From positions 1 to 49,097 of the forward strand of contig JAQUQR010000009.1 in NCBI GenBank assembly GCA_028715985.1: DNA of 49,097 bases. Direction: 5' to 3'. The first letter of the stretch is position 1; each line of letters opens with the position of its first letter. Source of the DNA: Methanocellales archaeon (GTDB lineage: Archaea; Halobacteriota; UBA148). Shown here piece after piece: positions 1-49,097 of the stretch. A program made the position numbers and the translations under genes. The notes beneath the pieces were generated by a model, which worked only from the letters and a program-made list of their open reading frames with translations, did no database searches and was not told the DNA's origin.

Positions 1-1
1 T

Positions 2-106
2 CTGAAAGCCAGAAAGCATAGGAATCTGGTCAAGGAGATCAAGCTGGTGATATACAATACGATATCGATAGAGCAGTCAGGAGAGCATTTATGTTCATTC
101 GGATAG
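2..106 (+). other. Open frame entering from the left edge, possible 3' end of a gene
   Basis: A frame open from base 2 reads 34 codons to a TAG at 104-106. It is rich in Lys, Arg, Ile and Val, as a protein C-terminus might be, but I recognise no family. It converges with the helicase gene at 263. The rest of 107-262 shows only a short direct repeat of atgacttaattta near 232-258. This may be chance. Confidence 0.2.
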
Positions 107-262
107 AGGTTTTCTACAAGGCCAAATCTTATATCTTGTATATGTCCTATCTTAAATCACAGACCACAATCAAATCCAACCATATAAAGTCAAATGTAAC
201 CCCCAATTCAATGAAGACCACCTCTATCGATGACTTAATTTATATGACTTAATTTATTAACA

Positions 263-1849
263 TCAAAATTTACCTAAAAAGCTTTGCTTTTGTGGGGCCA
301 CCCCCAATCCTGCCAGCTCCTCACTCAAACTCGCAACTATCTTTCTCATCTTCTTCTCCTTGGCCATACTAGCCCAATAATAGGTTTCATCTGCCGTCCC
401 CTCAGTAATCAATATCTTAACCCTTCCAAAACCCCTTCGAGCCGTCCTACCCATCCTTTGGATAAGTCTGATCTCGCTGGGGACGGGTTCGTAAAAAATG
501 ACAAAATCTACTGACGGTATATCCAGTCCCTCCTCTGCAATGCTTGTTGCTACCAATATGTTGTATGTACCACTCTGAAATTCTCGAAGTATGTGGGACT
601 GCTCGTCCTGCGTAAGCCCCGGGTCATGTTGCTTGGAAGCCTGACCCACAAATCTTATTGGTCTCGCCAGTTCCACCTCTTTCAGGCTGTGAACGATCTT
701 CGTCGCGGTATCCCTAAACTGAGTAAAAACGATGATCTTTGATTTGGGGTTCTGTGACAATTCGCTCATTATCGCCTGTCTCAGCTTTTCCTGCTTTGGA
801 TGATCTATATTCAAGTATTTTTTCACTAGTTCCGTCAACACCGAAAAGCCTTGGAGCCTTGTGACCCTTCTTGCAAACTTAACATCTCTCTTGGCTTTAT
901 CCTGTATGCTTTTTAGAAATTTGTGCAATACTTCTATGTCCTGTGTCGTCAGAACTTCGATAGCGTGTGAGAGAGATATCGCTGCAGCTTGAAGTATGAT
1001 GGCGGTGTATACGCTCCCTTGCCTTTTGTCTCGGTTTAGATTAGCCCTCAGCCTTTGACCCAGTATCAACAAGTCCCTTTTGCTGATGTATTTTGTTTTC
1101 TTGTATGTCAACAATCCCATAGATTGTAGTTTTTTTATCTCGCTATTGAGCATGCCCACCAAGACATCCCCAATCTCCTTATACTCCTTGGGCAACTCCA
1201 CTTTTTGCCAACTCATCGTCAGGGGGTGGATGTATGGTTTTACATCATCATCCTCTTTAGATCTATATTCTATGGCATTGATGAACAAGCTCTCATACGT
1301 CCCCCTGATCACCGTTCTGTCTTGCCCAGGGGAAGCAGTCAATGCCAAGATGAGCGGATCGATGCACTGATCCATATATGTCTCTGCAATTTGGTTGTAT
1401 GCATATTTTTTTCTGGCTCTGTGAGCTTCATCGAATACGATGAGACAGACATCGCCAAAATCATAGCGACCGCCAACAACATCGTTTCTTATAAGCTGTG
1501 GCGTTGCAAAGATGATTTGTGCATTTTTCCATAATTCAACTCTTTTTTTAGGCGCCACTTTGCCGGTCAAAACCTCGAAATCATCGATGAGGAGAAATCT
1601 TCTGAAACTATCGTGATGCTGTAAAACCAGTGGTCTCGTGGGCGCGAGGACCAAGATCTTTTTCAAAGGATGAATACTAAGCCTGTGGGCTGCCACTAAG
1701 AGAGATATAACTGTCTTGCCCAAGGCGGTTGGAAGTATGACCAGCGTATTATGCTCTAAACATGTATTGAGGATGTTTTGCTGGTACAATCGTTCTTCCA
1801 CCGTTTCCGGTCGGATCAGTGGATGAGACACGTATTTACTCGCCATCAA
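263..1849 (-). CDS. Hef-like DEAH-box helicase (helicase part only)
   Basis: A 528-aa superfamily 2 helicase of the archaeal Hef/FANCM type, which remodels stalled or branched replication forks. Seen: motif I PTALGKT near residue 40, DEAH-box FDEAHRA near 138, LTASPG motif III, a helical insert between the RecA lobes, and motif VI QRMGRTARRG near 465. Full-length Hef proteins are about 750 aa and add an XPF-like nuclease plus HhH domain. Here the protein ends soon after the second RecA lobe, and no nuclease reading frame follows within the 262 bases before the window edge. I therefore call it a helicase-only homologue; the nuclease may be lost or encoded elsewhere. The start is ATG at 1849, or the next codon. 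Confidence 0.85.
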   Translation of the reverse strand: MMASKYVSHPLIRPETVEERLYQQNILNTCLEHNTLVILPTALGKTVISLLVAAHRLSIHPLKKILVLAPTRPLVLQHHDSFRRFLLIDDFEVLTGKVAPKKRVELWKNAQIIFATPQLIRNDVVGGRYDFGDVCLIVFDEAHRARKKYAYNQIAETYMDQCIDPLILALTASPGQDRTVIRGTYESLFINAIEYRSKEDDDVKPYIHPLTMSWQKVELPKEYKEIGDVLVGMLNSEIKKLQSMGLLTYKKTKYISKRDLLILGQRLRANLNRDKRQGSVYTAIILQAAAISLSHAIEVLTTQDIEVLHKFLKSIQDKAKRDVKFARRVTRLQGFSVLTELVKKYLNIDHPKQEKLRQAIMSELSQNPKSKIIVFTQFRDTATKIVHSLKEVELARPIRFVGQASKQHDPGLTQDEQSHILREFQSGTYNILVATSIAEEGLDIPSVDFVIFYEPVPSEIRLIQRMGRTARRGFGRVKILITEGTADETYYWASMAKEKKMRKIVASLSEELAGLGVAPQKQSFLGKF

Positions 1850-1951
1850 AGAAAAATATGGTCCGTAAACATAAATAATTACTTGATTTTTGGATTTTAA
1901 GATGAAAAGACGTCAATACGCTCTTCTGGATAAAACTCTTATCATAAGGGA

Positions 1952-1987
1952 ACTAAGCTGATGTCACGCCACGCCATCTAGCTTAGT
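1952..1987. terminator. Hairpin between glyS and the Hef-like gene
   Basis: actaagct at 1952-1959 pairs with agcttagt at 1980-1987. The pairing continues inward (gatg with catc) past a one-base bulge, giving a stem of about 12 bp. It is followed by GC-rich alternating sequence (tggcgatcatggcgatcgc). It lies 3' of glyS and 5' of the helicase gene on the minus strand, so it could end glyS transcripts or form a leader structure. The 283-base spacer 1850-2132 contains no convincing gene. Confidence 0.35.
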
Positions 1988-2132
1988 GTGGCGATCATGG
2001 CGATCGCAAGCGCAAGCAATAGGTTGTTTATAATCCAAACCTGCCAAGGAAACTATATTGTATTGTGTAGTGCTATACGCTCCTAGGGGACGTACCACTT
2101 TAAACATAAACACTGTTGATACGTATAATCAA

Positions 2133-3791
2133 TCAGATCAACACTCCAACATTTTCAAATATAGCCTCCCCAGCGATCAACTTCTTCATCACGCTAGAAA
2201 GGTCTTCGATAGGAACCCGTATCTGTTTCATTGAGTCCCTCTCTCGGATGGTTACGGTATCGTCCTCCAACGTCTGGTGATCTATGGTTATGGCAAAGGG
2301 CGTTCCGATCTCATCATGGCGTCTATATCTTCGCCCGATCGTGCCGGATTCGTCATAGTCGATCAGAAATCCGCTTTTGCGTAAGGAGCTCTCTATCTCC
2401 CTCGCTCTCTTGTCCAAACCATCCCTTGAGAGTAGTGGTAATACGGCTCCTTGCACTGGCGCAATATTGGGGGGAAGACGGAGAACCACCCTCTTCTCAC
2501 TTTCTACGGTCTCCTCCTCAAAAGAATGCTCTAACAATACGTAAACGATCCGATCGATGCCATACGAAGGCTCAATGACATGTGGTATGATTCCCTCTCC
2601 GCATATCTCTTCCTGAACGCGCTCATATTCGACCAAATCCTTTGTAAGAGGAATTATCTCATCCCCAACTTGAATCACACCTTCTTTGAATTGATCTGGA
2701 CTTAGTGCTCTGAGTGCCTCTATGATTTTAGCTGCCCGGTCCTTGAATTTGCGTCCTATGGCACTTACGTTTGGTTTTATAATCGTTCTTTCCCTCATTA
2801 TGGGTTGCTCATATGGGGTGAAAACGGTCATTTCGGTTTGGCTGTGCTTTGCGTGAGCTTTAAGATCGTAGTCCCCTCTATTGGCAATGCCAACTATCTC
2901 GGTCCACCCAAATCTGTCTGTTAGTGCCTCAGCATCCCAGCAATCACTTGCATAATGGGCCATTTCTTCTTTTTTATGTTGCCTAAACCTGATTTTTTCC
3001 GGCGAAAGTCCGATTTTAAGTAAAAACTGCTGGATCAATGCAATATGGTATCCCATTACTTGGTGTTTTATGATTCCTTTTTCGACTGCATCTTTTACGG
3101 AGATATCCAGATTGCAACTATTGATAGCCTGCGCAGGATGTAATCGCAGCATGGTATCCTTGACTTCGTCAAAGCGCGGATGCTCATTCATTTCGGGATC
3201 TATGAAAATCTCGACCTCAGCTATCGTGAATTCCCTTAGGCGTAGGGTACCTTGTCTGGGCGATATCTCATTTCGATAAACCTTTCCTATTTGTGCAACA
3301 CCAAATGGAAGTCTATCCCTGTAAAACCTTAACATTCGATGAAAATCGACGAACATTCCCTGTGCAGTCTCTGGCCGGAGATATCCAATTCTTTTGGAAC
3401 CCGGTCCAATGGAGGTTTTAAACATCAGGTTAAATGCATATGCATCGCCAAGCGAACCACCACATTCTGGACATTTTTCAAGGGCCAAATCTACTTTAAA
3501 CGCCTCCCCACATTTTTTACACTCGACCATCAAATCAGTAAAATTGTCCACATGTCCAGATGCAACAAACACCTCTTCTATATTCATCGTCGGCGTTTCG
3601 ATCTCATAGAACCCCTCTCTTATTACATAGAAATCGCGCCATGTCTCCTTGATCCTTCTCTTCAGGGTAGCTCCCAAGGGTCCAAAATCCCAAAATCCAG
3701 CAGTAGAACCATAAATCTCAAAAGATGGCCAGAGAAACCCCCGTCGCTTTGCCAGCTCTATGACCCTCTCGTATTTGTCCATCGCGATCAC
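2133..3791 (-). CDS. glyS: Glycyl-tRNA synthetase (dimeric, class II)
   Basis: A 552-aa cytosolic enzyme that charges tRNA-Gly, archaeal/eukaryotic alpha2 type. Seen: the N-terminal segment FEIYGSTAGFWDFGPLG, a zinc-binding-like knuckle with CKKC then CPEC near residues 88-110, class II motif 2 around RPETAQGMF and YRNEISPR, motif 3 near EPSYGIDRIV, and a C-terminal anticodon-binding domain. Length fits the family. The start may be GTG at 3791, which overlaps the upstream CBS gene stop as GTGA, or ATG at 3782 giving MDKYERV. The overlap suggests translational coupling in a CBS-glyS operon. Stop at 2133. Confidence 0.95.
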   Translation of the reverse strand: MIAMDKYERVIELAKRRGFLWPSFEIYGSTAGFWDFGPLGATLKRRIKETWRDFYVIREGFYEIETPTMNIEEVFVASGHVDNFTDLMVECKKCGEAFKVDLALEKCPECGGSLGDAYAFNLMFKTSIGPGSKRIGYLRPETAQGMFVDFHRMLRFYRDRLPFGVAQIGKVYRNEISPRQGTLRLREFTIAEVEIFIDPEMNEHPRFDEVKDTMLRLHPAQAINSCNLDISVKDAVEKGIIKHQVMGYHIALIQQFLLKIGLSPEKIRFRQHKKEEMAHYASDCWDAEALTDRFGWTEIVGIANRGDYDLKAHAKHSQTEMTVFTPYEQPIMRERTIIKPNVSAIGRKFKDRAAKIIEALRALSPDQFKEGVIQVGDEIIPLTKDLVEYERVQEEICGEGIIPHVIEPSYGIDRIVYVLLEHSFEEETVESEKRVVLRLPPNIAPVQGAVLPLLSRDGLDKRAREIESSLRKSGFLIDYDESGTIGRRYRRHDEIGTPFAITIDHQTLEDDTVTIRERDSMKQIRVPIEDLSSVMKKLIAGEAIFENVGVLI

Positions 3792-4630
3792 TTGATCAAA
3801 ATTTTGATCAAATTCTTGTCTAGAAGTAGCCCCTCTAGCTTGTTGTGCGCTGTCACTACCGGAATTTGATCAACTCGGTTACGACGCATCTTTTTTGCGC
3901 AATCGCTGATTTCTGACCGACGAAATGCTTTTATGACATCTTTGATCATTACATCTTTTACCGGAACTTCTGGTAGCTTTATGCGTGAGACACTATAATA
4001 GAGGTTCATCGTATCCCTCATGCTCTCCCATGCCCACGCATCCCCGTCAGATGCGGCCGACATGTCAGATTTTTCAACCGAATCCTCGATCTCGCTTACA
4101 TCAAGCAGATCTCTTTCGGTTATGATGCCGACCAGCTCCCCCTTTGAATTAAGCACTGGCGAAGCCTCCTGATTGCTCAATCGCAGAATATCCATGACAA
4201 CTGGTATGGGGGTGCCCTCCCAAATTGCAACCAACTCAGACTGAACATACGCTTCGATCGAGTCTTTTAGGTCCATGTTGGCGATGGCTCCTACTAGGTC
4301 GGCAACAGTCAGAATTCCTATAAGCGCATCGTCGATTACAACAGGCAATCGCCGTATGTTTCCTCTAAGAATCGCTTTTGCTGCATCAGATATATTGCAT
4401 TCTGGGGAGATCGTAATGAGGTCTCTGGTCATTATCAGCGCAAGCTGCTCTTCATCCGGATGTTTGAGTAAGTCTGTTCTGGTCACTATTCCGACCAATT
4501 TTCTGTTCTTGATCACCGGAACCCCAGAAACGCGCTCACTCTTCAGTATTTTTAAGACATCGTCTCTTGACCCTGGAACGGTTGCGCATACAACATCTTT
4601 TATCATTATATCTTTGACTTTTATTGACAT
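3788..4630 (-). CDS. Protein with four CBS domains
   Basis: A 280-aa cytosolic protein made of two Bateman modules. Seen: repeated CBS signatures such as VKDIMIKDVV at residue 5, SGVPVIKNRKLVGIVTRTDLL, IRRLPVVIDDALIGILTVADLV, ASPVLNSKGELVGIITERDLL, and a last repeat ending at the C-terminus. CBS pairs usually bind adenine nucleotides or SAM and sense energy state; the ligand here is unknown. It is first in an operon with glyS, overlapping by about 4 bases, so it may sense nucleotide status for translation (inference). The C-terminus contains a tiny tandem duplication (tttgatcaa units). No partner enzyme domain is fused. Confidence 0.85.
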   Translation of the reverse strand: MSIKVKDIMIKDVVCATVPGSRDDVLKILKSERVSGVPVIKNRKLVGIVTRTDLLKHPDEEQLALIMTRDLITISPECNISDAAKAILRGNIRRLPVVIDDALIGILTVADLVGAIANMDLKDSIEAYVQSELVAIWEGTPIPVVMDILRLSNQEASPVLNSKGELVGIITERDLLDVSEIEDSVEKSDMSAASDGDAWAWESMRDTMNLYYSVSRIKLPEVPVKDVMIKDVIKAFRRSEISDCAKKMRRNRVDQIPVVTAHNKLEGLLLDKNLIKILIK

Positions 4631-4688
4631 TATCTACCCCTACTATGTTATGTAAGACGGTCACCGAAACTGGTGGTTTTCTTATGAC

Positions 4689-4703
4689 CTTTTTATATCA
4701 AAC
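4689..4703 (-). promoter_or_regulatory. TATA-like promoter element for the CBS-glyS operon
   Basis: On the minus strand the sequence reads gtttgatataaaaag, a good archaeal TATA/BRE-like element about 60 bases before the ATG at 4630. The 320-base spacer 4631-4950 holds this element, AT-rich sequence, a second TATA-like stretch near 4884 (aaatatataaac), and no convincing gene. Confidence 0.4.
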
Positions 4704-4950
4704 TTTTTTCCTAAGGGTTTTTAAAGATATGTTTTTTCAAGCATAACAATCATTACAGATCTACTTCATAATTCCTCTGCAGAATTAATGATTTCGGTAG
4801 CAGACCCTCGCGTGAAAAATGCACCCCCTTTATTAGCCCTTTATTTGACACTCTTACTTCCTTTGTCCTTGTTCATGGAGTAAATATATAAACAATATAC
4901 ACCTGTTACATGTTGAAAAACAACCTGAAAGGAAGCATCGCTTTCTTATC

Positions 4951-6063
4951 TTATCCGCATACATCCTGTCGATTGTGATCCTTTTGTGTATAAATCTTTT
5001 CCCCTTCAATCACCGCAATTATGTCATCGGGCCTTGCCCGTCTTACGATACCACTTATGGGATTCCTCACACCCCTCATGTTGTTTGATTCACCGTTGAC
5101 GATCATTATGTGTGCTGTTTTGTCCTCAACGATCGAACCCATTCCAGCCTCAAGACCTAATGCCTTTGCCCCATTAAGAGTGCAGAGCGTAAATACTTGT
5201 CTGTCATCCCTTAAAAATGCTTTTGCCACGAATTCAATCTCAGAGAACATATTAACTGAATTAAGCATTACGTTGTCAGTTCCTATCGCTACAGTTATAC
5301 CTAACTCGATCATCATCTCGATCGGCGGTCTCGTCCATGAACATCCGACACCTGTTACGAAGTTCGATCGAGGGCAGACTACCACGGGTATATTCTTATC
5401 GGCGACCATCTTGAGATTTTTACGATCTGCATGAGTTAGGTGAACCAAGAAATCCGGGTCCAATTTCAATGCGTCGTCAATATCTGCACTATTTGCCTCA
5501 CCTGCATGTATCGCAAACAGCTTATCCTCCTTTCTCGTCAGCTCTGCCAACATCTCCAGATAATCCCAAGGGTGGTCGTTAATGCTACTCATGCCAATGC
5601 CGTCTGTGATTTTTAGAATTCTTTCAACATCGCCGTCTGGGCGACCCAAGACGATCGGTTTTACCCCTCTTATGCAAGCCTCTTTCAGGGCAAGCACCCC
5701 GGTTACACCCCCCTCCCTAAAATCGGCAAATGCGGCGGTACCGCAACATCTCATGTCCAATAAGCTTGACCTCATAGATGAAACTAGTTCATCTTTTGGC
5801 GTTTCTGATAAGATTTTGTGTTTCAGTCCGCCGGGCGAAACCAATGCCTCCAGAGAATCAAAATTTACATCCTTTGCGACAGAATCGCCGATGTGTGTAT
5901 GTGCGTTTATAAATGCCGGGGCGATAATTCCTTTTAAGACGGAATCCACTTCTCCGGTGGCGACCTCACTAACTATCCCGTCTTTGATGACCAAATATCC
6001 TTCTATCACATCAAAATCATCGCCATATATGATGCTACCCAAGATGATGTGTTCATGAGTCAT
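4951..6063 (-). CDS. Amidohydrolase, cytosine deaminase/MTA-SAH deaminase-like family
   Basis: A 370-aa metal-dependent hydrolase of the COG0402 type, cytosolic. Seen: the metal-binding HTH in NAHTHIGD near residue 54, a second His in HAGEA, a third in HLTHAD, and the catalytic Asp in GTDN, framed by the small beta-sandwich sequences at both termini (VIKDGIV, AHIMIVNGE). These residues support an active hydrolase on a cyclic amidine or guanine-type base, but the substrate cannot be read from sequence. It is short for the family (usually 400-430 aa). It stands alone between two intergenic regions on the minus strand. ATG at 6063 gives a natural N-terminus. Confidence 0.8.
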   Translation of the reverse strand: MTHEHIILGSIIYGDDFDVIEGYLVIKDGIVSEVATGEVDSVLKGIIAPAFINAHTHIGDSVAKDVNFDSLEALVSPGGLKHKILSETPKDELVSSMRSSLLDMRCCGTAAFADFREGGVTGVLALKEACIRGVKPIVLGRPDGDVERILKITDGIGMSSINDHPWDYLEMLAELTRKEDKLFAIHAGEANSADIDDALKLDPDFLVHLTHADRKNLKMVADKNIPVVVCPRSNFVTGVGCSWTRPPIEMMIELGITVAIGTDNVMLNSVNMFSEIEFVAKAFLRDDRQVFTLCTLNGAKALGLEAGMGSIVEDKTAHIMIVNGESNNMRGVRNPISGIVRRARPDDIIAVIEGEKIYTQKDHNRQDVCG

Positions 6064-6204
6064 GAGGACGAATTAAATAGGTTATCGCAGATTAAAACTT
6101 TTCCGCTTCACAAGCTTTGCATAAAATCAAGAAATATAGAATAACTACGACTAAAGATCATATCAGAACATCAAAAAGTTTAATTTAGGCCGCACGCTTT
6201 TCAC

Positions 6205-6300
6205 AACCCAGAGAGAAAAGACGAGAGTTTGAAGGGGATAGGGAGGTGACACCCACTCTGGGTTTTTATGGGCGCGCGGCGCAACGCCCCTTTCCTATTT
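6205..6300 (+). ncRNA. Structured RNA candidate with pseudoknot-like pairing
   Basis: aacccagag (6205-6213) is perfectly complementary to ctctgggtt (6256-6264). Inside that loop, aagggg (6232-6237) can pair with cccctt (6287-6292) outside it, an H-type pseudoknot arrangement. A competing hairpin gggcg (6270-6274) with cgccc (6285-6289) is followed by tttcctattt. An AT-rich promoter-like stretch (aaaaagtttaattt, from about 6174) precedes it. I know no family match. It may be a small RNA or a long leader of the 6547 gene; the strand is inferred from the neighbours. Confidence 0.4.
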
Positions 6301-6344
6301 ATCGTATTAGGATAAGACGTTTTATGTATGATACATCCTGAGTC

Positions 6345-6395
6345 AGGGGTGGATTGTTGAGATGTGATACAGAAATGGAGGAAATTTCCACCCCT
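6345..6395. other. Second stem-loop in the 6064-6546 spacer
   Basis: aggggtgga at 6345-6353 pairs perfectly over 9 bp with tccacccct at 6387-6395, with a 33-base loop containing the palindrome ggaaatttcc. Downstream, AT-rich TATA-like sequences near 6460 and 6484 probably hold the promoter of the 6547 gene. The 483-base spacer contains no open frame I can support. Confidence 0.35.
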
Positions 6396-6546
6396 TCTAA
6401 TATATGCTTTTTACATATACCTTATTTATCTCATATCTTTATCTACTTTAGTATTATGCTTTTATAGTAGATAAATGTATTGGTTTTATACCCAAAATAT
6501 AAGTACTAAAAAGACTATCTTTAGTTAAAGGAGGCATAGAGTCATC

Positions 6547-6798
6547 ATGAAGAACGGATTTATGTTGGGAAAGACAGAAGCCGGTGTTTTACGACTTGTA
6601 GCTGAATGCCATGCTGATGAAGAGATAATAAGATGTATGATGGGGGTTGGACTAGCGTCATCGCGCCATATAGTGAAAGAGGCAATAAACCGATTAATCC
6701 AGAAACAGTTCGTCGAGAGAGTTGACGATAATCTAAAGTTGACGGAAGTGGGTAAAAAAACGGTGGAACTTATTAAGGTGGATGTTGTTGAGAGGTAG
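6547..6798 (+). CDS. Small winged-helix DNA-binding protein
   Basis: An 83-aa protein, probably cytosolic and DNA-binding. Seen: a helix-turn-helix-like core (residues about 10-60) ending in a wing-like segment with the hydrophobic pattern of a wHTH (RLIQKQFVERVDDNLKLTEVG). A clear ribosome binding site, ggagg at 6530-6534, supports ATG at 6547. The stop TAG lies 5 bases before secG (Sec61-beta), so the two are probably cotranscribed. I do not recognise a named family. Its target is unknown; autoregulation through the upstream structured spacer is possible. Confidence 0.6.
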   Translation: MKNGFMLGKTEAGVLRLVAECHADEEIIRCMMGVGLASSRHIVKEAINRLIQKQFVERVDDNLKLTEVGKKTVELIKVDVVER

Positions 6799-6803
6799 AT
6801 TTC

Positions 6804-6977
6804 ATGGCCAAGAAAAAGGAATCCAAAAGCGGTTTAATGTCCTCTGCGGGTTTGATGAGATATTATGATGTGGAAAAAACCGCAATCGCAATCAGTCCAA
6901 AAGCAGTTTTTATCATGGGCATTCTTGTGGCAGCCATCGTAATAATGTTGAGCGCATATTATGGTATGTGGCCTTAG
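6804..6977 (+). CDS. secG: Preprotein translocase Sec61-beta subunit
   Basis: A 57-aa membrane protein, the archaeal SecG/Sec61-beta of the SecYE-beta channel. Seen: N-terminal MAKKKESKSGLMSSAGLMRY, matching the conserved archaeal Sec61-beta start with the SSAGLMRYY signature, followed by VEKTAIAISPK and one C-terminal transmembrane segment (VFIMGILVAAIVIMLSAYY). Length is typical (50-60 aa). It lies between the small wHTH gene and the EngB-like gene, which begins inside its last codons. Stop TAG at 6975-6977. Confidence 0.9.
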   Translation: MAKKKESKSGLMSSAGLMRYYDVEKTAIAISPKAVFIMGILVAAIVIMLSAYYGMWP

Positions 6978-7599
6978 TAATAGCAGTAATAGAACAGGGC
7001 AAGAAATCATATTCCTTGGACGCTCAAATGTAGGTAAATCCACCCTTCTCCGTCAATTGATCGGTAAGAAAGTTCGGGTTGGAAGGAAGCCTGGAGTAAC
7101 GCTCAAGCCCAATCAGTTCTTTTTGGATGATTTGCTCCTCACTGACATGCCTGGGTTTGGGTTCATGCATGGGGTACAAAAGCAGAAAAACGAGCAAATC
7201 AAAAGCTCCATCATTCGCTACTTAGAAGAGCATTCAGATCGAATTTTGCTTGCCGTACAAGTCATCGATGCAGGGTCTTTCGTCGATTTAGTGGACCGAT
7301 GGAGCATGAGGAATGAAATGCCCATCGACGTTGAGTTTTTCCATTTTTTACATGATCTTGATCTTGATGTGGTTATTGCAGTCAATAAAATCGATAAGTT
7401 GGGGGATGTAGAATGTGGACTAGATGCAATCGTTCAGCGATTGGGCATGTATCCCCCCTGGAGACAGTGGAGAGACCAACTTGCTCTGATATGCGCAAAG
7501 AAGGGACAAATAGACGAGTTAAGGGAGCTGATAAAGAGCAGGTTGCATGCTATTAAGCGGGACGATTTGTTGAAGCATTTTTCTAGCATTGTACGTTAG
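6961..7599 (+). CDS. engB: EngB/YihA-like GTP-binding protein
   Basis: A 212-aa TRAFAC-class GTPase. Seen: G1 GRSNVGKST at residues 20-28, a switch I Thr in KPGVTLKPNQ, G3 DMPGFGF, G4 NKID and a G5-like ICAKKG. EngB acts in bacterial large-subunit ribosome assembly; archaeal homologues are common but less well characterised. The family is usually about 190-210 aa, so this is full length. The chosen ATG overlaps the secG end by 17 bases. No later in-frame ATG precedes G1, so this or an alternative non-ATG start must be used. Stop TAG. The 144-base spacer to 7744 is convergent. Confidence 0.85.
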   Translation: MVCGLSNSSNRTGQEIIFLGRSNVGKSTLLRQLIGKKVRVGRKPGVTLKPNQFFLDDLLLTDMPGFGFMHGVQKQKNEQIKSSIIRYLEEHSDRILLAVQVIDAGSFVDLVDRWSMRNEMPIDVEFFHFLHDLDLDVVIAVNKIDKLGDVECGLDAIVQRLGMYPPWRQWRDQLALICAKKGQIDELRELIKSRLHAIKRDDLLKHFSSIVR

Positions 7600-7743
7600 A
7601 TAATGACGGCTCCATAGATGGCATAATATTCCTGACATCACCTTCCTAAAAGAGTAATTCAGCTTCGCCGTGGATTGAGAAGATCATGCTGTTAACATTT
7701 GTGAAACCCTGAAAGTTAATGGGTGATTAACTTTATTCGAAAG

Positions 7744-8646
7744 CTACCGCTTGGGAAACGCAATCTCTAAATCCCTCTTATGGGGCAACCCTTTTCTTGC
7801 ACCGTATTCGCTGATGCATCTAGCTGCGAAAAAGTTTCCCATCTTTCCGCAATTATGGATATCCTCTCCACCCAGCAAGCCGTATAAAAAACCAGCAGCG
7901 AAAGCATCACCAGCTCCCGTGGTGTCGACAACCCTTGTTTTGCAGGAGGAGATCAGGTGTGCACTTTTGCCATTTGTTACATAACATCCCCTTCTACCAA
8001 GGGTAGTTGCGACTGTCCTGGTGCCCAGCTCCAGCAATAGCTTTGACCCCTCTTCATAATCAGAATTTGTAAGCGCCCCCATCTCCTCGTAGTTTACAAA
8101 AATCACCTCACTTTTTTCGATAATGGGCTGTAAGGTCTCCAAGGAAAACTTGGAGCATGACATGCCAGGATTGAAGCTCACTCCCGTTTTTATACGCTCG
8201 ATTAGCGATATCTGCATCTCCAGTTGTCTTCTGTCTACGAAGGAACTCATATGCAGGAATTTTGCCTCCCCCATATACTCAACATCAACATCGCTCACAT
8301 CAAATTCATCATTGACGCCCGGGTAAATGTAAAGCGATCTCTCCCCTTCGTCATCCACAAGTCCTATGGCTAGGCCGCTGTTACCCTTCAGTACCTTTAT
8401 TCTGTTTATATCAACGCCCTCATTTGCAAGGTCTCTTAAGATGACCCCCCCTTCTTCATCGTTGCCTACCACCCCCACAAATCCTGTTTTGACTCCCACC
8501 CTTGCCAATCCAAAGATTGTATTTGCCGCAGAGCCGCCAGGAGACTCTCTCACCTCTTTGATTCCAACCTCTTCTCCTGCTTTTGCTATTTTAGTGACGA
8601 CATACAGCTTATCATAGTTCAACGCTCCAAGACCGAACACATCCAT
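7744..8646 (-). CDS. PfkB-family sugar/nucleoside kinase
   Basis: A 300-aa ribokinase-fold enzyme, cytosolic. Seen: the N-terminal GLGALNYDKL, substrate-binding signature PGGSAANT near residue 36, VGVVGNDEEGG, and the C-terminal anion-hole motif DTTGAGDAFAAGF with the catalytic Asp. Length fits. The family phosphorylates ribose, adenosine, cytidine, fructose phosphates and others; the substrate is not decidable here. It follows the HAD phosphatase gene by 6 bases on the same strand, so the two likely act in one sugar or nucleotide salvage step (inference). Confidence 0.85.
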   Translation of the reverse strand: MDVFGLGALNYDKLYVVTKIAKAGEEVGIKEVRESPGGSAANTIFGLARVGVKTGFVGVVGNDEEGGVILRDLANEGVDINRIKVLKGNSGLAIGLVDDEGERSLYIYPGVNDEFDVSDVDVEYMGEAKFLHMSSFVDRRQLEMQISLIERIKTGVSFNPGMSCSKFSLETLQPIIEKSEVIFVNYEEMGALTNSDYEEGSKLLLELGTRTVATTLGRRGCYVTNGKSAHLISSCKTRVVDTTGAGDAFAAGFLYGLLGGEDIHNCGKMGNFFAARCISEYGARKGLPHKRDLEIAFPKR

Positions 8647-8652
8647 GTTTTT

Positions 8653-9714
8653 TCACCCCAGTTTTGCCGCCTCCCCTCTCACAAGATTTCTAAATCTCTT
8701 GTGTATCTTGACCACCTCGTCTAAATTCCCTTTGTCCTCCAGGTAATGGAAGTAGGGAAGTATCTGGCCCGACTCCATCAGAAAATCTTTGATCTCAGGT
8801 GTGATTAGCTCATCTAGAATGCTCTCTGGATCCTTTTCAAACCTATCCCGTTCTGTTTCCCAAGATTTGACGATTCCAATCAGACGCTCTCTTTTATCAA
8901 AAGCTCTCAACACCGGATGCAAAAACCGCATGTCCAAGGATGCCAGACCTATGCTTGCATAGGGAATCGCATATTCATTCCCATTGAAGACAACCGCCAA
9001 TCCGCCGTGCTCTCTTGCCTCTTTTAACATCTTGTAGTCCGTAATGCTATCTCCAACTACTACCATATCTCTCAGCTTGGCTTTGTTCTCTTTAGCTATT
9101 TTATATAGGGCCTGGACTTTTCTCTCCCCTCCAACCACTCGCACTCTTTCTAGGACGTTTCCGTAGCCAGTCTTCGGAAGCTCCTCAAAAAAGAATCGGT
9201 CTAAGATCTTGACAACTCTTTTATGATCCTCCATATGTGGATAAAGTCGGATGATCTCTCTCTCAGCATGTTCTATCACATCCAAATCCCCCACATTCGC
9301 CTTTAACTCCTCCAATGAAAGCTTTGTGCAGGTGATATCATCCCTTGGAACGTTTAGCTTTGCACCTATTTGGCGGGCGTGCTGCTCATAGCTTGTTGAG
9401 ATGATGTACGTCTTCCAACCCTCATGCTGAAGTGTTGACACCAACTCTTTGGCTCCATCAACGATCTTTGCCCTTTTCGATATATCCTCTATATCTTTCT
9501 CTGAGACTCCATTGAGCAACAAAAATGGCACTATTAACGCAAGGGTATCGCCGGGCTCATAGCCATCCCTGCCCTCAAGTGCTATTATGTCATCGTATTT
9601 GCTGATGACCTCAAATATCTTCTCTCCATTTTCAGCCAGAGATAGGACCTCATATGCATTGTCCTGAGGTGATAAAGGGCCTTCCAAGTCAAAACAGATT
9701 ATTCGTGGTCCCAT
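8653..9714 (-). CDS. HAD-superfamily hydrolase (archaeal COG4030-like)
   Basis: A 353-aa cytosolic phosphatase-like protein. Seen: motif I FDLEGPLSP at residue 6, with Asp-x-Glu rather than Asp-x-Asp, as also found in ThrH-like phosphatases; motif II IISTSYEQHA near 105; and motif III/IV VVGDSITDYKML near 219. A long helical insert lies between motifs I and II and a C-terminal helical extension follows the core. Substrate unknown. It is upstream of the PfkB kinase with a 6-base gap, forming a kinase/phosphatase operon. ATG at 9714 gives the expected N-terminus just before motif I. Confidence 0.75.
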   Translation of the reverse strand: MGPRIICFDLEGPLSPQDNAYEVLSLAENGEKIFEVISKYDDIIALEGRDGYEPGDTLALIVPFLLLNGVSEKDIEDISKRAKIVDGAKELVSTLQHEGWKTYIISTSYEQHARQIGAKLNVPRDDITCTKLSLEELKANVGDLDVIEHAEREIIRLYPHMEDHKRVVKILDRFFFEELPKTGYGNVLERVRVVGGERKVQALYKIAKENKAKLRDMVVVGDSITDYKMLKEAREHGGLAVVFNGNEYAIPYASIGLASLDMRFLHPVLRAFDKRERLIGIVKSWETERDRFEKDPESILDELITPEIKDFLMESGQILPYFHYLEDKGNLDEVVKIHKRFRNLVRGEAAKLG

Positions 9715-9731
9715 CTTTTTCTCTCCCTCCC

Positions 9732-9952
9732 CTAAGCGAGGTTGATCTCTATCGCTGAGATGTTGGTTGGTCCCCCTTCTGTACCCCGAATATCGGTTGA
9801 AATCTTGATATGATATCCTTTACCTTGATCTTAGGAAGGAATTTATTTCTCACGATTACTTTTTTTGAGCCACTGTTGAACTGTGTGATTACGGCGAGAA
9901 CATAATTCATTGCCGGTTTACTTCCTACTAGAATAGTGTTATCCTCTGCCAT
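9732..9952 (-). pseudogene. alba: Decayed Alba chromatin protein gene
   Basis: Alba is the small archaeal DNA/RNA-binding chromatin protein of about 90 aa. The start at 9952 reads [20 protein letters not shown] and then VITQFNSGS, a textbook Alba N-terminus. The frame then jumps from KKVIV directly to [13 protein letters not shown], missing about 16 residues of the central loop and helix (family pattern KARG...AVDVAEI). Just after KVKDI a shift in the atcatatc stretch moves the rest out of frame: the typical end [13 protein letters not shown]...[10 protein letters not shown] and its TAG (9732-9734) are read in another frame. Two independent lesions make this a pseudogene. A functional alba presumably lies elsewhere. 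Confidence 0.8.
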
Positions 9953-10597
9953 TAATGATCACCTACAGCTTCTATCCTCGATGAGTGAGCTAATAAATGT
10001 TTTTATTGGAGCCCACGAAACCGATGATCGGATGGGGGAATGATATTGGAAATCCTTTTAGAGCAGGTTCGCATATAAGGAGTTAGCCAAATTTTCTTAC
10101 GCCTCCTGTCGTCGGTAAACCTCGAATCCTTTTAGATGGGTGCCTTCTTTAAATCGATAAAAAGAAAAAGGGTTTTCAATTGCATAGCAACCAAACCTAA
10201 CATTGATTTGATGGCTCATTTCATTTGCCCATTTTTTTGATATATTATATTAATGGGGATGGGGGCTAAAAAAGCCCCACATCTTGTCCTTCGGGTATAT
10301 TCGCTCTCTATACTCGAATTTATCAGTAATCCAAAAAGAATGAGGTAATACACAACCACTAGTAACTCAAAAAACTTGAAGAATCGGAAAGTCATTATTC
10401 CTGATGATCACCCATTAAGATTATCCCATAAGATTTTTTATAGTTATTTGATACAATTTACCACAATAAGACAATTATAAGGAATTTATCCCGAATCCGT
10501 GCCCCCTCCCAAGGCTTATGTCAGGTAAAATCAGAGTTCCAGTTGGGGTTAAAACAAAACCGAAAGTTATATAAACTAAAGTAAATGTCTATTAACT
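9953..10597. other. 645-base gene-free region at the edge of the accessory island
   Basis: I see no supportable gene here. It contains a short repeated string aatccttttaga (about 10050 and 10126), a hairpin at 10258-10283, and AT-rich sequence leading to the nucleotidyltransferase promoter. The 13-mer gatgatcggatgg at 10023-10035 recurs at 11912-11924 on the other side of the first nucleotidyltransferase/HEPN module. Confidence 0.5.
10258..10283. terminator. Stem-loop, terminator-like
   Basis: ggggct (10262-10267) pairs with agcccc (10273-10278) around a loop of five A residues, and gat/atc pairs extend it outside a small bulge. There is no long T run afterwards, so its role as a terminator is uncertain. 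Confidence 0.35.
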
Positions 10598-10622
10598 GTG
10601 GTAAACATATATAAACTCAAGT
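10569..10622 (+). promoter_or_regulatory. Paired repeats over the start of the first nucleotidyltransferase gene
   Basis: atataaactaaagt (10569-10582) and atataaactcaagt (10609-10622) are 14-base direct repeats differing at one base, 40 bases apart, flanking the GTG start at 10598. The first copy has the look of a TATA box. The gene encodes its own N-terminal winged helix, so these may be autoregulatory operators. Confidence 0.4.
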
Positions 10623-11146
10623 TAACGATCCTCCAACAGGAGATTCTAAGGCTTTTGTTTGTAAAAGCGGGAATAACCCTTAATCAAAGACAGATTGCAA
10701 ACCTCTTAGATGTATCGCCCCCGGCAGTAATGAAAGCCCTGCCTAAACTGGAACAAGAGGGCCTGATCAAATTTGATCAGGACAAGGAAACAAAAAGGTG
10801 GTCCATTGAATTAAACAGAGATAATCACAGGGTAATGCAATTAAAAAGGGCAGACAATCTAAGGCAAATATACGAAGCAGGGCTTGCCGACTTTTTAGAA
10901 AAAGAGTTTGCCGGAGCGACAATAATCTTATTCGGAAGCTATGCAAGAGGAGAGGACCTCATCAATTCTGACATAGATATTGCTGTAATTGACAGGGAAG
11001 ATAAGCAAATAGATGTAACAGAGTATGAGGAATTGCTGGAAAGAAAAATAAACATCAATGTTTATGATTCATTCAAAAATATTCATAAGAATTTAAAGGA
11101 GAATTTATGCAATGGAATTATGCTCACAGGGGGGGTTGAGCTATGA
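10598..11146 (+). CDS. wHTH-nucleotidyltransferase (MntA-like antitoxin candidate)
   Basis: A 182-aa two-domain protein. Residues about 5-70 form a winged helix (NQRQIANLLDVSPPAVMKAL). Residues about 95-175 form a minimal nucleotidyltransferase with the GS-x10-D-x-D signature GSYARGEDLINSDIDIAVI. In characterised HepT/MntA pairs the nucleotidyltransferase AMPylates and silences the HEPN toxin. The 4-base overlap with the downstream HEPN gene supports a pair. The fused wHTH is not part of the minimal antitoxin and suggests autorepression through the repeats at the start. GTG at 10598 is used because the wHTH begins almost at once. Base composition is AT-rich like the rest of the island. Confidence 0.8.
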   Translation: MVNIYKLKLTILQQEILRLLFVKAGITLNQRQIANLLDVSPPAVMKALPKLEQEGLIKFDQDKETKRWSIELNRDNHRVMQLKRADNLRQIYEAGLADFLEKEFAGATIILFGSYARGEDLINSDIDIAVIDREDKQIDVTEYEELLERKININVYDSFKNIHKNLKENLCNGIMLTGGVEL

Positions 11147-11601
11147 AAGCGATACGAAGATTTGATGAGCTCATAAGGGAGAACATTGTCAAAAAACAAA
11201 GTATAGACAAATCGAGGGCAGAATTTCTGATTAAAGAATCTGAAAATGGTTATAATAATTTATTAGAGATGATGGGGAAGATAAAATTAAACGATACTAA
11301 TGCAAATACTTTTGTAAAATCCTGCTATGACATTCTAATGGAACTTATAAGGGCAAAAATGCTTTTGGAAGGCTATAATGCTTCTGGTTATGGAGCTCAT
11401 GAAGCAGAAGTAGCCTATATGAGAGTTATAGGCATTGATGAGCGGGATGTGCAATTCGCAAATCAATTACGCTATTTTAGAAATGGAATGCTTTATTATG
11501 GGACGATCTTAGATAAAACATACGCAGAAAAAGTGATAACGTTTACAAAGCGCCTCTATCGCCGATTGAAAGAAATAATACAAAATGACGTTGCTAAATA
11601 A
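11143..11601 (+). CDS. HEPN-domain protein (HepT-like toxin candidate)
   Basis: A 152-aa all-helical protein of the HEPN fold, partner of the preceding nucleotidyltransferase (ATG overlaps its stop by 4 bases). Seen: a long helix pair and the loop RYFRNGMLYYG at residues 110-120. RNase-active HEPN toxins carry R-x4-6-H; here the position after R113 NGML is Tyr rather than His. Either this subgroup uses the R...YY form or the protein is catalytically altered. Its C-terminus overlaps by 8 bases the end of a convergent small membrane-protein gene. Confidence 0.75.
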   Translation: MKAIRRFDELIRENIVKKQSIDKSRAEFLIKESENGYNNLLEMMGKIKLNDTNANTFVKSCYDILMELIRAKMLLEGYNASGYGAHEAEVAYMRVIGIDERDVQFANQLRYFRNGMLYYGTILDKTYAEKVITFTKRLYRRLKEIIQNDVAK

Positions 11602-11812
11602 AGAAAATATTAAAGATAACCCCACCTCGCCTGATGCCCGGCAGGATAAGTAACATCATAATGAGGGACAAGGCAAAACCAGCAAAAGCAGGAAGCAAGT
11701 ATTTGTTCTCCCATTTCAGATTGGGATTGCTTTTCAATTTTACAATATATGGGACGCCTGTTCTTGCCAGCACGCCAGCAAATACTGCAAGAAAGACAAT
11801 CCAACTAAACAT
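11594..11812 (-). CDS. Small two-pass membrane protein
   Basis: A 72-aa hypothetical protein with two clear hydrophobic segments, residues about 3-24 and 44-59, separated by a short charged loop (KLKSNPNLKWENKY), and a short C-terminal tail. I do not recognise a family. It is convergent with the HEPN gene, overlapping by 8 bases. The upstream ggtagaaaaaggtagaga is only weakly Shine-Dalgarno-like. Small membrane proteins are common in defence islands, but no role can be assigned; a chance open frame is possible. Confidence 0.45.
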   Translation of the reverse strand: MFSWIVFLAVFAGVLARTGVPYIVKLKSNPNLKWENKYLLPAFAGFALSLIMMLLILPGIRRGGVIFNIFFI

Positions 11813-11836
11813 TTCTCTACCTTTTTCTACCTATTA

Positions 11837-11852
11837 ATAAATCCTGATTTAT
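11837..11852. other. Short perfect hairpin/palindrome
   Basis: ataaatc (11837-11843) and gatttat (11846-11852) form a 7-bp stem with a 2-base centre, flanked by ctacctat and ataggtaa, which can extend the symmetry. It lies upstream of the small membrane-protein gene and could be an operator. Confidence 0.3.
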
Positions 11853-11944
11853 CTAACCTAGTAGATAGGTAAGATTTGCTGTGCTTTCAGTTTCCTAAAA
11901 CGCTCTCACCTGATGATCGGATGGACGAGAAAACCTTATTTATT

Positions 11945-12622
11945 TTACTTTATTTCACTCTCACAATTGCACTTATAGACCCATTTACAAAACCCGCACT
12001 CATCTGACGGTTCGGGCATCTCTCCTTCCAACACATCAACTGCCCGTTTGAAAATCTCCTCAGCATTTTTGACGTTGACTTGAATCTTTATCAAGTCAGC
12101 ATGAAAATCCACATTACCGTTCTCATCAATCTAATTCGGATGATAAAACAGCAAATAGGTGTAATCTTCTGTTTGATAACCGTTCTTACGCAAAAGCAGG
12201 TTATAGATATACATTTGGTCTTGATAATACGTGTGGGTATCCTCTCTTACAGCATATCCTCTTGTCTTGTAATCCAAAACGATGAGCAGATCCCCTTTCT
12301 TTAGGATGTTGTCAACGGCACCCATGAAAATATTTCTCTTCTCATCGATCCATTGAATGCCCCTAAAGTTGTTTCTCCAGACGTTAAGCAATTCTTTATC
12401 CTCAAATAGCGTTACCTCTCCGCTCAACTCTTGTAGCTCGGGCGGCAACTCCCCTTTCTCAATAAATCTATCAAAATGCTCTTTGAGAATTTTATCCATT
12501 CCGCTCGGCAGAGACGGAAATGGTGCATAGGGCCGTCTAATATTTTTGTTAAAGTGAAGCCAGAAGCATCTGGGGCACTCCTTCAACAAACTCAATGATG
12601 ATGGGGAAAATCGGTAGGTCAT
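11945..12622 (-). pseudogene. Cas4/RecB-like PD-(D/E)XK nuclease with an in-frame TAG
   Basis: From ATG at 12622 the frame reads 163 codons to TAG at 12131-12133, then continues without any shift for 61 more codons to TAA at 11945. The first part has N-terminal cysteines in ECPRCFWL (C16, C19), the nuclease core D104, then LDYKT (D117, K119), and a Q-x-x-Y-like helix near 136. The part after the TAG carries C209, C212, C218 and C220 (ECGFCKWVYKCNC). Such N- plus C-terminal cysteines form the 4Fe-4S cluster of Cas4/AddB-type nucleases, so the stop splits one domain. It starts 4 bases after the helicase stop. Nonsense mutation, stop readthrough and sequencing error are all possible. Confidence 0.75.
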
Positions 12623-12626
12623 TTTA

Positions 12627-15600
12627 TCACGAAATAAAATCTATGGTTATTAATTGTAATTTTGATTTATCAAAAGGTTCTACAATTGTTTTCTTGAATA
12701 TTCCTTTTTCCATTAAGAAATTGCTTAGTTCTTTAATCATTTCCTTCCAATCATTATCTTTTTTATACTGCCTCCAGATTCTTCTTAATACTTGCAGTCT
12801 TTTCTTGGTTGGAGGGATAGATATAAGTTTATTCTTTACAGGTTCCCAGAATTTTTCTATAGAGTCGTCATCAGGGAACTCATTAAGGTAGGAATCAATT
12901 TGTAATTCTATTTCAGTTATCATACTTTTTACAAATTTAGTACTTCTAGATTTGCTCAATTCTTTCAATTTTGAGTCTTGCGTTTGGCTTAACTCAATCT
13001 CTTTGTAAGCTCTTTCTATATCCTCAACTATTATTTTATTGACACCATATGTCTTTTCAAAGAAGTTAGGGATGTCTCTTTCTTTATTTGGTTTGCACGA
13101 TATGAAATCAATTATTTCGGTCTTATTGGTTAATATTGAGCCCGTGTTTACATCATACAAATACCAGAAGTGAAAATCATTACCATATTTGTAATAGAAA
13201 AATATGCCTGAAATTTGATCTTTCTTTAATCCGCTAAAAACACCATGGGGTATTTTTTCTAGTTCATCTAAAGCTCTTTTCTTCAGAAAATCTTTTAATG
13301 GTTGATAAAATTTTTCACCACCACCAAAAGCATCCTGCTCTAATTCTGCAAACACTCTAGAGTCTTTTTCTTTAATTTTTCTAATAACTCCAAATACTTT
13401 AGGATGTATTTCTTCCCCTAATATCGTCTGATCCAAACCTACTGATTTGTCAATGTCAATAATTTTATTTTGCAGAATTTCAACTAATTTTAATAGCCCT
13501 TCTAACTCATCTTCTGGGAAGAAGTTGTATACAAATATTTTTTCATAAGGAGAGCCAATTCTATCTATTCTGCCTGCTCTTTGGATCATTCTGGTTGGAT
13601 TCCAATGGAGATCATAATTAATGAGATACTTAGCTGTCTGAAGATTTTGTCCTTCTGACAAGACATCAGTACTCATTAAGATGTCAATCTCTTTTTTAAA
13701 CAACTTTTCTACAATTTTCTCTCTTTGTTGGGGATTTTTGCTTGTCAAACCAGAACTAGAAATTGCTTCAATTTTTAGCTTTGAGAATTTTTCGTCTTTT
13801 ATTATTTCATTATAAATGTAATTTAAAGTATCTGCATAATACGTAAACAGGATGACCTGTCCATCTTTTGACAGATTTAATAGCCTCTCTTTTAGAGCTT
13901 TTAATTTAGAGTCATCTTCTGGTTTGATAGTATCTATTTTTTCGAGAATTTCGCTTAGAAGTTTAATGTCCTTGTCTATGTCTTTAAATAACTTATCGGT
14001 ATTGTAACTTTTTAGTTCAAATTTTTCCAACACTTCGCTTAAGTCTTCTTCCCCTATTTCTTCATCTGCACGCATTACATATTTGACAAATGTTTGTTTT
14101 GTAAGCAGTTTTCCAGACTTCAGGTGAGATTTTAGTTCTTCTAAGAATCTTATATGGTTAAAAATACTCTTTCTGAAAGCGTCAACACTGCTTTCCAATC
14201 TTTTAAGCAGAATTGTTCTAAAAATTCCGCCAATAGCAATCATGCGTCCTAATGCAAGTCTTTCTTCTTCAGTTTTCAATCCTTCTTTTCTGTATTCTAA
14301 TATATTATAATAAGCCATTGTCAGTTTTTCTGTGATAGTATCTGAGATTTCTTTATACATTCCTTTGTAAGCCTTGTCTAATTGATAATTTATGTTCTCC
14401 AAGACCCTATCTGGAAAAACTATCTTTTGTTCCTTTCGTTCTCCATTGGGCTTTTCAATAAGAATATATGCATCTGGATAATTTTCAATGATATAATCTC
14501 TAGTTCTTCTTATTGAGATTTCATTTAACAAGTCATTTAGTAAAGAGGGATTGTCCTTTGCCTGCTTAAAGAACTTGAATAGGTCAGGAATATTTTCTTT
14601 AATAAATGAAGACCTATCCATCAAAATTAAGAGCATAATCTGCCAATACAAATCCCAAGGGGTATTATTTATTGGTGTAGCTGTCAAGAAAAGCATATAC
14701 GGTTTTTTACCTTTTTTAGCAATATTGTCATTAACCAAAGTGAAGAAGTTCTCCCATCTGTTTGACAAGGGATTTCTGAAATTGTGACTTTCATCAACAA
14801 CTATCAATTCTACATCATCAAATCTTCCGCCGAGAGTTTTCTTTGCTTTTTCTAAGAAATTTTCTGATGCCAAATTTTCCTGAGATAATATGTTTTCTTT
14901 AACATCTATTTTTTTCATCTCTTGAGACCACATTCCCATCAATTGAGCGGGGCATATTATCAGAATGTTTTTTCGTTCATAATATCCAATTTTTTCAAGG
15001 ATTTTTTTGGCAATCCATGTCTTCCCTAATCCGACAGAATCGGCGACAATGCAACCGCCATATTTCTTTAATCTTGTCCAGATTCTTGCGATGGCATCAT
15101 CTTGGAATTGTGCTAAGTTTACCTTAGTCTCCGGAAGACCTCTTGGTTTTTCCTTTTTATCCTCCTCTTTTATATCTTCTTTTTGCAATTCATACAATGT
15201 TTTGATATAGATTTCATAAGGCAAGTATTCCTTGCTTCCGAATCTGGAACTTTCCAATATCCCTATAAGCTCGTCTTTAAAGTCTCTTGACTCTAACCAA
15301 AACTTTTCAAACCATTCTCTTTTTGTGTATTCGGCCTGAGACCTCAATTGCCATGTATTTAATTCCCCATATCTTGTTAATCCAGCAGCAGTAAAGTTAG
15401 AAGAGCCAATGACAATCCTGTCATCAAAAATATAGGTTTTTCCATGCAAAAATCTCTCAAATAGTCTGATTTCAACATCTTTTCTTTTTAGAAATTCGAT
15501 AAACAACTTTATTGTTTTATCCTGTTCTTTTGTCAGATCAAAACCTTCAATCTCTTTTCGTATCTCCTGTAGAAGAACATCTCCGAGGGTTTTCTCATTT

Positions 15601-15803
15601 TGAATCTCTGGTGTTTTCCCAAGAAGAAGCCTGAAACTCTTAACTCCATTTAGATGGTCTTTGATCATGTCAAAGGCTTGAATGTTAAAGAAAGCTGTTG
15701 CTATGTCAAAATTTGTTTTCGGATTCTCCTTTAAAACATTATTCAGGAAACCGACTAATTTGTTTCCTTCACTGTTGTCTATGATTTCTTTTGGTATTGG
15801 CAT
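12627..15803 (-). CDS. PLD-nuclease/SNF2-type helicase fusion
   Basis: A protein of about 1058 aa. Seen, numbered from the ATG at 15803: a phospholipase-D-like HKD motif at about residue 120 (HGKTYIFDDRIVIGSSNFT), Walker A VGLGKT near 258-262, DESH motif II near 337-340, LTATPINN motif III, and motif VI QRAGRIDRIGS. A long C-terminal helical domain follows. Single-HKD proteins work as dimers to cut nucleic acids. Fusion of HKD and SWI2/SNF2 helicase is typical of prokaryotic defence loci. ATG at 15803 follows the HEPN stop as TAAAATG; an ATG at 15821 overlapping the HEPN gene is less likely. It sits in the methyltransferase cluster. Confidence 0.85.
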   Translation of the reverse strand: MPIPKEIIDNSEGNKLVGFLNNVLKENPKTNFDIATAFFNIQAFDMIKDHLNGVKSFRLLLGKTPEIQNEKTLGDVLLQEIRKEIEGFDLTKEQDKTIKLFIEFLKRKDVEIRLFERFLHGKTYIFDDRIVIGSSNFTAAGLTRYGELNTWQLRSQAEYTKREWFEKFWLESRDFKDELIGILESSRFGSKEYLPYEIYIKTLYELQKEDIKEEDKKEKPRGLPETKVNLAQFQDDAIARIWTRLKKYGGCIVADSVGLGKTWIAKKILEKIGYYERKNILIICPAQLMGMWSQEMKKIDVKENILSQENLASENFLEKAKKTLGGRFDDVELIVVDESHNFRNPLSNRWENFFTLVNDNIAKKGKKPYMLFLTATPINNTPWDLYWQIMLLILMDRSSFIKENIPDLFKFFKQAKDNPSLLNDLLNEISIRRTRDYIIENYPDAYILIEKPNGERKEQKIVFPDRVLENINYQLDKAYKGMYKEISDTITEKLTMAYYNILEYRKEGLKTEEERLALGRMIAIGGIFRTILLKRLESSVDAFRKSIFNHIRFLEELKSHLKSGKLLTKQTFVKYVMRADEEIGEEDLSEVLEKFELKSYNTDKLFKDIDKDIKLLSEILEKIDTIKPEDDSKLKALKERLLNLSKDGQVILFTYYADTLNYIYNEIIKDEKFSKLKIEAISSSGLTSKNPQQREKIVEKLFKKEIDILMSTDVLSEGQNLQTAKYLINYDLHWNPTRMIQRAGRIDRIGSPYEKIFVYNFFPEDELEGLLKLVEILQNKIIDIDKSVGLDQTILGEEIHPKVFGVIRKIKEKDSRVFAELEQDAFGGGEKFYQPLKDFLKKRALDELEKIPHGVFSGLKKDQISGIFFYYKYGNDFHFWYLYDVNTGSILTNKTEIIDFISCKPNKERDIPNFFEKTYGVNKIIVEDIERAYKEIELSQTQDSKLKELSKSRSTKFVKSMITEIELQIDSYLNEFPDDDSIEKFWEPVKNKLISIPPTKKRLQVLRRIWRQYKKDNDWKEMIKELSNFLMEKGIFKKTIVEPFDKSKLQLITIDFIS

Positions 15804-15804
15804 T

Positions 15805-16287
15805 TTATTCCATCGTCTCAATTATTTTCTTGATATTTGATACAAATGTCTTTGCATTTTTTACTGAGTCATCAGCAGGCTCTCGGTTTGCTTGTGGCAA
15901 GGTCTTGTATGTGAAATCCCCTCTTTTCTTTTTTTCTTCCCTGAATATTTGGAGAAGCTTATCTGCTCTGACAACCATCTTTCTATATATCTCTAAAAGC
16001 TTCACATCCAAGATGCCCGTATCCACAAGCTGCTCCTTGAATGCATCCAGTGTTTTCCTGTGAACGTCTGGCCAGTCTGTCTTTATATTTTTGGTAAGCA
16101 GTATCGCCTTTGCTGAGTAAAATATCGCATAATACGAATGAGAGATTACAGCGCTGTAGAATGTTTGATGTTTATCTATCTTGAAAGACTGTTTGACGTC
16201 ATTCTCGTCGCTGAGTTTTTTTACAGCGTCAGCGAGTATGGCCTCATTGTCTGCGCGGTCAAGATAGACTTTTACCATTGAATCCAT
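15805..16287 (-). CDS. HEPN-domain protein (second pair)
   Basis: A 160-aa helical protein of the PF05168-like HEPN class. Seen: helix 1 YLDRADNEAILADAVKKL, helix 2 SHSYYAIFYSAKAILL, and the signature loop RGDFTYKTLPQANREPAD followed by NAKTFV near the C-terminus. The Arg is followed by Tyr where RNase-active toxins have His. It overlaps the nucleotidyltransferase gene upstream by 20-29 bases (starts at 16287 or 16278) and ends one base before the helicase ATG, so it is embedded in the defence cluster. It may be a toxin or abortive-infection effector kept in check by its partner (inference). Confidence 0.75.
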   Translation of the reverse strand: MDSMVKVYLDRADNEAILADAVKKLSDENDVKQSFKIDKHQTFYSAVISHSYYAIFYSAKAILLTKNIKTDWPDVHRKTLDAFKEQLVDTGILDVKLLEIYRKMVVRADKLLQIFREEKKKRGDFTYKTLPQANREPADDSVKNAKTFVSNIKKIIETME

Positions 16288-16891
16288 TCTTTATCGCCTC
16301 GTTTATAATTCGATAATATTGGGCCCCACCTGTTATTATAAGGTTATTCTTTGCAATTTCTTTGCCATAATTTGCTTCGTTATTTGTCAGCATTTCTAAA
16401 TATTCCGAATTTTTAAATACATATGGGTGCCCTTTGGGTATCGAAAGCTCACAGGCATAGTTTATTTCGGCAAGGATATGCGTTGTATTTTGGGAATCAT
16501 CTACTATAATCACTATATCAAGGTCTGATGTCTCCTTTTGCTTGTGTTTGGCATAGCTGCCAGTTATGAGAAATGTGAAAAAAGTATTTGGAATCTTTTC
16601 ATTAACCTTTTTTATAATATCGAATGGAAGATGTTTCGAGCTCCAGCAGATGAATTCTGCAATAAATCCTGCGTAGACCTGTGTTTTTGGGTTATTGAGA
16701 TTTAGCGAGTATAAAATAACATTCCCTGCGCTTTCTTCTGATAGGATGTCTTCTTTTACGTATTTCTTGATTGCAGAATAAACATAGCTTTCAGATTTCT
16801 TCTTTGAAAGAGCCTTGATATCCTTAAAAGTAAATCTCTTCCAAGGCTCCCTTACGAAAGGGGTTAGTATTTGATAGTCTTTCTTTAGCAT
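16259..16891 (-). CDS. wHTH-nucleotidyltransferase (second pair)
   Basis: A 210-aa protein. Residues about 15-75 are winged-helix-like (TFKDIKALSKKKSESYVYS). Residues about 105-200 are a minimal nucleotidyltransferase with GS-x10-D-x-D in GSYAKHKQKETSDLDIVII. It is only distantly similar to the copy at 10598, so it is not a recent duplication. It overlaps the HEPN gene downstream and lies 77 bases after the methyltransferase stop, with its own paired repeats in that gap. The Shine-Dalgarno-like ggag before ATG 16891 supports this start. Likely role: antitoxin and self-repressor of the HEPN gene, by analogy with HepT/MntA. Confidence 0.75.
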   Translation of the reverse strand: MLKKDYQILTPFVREPWKRFTFKDIKALSKKKSESYVYSAIKKYVKEDILSEESAGNVILYSLNLNNPKTQVYAGFIAEFICWSSKHLPFDIIKKVNEKIPNTFFTFLITGSYAKHKQKETSDLDIVIIVDDSQNTTHILAEINYACELSIPKGHPYVFKNSEYLEMLTNNEANYGKEIAKNNLIITGGAQYYRIINEAIKNGFNGKSLS

Positions 16892-16897
16892 TTTAAC

Positions 16898-16932
16898 TCC
16901 TATTTTTAGGCATAATTAATCCTATTTTTAGG
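16898..16932 (-). promoter_or_regulatory. Two operator-like repeats 22 bases apart
   Basis: tcctatttttagg occurs at 16898-16910 and 16920-16932, exactly 22 bases apart (about two helical turns). Each has partial dyad symmetry; the second extends to atcctatttttaggat. They lie directly upstream of the nucleotidyltransferase ATG at 16891, a fitting site for its own wHTH domain. Confidence 0.5.
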
Positions 16933-16968
16933 ATTGATGTGTTTTTTACTTAAGGTATTTTAATATTT

Positions 16969-19900
16969 TCATCCTTTGCCATTAAAACTCCTCGCCTTCT
17001 CAAGCCTTTGTTTTACAAGCTCGCAAACTGCCCAGTAAACTTCTTTTCTCTCTTCTTTGGTCAATCCAAGCTCATCAAATATGATGTTATCAAGCTCAGC
17101 CCTGTCAGGAAGAGGCTTTGGTTGTTGCTCTCTGATTGGCTTGTCTGGATCGATGCCGAGTTCTGAGAAGATTGACAATAAATCTCTATTCTTGGGAATA
17201 AATTGATGCTTTAGCTTAGCTATTTTTGGCAAGATAACAAACTTATTCACTTCATAAACCATTAACGACTTTGCTCCTTCACCTAAGCCACTCCTAGATA
17301 AAATTTCTGAAATTAATGCCATTAATGAAGAATTTACAAAATTTTGCACATCAGGTGTTGATTTATTAAAGTACAATCTGCAATCGCAAAGCATATAACG
17401 TTCTGATACAAATGCCCCAAGTCGATCATTCGTTTCTTTAACCCAAAAGGTATTTCCTTCTTGATAATCCATAGAGTACCATCGTTTTCTTCCTGAAACA
17501 CTTGGCACCTTGCACCACAAAATCCCGTCTTTCGTTTTTTGTTTTTCACCCCATTCAATATACCTCAACGCATTTGTTCCCATCAGTTCTCCCTTCGGGC
17601 TGCGACACATGAAAACTCTGTACTTCAAGTCTTTGGGATCAATTATGATGGACTTGCACTCCCGTGGGCTCTTGATAACCGGTTTCAAGAACTCTTTTTC
17701 AATGTTCCATTTCTTTTGTGATTCTTCATCTAAGTAAAAAAATTCATTTGCGCCTGTCTTGATTCCAAATCTGACTTTGGCGATATCTCCAAGCCTAACA
17801 AGCTTTCCCCTTCCCTTCGCCAGTATCGTATAAAATATATCGGGAGCTCTCAGATATTTCCCGCCCCATTTATTGCCTTCATAATTGCCAGCCTTAAACC
17901 TTCCGTTCTTATAGTCCTCAGGATACTCCCAGCCGTCTTCAAGCAAATCCTCTTGGATTATTGGAAAAACCCTGTAATCGTTTGTGCTGACAACATTCTT
18001 CACCAGTTCAGTGATTCCTTCGCCCTTGGTTTTTGCTTTGGTGTTTTCAATTTCAATGAGATTCTGCGAAGACAAAACCTCTTCAAAGGGCTTCTTGAAC
18101 ATGACAAACTTTGCAGTATTTTGTAGCATTGTCCAGTCATTATTTCCACCAACCCTTAATCCTTCGATTTGTCTTTCTTCTTCAAATCTTGGAGCTCCGA
18201 ACAATGCAATGATCGTATTAACATCTGCATGGGCAAAGCTTCGTTTTGGATTATCATAAATTGCGTGAATTGGCGTATACTTCAGCAAGAACTCCTGCAA
18301 ATTCTTCCCATAGCCGACATCAAGCCAAGAATTAGAAGTAATAAAACAAAAACTTCCTTTTTCATTCAGAAGCGACAACCCATGGAAATAAAAATAGATG
18401 TAATAATCGCTTCTCCCATCAATTTTATTAATCACAGAAAATTGGTTTTTAACTGATTGAATAAGCTTTTCTTTGTATTCCCTTCTGTCTTCTGCTGATA
18501 CTTCTGACTTAATTTTGTTTGGCGGGGATATCATCTCTTGCCGGACATAAGGCGGATTTCCTATAACAATATCAAATCCATTTTTATCCCCAAATATTTC
18601 AGCAAAATCAATGTCCCAGATGAATGGCTTTTTTTCTGGGTCTTTCAGAACTTCTTTAACCTTTTTCAGCTTTTCAATCTCTTTTTCGTTAGCCTCGATT
18701 CTTGCCTCATTTTCTTTTACCTTTTTATCATCTATTTTATATTCCCCTGTTAAGGTTCTCTGGGATTTTGCTTTCTTAATTTCAGTTTCATAAACCTCTA
18801 TGTCTGTTCCCAGACTTTCAATCCTTTCATCGATAATCTCTTCAAAAAGTCTTATCTCTTCTGTTTTTACCTCTTCGGGAGTTTTGAATTTAGCTGTTAG
18901 AGAATTCTCAAAATATTTCCTTTTCTCTTGCTTTAGATTATCTAATTTTTTCTTTAGGTGTGGTTTCAGATTATTTGTCCTTACATTAAAGCTGATTCCA
19001 CCCATTTCCTGAACCAAAGAATCACCTATCCTTAGATTAAGATTTAGGTTAGGAAGAAGGGGATGTTTTCTCAATTCCTCTTTCTTGAATTCCGTCTCAA
19101 CAATCAACTGCAACCATAATCTTAGTTCAGCAGCATGAATAGCCCAAGGCATTACGTCAACGCCATAAAGAGAATATTGAATGATTTTGTTTTTCAGCTC
19201 AAAATCTGATAAATCTCTCTTAATGTGCCTAAAGATGATTCGGTAAAGTTCTACAAGAACATTCAACAAACCAACCAAAAAAGCTCCTGAACCGCAGGCA
19301 GGATCTACAGCGGATAGATTATCTAAGACTTCTTCTAACTTATACCATAATTTTTCCTTATCAAACCATTTCTCAATTCTCTCTTTTTCTTCTGGCAAAT
19401 CGAACACAAGATGATAAATTTTGTCTTTTTGAATATCTGGCAGTTGTTTTGATAAATATTCAACAATAGAACGCCTGCACATAAAGTCAACTTCAACTCT
19501 TGGGGTATAGAAAATTCCTAAATCATTCCTGTCATAAATCTCTTCAGCAACATTAGCTAAGGATTCATAAACATAACCAATCATTTGAGGATCAACTGCG
19601 ACCTCTGAATCAAGAGGCATATCTTCCTTTATTGTAAAATTGTACTTCTCAAAGAAATCAAATATTTTCTGGAACAAGCTGTCTGTTATTTTTACATTTA
19701 ATTCATCTAAGTCATTCTGCCTGAACAACCCACCATTAAGGTATGGGGAATTAGAAATTACTTTTATGACATCCTCTGGCAGGTCTGTTATTTCATTTGA
19801 ACGGTTATTAAATGCCTTAAAAAAGATTTGTTTTAACCAGATGCCATAAAATGCGTCATCTCTTTTGAAAACACCTTTTTTCTTATTTTTATCTCTTTTA

Positions 19901-20625
19901 TATTCTGTCCAGAACCATTCCATAAATTTGGCATCGCTAAGCCAACTTTTTTTAGATATAAAGTAAATGAACATTATTCTGTTCAGAAACTGCAGACTGA
20001 ATTCGTGAGACTCTTTTCTAGATATCTTCTGTCTGTCCAATTCTTTTCTTAATGTAAAGAAAATATTTTTGTAATCTTCAAAGAAACTCTCTGTTACCCT
20101 CTCTACGCTGAAGGCTTTGTTCCATTTTCTCCAGACATCACGCCAAGTCCCCTCTTTTTCGAAATTTATGTTTGCCAATGTTTGAATATCCGTATAATGA
20201 AGTGACTTTTTGTTTATGGTAAGTTTTGTTAGTTTTAATTTGTGTTTCCCAACTTCGATTTTCTCTCTCTTCGGATATACAAAGACAATCTCAGAGTAGT
20301 CTGTAGCAAATATTAATAGAAAGTGCAAGTACTGCTTATCAAAAGTTGTTGTTACAGACCTTATGAAGGACTGGACTAATGTTTTTGACTCAATCAGGAA
20401 AACAGGTAACTTTTCGTCAAAGCTTAGAATGGAGTAAATTTCTTTAATCCTTTCTGAATCCTCTTTTTTGAAATCAAAAGTATCCTTTTTTCTTTTAGAG
20501 GAGGTATCAAAAAGGACCCTTTCAGGATAGTTAAGATATTTGAAGAGTTCAAAAATATCTTTTGCTGAATTAATTTTACTGATATGCTCCTGCACTTCCC
20601 TTCTTAACTTAAACTCATCTTTCAT
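16969..20625 (-). CDS. Eco57I-like N6-adenine DNA methyltransferase, possible type IIG enzyme
   Basis: A 1218-aa protein. Seen: SAM-binding motif I DPACGSGAFL at 441-450, catalytic motif IV NPPYV at 690-694, a Lys/Glu-rich coiled insert between them (about 555-665), and a C-terminal region resembling TaqI/Eco57I target-recognition domains. Residues about 70-81 read FDEKLPVFLIESKT, a beta-strand with Glu-x-Lys that could be the core of a PD-(D/E)XK nuclease domain (inference). It is the first gene of the minus-strand cluster with the nucleotidyltransferase/HEPN pair, the PLD-helicase and the Cas4-like nuclease. It would mark self DNA and perhaps cut. Composition is clearly AT-rich compared with flanking housekeeping genes. 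Confidence 0.85.
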   Translation of the reverse strand: MKDEFKLRREVQEHISKINSAKDIFELFKYLNYPERVLFDTSSKRKKDTFDFKKEDSERIKEIYSILSFDEKLPVFLIESKTLVQSFIRSVTTTFDKQYLHFLLIFATDYSEIVFVYPKREKIEVGKHKLKLTKLTINKKSLHYTDIQTLANINFEKEGTWRDVWRKWNKAFSVERVTESFFEDYKNIFFTLRKELDRQKISRKESHEFSLQFLNRIMFIYFISKKSWLSDAKFMEWFWTEYKRDKNKKKGVFKRDDAFYGIWLKQIFFKAFNNRSNEITDLPEDVIKVISNSPYLNGGLFRQNDLDELNVKITDSLFQKIFDFFEKYNFTIKEDMPLDSEVAVDPQMIGYVYESLANVAEEIYDRNDLGIFYTPRVEVDFMCRRSIVEYLSKQLPDIQKDKIYHLVFDLPEEKERIEKWFDKEKLWYKLEEVLDNLSAVDPACGSGAFLVGLLNVLVELYRIIFRHIKRDLSDFELKNKIIQYSLYGVDVMPWAIHAAELRLWLQLIVETEFKKEELRKHPLLPNLNLNLRIGDSLVQEMGGISFNVRTNNLKPHLKKKLDNLKQEKRKYFENSLTAKFKTPEEVKTEEIRLFEEIIDERIESLGTDIEVYETEIKKAKSQRTLTGEYKIDDKKVKENEARIEANEKEIEKLKKVKEVLKDPEKKPFIWDIDFAEIFGDKNGFDIVIGNPPYVRQEMISPPNKIKSEVSAEDRREYKEKLIQSVKNQFSVINKIDGRSDYYIYFYFHGLSLLNEKGSFCFITSNSWLDVGYGKNLQEFLLKYTPIHAIYDNPKRSFAHADVNTIIALFGAPRFEEERQIEGLRVGGNNDWTMLQNTAKFVMFKKPFEEVLSSQNLIEIENTKAKTKGEGITELVKNVVSTNDYRVFPIIQEDLLEDGWEYPEDYKNGRFKAGNYEGNKWGGKYLRAPDIFYTILAKGRGKLVRLGDIAKVRFGIKTGANEFFYLDEESQKKWNIEKEFLKPVIKSPRECKSIIIDPKDLKYRVFMCRSPKGELMGTNALRYIEWGEKQKTKDGILWCKVPSVSGRKRWYSMDYQEGNTFWVKETNDRLGAFVSERYMLCDCRLYFNKSTPDVQNFVNSSLMALISEILSRSGLGEGAKSLMVYEVNKFVILPKIAKLKHQFIPKNRDLLSIFSELGIDPDKPIREQQPKPLPDRAELDNIIFDELGLTKEERKEVYWAVCELVKQRLEKARSFNGKG

Positions 20626-20944
20626 TTTCTCGATTTCTTTATAATTTCTTTTAGTTCTTCATCATGTAACATTTTATCTTATTTTTTAGGGGTCTCTATA
20701 AAACCCATTTATTGCAATATCTCCTTTTCCATAAGTTTGATCCAACCATATTTTAGATTAACCTATTGACATCTTCCTTCGATTGCTCTTTTAGGTAGAC
20801 ATTTGTTCTTCTCTTTGAGATTTTATCTTGTTATCTATTACAATCAACCACTTAAATATACATTGCCAAAAAATACCCCTTTAGGATTCTGTTAAAAATG
20901 CTGTCAATACTCTGTAATCTCCATCATTTTCCGACTAATTACCC
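20626..20944. other. Gene-free leader of the methyltransferase cluster
   Basis: The 319 bases between the methyltransferase and the Tat lipoprotein gene hold no supportable gene. They contain the promoter-like repeat copy at 20844-20871, which faces the methyltransferase from about 220 bases away. Confidence 0.4.
20844..20871 (-). repeat. Promoter-like 28-base repeat, copy 1
   Basis: tcaaccacttaaatatacat followed by tgccaaaa matches 21451-21478 with one mismatch. Read on the minus strand it contains the TATA-like gtatatttaag, suitably placed to drive the methyltransferase cluster from a long leader. Confidence 0.5.
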
Positions 20945-21283
20945 TTAAGTGCTATAGCCATACTTTCTCAAAATTTCTGGCTCCATTACTTTCTCCATAT
21001 ATGAACATCCATCACAGACCCACCACAGTACACCTTGGATGTCCATGATGTGCAGAAGGGTGGGCATCCAGCACTGGGGACATTTTTTAGTTTCTGTAAA
21101 ATTTTTATTATTAGATCTTGATATCGGAGTTAACTCTACTGTTGTTGGTCTTGGTGTTGGCATGGGAGTTGGCATGGGAGTTGGTGCAGGCTCTGGACTT
21201 GACAAACATCCTGAAAAGCCCATAGTCGCCATAGCTCCTGCAAATGCGAGATACTTTAGGAACCTGCGCCTTCCCATCTTCAT
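20945..21283 (-). CDS. Tat-exported lipoprotein with a zinc-ribbon-like C-terminus
   Basis: A 112-aa protein. Seen: a twin-arginine signal RRRFLKYLAF at residues 5-14, a hydrophobic stretch, and a lipobox FSGC with Cys near 26, predicting export folded through Tat and lipid anchoring. A Pro/Thr-rich linker with tandem PTPM units (about 31-50) follows. The tail has CPQC then CDGC about 25 residues apart, a zinc-ribbon or small metal/redox site. Export of a folded metal site explains use of Tat. No family recognised. The gene is flanked by the two copies of a 28-base promoter-like repeat. The start may be Met-3. Confidence 0.65.
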   Translation of the reverse strand: MKMGRRRFLKYLAFAGAMATMGFSGCLSSPEPAPTPMPTPMPTPRPTTVELTPISRSNNKNFTETKKCPQCWMPTLLHIMDIQGVLWWVCDGCSYMEKVMEPEILRKYGYST

Positions 21284-21379
21284 AGTTCTTGTTTTACATG
21301 GTCCAACATAGAATATAAAGCTTTCACGCCTCTGTTATCCTTAGTTTCAGAGTAAAAAAGGATGAATCCAATAGTCAAC

Positions 21380-21424
21380 TCACCCCAACTTCACCGCAGT
21401 GCCATATGCCAGCTCTTCAGCTGT
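21380..21424 (-). pseudogene. 3' fragment of a ybjQ-like gene
   Basis: Bases 21387-21413 are identical over 27 bases to 22717-22743, the 3' end of the intact ybjQ-family gene. On the minus strand they read ELAYGTAVKLG and then the stop TGA (21380-21382), matching its C-terminus. No further homology is visible upstream. It is therefore the tail of a duplicated or deleted copy. The spacer 21284-21573 otherwise contains only the repeat below. Confidence 0.65.
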
Positions 21425-21450
21425 ATAAACCAACACTATTTCTTGTATCT

Positions 21451-21478
21451 TCAACCCCTTAAATATACATTGCCAAAA
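21451..21478 (-). repeat. Promoter-like 28-base repeat, copy 2
   Basis: It matches 20844-20871 with one mismatch. It lies upstream of the ybjQ fragment and the Tat lipoprotein gene on the minus strand and includes the same TATA-like sequence. Confidence 0.5.
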
Positions 21479-21573
21479 CGTTGCCCCTGAAAAAGAAACA
21501 CCACGGAACGCAGGTGTGAAATGAGATATCCCAAGAGGTTGGGTGGGGTAGGGAGTTAGGCTCGCTTAAGCCA

Positions 21574-22365
21574 TTATTTGTTAAAATAAGATTTTGTAGA
21601 ATCCATATCATAAATTGATTTTCGTGGATTTCCTGTAATTTCCTCATATAACTTTGAGAAGCCGATAGCTTCTGAGTTATTTATTCTTTTTAGTAAATAT
21701 TTTAAGTTATACCCCTTTCTGGCTAGTTTAATCTTGCCTTCCTTCTCTAAATTGATCAGAAATGTGGTTGAACGTATGCCATACGCAACATTTTCTAACT
21801 TATAGAAAAAAGAATCTCCATATCTTTTTTTTAAAAAATCAGTAGTTTCAATTACTGATGCCCCCACCCTATCACGATGATTTTTAAAAAGATATTTAAA
21901 AAAATCATATTTCAATTCATTCTCTCTTTCAAATTTGCATGCTGTATTTTCGTAGAGTTTTATCTCTTGATCCGATGTAAGCCAACTTAAATCGTACATG
22001 CAAGGAAATTGCTTGCATATTATTGGTCTTTTTTCATAAATATTGCATTTATTATTGGAAAGAAAAGGACAATCTTGTCCATCTAATGTGTAATTGTGTA
22101 CAATTGTTCTTTCGCTCTTCAAATCAAAGGAAACCCTACCAGGGACTATTTTTCTCATTGAATTTATTTTTTTTAACTCCTGTAAAAAATCATCAATTTC
22201 CCAATCAAAAAAAGGAAGAGATAGTCTATTTAGGTTAATAATAAAAGGACGCCGTTCATCAAATTCTCCAATTTTTTTGTCTCTAGATTCATCCAAAAGC
22301 ATATTCTGACAACACTCACCGCAACAGAGACATTTAAATGTTTTTACTTCATCTAGATTATACAT
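21574..22365 (-). CDS. YkgJ-family cysteine-cluster protein
   Basis: A 263-aa cytosolic protein of the widespread YkgJ (CxxCxxCC) family, proposed to bind zinc or an iron-sulfur cluster; the cellular role is poorly known. Seen: an N-terminal cluster CLCCGECC at residues 12-19, then the second signature CPFLSNNKCNIYEKRPIICK and FPC near 95-118. The C-terminal half (about 130-263) is helical, charged and of unknown function, longer than minimal family members. ATG at 22365. It is monocistronic with AT-rich flanks. The 344 bases from 22366 to 22709 contain no gene I can support. Confidence 0.75.
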   Translation of the reverse strand: MYNLDEVKTFKCLCCGECCQNMLLDESRDKKIGEFDERRPFIINLNRLSLPFFDWEIDDFLQELKKINSMRKIVPGRVSFDLKSERTIVHNYTLDGQDCPFLSNNKCNIYEKRPIICKQFPCMYDLSWLTSDQEIKLYENTACKFERENELKYDFFKYLFKNHRDRVGASVIETTDFLKKRYGDSFFYKLENVAYGIRSTTFLINLEKEGKIKLARKGYNLKYLLKRINNSEAIGFSKLYEEITGNPRKSIYDMDSTKSYFNK

Positions 22366-22709
22366 TCTGATTCTATTTGTAATTCAATAGATTATAAACT
22401 TTTTTAAAAAAAATAAGGCTGAAACTAGCATATTGGCAAGGCAAAACTTTTCAGAAGAAACCGCCGAAATTGAGTAACTGATGGAGAAACTAAAAATACT
22501 TAAACGAAAGATTCTGTCGCCTACGATAAACCACAAGGCGTTTTAACTCGTTCTTTACTCAATTTCCTCAAAACTCACAGTTCACTTACCAATCTTTTCA
22601 TTAAATTCCCAGATCACGTTATAATCTTGTACCCGGGATCCAAGTAACACTATAACTAACCAAAGACTATTTCGGATGATTTCTTTGATTAATTACGTTA
22701 TGTTATCCA
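22366..22709. other. 344-base spacer without a supportable gene
   Basis: Short open stretches on the plus strand (around 22510-22640) read like protein for about 30 codons but have no start and no recognisable family. They may be remnants. A gtacccgggatcc string at about 22632 resembles a cloning site but probably arises by chance. Confidence 0.3.
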
Positions 22710-23024
22710 CTATCCTAACTTCACCGCAGTGCCATATGCCAGCAGCTCGGCTGCGCCGCTCATCGTCTGCGAGGTCATGAATCTTGCACTGATGACTGCG
22801 TCTGCTCCCAGTTTCTCTGCATCTTTTACCATTCTATTGATGGACTCTTCTCTTGCCTCGCTCAACATCTCTGTGTATTCTCTCAGCTCTCCTCCTACGA
22901 GATTCCTCAACGCAGCTAAAATATCCTTTCCGATCCATTTCGCTCTGACCGTATTTCCCTTGACCAGACCCAACGTCTCAACTATCTTCTTTCCCTCTAT
23001 CTTCTCTGAGGTCACTACCAACAT
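22710..23024 (-). CDS. YbjQ/UPF0145 family protein
   Basis: A 104-aa cytosolic protein of the YbjQ (DUF74) family, which forms pentamers and is annotated as possibly heavy-metal-binding; function unproven. Seen: the N-terminal VVTSEKIEGKKIVETLGLV, the central GGELREYTEM, and C-terminal LGADAVISARFMTSQ and ELLAYGTAVKLG. Length is typical. Its ATG follows directly the stop of a small membrane-protein gene (TAAATG), so the two are one operon. A duplicate of its 3' end survives at 21380. Confidence 0.85.
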   Translation of the reverse strand: MLVVTSEKIEGKKIVETLGLVKGNTVRAKWIGKDILAALRNLVGGELREYTEMLSEAREESINRMVKDAEKLGADAVISARFMTSQTMSGAAELLAYGTAVKLG

Positions 23025-23228
23025 TTATGTTACCTCTTCCTCTTCCTCGAACCTTTCTCGGATGACAGAAATTAACAGAAAGACTACTCCTGCTATTATG
23101 CCCACCACTCCCAACCTGATAATCAAAGGTACTTCTGATGCTTTGATGAAATGATACAACGCATAGGTGAGGCAGATTATCACGCCGAATCCAAAAAGGG
23201 CAAAACCAAAAAGCCTTACTTTTTCCAT
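23025..23228 (-). CDS. Small two-pass membrane protein upstream of YbjQ
   Basis: A 67-aa hypothetical protein. Seen: two hydrophobic segments, residues about 5-27 and 34-54, and an acidic C-terminal tail (EEEEE). It abuts the YbjQ gene with no gap, so the pair is probably cotranslated and may work together at the membrane (inference). No family recognised. ATG at 23228 gives the sensible N-terminus MEKVRLFGF. Confidence 0.6.
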   Translation of the reverse strand: MEKVRLFGFALFGFGVIICLTYALYHFIKASEVPLIIRLGVVGIIAGVVFLLISVIRERFEEEEEVT

Positions 23229-23282
23229 TATTTTATTTGCACCTACCCTTATTTCTAACGATTTTTTTTGAATTGTTCTAAC

Positions 23283-24254
23283 TCAAAAACTAATCTCCCC
23301 CATAATTTCTTCGCCAATCAGCTTGATAGAGGCTGGCACATCCGGACCGATCGGAGAGCCTACGACCACCTGTGTTACCCCTATCTCCTGTAACTCTTTA
23401 ATCTTCTGGATACAGTGGTCAGGTGAGCCATAGATCGAGAATGCATCCACCATGGGGTCGGTAACAGATCCGAAAGCCATCCTGAAGTCGCCCTTGGCAA
23501 ATGCGCTCTTAATTACATCTACATCCGTGGGATCGATGTCGTGCCTTTCAAGAACAGGTGCGGGCGATCCAGCTACGATAAAAGCCACAACTGGCACAAC
23601 TGCTTTTTTCGCCTTCTCTTCATCTAAATCCACGGAAAAGCTGGCATAGGCGGCTATGTCAAAACCTGCTTTTGGAGAGCCTTCTTGAATCTGAGAGATC
23701 GCATACTTAAAATCCAGGGGATGAGATGCGTTTATCAATACACCGTCTCCTATGGCACTAGCGGTTCTAAGCATGAGGGGGCCCTGAGCACCGATATATA
23801 TGGGTATCTCCGAGCACTTTAAAGATAGTTTGGCTCCCTCAATCCTGAAGAAATCCCCCTGAAAAGAGAGGCGCTCTCCTGCCAAGAGATGTCTAATGAT
23901 CTCTACTGCCTCTTTTAGCTTTGCCACGGGTTTGTCCATCTGGATGCCCAGCGATGCTAAAGTGGTCCTGTCACCTGCTCCGATGCCGAGCATGGCCCGC
24001 CCGTTGGAAATATTATCGATGGTGGCAATGGCAGAAGCTGTCAGTGCAGGATGGAGTTGATATGCATTTGTTACTCCTGGCCCGAGCCTAACTCTTTCCG
24101 TCCTTTCGGCCACCAATGCCAATGTCGCATAGACATTCCTGTTGTTATAGTGATCCGTGATCCAGATTGCATCGAATCCCTGATTTTCAGCTAAAACGCA
24201 GTGATTTACGAGATCATTCAGGGGCATATCTGGGACAAATTCTATGCCTAACAT
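23283..24254 (-). CDS. mer: Coenzyme F420-dependent 5,10-methylene-H4MPT reductase
   Basis: A 323-aa luciferase-like-monooxygenase-fold enzyme that interconverts methylene- and methyl-tetrahydromethanopterin using F420, in the C1 branch of methanogenesis or its reversal. Seen: GIEFVPDMPLNDLV at the N-terminus, WITDHYNNRNVY, RLGPGVTNAY, GRAMLGIGAGD, YIGAQGPLML and the C-terminal VVVGSPIGPD, all hallmarks of Mer. The frame is open upstream to 24329, but the conserved N-terminus begins at ATG 24254, which I use. It lies 40 bases after the SAM-hydrolase-family gene on the same strand. Presence of mer is informative because typical ANME-1 lack it. Confidence 0.9.
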   Translation of the reverse strand: MLGIEFVPDMPLNDLVNHCVLAENQGFDAIWITDHYNNRNVYATLALVAERTERVRLGPGVTNAYQLHPALTASAIATIDNISNGRAMLGIGAGDRTTLASLGIQMDKPVAKLKEAVEIIRHLLAGERLSFQGDFFRIEGAKLSLKCSEIPIYIGAQGPLMLRTASAIGDGVLINASHPLDFKYAISQIQEGSPKAGFDIAAYASFSVDLDEEKAKKAVVPVVAFIVAGSPAPVLERHDIDPTDVDVIKSAFAKGDFRMAFGSVTDPMVDAFSIYGSPDHCIQKIKELQEIGVTQVVVGSPIGPDVPASIKLIGEEIMGEISF

Positions 24255-24294
24255 GAAAAACACCCATTTAGAATTGCCTGACCAGCTTAAAATA

Positions 24295-25062
24295 CTATTG
24301 TTTTTGATTTGATGTAATGTGAACAACATCTCCGATGTTCAGTCTGAATAACCTTGCTGCATTACCCCCTTTAACCGATATCTCAAGAAAATTATGGCTC
24401 CCGATCGTTATGAGCTCGGTGGTGGCCTCATCGTAGGTCATGACAAAGGGGATTTTTCTTCCCAGTAAATCCACGTGATCCCCACAATTTATGTGTTCGA
24501 GTGCTAGTGACCCCGGAATATTGGTGATGACGTTGCCGAAATCGTCGATATATATTACCTCACCCCGTAGCGATTCCCTTGACGCATAAAATTCACCAAA
24601 GTCCAGATCGATAAAATCATCTATTTTCCTGAATTCTGAAATATCGTATCCCCTGGACAGATGTGCAGCAGCTGGGGCAAATACGTCCCTACCATGAAAT
24701 GTGGAGCTGACGGGAGGGATGCAAAGCTCTGGAGGGATTTCATACACTGTGAAGCACCCCATACTACGCGCAGCTGGGATAAGTAAGCCATTATCAGGTC
24801 CCACGAAAGTTTGCTTGCCTTTGATAACGATTGGGCGGCGCCCGGTACCCACACCGGGATCGATCACTGCGACATGGACCGTGCCCTCTGGAAATCGCCC
24901 AGCAACGTACATCAATGCAAAGGCACCAGACCTGATGTTTTGAGGGGGGATGCTGTGAGATATATCAACGATCTTGGCATCTGGATCGATACTTAGAATT
25001 GTGCCTTTCATCACTGCAGGATACAGATCTCCGAAATCGGTTAATAGCGTGATTATTGTCAT
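24295..25062 (-). CDS. SAM hydroxide adenosyltransferase (DUF62 family)
   Basis: A 255-aa cytosolic enzyme. The family splits S-adenosylmethionine with water to adenosine and methionine; halogenating relatives use chloride or fluoride. Seen: ITLLTDFGDLYPAVMKG at the N-terminus with the SAM-binding Asp, the family signature VIDPGVGTGRRPI, VGPDNGLL, STFHGRDVFAPAAAHL, and a C-terminal beta-barrel with IYIDDFGNVITN. No chlorinase-type insertion is evident. ATG at 25062 starts just before the conserved core; an earlier ATG at 25089 adds nine residues. It is followed by mer with a 40-base gap. Confidence 0.85.
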   Translation of the reverse strand: MTIITLLTDFGDLYPAVMKGTILSIDPDAKIVDISHSIPPQNIRSGAFALMYVAGRFPEGTVHVAVIDPGVGTGRRPIVIKGKQTFVGPDNGLLIPAARSMGCFTVYEIPPELCIPPVSSTFHGRDVFAPAAAHLSRGYDISEFRKIDDFIDLDFGEFYASRESLRGEVIYIDDFGNVITNIPGSLALEHINCGDHVDLLGRKIPFVMTYDEATTELITIGSHNFLEISVKGGNAARLFRLNIGDVVHITSNQKQ

Positions 25063-25405
25063 CCTTTTCCCATCAATGGTTGAATTCACGATACTTAAAA
25101 AATTTCGGTATAATTGAATTTAATAAGATGCAATTGAATTTAATAAGATGCTTAAGACACTCTCAATTAAAGACTCTCTCAAGATCGGATCGATTGGATT
25201 CGATGATAATATATTTTTTTAAACGTTAAACGTTATCTTTGATGAAGATTTTATAAGTCAAATTTGCGCTTTGATATTTTTCATTTTCAAAGTGAAAAGT
25301 ATTGTGTATAACGGCTGGCGAGTATCTGAAGTTTGCGTAATAAATTTGGGTCGAGGCGAATGCAGTGATTCGAGCCAGATACCCGTCTTTTAGGCAAAAG
25401 TTGAC
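25063..25405. other. 343-base spacer with tandem repeat and AACGTT palindromes
   Basis: No gene seen. It holds the 20-base tandem repeat at 25112-25151 and a double aacgtt palindrome (aaacgttaaacgtta, about 25222-25236) that could be an operator upstream of the SAM-hydrolase/mer pair. Confidence 0.4.
25112..25151. repeat. Perfect 20-base tandem duplication
   Basis: aattgaatttaataagatgc occurs twice back to back (25112-25131 and 25132-25151), about 50 bases upstream of the SAM-hydrolase-family start. Confidence 0.9.
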
Positions 25406-26449
25406 TCATCTCTTCCTAACTTCATTCAATCCTGTCAAACAGCGTTCCACTTCCTCTAAATTCTTAAAGAATCCTGCAAAGCCAGACCATTCTGGTGGTG
25501 CTCCTTTCCAATATTTCCACTCCTCCTTGTGTTTAGGCAATAATGCGATTGCCTGCTCTTCATTGACGCCAAAGTACTCTGCTAATCTAGTGATATAGAC
25601 CTGAAATCTAAGTCCGTCATCAGGATTACTTTCTTTTGGAATTAAACTAAATATGGTGTTTTGACTTTCTCCTATATTTCCCACAAATGCAATTGAACTT
25701 CTTGTTGTGCCTGTCCGATTAAAATGACGGCTAAGTCCTTCAACAAGTCGCAGATATATTTCACCAATACCGTTACGTTCTGCAATCTCTTGTAACTCTT
25801 CATAAGTCAGAGGGGGCTTTCTTTTTGATGTGGTCTTAGTTTGTGTCCTGTACTCGACTTCGCTTGGCTCAATCAAAAATACTCTTGCTAAAAATTCTCT
25901 TCCTTCTTCATCCTGAAAGTACTGAAAAGTAATTGCGTTTATCCCAACGCCGTAAGAGTCAGAAAGATATTTGATTATCCTTTCGGAACTGCTATCTATT
26001 TCGGAGGCTACAACCAGCATCTTGTGATGTTCGTTCAAAATGTCTGGGATTTCTGTGCCAAACCCCCTCTTGAAAGCTTCTTCAAGAGGACCTTTTTCGC
26101 CAAGATATCTATTGGCAATTTCAGTTATTTTCTCGTTTGACAAATCCTTTGTCCAAGAGGCGTAATCTAATACTTGCGCAGTTATTTCTCTTGGGGTCTT
26201 ATCACGTTTCAATTCAACAATGAGGATATCACCATTGCATTCAATGCACAAAAGGTCAATAATCCCCCCAAATCCTGTTTCTACCTGCCTGCCAATCACT
26301 AATAAGTCGTTGGAAATTATTGAAATATCTTTTTCCAGCCAATCCTCTAATCGCTCTTCTATATCAAGCTTTGATTTGCCGATCTCCTTTAATGTGTCCC
26401 TGTCAATGATTTCCCATACTTTTACATCTTGTGGCATTGTATCCTCCAA
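25406..26449 (-). CDS. NucS/EndoMS-like nuclease-domain protein
   Basis: A 347-aa protein. Residues about 35-150 match the C-terminal nuclease domain of NucS/EndoMS: GGIIDLLCI with D65, ILIVELKRDK with E79 and K81, and a following AQVLDYASW helix with Q92, a complete PD-(D/E)XK site. It lacks the usual N-terminal NucS DNA-binding domain and instead has a C-terminal half (about 220-347) of unknown fold ending in GAPPEWSGFAGFFKNLEEV. True NucS cuts mismatched or flap DNA; this form is often found as an accessory nuclease. Start at 26449, or Met-5. The long intergenic upstream contains a palindrome. Confidence 0.75.
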   Translation of the reverse strand: MEDTMPQDVKVWEIIDRDTLKEIGKSKLDIEERLEDWLEKDISIISNDLLVIGRQVETGFGGIIDLLCIECNGDILIVELKRDKTPREITAQVLDYASWTKDLSNEKITEIANRYLGEKGPLEEAFKRGFGTEIPDILNEHHKMLVVASEIDSSSERIIKYLSDSYGVGINAITFQYFQDEEGREFLARVFLIEPSEVEYRTQTKTTSKRKPPLTYEELQEIAERNGIGEIYLRLVEGLSRHFNRTGTTRSSIAFVGNIGESQNTIFSLIPKESNPDDGLRFQVYITRLAEYFGVNEEQAIALLPKHKEEWKYWKGAPPEWSGFAGFFKNLEEVERCLTGLNEVRKR

Positions 26450-26791
26450 TTCTTATGATGAGCCACTTTCGTTTAACTCCTTATATCCGAACTTGAGTTC
26501 GCATATCCTTCCATTTTGGTTTTATATCTGAACTATTTCTTCGTTTGTTTTAACCTTCTAACAAATAAACTATCCAAAGGATTATTTTATATTGCTCGGT
26601 TCTTTGTTGCTTAAAGGAATATGCATAGATTTCAGTGACCTTAGTATTTTGCGTCTCAAGAATTCTTGAATTTATCGGAGACTCACTCCACCCCCCTAAG
26701 AGATGAGTAAAAAAACGGTGCCTTAGAGAATAAACTGTAACGTTTAAGGTTCGATAAATAGATATCCCTTTACAACTTTGAATTGATCATT
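26450..26791. other. 342-base divergent intergenic region
   Basis: It separates the divergent NucS-like and dph6 genes and must hold both promoters. A TATA-like tttatatc lies near 26521. I see no gene here. Confidence 0.4.
26656..26669. promoter_or_regulatory. Perfect 14-base palindrome
   Basis: tcaagaattcttga is a perfect 14-base palindrome in the divergent spacer between the NucS-like and dph6 genes. It could be a dimeric regulator site. Confidence 0.35.
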
Positions 26792-27454
26792 ATGACAAAA
26801 GTCGTCGCATCCTGGAGCGGTGGTAAAGATAGTTGCTTTGCATGCTACAAGGCGATTTTAGATGGCTTCGATGTTGTCCATCTCCTGAATTTGGCACACG
26901 AAGATAGCAACAGGAGCTCCCACGGATTACGTACTGGGCTATTATCAATACAATCACAGGCAGTAGGAATACCAATCGTTCAAGGTCGAACCAAAAGGAG
27001 TGCTTACGAGCAGGAGTTCAAAAAGATCGTAAGTAGGCTAAAGCAAGATGACATCCAGGGAATAGTTTTTGGGGACATCTATGTTCAGGAGCATAGGGAT
27101 TGGATAGAGCGGGTTTGCAGCGAGATGGATATCAGACCCGTATTTCCCTTATGGGGAATGGACACAGAAAAAATAGTCCTTGATTTTATCGATGGCGGAT
27201 TTGAGGCCATTATCGTCGCCGTTAAGGCAGAAATATTGAGTGATAAATGGCTGGGGCGGAAGATCGATAAAAATCTCATAGAAGATTTTAAGGAAAGAAA
27301 GATTGACCCGTGCGGCGAGTCAGGCGAATATCACACATTCGTCGTCGACGGACCACTGTTTAAAAGGCGCTTAAAGATACTTGAGGGCGACAAGGTGTTA
27401 AAGGAAGGACGCTGGCTATTGGATATCTCAAAGTGTGAGATCATTGACAAATAA
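26792..27454 (+). CDS. dph6: Diphthine-ammonia ligase
   Basis: A 220-aa cytosolic ATP-dependent amidase of the PP-loop family. It makes the last step of diphthamide synthesis on elongation factor 2. Seen: PP-loop SGGKDSCFACY at residues 7-17 after MTKVVASW, GIVFGDIYVQEHRDW, FPLWGMDTEKIVLDFI, and the conserved C-terminal DPCGESGEYHTFV. Length fits the archaeal family (about 220-240). ATG at 26792 is preferred to the TTG at 26783. It converges with the radical SAM gene, 11 bases away. Confidence 0.9.
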   Translation: MTKVVASWSGGKDSCFACYKAILDGFDVVHLLNLAHEDSNRSSHGLRTGLLSIQSQAVGIPIVQGRTKRSAYEQEFKKIVSRLKQDDIQGIVFGDIYVQEHRDWIERVCSEMDIRPVFPLWGMDTEKIVLDFIDGGFEAIIVAVKAEILSDKWLGRKIDKNLIEDFKERKIDPCGESGEYHTFVVDGPLFKRRLKILEGDKVLKEGRWLLDISKCEIIDK

Positions 27455-27465
27455 TCAATCCGTAT

Positions 27466-28383
27466 TCATACCAAATTCTTCAGTCCTGCATCCCTGACGA
27501 TCTCGAGCGCCCTCATTCTTTCGTCATATCTGAGGCTACGGTTCAGCTCTGGATATTGGCTCGCTTTGTAATGAGGAGTGTATTGGAACATGAGATTGAA
27601 CCTTATGTCAGGCATATGGTCCGCAATCCATTGAACTATCGGCTTGGTGCAGCACTCAAGATGATTGGGCAGCACAAGATGGCGAAGAATTACCTCTGCA
27701 TCCTGATAAGCGCTAATAAAATTTCTGGTAGTAATTTCCCAATAGTCTTTTACGTTTGAATACTTCTCAGCGCAATTATTATCCCCATATCTGAAGTCCG
27801 CCAAATAGATATCTATTACATCACTTAGCAAGTCCATCGTCTCGCTGGAGCAATACATGTTCGAGTTCCAGATCATGGGTGTGTTGACATTGCACGCATT
27901 CATGATACGCAGTATGGAATGCAAATGGGGAGTTGGCTCCCCTCCCACGAAGTTCACGTTTTTTGCACCCTGATAGTTCCTCATCGTGATGATCTCTGCC
28001 ATTCTTTCTGGAAGTATGGGTGTTCCGGTGACAAACCGGTTTGCTATGTCCCAGTTTTGGCAGTATACGCACGCAAATGTGCAGCCCACGAAAAAGATCG
28101 TGTGCGATGGCACTAGTTCGGGCTCCTCGCCATAGTGTAAAAATTCAGATGCATAACGCGAGATGGCGTTAATGCCACAGTATCCAACTTCCTTTGCCCG
28201 TCGGTTCACTCCGCAGCGGCGCTCACAAAAATGACAGCTTTGCAGGATATCCTCAGCGATCTCTATTTTTCTATCGAGCAGTGATTTTTCCTTCGCAGAT
28301 TTTTCCTTCGCAATTAGATACCTGGCCCTTTGATCGTTGCTTAAGACGGCGAAGTATCGATCCAATCCTTGTACGAAAGACAT
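27466..28383 (-). CDS. Radical SAM protein, PflX-like (COG1313)
   Basis: A 305-aa cytosolic enzyme. Seen: the radical-SAM cluster CTFACVYC (C101, C105, C108), an N-terminal cysteine set C50/C53/C57/C69 characteristic of COG1313 proteins, and FVGGEPTPH near 145. The family resembles pyruvate-formate-lyase-activating enzymes but its substrate is unknown. A perfect 15-base tandem duplication (28283-28297, 28298-28312) encodes a repeated KEKSA unit near residue 26. It starts 7 bases after the lonB stop on the same strand, so the two are probably cotranscribed. Confidence 0.8.
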   Translation of the reverse strand: MSFVQGLDRYFAVLSNDQRARYLIAKEKSAKEKSLLDRKIEIAEDILQSCHFCERRCGVNRRAKEVGYCGINAISRYASEFLHYGEEPELVPSHTIFFVGCTFACVYCQNWDIANRFVTGTPILPERMAEIITMRNYQGAKNVNFVGGEPTPHLHSILRIMNACNVNTPMIWNSNMYCSSETMDLLSDVIDIYLADFRYGDNNCAEKYSNVKDYWEITTRNFISAYQDAEVILRHLVLPNHLECCTKPIVQWIADHMPDIRFNLMFQYTPHYKASQYPELNRSLRYDERMRALEIVRDAGLKNLV

Positions 28384-28390
28384 GACATCA

Positions 28391-30274
28391 TCATTGAAGT
28401 ACTGCCTTATCTAATGGGATGCCGACCTTGGTCTCAGAGGCAATTTTTTTGAGCCTTTTGAGCAAGCCCGCTCGTCTCTTTCCGATCAGGCTGTGCTCCA
28501 AAACTTCTTCTATGGTGGAGACTGGGATGATCTTGATGTCCTTCGCATATTTTTCTTCGATCAACACATCCTTCTCATTGGACTTGGGTATCAAAACTGT
28601 CTTGATGCCTGCTTTTGCCGCCGCCTCTATCTTGTAGGTCACCCCCCCAACTGGGAGTACCTCCCCCCGGACTGAGAGAGAGCCGGTCATAGCCACACTT
28701 TGATCTATGGGAATCCCCTCTAGTGCAGATATGATCGCAGTTGCAACACTTATGCTTGCAGAATCTCCTTCCACCCCTTCATATGTGCCTATGAACTGGA
28801 TATGTATGTCTTTAGAGGATATGTCATGTCCGCTAAATTTCTTGATAAACGCTGAGACGTTCTGCACCGCCTCTTGGGCTATCTCTTGAAGCAGACCGGT
28901 TGCTATCACTCTCCCCTCTTCTTTGGACTGCGCAGGAGTTATCTCCGCGACGATTGGAAGCACAACGCCCGGCTCGCCCATGATTGCAAGCCCGTTAACT
29001 CTGCCGATTTCCGCACCTTTACTCCTGAACATATCATAATCCTTTCTATGCTCAAGATACTGATCGGCAACCTGCTGTTCGACTGAACGTGCTATCTTCT
29101 TAGCCCCGAAAACATGCTCAGCCGTAGTAAATTCAGCATCGCCAGATATGGCCATATCCCCAGAAGCCCGGATTAAGCCACCGAGATCTCTTAGCTTGAG
29201 GGTTAACTGACCTCTCCTACCAGCCCTCCTCTGGGCTTCTCTGATGATTTCCTTGACGGCATCCCTCGTAAAATGAGGGATTTTTTTGTCCTTCTCCACT
29301 TCCTGAGCGACAAACCTGACCAACTTTTGTCTGTTGGCAGGAGTGTCCTCCATATAATCCTGCATGTAAACTTCATAGCCGTATCCTTTTATTCTTGAAC
29401 GAAGAGCAGGATGCATACCCTCTACCGCATCTAGGTTACCCGCAAGCACCATGACAAAATCACAGGGTACTGGATCGGTCTTCACCATCGCTCCTGAGCT
29501 TCGCTCAGACTGGCCTGTAATGGGATACTCGCCTTCCTGCAAAGCAGTGAGCAGGCTCTGTTGAGATTCTATGTGTAGGGTGTTAATCTCGTCTATGAAA
29601 AGAACGCCTTTATGCGCCTTGTGAATGGCACCCACCTCAACCCTATCATGCGACGGAGTCTCCAGCCCCCCGCTCTGGAAAGGATCATGTCGTACATCTC
29701 CCAAGAGTGCGCCGGCATGCGCACCGGTGGCGTCAACATATGGGGCGGTATCCTTCCCTTCATTGGATACCAACAACTTGGGGATGTCCCTCTCTTCTCT
29801 GGGCGTAATATATCTGAGCGCGATGAAAAGAAGGAGGGCGGCTATGATACCCATCAACCACTGTCCTTGCATGAAGGCGAAAATCAAGATGGTCATGACG
29901 AGCATCATATATAATAGATTCCTCGTCTGGGCTTTCTTCTGGGCTTCCATCTTATGAGACTGTACTATCTGCCTTCCTTTCCCGGCCGGAACTGCCCTCA
30001 CCTTTGGATTGTTAGTGTCCTCTGGATTGTTATATGCCAGGATATCCTGCAGCTCCTCCTTGGGTAGAAGTTCGGCCATACCCTTCGCTAGCATCGATTT
30101 GCCCGTTCCGGGAGTGCCGATCAGCATTACATGTCTTCTCTGCTTAGCCGCCTTCTTGATTACTTCGACAGCTCTCTCTTGACCGATCACCTGATCGATT
30201 AGGAGTTCTGGCACTTGTATATCCTTAGTAGCCTCAAACTCTAGTCCACCAAAAATATCGTTTTCATCGCCCAT
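28391..30274 (-). CDS. lonB: Membrane-anchored ATP-dependent protease LonB
   Basis: A 627-aa archaeal Lon protease, an inner-membrane AAA+ hexamer. Seen: Walker A IGTPGTGKS at 52-60, two transmembrane segments at about 120-158 inserted between Walker A and B as in all LonB, Walker B VLFIDEIN near 223, and a C-terminal S16 protease domain with the catalytic Ser in EGDSASIS and Lys in GGVTYKIEAA. Length is typical. It degrades misfolded and regulatory proteins. ATG at 30274; the downstream neighbour is the radical SAM gene. Confidence 0.95.
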   Translation of the reverse strand: MGDENDIFGGLEFEATKDIQVPELLIDQVIGQERAVEVIKKAAKQRRHVMLIGTPGTGKSMLAKGMAELLPKEELQDILAYNNPEDTNNPKVRAVPAGKGRQIVQSHKMEAQKKAQTRNLLYMMLVMTILIFAFMQGQWLMGIIAALLLFIALRYITPREERDIPKLLVSNEGKDTAPYVDATGAHAGALLGDVRHDPFQSGGLETPSHDRVEVGAIHKAHKGVLFIDEINTLHIESQQSLLTALQEGEYPITGQSERSSGAMVKTDPVPCDFVMVLAGNLDAVEGMHPALRSRIKGYGYEVYMQDYMEDTPANRQKLVRFVAQEVEKDKKIPHFTRDAVKEIIREAQRRAGRRGQLTLKLRDLGGLIRASGDMAISGDAEFTTAEHVFGAKKIARSVEQQVADQYLEHRKDYDMFRSKGAEIGRVNGLAIMGEPGVVLPIVAEITPAQSKEEGRVIATGLLQEIAQEAVQNVSAFIKKFSGHDISSKDIHIQFIGTYEGVEGDSASISVATAIISALEGIPIDQSVAMTGSLSVRGEVLPVGGVTYKIEAAAKAGIKTVLIPKSNEKDVLIEEKYAKDIKIIPVSTIEEVLEHSLIGKRRAGLLKRLKKIASETKVGIPLDKAVLQ

Positions 30275-30301
30275 ATTACCCTATAAAATGGCATTCATAA
30301 C

Positions 30302-31615
30302 CTATAAATCTATCACATCTTCAAGGGCTAGCGTCAGCACATCAACGATCGCCGACATGGGGGGCGCATAGCAAGTTTCAGCCATCAGCATTTGCTGGGC
30401 AGTCATGCCGCTTTTGATCACAAGGGATAACGCATCTATCCTCTCCTTTGCCCCTTCTTCTGAGATGATCTGTGCGCCGATCAACCTTTTTTCAAAAAAT
30501 AAAAGCTTTATATTTATTTTCTTTGCATCTGGATAATAGCTTGACCTTGTCAGTCCATTTGCCCTCCCCTCGACAGGGATAAGTTCCGCATTCTTTGCTG
30601 CATTGGATGTCACTCCTGCGGATCCGACCTGAAGATCGCCTACCAGGCAGATAGTTGGATGGATAACTGGACCAAACTCCCTACTTCCACCGCAGACGTT
30701 CTCTGCCACAACTTTGGCTTGCATCACCGCAGAACTTCCCCGTGGACTAAGGCATGGACGATTGGTTATGTAATTCATAACCTCAACACAATCACCGGCA
30801 GCATATACGTTCTCTGCCACCCTCATAGTTGAGTCGACCTTAATTCCACCTGTTTCGCCAACCCCTATGCCTGCCGGTCTTGAAAGACTAGTGTTTGGCC
30901 TAGTTCCTGTACACAGTATCACCAAATCGGCTGTAACTACCTCTTTCCCAATGGTTACGAATTCTACGTTATCAGAGCCATTGATCGAGCCCAATGAAAA
31001 ACCGGTCATCACTTTTACACCCAAGCTCTCCAAATGGTTCTGTACAATGGAGGCCATATCTGGATCCAGCATGCAAGGAAGCACATAGGGGGCCTTCTCT
31101 ACCACGGTTGTATCGATCCCAACTTTGATCAATGCGGTGGCAATCTCAAGACCGATGTGACCAGCCCCAACTATTACGGCCTTTTTTGCGTTATTCATGC
31201 CCTCCTTAACTTTTTGGCCGTCATCAAGACATCTGAGAATGTAAACGCCCTTTTTATCGGTTCCGGGAATTTGTGGAATTAAAGGAAGAGAGCCAGTTGC
31301 TATTACCAGTTTATCATAATAGGATTGCTTTCCATTTGCAATGATCGATTTGGAGGACAAGTCAATTGCGGTAACCTCCGTATTGGTTTGAATGTCAATG
31401 CACTGGTCTTTATAATACTGATCATCGTGCATTATCAACTCTTCAAAGGACGAAACCTTGCCAGAAAGAACGAAAGGTATGCCGCAGGGCGAATATGCTG
31501 TATATTTGTCCTTGGTAAAAATGGTGATGTCCATGTCCGGAGCTTTTTTCCTGACATGTGAGGCTACGGAGGTCCCAGCAATCCCACCACCAATGACTAT
31601 GAGCTTTCCTGGCAT
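30302..31615 (-). CDS. FAD-dependent pyridine nucleotide-disulfide oxidoreductase (CoA-disulfide reductase/Nox-like)
   Basis: A 437-aa flavoprotein, cytosolic. Seen: an FAD-binding GGGIAGTSVA at the N-terminus, the single redox Cys in YSPCGIPF (near residue 42), an NAD-binding VGAGHIGLEIA, the second FAD motif VYAAGDC, and a C-terminal dimerisation domain. One active Cys, rather than a CxxxxC pair, places it with CoA-disulfide reductases, NADH oxidases and persulfide reductases; the substrate is not decidable. The start at ATG 31615 precedes the first beta-strand; the frame extends upstream to 31642. It is divergent from prs with a 92-base gap. Confidence 0.8.
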   Translation of the reverse strand: MPGKLIVIGGGIAGTSVASHVRKKAPDMDITIFTKDKYTAYSPCGIPFVLSGKVSSFEELIMHDDQYYKDQCIDIQTNTEVTAIDLSSKSIIANGKQSYYDKLVIATGSLPLIPQIPGTDKKGVYILRCLDDGQKVKEGMNNAKKAVIVGAGHIGLEIATALIKVGIDTTVVEKAPYVLPCMLDPDMASIVQNHLESLGVKVMTGFSLGSINGSDNVEFVTIGKEVVTADLVILCTGTRPNTSLSRPAGIGVGETGGIKVDSTMRVAENVYAAGDCVEVMNYITNRPCLSPRGSSAVMQAKVVAENVCGGSREFGPVIHPTICLVGDLQVGSAGVTSNAAKNAELIPVEGRANGLTRSSYYPDAKKINIKLLFFEKRLIGAQIISEEGAKERIDALSLVIKSGMTAQQMLMAETCYAPPMSAIVDVLTLALEDVIDL

Positions 31616-31707
31616 GATGTCACCATACCCTATCAATTGCAATATTTATTTATAAATAAGACTGCTGATGAAATCTTTTTAATAAGATAAGGTAAAACAA
31701 TTACCTC

Positions 31708-32547
31708 ATGATGAAGATTATTGGCGGACCTGCATCTCAATTACTAGCAGCTAGGGTTGCATCTGAGTTGGGCTGTGAGCTTGCTCTGGCAGAATATAAG
31801 CGATTTCCTGATGGTGAATCATACGTACGCGTGTTGGATGAAATTGAGGATGTGATCATCATCCAAAGTATGGTTTCCGATGAAGACCTGATCTACTTAT
31901 TGCAATTGATCGATGCATGCAGTGAGGCAGACGTTAGGGTGGTCATTCCTTATTTTGGATATGCTCGCCAAGGTAGACGATTCCAACCCGGTGAGGCTAT
32001 CAGTGCGAAGGTCATGGCAAAAACGATTGAGGCAGATGAAATTTTAACGGTAAACATTCATGACCCCCCTGTCTTAGATTACTTCAGCGTAAAGGCACGG
32101 GATTTAGATGCAGCGCCGTTGATCGGAGAGCATATGCAATCGCTGGATCTCCAAAAACCGATCTTCATAGCACCAGATGAATTTGCGGGATCATTGGCAA
32201 GATCGGTTGCATCCAAGCTAGGTGCGGATTATGATGTGCTGGAGAAAAAAAGGCTGAGCGGAGATCAAGTGGAGATAAAGGCGAAACATCTGGATGTAGC
32301 GAACAGAGACGTAATAATTATCGACGACATGATCTCCACTGGAGGTACCATGTCTGAGGCAATAGAACTACTCCGAAGGCAAAAGTCCAAGGATGTTTAT
32401 GTCGCCTGCGTACATCCCGTCTTGGCTACGAATGCCGTTTGTAGGTTGTTCAAAGCGGGCGTAAAGGAACTCATTGCGACGGATACCATTGAGAGAGGGG
32501 TCAGCATCATCAGCGTTGCACCTCTGATAGCCGGAGCTTTGGAGTGA
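31708..32547 (+). CDS. prs: Ribose-phosphate pyrophosphokinase
   Basis: A 279-aa cytosolic enzyme making PRPP from ribose 5-phosphate and ATP for nucleotide and histidine synthesis. Seen: FPDGESYVRV near residue 29, the catalytic flexible-loop region near YFGYARQGRRF, NIHDPPVLDYF, and the PRPP-binding loop VIIIDDMISTGGTM near 206. Length fits archaeal class I enzymes. The start is the first or second Met. A hairpin follows about 35 bases after the stop. Confidence 0.93.
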   Translation: MMKIIGGPASQLLAARVASELGCELALAEYKRFPDGESYVRVLDEIEDVIIIQSMVSDEDLIYLLQLIDACSEADVRVVIPYFGYARQGRRFQPGEAISAKVMAKTIEADEILTVNIHDPPVLDYFSVKARDLDAAPLIGEHMQSLDLQKPIFIAPDEFAGSLARSVASKLGADYDVLEKKRLSGDQVEIKAKHLDVANRDVIIIDDMISTGGTMSEAIELLRRQKSKDVYVACVHPVLATNAVCRLFKAGVKELIATDTIERGVSIISVAPLIAGALE

Positions 32548-32866
32548 TGCGCATCAGATCGATGAAGGCTAGCGAAGGTCTGGCTGAAATTCGTAAAAAG
32601 TTTCAGCGCGTTTCATCTGCTAAAAACCTCTTTATTATATAGAGCGAAAACGATCATAAGCATTTGCCGAAAATGGCGAAGATTTTTGAGCACCATCAGG
32701 ATGATCCGATGGATGGATGACATGTGTTTTTATTCTTCTTAATTCAAAAAAAGTTATTATAATTGATCTCCTTGTATTGTATTGACCATAACCCTATTGC
32801 CAGATTAGAATAAATGAATGGAAATAAAATATACATAAATGTAAAATAAATTTTAGGATAGGTCTG
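32548..32866. other. 319-base spacer between prs and rtcA
   Basis: It contains a hairpin at 32583-32607, a TATA-like stretch near 32822-32850 (aaataaaatatacataaatg) suited to rtcA, and no supportable gene. Confidence 0.4.
32583..32607 (+). terminator. Hairpin after prs
   Basis: gctgaaa (32583-32589) pairs perfectly with tttcagc (32601-32607) around an 11-base loop, 36 bases after the prs stop. There is no immediate T run. Confidence 0.4.
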
Positions 32867-33871
32867 ATGTTGGAAATAGACGGCTCATATGGGGAGGGTG
32901 GAGGCCAAATCCTTAGGACAACCATCGCACTGTCAGCAGTTACCGGTAGACCAGTTTACATTAAGAACATCAGGGCAAAAAGACCAAAACCTGGATTGGC
33001 TGCTCAACATTTGGAGGCGTTAAGGTGCATCGCATTGCTCACAGATGCTGATGTTAGTGGATTAAAACTAGGATCCACCGAGTTGACGTTCTATCCAAAG
33101 GAGATTAAAAGCGGGGAATACGATATCGATATTGGCACTGCAGGCAGCATAACTCTTCTCCTACAATGCCTGATGCCAGTGGCGGTTAGAATTGAAGACT
33201 CAATTTCGCTTAACATAAGAGGTGGCACGGATGTCGCATGGAGTCCGCCCATTGACTATCTCAGATATGTCATGCTACCCACGATAGCCAAGATGGGATA
33301 TTACGCTCACATCGATTTGATCGGGAGAGGGTATCACCCAAGAGGTGGAGGATTAGTGAAGGCAGTTATATATCCCTCTATTCTCAGTGGGGTTGTTCTG
33401 CAGAGAGGGGAAGTCGAGATTAAAGGCATTTCCCACTGCTCAAGACTGCCCGAGCATGTTGCAATGAGACAGGCAATATCGGCAAAAGAAGTGTTAGCAG
33501 AAGGAGGATATGATGCACAAATATCCACGGAATTTAGCCAAAATACTTCCACTGGCAGTGGTATTACGCTATGGTGCCCTGGAATGGGGGGGAGCTCACT
33601 CGGTGAAAGGGGTAAACCCGCTGAAGAGGTCGGAAGAGAGGCTGCAAAGGCTCTTCTGGATGAATTAAGATCTGGTGCAAGCACTGATGTACATCTAGCG
33701 GATCAGTTGATACCCTATATGGCATTGGCCAAGGGAGAATGCTCTCTCACCACGAGATTCCTAACACCACATGCAAGAACAAATATCCAGGTGGTTGAAA
33801 GATTCTTGGATTTTAAATTTAAGATAGAGGATCAAATAGTAGGAAGCGATTTGGTTTGTATTAGGAAATGA
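32867..33871 (+). CDS. rtcA: RNA 3'-terminal phosphate cyclase
   Basis: A 334-aa cytosolic enzyme converting RNA 3'-phosphate ends to 2',3'-cyclic phosphates with ATP. Seen: the N-terminal IDGSYGEGGGQILRTTIALS signature, RPKPGLAAQH, DIDIGTAGSITLLLQ, RGGTDVAWSP, a C-terminal segment LADQLIPYMALAKG containing the catalytic-His region H-L-A-D-Q, and a final T-H-A-R-T-N. All family motifs are present. Its end overlaps by 11 bases the end of kptA on the opposite strand, so two RNA-end-processing enzymes converge here. Confidence 0.95.
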   Translation: MLEIDGSYGEGGGQILRTTIALSAVTGRPVYIKNIRAKRPKPGLAAQHLEALRCIALLTDADVSGLKLGSTELTFYPKEIKSGEYDIDIGTAGSITLLLQCLMPVAVRIEDSISLNIRGGTDVAWSPPIDYLRYVMLPTIAKMGYYAHIDLIGRGYHPRGGGLVKAVIYPSILSGVVLQRGEVEIKGISHCSRLPEHVAMRQAISAKEVLAEGGYDAQISTEFSQNTSTGSGITLWCPGMGGSSLGERGKPAEEVGREAAKALLDELRSGASTDVHLADQLIPYMALAKGECSLTTRFLTPHARTNIQVVERFLDFKFKIEDQIVGSDLVCIRK

Positions 33872-34499
33872 TCTCCAGAAAATCTGTTGGGATGCTATCC
33901 GATATGCAAATTTGATCGTTGACTTTCATCATCTTGATCCCCTGGGATTGGGCGTTTTGCGCATCAATTATTATTACCACGGGCTGATCAGTCCTAAATT
34001 TTGCGACCCTGATGGCCTCATCGAAAGAGGTGCTAAGGTGAACATATCTTTGACCGACGGGCTTCAGTCCAATATCCATGATCCTGCCTGCCTCCTCCAT
34101 GGTAGTCCCATAATACAATTCCAGCAACTCGTTTTCTGGAAAGTCTAGGTCCACATTGACAGAATGGGCATACTTAGCTCGAATCCTTTCTCCACTTAGC
34201 TCGTATCTACCTTTAACATCAGACTCTATCAATGCAAATAAATGCTCTGTGTGAAACCATCGATACTTGGCCTCTATTGCATTGATTAGTTGGTTTACAT
34301 CCACCCATCCCTGCTTGTCCATCTTCAGACCTAGCTCGTGGGGAAAGTGCCTTAAGGCGCCAGATACCATCTTTCCAAGCCTGGTTACCTTGGTTTCGTC
34401 TAGAATAAAACTCCCAGGGTTTCCGCACTCACATGTTTCCCCCCTAAAATACCCATGCTTGATACACATTCGTATCTGTCCAGTTTCCATATTGCTCAC
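33861..34499 (-). CDS. kptA: RNA 2'-phosphotransferase (KptA/Tpt1)
   Basis: A 212-aa enzyme that removes an internal RNA 2'-phosphate using NAD, as in the last step of fungal-type tRNA splicing. Seen: an N-terminal zinc-knuckle-like segment CIKHGYFRGETCECG, then the KptA core with SGALRHFPHELGL, the linker YAHSVNVDLDF, LYYGTTMEEAGRI, RYVHLSTSFDEA and the NAD-binding C-terminal half. In organisms without 2'-phosphate splicing its substrate is unclear. The start at ATG 34499 includes the zinc-like extension common in archaeal forms. It overlaps the rtcA end. Confidence 0.92.
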   Translation of the reverse strand: MSNMETGQIRMCIKHGYFRGETCECGNPGSFILDETKVTRLGKMVSGALRHFPHELGLKMDKQGWVDVNQLINAIEAKYRWFHTEHLFALIESDVKGRYELSGERIRAKYAHSVNVDLDFPENELLELYYGTTMEEAGRIMDIGLKPVGQRYVHLSTSFDEAIRVAKFRTDQPVVIIIDAQNAQSQGIKMMKVNDQICISDSIPTDFLEIIS

Positions 34500-35271
34500 C
34501 CCGACGTTGTGAACCGTTGCTAATATCTTTCCTACCTATCCCATCCGTATTTTAAAATCTTTTCGGAGTGGACATAGGTAAACACCACCCTATAACGTTA
34601 ATCACAAAGCTCTCATAGCAGAAATAATTGACGTAACAATGCATTGATGATGGGATGCTCAGAGTAACGTTTAGCTCAGAGTAAAATTTGGGGAAGGCAT
34701 ACCGAGACAGCTCGAAGAAAGAGTCGATAAGGAGCATCGACATCATCGGTGTTTTGGCAGAGATTTTAACGCAACACCTAAAAATAGCAATCGTAAATAC
34801 ATTGCCATCCATATAAAACATAAACGCCGTCTTTGGGTAGGGGAATACCATGGGGAAAATAGCATACAGGATTAAGATATGACATCTGTGATTAGATAGG
34901 GGTCTCCTGCTAGGAGACAGTGCAGTCTATAAAAACGGATGTGGTTTAAGTTCTGTATGACTAAGGTCATTTTCCATCGAGGTCCATTTTACTGGAAAGC
35001 TGACTTCAGAACGAAAATAGTTTTGTCTCATTTGAAGAAATTTGAAGAAACAGGGAGAAATATTATGCATTTCACTTGTTTAGTTTATAGGTAAATGAAG
35101 ATGAGATTCTAAAATCTTTCAGAAAATGTAAGATCTTCGAGTGTTTTGGCTACTGAGTGACCATTGACTTTAGAAAGCCTTCATGGCAGAAGGATACGAT
35201 TATATCCCTTAGAAAATACTTAAGAGATGTTATCGATTAGGATTAAACGTATTAATCATGGAAACAATACT
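34500..35271. other. About 770 bases without a convincing gene
   Basis: It contains a perfect 7-bp hairpin gtctcct/aggagac at 34902-34918, a tandem tttgaagaaa repeat at 35031-35050, and a short plus-strand open stretch (about 34685-34815) that reads protein-like for some 43 codons (DIIGVLAEILTQHLKIAIV) without a proper start. It may be a decayed gene. A minus-strand 99-codon frame at 34552-34851 has no family resemblance, and I do not call it. Confidence 0.35.
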
Positions 35272-36609
35272 ATGAACTCAATTATGAAACAAATTTTCGG
35301 AACGGATGGTGTGAGAGGCATCGTAAATAAGGAGTTAACGCCAAAACTCGCTCTGGAGTTATGCATGAGTCTTGGGACTTTCATAGATGGCGGAGGAGTT
35401 GCGATAGGGAGGGACACAAGAATATCAGGCGAGATGTTCAAGAATGCTGCGATATCTGGCTTGTTGGCAACGGGCTGCAAGGTGGTAGACCTAGGGATAG
35501 CTCCCACGCCAGCTATCAACTACTATGTGAGAGATGAGATGGATGCTGGTGTCATCATAACAGCGTCTCATAATCCAAGGGAATACAATGGCTTGAAATT
35601 TGTAGCGGGGGACGGTATTGGGTTCAGCAGAGAAGAGGAAAGAAAAATAGAAAAGATATATGACGAAAAGAATTTCAGAAATGCCGAATGGGATGGGACC
35701 GGTGCCCTATCTACAAATGATGCGATCCAGAGATACAAAGACGGGATCAAAAAACTTGTCAACGTGGAGAGAATACGACAAAGGAATTTCAAGGTAGTTG
35801 TGGACACCGGCTGTGGTGCCGGAGGCATTGTTACGCCTTCTTTATTGAGAGAATTGGGCTGCACTGTGATCACGTTGAACGCCCAGTTGGATGGGACCTT
35901 TCCCAAAAGGCCCCCGGAACCAACTGGTGAAGTTCTCGGAGATCTGATTACACTGGTGAAAAGGAGTGGTGCAGACCTAGGTTTGGCGCATGATGGTGAT
36001 GCCGATAGAGTGGTTTTCGTGGATGAGACCGGCTCTTTCGTGAGTGAGGATGTATTGCTCGCAATATGCGCAAAAGATGCATTGCAAAAGAAGAGGGGTA
36101 TTGTCGTGACTCCAGTGAGCTCATCGTTATGCGTTAAAGATGTCGTAGAGCAATATGGTGGCGATTTGGTGTGGACGCCCATAGGAAGCATCCACGTAGC
36201 GAGGAAAATGATTGAACTGGGAGCGATATTCGGTGGAGAGGGAAATGGTGGACTGATATTCCCCAAGCATCAATACTGCAGAGATGGTGCCATGGCAGTC
36301 GCAAAGATACTGGAAATGATCTGTGAAAAGAGGATGTCCCAGCTTGTTGAAGAAATACCCCGCTACTATAACGTGAAGAAGAAAGTGAAAGTCATCGACA
36401 AAAAAGGCGTGATGGAGGCGGTCTTAGGTAAGCTCAAGAATAACATAGATGCAACGGATGGAGTTAAAATTTGGTATGAGGATGGATGGGTATTGATCAG
36501 GGCCTCTGGAACTGAGCCCATCGTTCGAATATATGCAGAATCCAAGTCCAAGGAAAGGGTGAACGAGCTTGCTCAGGACGGCATAAAGCTGATCAAGCAA
36601 GTGAGCTGA
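35272..36609 (+). CDS. glmM: Phosphoglucosamine mutase / phosphomannomutase family
   Basis: A 445-aa alpha-D-phosphohexomutase that interconverts hexosamine or hexose 6- and 1-phosphates for sugar-nucleotide synthesis. Seen: the N-terminal IFGTDGVRGIVNKELT, the catalytic phosphoserine loop ITASHNPREYNGLK near 92, metal-binding DGDADRV, sugar-binding GGEGNGG and the phosphate-binding C-terminal RASGTEPIVRIY. The family assigns GlmM versus ManB poorly from sequence. The frame is open from 35227, but Met at 35272 or 35284 fits the conserved start. The next gene begins directly after its stop (TGAATG). Confidence 0.88.
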   Translation: MNSIMKQIFGTDGVRGIVNKELTPKLALELCMSLGTFIDGGGVAIGRDTRISGEMFKNAAISGLLATGCKVVDLGIAPTPAINYYVRDEMDAGVIITASHNPREYNGLKFVAGDGIGFSREEERKIEKIYDEKNFRNAEWDGTGALSTNDAIQRYKDGIKKLVNVERIRQRNFKVVVDTGCGAGGIVTPSLLRELGCTVITLNAQLDGTFPKRPPEPTGEVLGDLITLVKRSGADLGLAHDGDADRVVFVDETGSFVSEDVLLAICAKDALQKKRGIVVTPVSSSLCVKDVVEQYGGDLVWTPIGSIHVARKMIELGAIFGGEGNGGLIFPKHQYCRDGAMAVAKILEMICEKRMSQLVEEIPRYYNVKKKVKVIDKKGVMEAVLGKLKNNIDATDGVKIWYEDGWVLIRASGTEPIVRIYAESKSKERVNELAQDGIKLIKQVS

Positions 36610-37503
36610 ATGTCAAAAATAATGGTCACAGGATGCAGTGGGTTCATCGGCACCCATCTGGCCAAGAGACTTCTAGATAGCGGTTTTCAAGTGACCGGAT
36701 ATGATCTGAATGCATCATCAATCAGAGATCGCAATTTTAGCCTCGTAAGGGGGGACATACTCGATATAGAAAAATTGCGGGATAGCATGAAAGGTTGTAA
36801 AAGCGTATTTCATCTGGCTGCGCAGACAAAAGTCCCAGAATCAACTGAGGACCCCCTTTCAGATTTCAAAACAAACTCAGAAGGAACTTTTAACGTTCTT
36901 TCCGTAGCCAAAGAGCATAATGCAAAGGTGATATATGCATCGACATCCACGGTTTATGGCGCTGCTGAGATGCCAACCAAAGAGTCACACCCATTGCGAC
37001 CGGCATCTTTCTACGGTGCATCAAAGGCTGCAGGAGATATGTACTGTTATGTTTTTAACAGCATATTTGATTTAGATACAATAGCTCTCCGAATCTTCAA
37101 CGCGTATGGTCCAGGTAATGCAAAGGGCGTGATGTACGATTTGTTCAAGAAGTTGGAACTCGACCCAACGCACTTGGAGATCATAGGGACAGGATTGCAA
37201 GAGAAGGATTATATATACATCGATGACACCGTGGAGGCTTTCATGACCGCATATGAGAGGGGGGCACCAGGCGAAGCATACAATGTCGGTAGCGGCATCT
37301 CCACGACGGTGAATGAAATCGCAGAGATTATTTTTGATGTCTTAGATGTTTGCCCCAAAACAACGTACACCGGAGAGTCTTGGATAGGGGATGTTGAATC
37401 ATCCTTGGCAGACATCTCAAAATTAAAAAAATTAGGATGGGAGCCAGAGATCAGCATAAAAGAAGGGATCGAAAAAGTGTATAAGTGGATGAAGCTAATC
37501 TAA
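36610..37503 (+). CDS. NAD-dependent nucleotide-sugar epimerase/dehydratase
   Basis: A 297-aa extended short-chain dehydrogenase, GalE-like. Seen: NAD-binding TGCSGFIGTHLAKRLL at residue 7, FHLAAQTKVPES, STVYG, the catalytic Tyr-x3-Lys in YGASKAAG near 135, and a C-terminal substrate domain with NVGSGISTTVNEIAE. It is the second gene of an operon with the hexomutase and no spacer, so it likely works on the UDP- or GDP-sugar made downstream of it, for surface glycans or glycoprotein sugars (inference). The exact epimerase or dehydratase activity is not decidable. Confidence 0.85.
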   Translation: MSKIMVTGCSGFIGTHLAKRLLDSGFQVTGYDLNASSIRDRNFSLVRGDILDIEKLRDSMKGCKSVFHLAAQTKVPESTEDPLSDFKTNSEGTFNVLSVAKEHNAKVIYASTSTVYGAAEMPTKESHPLRPASFYGASKAAGDMYCYVFNSIFDLDTIALRIFNAYGPGNAKGVMYDLFKKLELDPTHLEIIGTGLQEKDYIYIDDTVEAFMTAYERGAPGEAYNVGSGISTTVNEIAEIIFDVLDVCPKTTYTGESWIGDVESSLADISKLKKLGWEPEISIKEGIEKVYKWMKLI

Positions 37504-37516
37504 TTGTATCTTTTCT

Positions 37517-38365
37517 TTACCCTAGCCTATCCCATGCCCTCTTTTTGAGAGTTGTTACCAATACTATGAGTAATAGTATGATAATCCCTGCGATGATACC
37601 ATATTTTATAAGAGTGTTACGCGCCAGTTGACTTTCATAGGTTTCTATCGCAGCCCTTGCACTATCAGAGGCTCTTGTGGCTTCACCATAAGAATCTTCA
37701 GCCGCTTGTTTCGACGCACCCATATCCGGTACCTCATACAAAACTTTAGCGCGACCCCATGACCCCTCTGCTGAGTTAAGGAAACCTTTTGACGCTTCTA
37801 GCATCGCAGCTGGAACACCTGCATCTTCGGCAGATTTGATGTCTTCTTTAGCCATCATTATTCGCTCGTCAGCCCTGTCTATGGAAGCCAATACTTCATT
37901 AATTTCATCGGTCGTTACATAGGCTGAGATCGTTGTTATGGCTTTATCCCCTATCGAGATCTGCATCAAATGGTAGTATTCCTTCTTTCCAACTTCTGGT
38001 GCTGTGCCAGATAAGCCGATTGTTAGGGTGTCATATATCGAATGATCGAACTCCAGGGTAAATTCCCAACTACGATTTGTATCCTGATAAGCCCAACCGC
38101 TGGCATTTTCCATCTTAATGTCCCAAACTGGGTCAATCAAGCTCGTACTCAAATATAATGCGGTCCTGTCAGTCAGATCTGGACTGACCTCTTTCAAAAC
38201 AACCTCATCTATGTGTACCTTCTCCCCCACAAACAAATCCTCAGTGGGGACAGCACTCCTGGAAATTTCTTCAATTTTCTGCGCGAGGGCGCCTTGGGAT
38301 CCGATAGCAAGGACTAATAAAAATATTATGCCAAACGTGATCAACCTTCTCATTCCATCCCCCAT
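37517..38365 (-). CDS. Exported single-pass membrane protein with coiled coil, last gene of the cetZ cluster
   Basis: A 282-aa protein. Seen: a signal peptide (residues about 5-28, hydrophobic core ITFGIIFLLVLAIG), an extracellular beta-rich domain of about 130 residues, a helical Ala/Glu-rich stretch likely to form a coiled coil (about 155-250), and a C-terminal transmembrane helix near 255-273 with a short basic cytoplasmic tail. I recognise no family. Its ATG overlaps the cetZ stop (TGATG), so it is coupled to a tubulin-like cytoskeletal gene and may link it to the cell envelope (inference). Confidence 0.7.
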   Translation of the reverse strand: MGDGMRRLITFGIIFLLVLAIGSQGALAQKIEEISRSAVPTEDLFVGEKVHIDEVVLKEVSPDLTDRTALYLSTSLIDPVWDIKMENASGWAYQDTNRSWEFTLEFDHSIYDTLTIGLSGTAPEVGKKEYYHLMQISIGDKAITTISAYVTTDEINEVLASIDRADERIMMAKEDIKSAEDAGVPAAMLEASKGFLNSAEGSWGRAKVLYEVPDMGASKQAAEDSYGEATRASDSARAAIETYESQLARNTLIKYGIIAGIIILLLIVLVTTLKKRAWDRLG

Positions 38366-39537
38366 CAGAATAAAGGCTGTAAATCTTCGGCACTCATCAA
38401 CTCTTCGATTCTCTCGCCTTTTTTCTCACTAAACTCTGCCATTCTTATCTGTGCGTCTATAGCGAGTTGCTGCAGTTCTTTGATTCGTGGTACATTTGAC
38501 ACACCAGATAAAAGGACGACACCTGCCACGTATTTACTACCCGGGATTGGATAATCCCCCCCACGAACTTCTCCGCCACCTATCGCATCCTCAAGCCATA
38601 ATCTCGCTTTTTCCGTTCCGACTCTACTCAACTGATCCGGTGGTCCTGCTACCAAAACGAGGGCTTTTTCAGCACTTTTTATGTCGCAGGGCATAGTTAA
38701 CCGCCCCATGGCAGCCCTTCTTACCAAGGAAACGACCTTAGTAGTTGAATCCAGCGATTCTATGGATGTCTTTCTTCTGAACATGTTTCTGAGTTTTCTC
38801 AGCAAGCCAATTTTTTGTGCCTCTTCTCTTGCATAGCCGATGACTGAAATCTCTCCACCTTTGAGGGTGTTGATGATCTCGGACGAATCTATCACTGACT
38901 CCCCCACTGCCCCCTTGGTGGAACGTGGTGCTTCTCCTGCACCGAGTATGATGCCGAGTCTCCTGGAGATCTCCTCATTTATGTACTGATATGACTCTAC
39001 AAGGGTTGTTCCTTCCTTTTTCCAAGAATCATTATCGAATAAAAAGAGGGCATCAACCTCCTTGATAAATGTCATTAGACTCCTGGCTGCATTCAATGAA
39101 TATAGCGACCCCTCTTCATTTGATGGCAGTATTCCCAGACCATAGACTGGCTCTGAATAGAGTTTTTTCAGCCTTCTTGCAAGGACAGGAGCCCCACCCG
39201 ATCCTGTTCCACCTCCCAATCCAGCTGCTACCAAAAATGCCTCTGTCGCATGAGTGCCCCGTACATCCACAGCGCTTTGAATCGTATAGATGTCATCTGT
39301 AGCTATCTTTGCACCCATTTCATTGTCCGCACCAATGCCATGGCCTTTCGATACTGTCTGGCCTATGAGGAGGCGATCTTCCATTGGTATTTGGGTCAGA
39401 CCCATGAGATCTGTTTTGGCAGTATTAATAGCCAATGCCCTCGCAATGGAGCTTTGGTTGGTTTTCTTATCATATTCTAGGAGCAAATCTACTATCTTTC
39501 CTCCTGCCTGTCCAAAGCCAATTGCAAATAACTTCAT
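38365..39537 (-). CDS. cetZ: CetZ-family tubulin/FtsZ-like GTPase
   Basis: A 390-aa cytoskeletal GTPase. Seen: the N-terminal FAIGFGQAGGKI, the tubulin/FtsZ signature GGGTGSG at 108-114 followed by GAPVLARRLK, an Asn-rich nucleotide loop INTAKTDL near 38, and the CetZ-type segment RAAMGRLTMPCDIKSAEKALVLVAG, which differs from bacterial FtsZ. CetZ proteins control cell shape in haloarchaea. It lies between a PRC-barrel gene and a coiled-coil membrane-protein gene on the same strand. ATG at 39537 gives the canonical N-terminus. Confidence 0.9.
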   Translation of the reverse strand: MKLFAIGFGQAGGKIVDLLLEYDKKTNQSSIARALAINTAKTDLMGLTQIPMEDRLLIGQTVSKGHGIGADNEMGAKIATDDIYTIQSAVDVRGTHATEAFLVAAGLGGGTGSGGAPVLARRLKKLYSEPVYGLGILPSNEEGSLYSLNAARSLMTFIKEVDALFLFDNDSWKKEGTTLVESYQYINEEISRRLGIILGAGEAPRSTKGAVGESVIDSSEIINTLKGGEISVIGYAREEAQKIGLLRKLRNMFRRKTSIESLDSTTKVVSLVRRAAMGRLTMPCDIKSAEKALVLVAGPPDQLSRVGTEKARLWLEDAIGGGEVRGGDYPIPGSKYVAGVVLLSGVSNVPRIKELQQLAIDAQIRMAEFSEKKGERIEELMSAEDLQPLF

Positions 39538-39612
39538 TTTTATCCACTCTAGTGTTTATCTGCTCTATTTTTACCTTGTTTTTTGGATATTGTGTCAGAC
39601 CACTATATATAT

Positions 39613-40269
39613 CTATTCTATATCTGTAGGTATAACACGAATGTCTTTGAGTATAACGCAGTTATTATAAACGTTTTTCAGATATACCCCCTCAATGGGT
39701 ATCTCAAATAATTTCTTATCAGTCTTGACCTTCAGCTCAATCAGGTCTCCAGTTTTATCCTCATAAACGATGTCGATCACCGTTCCGATTAGGGTTCCAT
39801 CGATGTATATAACTTTTTGGCCGAAGATATCCTTTGCTGAGGGTTTATTATCTTTATACCGATGTATCAATTGTAATATGGATTCCTCCTTTTTTTTAAA
39901 TGAATCCATGCTGATTCCCATGAGCCTTGCAAGAGCTTTTGTATCCACGATGTCGCCCAAACCTCTCAGCTTCTCTCTACTACGCAAGTCATACAACATC
40001 GTATATACCTGGGCCTGAGCATAGGCAAATGGATCGAGTTTATTATTATTGACAAGATATTCTTTTGATATCCTTTTAACCTCATCACAAATGACATTGG
40101 AAAGCTCTTCTTTGGATAGATCATCTAGGATAACAGACGGAATCATAAAATCTTTCTTGACGAAGTGCTCTAGGGTTTCATCATCAACGGGCTCCATTAG
40201 GAAGTTCCAAGGAAAAAGACGGGAGCGTAAGTAATTATGAACTCTCTCTTTCATTATTTCTTTTTTCAT
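39613..40269 (-). CDS. PRC-barrel domain protein in the cetZ cluster
   Basis: A 218-aa cytosolic protein. Residues about 1-140 are helical and charged, without a recognised fold. Residues about 145-215 form a PRC barrel (VIYIDGTLIGTVIDIVYEDKTGDLIELKVKT pattern, cited in part; IPIEGVYLKNVYNNCVIL). PRC-barrel proteins such as CdpB take part in haloarchaeal cell division with SepF and FtsZ, so a place beside cetZ is suggestive, although the long N-terminal domain differs. The gene lies 18 bases after the upstream helical gene and 75 bases before cetZ. Confidence 0.75.
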   Translation of the reverse strand: MKKEIMKERVHNYLRSRLFPWNFLMEPVDDETLEHFVKKDFMIPSVILDDLSKEELSNVICDEVKRISKEYLVNNNKLDPFAYAQAQVYTMLYDLRSREKLRGLGDIVDTKALARLMGISMDSFKKKEESILQLIHRYKDNKPSAKDIFGQKVIYIDGTLIGTVIDIVYEDKTGDLIELKVKTDKKLFEIPIEGVYLKNVYNNCVILKDIRVIPTDIE

Positions 40270-40287
40270 AGCTTCCTTCCAAGTTTT

Positions 40288-41235
40288 TCATAATTTCCTT
40301 CGAAGCATTTGATACAATTTTGATGCTTTAGAGTTCTTCTTCTTTTCTACATCCTCTTCGGTGGGTACCTCGTTTCTGCACAGCAGCCAAACCCATTTTC
40401 CAAAATCCGTTACCTCATAGGTGTCGCCACGTTTCTCCACCAGGTTATAGTTCCAATCATCCCCGACCAGGTAATCCATGCTATCCTTCAGCAGTTCATC
40501 GTACATCTCACTCACGAGCCCTTTATACTCCTCATCCTCTATACTGCAAATTTCTTGAATTTCCTTTATATCTAATCCCCTGCCAGAATTGATTAAGACG
40601 TTGAAGCCTGTAAATGCATAATCTCTCTCCCTTAGACGTTTCCAGCATAAGTCCAGCTGGTTACTCCTGCCCAACATTTTTTTTGCGGTTTCTTGGAGAA
40701 GAGTGGTTACGGAATCTAAAATTTTTAATGCTTCAATATCATCGACATCTGGGGTTTTGATCGTCACTCCTTTATCGCTCAGCGTGGCATTTTTAAATTC
40801 GACAATAGGCTTCGGGTCGCCAAACAATATGTCGGTTAATGCCCTGAAATATTGCTCTGTTAGGGGTTCTCTCTCTGGATCGTAGGGATATAGGTTGCCA
40901 TGCCTCATATCCAGACTGGGACCAAAGTATGCCACCAGCTCAAGAAGATCGCGTCTCACTTGTTCAATACTTGCAAAATCACCCTCTTTAGCGTCTATCG
41001 TTCTACTTAACTGTTTCAACTCTTTCTCTAATTGCGACCTGAGATTACCACCAATCCCTTTGTTTAACAGCGTCTCAATGTCATTTATCTTTTTTCGTAT
41101 TTCATCCGGGTCATCAGCACCTGCACGGCCTTTCAAAAGCCAATATTCATTCGCCAGTATAATTGCCCTTTCGTTAAAGGCAGCTTCACGCATGATTACT
41201 CCAGTTGAAACATCTTTAAAGGCAGCTTCACGCAT
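40288..41235 (-). CDS. Uncharacterised helical protein, first gene of the cetZ cluster
   Basis: A 315-aa protein of unknown function, largely helical and charged, with a coiled-coil-like stretch at about 45-90 and an acidic middle. No signal peptide or transmembrane segment. The end (EVTDFGKWVWLL) resembles a wHTH wing, but I would not claim it. A 27-base direct repeat places two near-identical start contexts, ATG at 41235 and at 41193, 42 bases apart in frame; the second may be the original start. It opens the minus-strand cluster with the PRC-barrel, CetZ and membrane proteins and likely shares their role (inference). Confidence 0.65.
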   Translation of the reverse strand: MREAAFKDVSTGVIMREAAFNERAIILANEYWLLKGRAGADDPDEIRKKINDIETLLNKGIGGNLRSQLEKELKQLSRTIDAKEGDFASIEQVRRDLLELVAYFGPSLDMRHGNLYPYDPEREPLTEQYFRALTDILFGDPKPIVEFKNATLSDKGVTIKTPDVDDIEALKILDSVTTLLQETAKKMLGRSNQLDLCWKRLRERDYAFTGFNVLINSGRGLDIKEIQEICSIEDEEYKGLVSEMYDELLKDSMDYLVGDDWNYNLVEKRGDTYEVTDFGKWVWLLCRNEVPTEEDVEKKKNSKASKLYQMLRRKL

Positions 41236-41242
41236 AATTACT
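41174..41242. repeat. 27-base direct repeat over two start codons
   Basis: ttaaaggcagcttcacgcat plus attact-type ends recur at 41174-41200 and 41216-41242 with one mismatch. Each copy holds an in-frame ATG (minus strand), so the duplication adds 14 codons MREAAFKDVSTGVI to the gene start. Confidence 0.85.
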
Positions 41243-41305
41243 CACTTGTACACTTTTTAGGTAATCCATAACCCATATTAGTAACTTACTATATAAGTAG
41301 TTGTG

Positions 41306-42406
41306 ATGAAATACGTCGTGCTAGTTGGAGATGGAATGGAAGATTATCCTATAAAAGCTTTGGAGGGTAGAACGCCACTACAGGTGGCTTATACGCCAAA
41401 CATGGATTTCATCTCAGCTGAGGGGATGGTGGGTACTGTAAGAACAATACCTGAGGGCATGTATCCAGGAAGCGATGTTGCCAACCTATCAATCCTGGGA
41501 TATGATCCCAGAAAATATTATACGGGTAGGGGGCCTCTAGAGGCGGCAAGCATGGGAGTTTTTTTAGATGAAGATGATGTGGCTTTTAGATGTAATCTGG
41601 TTACCGTGAAAGATGGCATACTCGTTGATTACAGTGCAGGTCACATATCAACTGAGGAGGGCAGGAGCTTAATAAAACTCATAGATGGGGAATTGGGGGA
41701 CAGGAACATCAGCTTCCATCCCGGAATTAGCTATCGCCATCTGTTGGTTCTAAAGGGCTGCGAAAAGGTGAAATGTGTCCCACCGCATGATATGGTGGGA
41801 CATTTGATAGAGGAAAATCTTCCCTCTGGCAAGGGCAGCAAATTGTTAAAAAAACTTATGCAAGACTCAAGGTCCTTCCTTGGGGAATACATGATCTGGC
41901 CATGGGGGCCTGGCAAAGCGCCAAACCTGCCCTCTTTTGAGGAGAAATATGGCCTAAGCGGTTCTGTGATATCTGCTGTAGACCTAATCAAAGGCATCGG
42001 TAGATGTGCTGAATTACAAATCATAGATGTGCCAGGTGCCACTGGTTACTTGGATACGAACTATAGGGGAAAAGCAGAGTATGCACTGAGATCTTTAGAA
42101 AAAAAAGATTTCGCTTTCGTGCATGTAGAGGCGCCGGATGAGGCGGGTCACGAAGGAAATATAGGGGCAAAGATCAAAGCCATAGAGGATTTTGATGAAA
42201 AGGTCGTGGGAACGATGTTGGATGGCTTAGAGGGATATGGGGAACATAAGATTTTGGTGCTGTCAGACCATCCCACGCCGATATCACTCAGAACGCATAC
42301 TGCTGACCCGGTCGGTTTCTCCATCTTCTCCACAGGTGAGTTCCCAAACATGGGTTTTATTGAGGAAGGACACAGATTGATGGACATTTTTATCAAAGGG
42401 TATTAG
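41306..42406 (+). CDS. apgM: Cofactor-independent phosphoglycerate mutase, archaeal ApgM type
   Basis: A 366-aa alkaline-phosphatase-superfamily enzyme of glycolysis/gluconeogenesis (3- to 2-phosphoglycerate). Seen: metal-binding VVLVGDGMEDYP at the N-terminus, the nucleophile Ser region YPGSDVANLSILGYDP near 54, a mid-domain FRCNLVT, HVEAPDEAGHEG near 272 and the C-terminal LSDHPTPI. A GTG at 41303 precedes; the ATG at 41306 is preferred. It is somewhat short for ApgM (about 400). ThrB begins 2 bases after the TAG stop. It is divergent from the cetZ cluster. Confidence 0.9.
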   Translation: MKYVVLVGDGMEDYPIKALEGRTPLQVAYTPNMDFISAEGMVGTVRTIPEGMYPGSDVANLSILGYDPRKYYTGRGPLEAASMGVFLDEDDVAFRCNLVTVKDGILVDYSAGHISTEEGRSLIKLIDGELGDRNISFHPGISYRHLLVLKGCEKVKCVPPHDMVGHLIEENLPSGKGSKLLKKLMQDSRSFLGEYMIWPWGPGKAPNLPSFEEKYGLSGSVISAVDLIKGIGRCAELQIIDVPGATGYLDTNYRGKAEYALRSLEKKDFAFVHVEAPDEAGHEGNIGAKIKAIEDFDEKVVGTMLDGLEGYGEHKILVLSDHPTPISLRTHTADPVGFSIFSTGEFPNMGFIEEGHRLMDIFIKGY

Positions 42407-42408
42407 CG

Positions 42409-43311
42409 ATGGATCATATCAAGGTAAAGGCACCTGCAACGTCTGCCAACCTAGGCTCAGGCTTTGACGTTTTTGGTATAGCCCTGCAAGCCCCATATGA
42501 CATCATCGAGCTTGAACCCCAGGATGTAACGGAGATAAAAGTCGACGGAGTTGGCAGAGACCTAGTCCCCACAGACCCTGCAAAGAACACGGCAGGAATT
42601 ACCGCATCAGAGCTGGGCTGCAATGCGAAGATTACGGTTCATAAGGGAATCAGACCCTGCAGCGGACTTGGATCTTCTGCAGCTAGCGCAGCTGGAGCAG
42701 CCCTGGGTTTAAACGAACTCTTTGACCTCGGACTTTCAGAAAACGAACTTATCAGGGCGGCAGTTAAAGGTGAAAAAGTGGTTTCTGGTACAGCACATGC
42801 GGATAACGTTGCTGCAGCTCTGCTCGGGGGATTTACGATCGTGAATGGCGAAAATGTAATCCAACTGGAACCGCCTGATATCGGCATCATTGCAATCCTA
42901 CCAGATATTTCTGTTGAGACAAGGGCAGCAAGATCCATCCTACCCCCAAAAGTACCGCTGGAAGACTTAGTTTTCAACATCGGAAATGCATCCTCGCTGG
43001 TCCTCGGCATGGTTACTGGAAATCTGGAGCTTATCGGGAGGAGCATGCAAGATCGCATAATAACGCCAGTGCGTTCAAAGCTCATTCCTTGTTACGAGGA
43101 TGTGAGGGAGAGCGCCTTAGAAGCAGGTGCAGCAGGTGCAACGATCAGCGGCTCTGGTCCAGCCATGATAGCGGTCTGCGAGCTTGAGCGAAGGGGCGAA
43201 ATAGCAGATGCAATGGTGGATGCTTTCAGTCGCAATGGGATAAAAAGCGAACCCTTCATAACCCAACCTGGTGGGGGTGCAGAGATCGTGAAGGGGATGA
43301 ATGAAAGGTAA
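42409..43311 (+). CDS. thrB: Homoserine kinase
   Basis: A 300-aa GHMP kinase that phosphorylates homoserine in threonine synthesis. Seen: KAPATSANLGSGFDVFG at residues 7-23, the ATP-binding glycine-rich loop PCSGLGSSAASAAG at 83-96, the SGTAHADN segment near 124 and the C-terminal GHMP motif GATISGSGPAMIAV. Length fits. It is translationally close to apgM (2-base gap). The same frame past its TAA continues for about 35 codons as part of a decayed fragment. Confidence 0.93.
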   Translation: MDHIKVKAPATSANLGSGFDVFGIALQAPYDIIELEPQDVTEIKVDGVGRDLVPTDPAKNTAGITASELGCNAKITVHKGIRPCSGLGSSAASAAGAALGLNELFDLGLSENELIRAAVKGEKVVSGTAHADNVAAALLGGFTIVNGENVIQLEPPDIGIIAILPDISVETRAARSILPPKVPLEDLVFNIGNASSLVLGMVTGNLELIGRSMQDRIITPVRSKLIPCYEDVRESALEAGAAGATISGSGPAMIAVCELERRGEIADAMVDAFSRNGIKSEPFITQPGGGAEIVKGMNER

Positions 43312-43592
43312 GATGTTGAACCTGTTGATACTACGAGACATGATCACTGTTATTTTGTTATCCGGTCTAGCACCTATATGTGGAGATCAATTGAGTTCGC
43401 CCACAAGCCCAACACCTTGGAGATGGTTGCGCCAACATCGACAACAACCCGCTGAAGTTCAACCACAAGCTAGAAGTGGAAAAGATCGGTGATGCAGATA
43501 TCACTTCTGAAAAAGTTATAGTCTATGCTGAATGCTGGACCATTTTGCAACAGATGAAGGAGAAAGGACAGAACGTTATTTCTCGGAAATGA
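43312..43592 (+). pseudogene. Frameshifted remnant of an unidentified gene between thrB and cofE
   Basis: In the thrB frame after its stop, about 40 codons read protein-like (HCYFVIRSSTYMW, IEFAHKPNTLEMVAP) to a stop at about 43455. Near 43430 the adjacent frame picks up (NIDNNPLKFNHKLEVEKIG, VIVYAECWTILQQMKEKG) to TGA at 43590-43592. The two pieces read as one protein broken by a frameshift. No start codon with a ribosome site is seen. I cannot name the family. It overlaps the long N-terminal part of the cofE frame, so one of the two must be non-coding there. Confidence 0.45.
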
Positions 43593-44506
43593 TAAGACCT
43601 GGAGAGAACAAAATATCATCAGCAAGCTTTAGTACGTTGGCAGAAATGAGGGGTAAGAGGAGTGGAGTGAGTCTGGTTGGTGACCATGATACTCTAGTAA
43701 CGCTGGGGATGGATGGAGTTATTTATGACGGATGTCAAAGAGTTGAGATCAACCTTGATGGAAGCGAAATCTTGAGAGCTGAAGCTTTTATAGTTAAAGG
43801 GATACCGCAGATCGAGAAGGGGGATGACCTGGGCAATATAATATCCGAATTAGCTAAACCAGCGGATGGAGATATTATAGTAGTCGCCTCTACCGTCGTT
43901 GCAAAGTCTGAGGGTAGAGTGCTGCGCCTAAAGGATATAGGGCCGGGCTATGAAGCCGAGAGGATTGCACGCCTAAACGGGGAGGACCCAAGGTTTATCC
44001 AAGCGGTATTGGATGAAAGCGAGGAGATTCTGATCGAGAATCCTTTTTTGCTGGTCCAGACTCCTGCAGGTCATATATGCGTGAATGCAGGTATAGACAG
44101 ATCGAACATTCGGGAAGGATTTGTGATTTTGTTGCCAGAAGATCCAGATGGGAGCGCAAAAAATATCAGAGACTCAACTGGCAAACACATTGCGGTCATC
44201 GTCTCAGACACATGCGGCAGACCATTCCGAACCGGGCAAACAGGCATCGCAATTGGATGTGCTGGCATCTCAGCTATTAAGGACTGGAGAGGTGAAAAAG
44301 ATCTATTTGGCAGAGAGCTAAAAGTGACAAGAGAGGCGATTGTAGATGAACTGGCTGGTTTTGCGAATCTGTTGATGGGTGAAGCTTCCGGGGGGACGCC
44401 CGTGGTGATAATTCGTGGGATCCAATGGCAAGATAGCAAGGAAGGAATCAAGAGCATATATAGAACGAAAGAAGAGGATCTGATAAAAAAGGCGCTTAAA
44501 AAGTAG
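43532..44506 (+). CDS. cofE: Coenzyme F420-0:L-glutamate ligase
   Basis: A GTP-dependent ligase that adds gamma-glutamate to F420-0, completing F420. Seen from residue about 84: FIVKGIPQIEKGDDLG, DIIVVASTVVAKSEGRVL, LVQTPAGHICVNAGIDRSNI, VIVSDTCGRPFRTGQTGIAIG, then LFGRELKVTREAIVDELA and a C-terminal RGI. That core is about 240 aa, the normal CofE length. The frame adds about 80 residues upstream with no family match, overlapping a decayed fragment. The true start may be the TTG at 43772 rather than ATG 43532. F420 is the cofactor used by Mer at 23283. Confidence 0.85.
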   Translation: MLDHFATDEGERTERYFSEMIRPGENKISSASFSTLAEMRGKRSGVSLVGDHDTLVTLGMDGVIYDGCQRVEINLDGSEILRAEAFIVKGIPQIEKGDDLGNIISELAKPADGDIIVVASTVVAKSEGRVLRLKDIGPGYEAERIARLNGEDPRFIQAVLDESEEILIENPFLLVQTPAGHICVNAGIDRSNIREGFVILLPEDPDGSAKNIRDSTGKHIAVIVSDTCGRPFRTGQTGIAIGCAGISAIKDWRGEKDLFGRELKVTREAIVDELAGFANLLMGEASGGTPVVIIRGIQWQDSKEGIKSIYRTKEEDLIKKALKK

Positions 44507-44701
44507 CTGTAAGTTATAATTAAAAAACTCAAAAAAATCGCCACAGATTTTTTAGGGCAATAAACTAAAGGAAGTATCTAAATGGGACTGGTAGGAATGA
44601 GCGTCTCATTTGGATGCTTGCATGTATTTATTATTAGATTAGATTATTGTAGCCCTGGTAACAAAAGATAACATAATAAAACAAACTTTATTCCTGTAAG
44701 C

Positions 44702-45661
44702 TCAGAGCAAAGTAGCTGCTATGGCCAGCATTGCAATTATCATCCATTCGCCGTCCACGAGCAAATCAACCGAAGTCCCTATTTTTAACTTATCCTTACA
44801 AAAATACAGGATATACCAGTATCCGTAAAAAATGCAAAAGATTAAGACGACAAGGTATTGGCGGAAAAAGCCCATAAAACAGGAAAATGCGAGCCAGACT
44901 AAGAGGGTTGAGTTCAGTCCCAGGAGCAGATTTTTTGAGTTACTTCTTCCAAAAAATACTGGAATGGTTTTTACCCCGCTCATTCTATCGCCTTCGATAT
45001 CTCGAACATCAAATACAACCGTGTTAATGAAGCATTTAATGAAAAAGAAATAAAAAATCAGGGATATTAGAAGATAATCACGAAAAGAAACTGCTAAGGG
45101 TATGAAAGCGCCTAATACCGCCCAAGACAGTGCAACTACGATGTTTTTTATGCCCATTATGTCTTTCAGTCGGAAGTTGGATATTTTTATACTGTATATA
45201 ACTCCCATAAAAAAAGGAAAGAGAATTATAAAGATGGAAAGGGGGTTTTGTAAAAAAGATAAAGACAAGGCAACAATGAAAGACGCTACTGTAGCCCAGA
45301 TGACCAAACGTTTATTTTTTGCAATAAATCCTGCCCTTTCAGGCACATTTACCGCATCTTCTTCTATATCGGTTAATTTATTGATGTTGTAGGTGGCAAA
45401 ACTAACGAGAAAAGAAGCAATAAGCAATTTAAAACTAATCTGCACCTCATAAAGCAAGAAAGAAAAATAAGGTAACAAAAAGGCGATTATGGCAATGAAT
45501 AGGGAACTTACCGACAAGAATGACAGGAATTTATCAAACAAGGAACGGATGCTTTTAAGTTTGAGATGGAGATGGGGTAACAGATAACTACCGAGCCCAT
45601 CATCTAACCCAACATCCGTTTCGCATAAAGACTTACATCCATAAGTTAATATTTTAAACAT
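44702..45661 (-). CDS. UbiA-family prenyltransferase
   Basis: A 319-aa integral membrane enzyme with about eight or nine hydrophobic segments. Seen: the first Asp-rich motif in NINKLTDIEED near 92-102 and the second DVRDIEGDRMSG near 220, both needed to bind the prenyl diphosphate with magnesium. Family members make quinones, heme O, or the geranylgeranylglyceryl phosphate of archaeal lipids; the acceptor cannot be told. The first 45 residues (Cys-rich, soluble-looking) precede the usual N-terminus, so the start may be later. The ATG lies within a 20-base direct repeat copy. Confidence 0.8.
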   Translation of the reverse strand: MFKILTYGCKSLCETDVGLDDGLGSYLLPHLHLKLKSIRSLFDKFLSFLSVSSLFIAIIAFLLPYFSFLLYEVQISFKLLIASFLVSFATYNINKLTDIEEDAVNVPERAGFIAKNKRLVIWATVASFIVALSLSFLQNPLSIFIILFPFFMGVIYSIKISNFRLKDIMGIKNIVVALSWAVLGAFIPLAVSFRDYLLISLIFYFFFIKCFINTVVFDVRDIEGDRMSGVKTIPVFFGRSNSKNLLLGLNSTLLVWLAFSCFMGFFRQYLVVLIFCIFYGYWYILYFCKDKLKIGTSVDLLVDGEWMIIAMLAIAATLL

Positions 45662-45729
45662 TTCTATATATTAAACGTTATGCTTTAACATACCTATCGT
45701 TTTAAACCCAAGTTAATATTTTAGACATT
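45643..45729. repeat. 20-base direct repeat over the UbiA start codon
   Basis: aagttaatattttaaacatt at 45643-45662 and aagttaatattttagacatt at 45710-45729 differ at one base, 67 bases apart. The inner copy contains the annotated ATG (45661, minus strand). The outer copy has another ATG that would encode only an 8-codon reading frame. Confidence 0.75.
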
Positions 45730-45786
45730 GACTACACCACAACTAAACGGCATATATCAGGCACTTAACTAGAAATTGCATGGGGA

Positions 45787-46611
45787 TCACAAATGAAATT
45801 TATTGGACCGCTTGCGATACCATTCAAACAATTCCCACCCCCATTCAATACCTTCCTTAGTGGAATCTACTATATCCTTATTCCAGTCGTATGTACCATC
45901 AAAATTAAACAAACCAAGCGATAGGAGGCTGTCAGTAACCGTAAAAGCAACTTTTAAGTCTTTTTTCATTACGTATAATTTAAGTTTAGAGCTTTTTTCA
46001 GAGAAGATTTCTTTCAGGATTTCCTGGTCTATTCCTCCCAATACTTCTTCTGATATTATAAGCTCCACATCAATATTTTTCTCGATTGTAAGCTCTTTAA
46101 ATAGTGGTCCAAAATCAGGGATGGACATGGAAGTTACCCCCCTTATCTCTTTAGCATTTCTCAGAATATCGACGAAGCTTGTGAAGACTTGTAAAACATC
46201 AGCGGCAGGAGCCTCTACCATACTGGAGTTTCGCAATGCCCCAATTCTCTCAAGCAAATGTTCCGGAATGTCGCTGAGGTCATGAGTACGCCAAAAGCCC
46301 TCGTACTTTTCCAATACATCAATCGCCTCCAAAAAATCGAGTAGCTTCAAGGCGACAATTTCGCCGATTTTCGTTAACACATAATCCTTGGCTTCATCTT
46401 GAAAAATGAATTTGCCCTTTTCAAGCTCTCTTAGTGCATGTATGGCTGTTGTAGAGCTTGCTTCCATCTCATCTCGTAATTCGCTCAGTGGTTTCTTGCC
46501 CTTTTTCAAGCTAACTAAAATACCGCTTCTCAGATCGGAACAAGCAGCGAGGCGAAGCATAGCACGAACAATCTTCGATCTCTTTTTTTCATTTTCATCT
46601 GAAGCGCACAT
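45787..46611 (-). CDS. wHTH transcription regulator with FilR1 (DUF1724) domain
   Basis: A 274-aa methanogen-type regulator. Residues about 12-85 are an ArsR-like winged helix (LSELRDEMEASSTTAIHALREL). Residues about 130-260 match the FilR1/DUF1724 ligand-domain layout (EIRGVTSMSIPDFGPLF, VELIISEEVL, LYVMKKDLKVAFTVTDSLLSLGLF). The family is abundant in Methanosarcinales-like archaea; FilR1 controls filament formation and methane-path choice in one methanogen. It is divergent from the duplicated promoter region of the AAA+ gene and may regulate it (inference). ATG at 46611. Confidence 0.8.
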   Translation of the reverse strand: MCASDENEKKRSKIVRAMLRLAACSDLRSGILVSLKKGKKPLSELRDEMEASSTTAIHALRELEKGKFIFQDEAKDYVLTKIGEIVALKLLDFLEAIDVLEKYEGFWRTHDLSDIPEHLLERIGALRNSSMVEAPAADVLQVFTSFVDILRNAKEIRGVTSMSIPDFGPLFKELTIEKNIDVELIISEEVLGGIDQEILKEIFSEKSSKLKLYVMKKDLKVAFTVTDSLLSLGLFNFDGTYDWNKDIVDSTKEGIEWGWELFEWYRKRSNKFHL

Positions 46612-46716
46612 TTTCTTTCACATCTCGACTCGATTAGGTCATAGTACATACATGTATTTTATAGTATACACTACTCTCATTCATTGAGTTTAAGTATAGT
46701 TATGTATATAGTTTAG

Positions 46717-46955
46717 GAATGAAAATATTGTCTGATTTTAGCAATTTTGCTTATAAAAGGAAAAAGTTTAAATAATAGTTAAAGTATACACATACTTTGC
46801 ACAATATCCACAAATTACTAATCAAAAATATTGAGTGATTTCATATACAGCTAAAGAATGAAAATATTGTCTGATTTTAGCAATTTTGCTCAAAAAAAGG
46901 AAAAGTTTAAATATATATAATGTATATACGCATTTTGCACAATGCTCACAAGTTA
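46717..46955 (+). repeat. Duplicated promoter unit (about 100 bases, 139-base spacing)
   Basis: Copies at about 46717-46818 and 46856-46955. The first 36 bases (gaatgaaaatattgtctgat and on) are identical, and both continue with aaaaagtttaaat-type TATA sequence, then a (c/t)tttgcacaat...cacaa core. Each copy has its own TATA box toward the AAA+ gene, so the region may hold tandem promoters or regulator sites. It fills most of the spacer 46612-47023, which carries no gene. Confidence 0.8.
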
Positions 46956-46995
46956 CACATTTAAGAAATGAACAAGTTACACATTTAAGAAATGA
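46948..46995 (+). repeat. Perfect 24-base tandem duplication
   Basis: The 24-base unit beginning acaagttacacatttaagaa occurs at 46948-46971 and 46972-46995, about 30 bases before the AAA+ start. It may be a leader or operator repeat. Confidence 0.9.
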
Positions 46996-47023
46996 TATAG
47001 AAATAACACAGGGGATATAAAAC

Positions 47024-48175
47024 TTGGAAGGAAAAAATCCATTTTCACCCACGTTTCCTGTAAACACAAAATATTTCGCTAACAGGGAGGACATCTTATC
47101 CTCTTTCAGGAGATCGTTCGATAGGTCCAAGAAAACAGAGATGCCTACGCCAGACAACATAGCTGTTCTAGGGGATTGTGGCGTCGGCAAGACTTCTGTG
47201 TTAAGGAAATTTGAAGCCATAGCTTTAGAAGAGTTCAAGGAAAGGAAGGTGTTTTCAGCGATAGTAGGATTTACGCCCATTTCGTGTAATTCTTTCAATT
47301 CCATCCTCAATAAAATTGTAGACGAAATTAGTGGAAACTTTGTCACAAATACGCTCGATCAGGCGGAAATGAAGAACGAAATCAAGGACTGGAGAGCCAA
47401 ATCAATCGGGACATCTGAAGCAGCAAAAAGAGATGAATCAGCTACGAGGATTTTTAGGGATACGCTTATAGGACTATGGAAAACTCTCGAAAAAAGAGGA
47501 ATTGATACCGGACTTCTGATGTTGGATGATGTACATTATCTAAGTAGGTGTCCAGATGCCTTGAGTGAGATCAGGGCAGTATTCCAAGAGCTTCCAAAGA
47601 ACGGATGTAACTTTATATTGTGTATAACCGGGAGAAGTGATCTGTTTTCAGATATAAGAGGATATGGTAGAACTTTTGCTAACTTCTTTAACATCAAGCA
47701 TACCCTGAATCCCTTTAAATTGAATGAAGTCAAAGACGCCATCCTAACGCCCTTGAAAATGTCAGGTTTGGACCTGACGGTTAATGAGAGCGTGATTGAG
47801 AGAATACATGACTTAACCAGGGGGCACCCGGTTTTCATCAATTTCATAATGAGGGAGTTGGTGTATCTAAAGAGAGAGGGTAGAATCACCCTGGAAGATT
47901 TTGAGAAAAATTATCGTACCATCATGAAATCAATGGAACGAGAGAGATTTAAAAACGACTTTTCGATATCGAGCGGTAAGGAGAAGGAAATCTTATTGGC
48001 GATGTCAAAACTGCCAGACAGGTTTAGTCCCTCTGACATAAGTATAAAGGACGCCAGGACACATCTTCGGTTTTTGATTAAAAAGGGGCTTATAGTAAAA
48101 CATGAGAGGGGAGCGTATTCGCTCTACCATCCATTTTTCAAAGAGTACCTGAGGAGTCTGGGTGAAAATGAATAG
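47024..48175 (+). CDS. AAA+ ATPase with C-terminal winged helix (ORC/STAND-like)
   Basis: A 383-aa protein. Seen: Walker A LGDCGVGKTS near residue 49, Walker B LLMLDDVHYL near 166, a sensor-like CITGRSD, a helical lid (LNPFKLNEVKDAI, RGHPVFINFI) and a C-terminal wHTH-like domain (FSPSDISIKDARTHLRFLIKKG). This layout is shared by archaeal Orc1/Cdc6-like and STAND ATPases; typical origin-recognition motifs are not evident, so I favour a regulatory ATPase. The start is TTG at 47024, just before NPFSPTFPV. Its stop overlaps the start of the exported protein gene, suggesting coupled expression. The upstream region is heavily duplicated. Confidence 0.75.
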   Translation: MEGKNPFSPTFPVNTKYFANREDILSSFRRSFDRSKKTEMPTPDNIAVLGDCGVGKTSVLRKFEAIALEEFKERKVFSAIVGFTPISCNSFNSILNKIVDEISGNFVTNTLDQAEMKNEIKDWRAKSIGTSEAAKRDESATRIFRDTLIGLWKTLEKRGIDTGLLMLDDVHYLSRCPDALSEIRAVFQELPKNGCNFILCITGRSDLFSDIRGYGRTFANFFNIKHTLNPFKLNEVKDAILTPLKMSGLDLTVNESVIERIHDLTRGHPVFINFIMRELVYLKREGRITLEDFEKNYRTIMKSMERERFKNDFSISSGKEKEILLAMSKLPDRFSPSDISIKDARTHLRFLIKKGLIVKHERGAYSLYHPFFKEYLRSLGENE

Positions 48176-49097
48176 TGGAGAGAGATACACTAAGCGGATC
48201 GTTGTATTGATGGTAGTATCTCTCTTACTTGGAGGTCTTATACCCTCTCTTCAGGGGGCTATTGTGAATAACGGGATTGTAAGCGGTGAGGTGGGGCCGA
48301 GCGTAGTTGGAGCCGTCGAGGCGGATCACGGTGAATCGGAGCCGATTATTGTGGTTAACGAGGTTGAGCCGAGCATAATTTTAGATGATGAATCGGAGGC
48401 GAGCGTAGTTGGAGCCGTCGAGGCGGATCACGGTGAATCGGAGCCGATTATTGTGGTTAACGAGGTTGAGCCGAGCATAATTTTAGATGATGAATCGGAG
48501 GCGAGCGTAGTTGGAGCCGTCGAGGCGGAGCCGATTATCGTAATTAGCGAGGCGGGGCCGAGCATAGTATACAACAAGTATGGCGAGTTGAACCCAAACC
48601 AAGAGGGTGATACGGAGCCGAGCATAATTGTGGCTAACGAAGTGGAGGAGCCGACCATAAACGTGACAGACGTGCAGAGTTATCCTTCTGTCGGAGAAAA
48701 CTGGACGGTTAGATTCAACACAACAGGAAAAGCCAACTTAACGATTACGGCGGTTAATGGAACAACCTGGAGTGATGAAAACGAAGATAATGATTTGAAA
48801 TTCCTGGAAATTAGGCGTGGAGATGAATTAGCAGAATACGAATGGATCAACAATTCTGTGTTCATTGAAGATTATGAATGTAATGAAACAGGTCATGCAG
48901 TTAGTAAAGTGTTGATATCTGGTAAACACACATTAGAATTTAAATTTGGGGATGATGTTGAGTATGCACACAACGATGCATCGAACTGGTATAACCCAAG
49001 CTGGAATTACCGCAAATTGATAACCATCGACCACACCAAGGTCGATAATGTAGATACTCCCTCCACCACCTACGCCAACTTTCCCGTTCTGATCAAT
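48168..49097 (+). CDS. Exported repeat-rich DUF2341-type surface protein, 3' end beyond the window
   Basis: The frame is open for 310 codons to the window edge. Seen: a signal peptide (residues about 10-31, IVVLMVVSLLLGGLI), then an acidic low-complexity region of about 130 residues built on EPSII, EPIIV and SVVGAVEA units, a beta-rich stretch with many NxT/S sequons (about 165-275), and the start of a DUF2341 domain at NPSWNYRKLITID near 285. DUF2341 occurs in large archaeal envelope proteins. ATG 48168 overlaps the AAA+ gene stop by 8 bases. It lies on the outside of the cell by prediction. Confidence 0.8.
   Translation, partial: MNSGERYTKRIVVLMVVSLLLGGLIPSLQGAIVNNGIVSGEVGPSVVGAVEADHGESEPIIVVNEVEPSIILDDESEASVVGAVEADHGESEPIIVVNEVEPSIILDDESEASVVGAVEAEPIIVISEAGPSIVYNKYGELNPNQEGDTEPSIIVANEVEEPTINVTDVQSYPSVGENWTVRFNTTGKANLTITAVNGTTWSDENEDNDLKFLEIRRGDELAEYEWINNSVFIEDYECNETGHAVSKVLISGKHTLEFKFGDDVEYAHNDASNWYNPSWNYRKLITIDHTKVDNVDTPSTTYANFPVLIN
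48299..48502 (+). repeat. Two identical 102-base coding repeats plus a partial third
   Basis: Units at 48299-48400 and 48401-48502 appear identical base for base; a third starts at 48503 and diverges after about 28 bases. Each encodes 34 residues, keeping the frame. Perfect identity implies recent duplication or active homogenisation. Confidence 0.9.

Follow-up and report, generated by a model that had tools for sequence, protein, structure and literature searches.

How CetZ filaments relate to the machinery of the cell envelope is posed as a question in the accessible text of a review (PMC7617429), and a gene cluster of a Methanocellales archaeon gives this question a concrete form. The window analyzed here, a stretch of 49,097 nucleotides (contig JAQUQR010000009.1, assembly GCA_028715985.1), carries four genes at 37517-41235, all on the minus strand, for which a preliminary description suggested a cytoskeleton-to-envelope module. 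In the direction of transcription they encode a helical protein (HEL), a PRC-barrel protein, CetZ and a membrane protein (TM) (Table 1). The reading frames and their tight spacing are as that description had them: 18 bases separate HEL from the PRC gene and 75 the PRC gene from cetZ, and cetZ and TM overlap by 1 base. Do these four genes belong together, and is any of them a plausible link between CetZ and the cell surface?

Table 1. Features of the CetZ locus, in positions of the window
Feature	Position	Strand	Description and basis
TM	37517..38365	(-)	282 aa; single C-terminal membrane helix; ORF, homologues adjoining cetZ, AF2 pLDDT 91.5
Basic tail, TM residues 274-282	37520..37546	(-)	Ends WDRLG; taken as cytoplasmic, topology inferred from the positive-inside rule
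Membrane helix, TM residues ~253-273	37547..37609	(-)	Hydropathy (relatives and window protein), helix 215-281; continues the last stalk helix
Helical stalk, TM residues 153-252	37610..37909	(-)	H153-181, H186-211, first part of H215-281
Ig-like beta sandwich, TM residues 31-151	37913..38275	(-)	Model secondary structure and VIA; predicted extracellular
CetZ	38365..39537	(-)	390 aa; C-terminal tail ..EDLQPLF; Pfam, closest solved chain 4b46
Putative TATA-like GATATATATAG	39603..39613	(-)	~65-75 bases upstream of the cetZ start; by analogy with octamers of relatives
PRC protein	39613..40269	(-)	218 aa; N-terminal domain of ~140 residues, then PRC barrel
PRC-barrel domain, residues 145-203	39661..39837	(-)	PF05239, 5.5e-8
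HEL	40288..41235	(-)	315 aa; coiled coil and winged helix; ORF, relatives, model
HEL winged helix, residues 193-290	40366..40659	(-)	Predicted model and fold comparison; net acidic

CetZ and the membrane protein encoded downstream

The tubulin-like GTPase is confirmed as CetZ by its Pfam matches to CetZ_C (PF21011, 1.1e-65) and to the tubulin GTPase domain (PF00091, 6.2e-34). In a sequence search of the PDB it scores 454.6 bits with chain 4b46 and 278.9 with 4b45, whereas chains of the FtsZ side score far lower (3zid, named "Tubulin/FtsZ, GTPase", 66.7 bits; 2r6r, 54.7 bits). According to figure legends in Brown and Duggin 2023 (PMC9856176), 4b46 is CetZ1 and 4b45 is CetZ2. Judged by these sequence scores, the window protein is CetZ1-like, being nearer CetZ1 than CetZ2 or FtsZ.

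TM has no Pfam match. Foldseek gave it 13 matches at E <= 0.001, all with low TM-scores and spread over beta-sandwich proteins of various kinds. VIA gives Z values of up to 8.5 for the outer domain (about residues 27-153), close to what the tool classes as "common". The architecture is modelled with confidence as an Ig-like outer domain, a helical stalk, a membrane helix and a short basic tail; outer domain, stalk, C-terminal membrane helix and a place downstream of cetZ were all found in the TM family. When profiles of the outer domain (about residues 25-150) from five lineages were compared by hhalign, nine of ten comparisons reached a probability of 83-99% (the tenth 29%), and reversed decoys stayed below 1% in ten of ten. 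The large outside domain given to this protein in the preliminary description agrees with the model, but whether its start really overlaps the cetZ stop is uncertain in this genome, because Met5 (38353) is an almost invariant column among relatives and is probably the true start.

The cetZ-TM pair across Halobacteriota

The order HEL-PRC-CetZ-TM is kept in nine of ten relatives from the same order, the tenth being a contig end, and is also present in ANME-1-type genomes and in Mnemosynella, so that the neighbors do not vary freely around cetZ. It occurs as well in two genomes of another family (L076 and L077), with protein identities of 26-62%, and recurs in 20 named loci, which argues for clustering beyond chance. 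The metabolic genes flanking the cluster are likewise conserved within the genus, as they might be if gene order were kept without any functional linkage, but that explanation is very improbable, since these flanking genes change within the order as well as between lineages and the cetZ-TM pair persists.

To see how far the pair extends, 147 genomes of the phylum were sampled, 96 of them with a strong CetZ as counted by CetZ_C places. A match to the TM profile lies downstream of cetZ on the same strand in 71 of these 96, one pair per genome, and in 14 of 17 families every genome with a strong CetZ is paired. Among named loci, TM is downstream of 51 of 81 CetZ genes, 2 of the 30 others being too near a contig end to judge. 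The pair is present in Haloferax (in four named species), Halorussus, Halapricum and other haloarchaea, so the initial idea of a module particular to archaea outside that group does not hold. Across 23 loci from nine lineages, all chosen for holding the cetZ-TM pair, TM is present in all nine, HEL in four and any other gene in three at most. TM is the most widely conserved cetZ neighbor found in this analysis. In a quick CetZ tree, with 28 of 87 inner branches open and with neither the root nor the age of the pair settled, genes with and without an adjoining TM fall into clusters (14 changes against a shuffled mean of 27.7).

An obligate coupling of CetZ and TM is ruled out by exceptions in both directions. 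Halorubrum and its relatives keep CetZ with its tail, and a strong TM homologue is absent; of 18 haloarchaeal loci without an adjacent TM, 14 are from genomes with no match, one from a genome with a weak match and three from genomes with TM elsewhere, and cofC follows cetZ in all three TM-less haloarchaeal loci tested. In family f7, 15 of 23 genomes have no TM match adjoining cetZ, and family f9 keeps TM without CetZ. Such losses on either side would suit a TM that is a client, namely an envelope or S-layer-assembly protein guided by CetZ, the genes being linked for co-expression and dosage; the very short and variable tail and a predicted outer part that makes up most of the protein point the same way. 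We consider this unlikely, because the pairing is one per genome and close (a median gap of 14 bases at 21 loci), and strong TM matches without CetZ are confined in the sample to f9 and one contig-broken genome (G072).

Two pairs of genes and a probable promoter before cetZ

The four genes are two modules, HEL-PRC and cetZ-TM, of which cetZ-TM is the deep one. The single module of the preliminary description therefore has to be divided: the two pairs lie apart in three genomes (G033, G082 and G146), in the latter two of which neither pair sees the other within the stretch examined, and a fourth (G117) is too fragmented to judge. HEL-PRC was found in six sampled families and is apart from cetZ in two. 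Spacer lengths follow the same division, with medians of 79 bases between PRC and cetZ (n=22), 19 between HEL and PRC (n=22) and 14 between cetZ and TM (n=21, window included).

Related loci with HEL-PRC-CetZ were also scanned for three TATA-like octamers within 130 bases upstream of each gene. For cetZ, one or another of the three is present at 17 of 21 loci, where about 1.3 are expected in sum from shuffled sequence; PRC has one at 1 of 21, TM at 0 of 20 and HEL at 2 of 21. In the window, none of the three octamers occurs as an exact match upstream of cetZ, and the element listed in Table 1 is a candidate by analogy. Given the octamers before cetZ in these relatives, cetZ-TM probably has its own promoter. 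A single four-gene operon as the unit was rejected in view of the separable pairs, the PRC-cetZ spacer being the longest and the TATA-like boxes before cetZ.

HEL and the PRC protein

HEL and CetZ co-occur in 26 of 28 genomes, and in the other two (G072 and G097) contigs end inside the locus. The start of HEL is probably at 41193, because residues 1-18 have a pLDDT under 50 and the protein of one relative (L067) begins at the second MREAAFNE of HEL. Against Pfam it has sub-threshold matches only, among them weak ones to HTH families, and Foldseek returned nothing at E <= 0.001. The model confirms the helical character noted earlier, as a coiled coil, but the protein is no longer wholly "unknown", since a C-terminal winged-helix fold is recognizable (residues 191-295; matches to RosR, MecI and PadR at Z 10.2 to 9.2). 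A helical hairpin followed by a winged helix also brought ESCRT-III/CdvB to mind, a candidate without sequence support: 13 HEL members matched five Pfam families at E up to 0.1, none of them Snf7, and the Foldseek comparison of the hairpin with 4abm gave a weak single match (E 2.1).

The likeness to RosR, MecI and PadR and the weak HTH-family matches would fit HEL as a DNA-binding transcription factor for the locus with PRC as its partner, which would make the upstream pair regulatory rather than cytoskeletal. We regard this as unlikely: all 22 members examined have a winged helix of net negative charge (mean -6.9, range -12 to -2), with a mean charge of -1.6 on its third helix, which makes DNA binding less likely.

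The PRC protein carries conserved FPWN and PFAxxQ motifs in its N-terminal domain. It matches the solved chain 8qzo at E 1.4e-5 at best, whereas other loci of the genome encode two short PRC proteins with E values of 4.2e-24 and 1.1e-15 to 8qzo/8onw; both chains, named only as PRC-barrel proteins in the PDB search, we take to be CdpB proteins. The CdpB-type fold of the preliminary description thus survives as a shared PRC fold, but on this identification of the chains orthology with CdpB was rejected, as the protein belongs to a different, larger family and the two short PRC proteins fit far better.

A role in division rather than shape, with PRC and HEL joining FtsZ and CetZ at midcell, has to be weighed here. 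The accessible text of PMC12186497 gives PRC-barrel proteins a part in Haloferax division, and 10 of 15 ANME-1-type four-gene loci have, upstream of HEL, a divergent ftsZ whose product is 54-59% identical to that of the ftsZ on contig C10 of the window genome and 38-43% to that on C2. However, two of the remaining five loci (L117 and L118) extend more than 7 kb upstream without an ftsZ, the ftsZ genes of the window genome are on other contigs, and the PRC protein belongs to a family other than the short CdpB-like one. We hold a division role to be slightly less likely than a regulatory one.

CetZ and the cell surface

An internal skeleton tied to the cell surface is suggested because the gene of an outward-facing membrane protein directly follows cetZ in many archaea. 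We infer that cetZ-TM is a two-gene unit tying the CetZ filament to the surface, and put the probability of this reading at about one half. At the inner membrane face, polymers of CetZ would contact TM by its short, basic cytoplasmic tail; the acidic C-terminal tail of CetZ, which ends in PLF, is a possible site of this contact. TM would span the membrane by one helix that continues outward as the stalk, with the Ig-like domain on top, where it may meet the S-layer or other proteins of the cell surface. In this lineage and in ANME-1, HEL and the large PRC protein, which have no membrane segments, may form a complex that associates with CetZ as an adaptor or regulator.

The tail, where such a contact would lie, gives mixed signals. 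Among 51 paired TM proteins it has an aromatic-D-x-L form in 25, an RxRGxY-like form in 15 (ANME-1-type) and other forms in 11, which weakens a universal WDxLG tail as the CetZ-binding motif, and its columns are conserved no better than the remainder (0.28 versus 0.26-0.29). The aromatic-D-x-L tail is missing from TM homologues at five f9 loci, in genomes without a CetZ_C match, and is kept by the unlinked best copies in CetZ-bearing f7 genomes (7 of 7 examined, out of 10 with E <1e-10). It is also missing from four tandem second copies in f7 and from nine unlinked copies in other CetZ-bearing families.

Taken together, the tie between CetZ and the surface is supported by the wide pairing, a confident model of TM, an outer domain that aligns across lineages, the contrast between f9 and f7 tails, and a HEL that tracks CetZ. 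It is weakened by Halorubrum, by the often unpaired f7 and by the CetZ-less f9, as well as by the variation of the tail motif and a cytoplasmic tail of only about nine residues. A broader version, which we offer tentatively and as the less probable of the two, would make TM a general transmembrane CetZ receptor across Halobacteriota, with HEL and PRC coupling the link to a cytoplasmic adaptor in ANME-1 and the order of the window, and in ANME-1 to FtsZ.

Comparison with known systems

The window resembles the Haloferax CetZ1 neighborhood in having an F420 gene and a sugar-epimerase-type gene near cetZ; Brown and Duggin 2023 (PMC9856176) report on the nolA epimerase, F420 and purine genes and type IV pili, and in Thermococcales, according to the same paper, cetZ adjoins pili genes. 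The accessible text of that paper does not take up the membrane protein encoded downstream, HEL or this PRC family, and the membrane protein may be among its uncharacterized arCOGs. No description of a cetZ-adjacent membrane protein was found among the matches listed in the accessible CetZ and PRC/CdpB full-text literature, a scope that leaves out bioRxiv and most subscription papers. As the TM gene follows cetZ in most of the CetZ-bearing families sampled and in named Haloferax, it is a directly testable candidate in a tractable genus.

The window PRC protein shares the PRC-barrel fold with CdpB1 and CdpB2, but differs from them in its 218 aa and its extra N-terminal domain. In TubZ-TubR plasmid partition, the gene of a tubulin-family GTPase lies near that of a winged-helix protein. 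TubR (6aht) is among the tied HEL matches (Z 9.2, rmsd 3.7, 98 aligned), although the match is one of generic fold and the winged helix of HEL is acidic. CdpA is a membrane protein. In archaeal FtsZ division, SepF and CdpA provide a membrane tie of a tubulin-family polymer, as proposed here for TM (PMC12186497, accessible text). In contrast to SepF/CdpA, TM is single-pass and predicted to lie mostly outside, with about nine residues inside. To our knowledge, a linker whose mass is mostly extracellular would be unusual for a prokaryotic tubulin-family cytoskeleton, and TM, if the broader version of the tie holds, would be an archaeal equivalent of a cytoskeleton-to-surface linker.

The gene cluster and its genome

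An ORF check placed all four minus-strand genes, transcribed in the order HEL (coiled coil plus winged helix), PRC (a PRC-barrel protein), cetZ and TM (a single-pass membrane protein), where the preliminary description had put them. The window spans one entire contig of a 1.5 Mb genome. Its CetZ carries both tubulin-type and CetZ_C domains in Pfam, and the nearest solved chain is 4b46 (454.6 bits). Two more tubulin-family genes lie on other contigs; since CetZ_C is matched in this genome by the window gene only, they are FtsZ-type. TM has no match in Pfam, and HEL has sub-threshold Pfam matches only. Other features are listed in the table.

Features of the window and of related loci
Sequence	Position	Feature
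Window	12627-20625	Large Eco57I-type methylase and SNF2 helicase with PLD-like domain, separated by two smaller ORFs; resembles a restriction or defence island
Window	37517-41235	HEL, PRC, cetZ, TM; minus strand
Window	41174-41201, 41216-41243	28-base direct repeat, one mismatch, at HEL start; MREAAF coding doubled; inner copy probably the true start
Window	45787-46611	Match to FilR1 (methanogenesis regulatory protein family), near F420 ligase gene
L078	5762-8466	Large PRC, then ~665-aa gene with weak MutS domain V match
L079	5996-8766	As L078
L122	9989-11071	ANME-1-type CetZ without PLF tail or downstream TM
L124	5737-6822	As L122
L125	271-1341	As L122

A widespread cetZ-TM pair

The gene directly after cetZ encodes a protein of common build, with a signal-peptide-like start, a beta domain, a helical stalk, a C-terminal membrane helix and a short basic tail. 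This build is shared by the window's order, ANME-1-type genomes, haloarchaea, three Methanomicrobia-type families and an Archaeoglobi-type genome. (By ANME-1-type we mean a block of 15 loci, most of them Methanophagales, that we grouped by record title and CetZ tree.) Among 25 cetZ loci, a TM-type neighbour aligned (alignment A1) from 21, and none adjoins cetZ in L086, L087, L092 and L095. Lineage profiles of the outer domain aligned at 83-99% probability in nine of ten comparisons, with reversed decoys below 1%; the window's order against Archaeoglobi reached 29% only, and 96% once the stalk was included. An AlphaFold2 model (42 sequences; pLDDT 91.5) predicts strands within residues 31-151 and helices at 153-181, 186-211 and 215-281, the last passing through the membrane segment, and its structural matches are generic beta-sandwich folds.

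Across a phylum sample of 147 genomes, the TM profile matches 92 and CetZ_C 100, some weakly. A strong CetZ_C match (at least 184 bits) occurs at 133 places in 96 genomes, and 71 of these places, spread over 71 genomes, have a same-strand downstream TM-profile match. Every genome with a strong CetZ has the pair in 14 of 17 families; the incompletely paired ones are f7 (8/23 genomes, where a few pairs rest on a match to the end of the TM protein only), f20 (3/10) and f18 (0/3). Among 80 named loci, fetched by CetZ alignment, TM lies downstream of 51 of 81 CetZ genes. Over 23 loci selected for holding the pair, the TM cluster is shared by nine lineages (19 loci) and HEL by four. PRC is seen in three lineages, as is one scattered family, and all other neighbours in at most two.

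Second CetZ copies account for some unpaired cetZ genes. A TM genome search, which detected both Haloferax positive controls, covered genomes of unpaired loci: for 18 haloarchaeal loci without an adjoining TM, 14 genomes gave no TM match, one a weak match and three a TM elsewhere, and all four genomes of such Archaeoglobi-type loci held a match elsewhere (one at 2.8e-5). In the three of these haloarchaeal loci tested, cetZ is followed by cofC. Three ANME-1-type CetZ copies (L122, L124, L125) have neither the PLF tail nor TM, but four CetZ copies ending in APLF have no TM either, and therefore the CetZ tail and the TM partner do not strictly go together.

The C-terminus of the 51 paired TM proteins carries an aromatic-D-x-L motif in 25, an RxRGxY-like sequence in 15 (the ANME-1-type ones) and other tails in 11. 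Five genomes of family f9 have TM homologues and no CetZ_C match, and the tails of these homologues (L080-L083, L195) lack aromatic-D-x-L. The best unlinked TM copies fetched from CetZ-bearing f7 genomes keep the motif in 7/7 cases; it is absent from their four tandem neighbours and from nine unlinked copies in other CetZ-bearing families. TM-family tandem pairs away from cetZ in the Archaeoglobus-type f7 (L181, L182, L184, L194) end in WDELR, then DKW.

Conservation and division of the four-gene order

HEL-PRC-CetZ-TM recurs in identical gene order and strand in nine of ten relatives from the window's taxonomic order (L064-L072), the tenth (L073) being a 4-kb contig that terminates inside cetZ; the flanking metabolic genes are kept in part only. 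All four genes are also found in G015 and G042, genomes of another family. HEL is present in 21 of the 80 named loci, followed in every case by PRC and then CetZ, and TM completes the order in 20, the exception (L096) stopping 55 bases past cetZ. These loci belong to 'Methanocellales' and other unclassified MAGs, Mnemosynella, Methanoxibalbensis and the ANME-1-type block. Gene order, the check proposed in the preliminary description, is thus kept in the nine relatives, G015, G042 and 20 named loci. A divergent ftsZ lies upstream of HEL in 10 of 15 ANME-1-type loci (L102, L105, L106, L108, L110, L114, L115, L119, L120, L121), its nearest FtsZ in the window's genome being the copy on contig C10; of the five loci with none, the sequence upstream is shorter than 3 kb in three and longer than 7 kb in the other two, L117 and L118.

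Spacing is tight inside HEL-PRC and inside CetZ-TM, and the PRC-cetZ gap is longer. A TATA-like octamer lies upstream of cetZ in 17/21 loci, of HEL in 2/21, of PRC in one and of TM in 0/20. The two halves are separated in three genomes, G033 and G082 of family f16 and G146 of f24. HEL was found in 28/147 genomes (families f1-f3, f8, f16, f24), of which G072 and G097 have no CetZ_C match; in both, contigs end within the locus.

Identity of HEL and PRC

The HEL model (22 sequences; pLDDT 84.4) predicts helices at 20-102, a mixed middle and a winged helix at about 193-290, with RosR, MecI, PadR and TubR among closely tied structural matches. The winged helix is net acidic in 22/22 members, and this sequence property leans towards protein binding. 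Hydropathy gave no membrane segment in HEL or PRC, in the window or in 21/21 named relatives of each.

PRC consists of a ~140-residue N-terminal domain followed by the barrel. It had been likened to CdpB; however, two short PRC-barrel proteins of the same genome (99 and 88 aa), its only others, fit the solved chains 8qzo/8onw better (best E 4.2e-24 and 1.1e-15, against 1.4e-5 for the window PRC). If these chains are CdpB proteins, as we take them to be, the CdpB counterparts are the two short proteins rather than PRC. The large PRC protein is also retained in G024 and G056, which have no CetZ_C match and carry it beside a gene with a weak MutS-V match, and its family is therefore not exclusive to CetZ.

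A putative cytoskeleton-to-envelope module

Genes described near cetZ in the text of PMC9856176 include epimerase, F420, purine and pili genes; its section 3.7, Discussion, legends and further passages do not discuss a downstream membrane protein. Neither that text nor passages of PMC12186497, PMC7617429, PMC11621097 and PMC10869688 name a transmembrane CetZ partner. The cytoskeleton-to-envelope module proposed for the whole cluster, with a putative CetZ-TM contact, is partly supported: HEL-PRC is narrower than first thought, but the cetZ-TM pair is broader.
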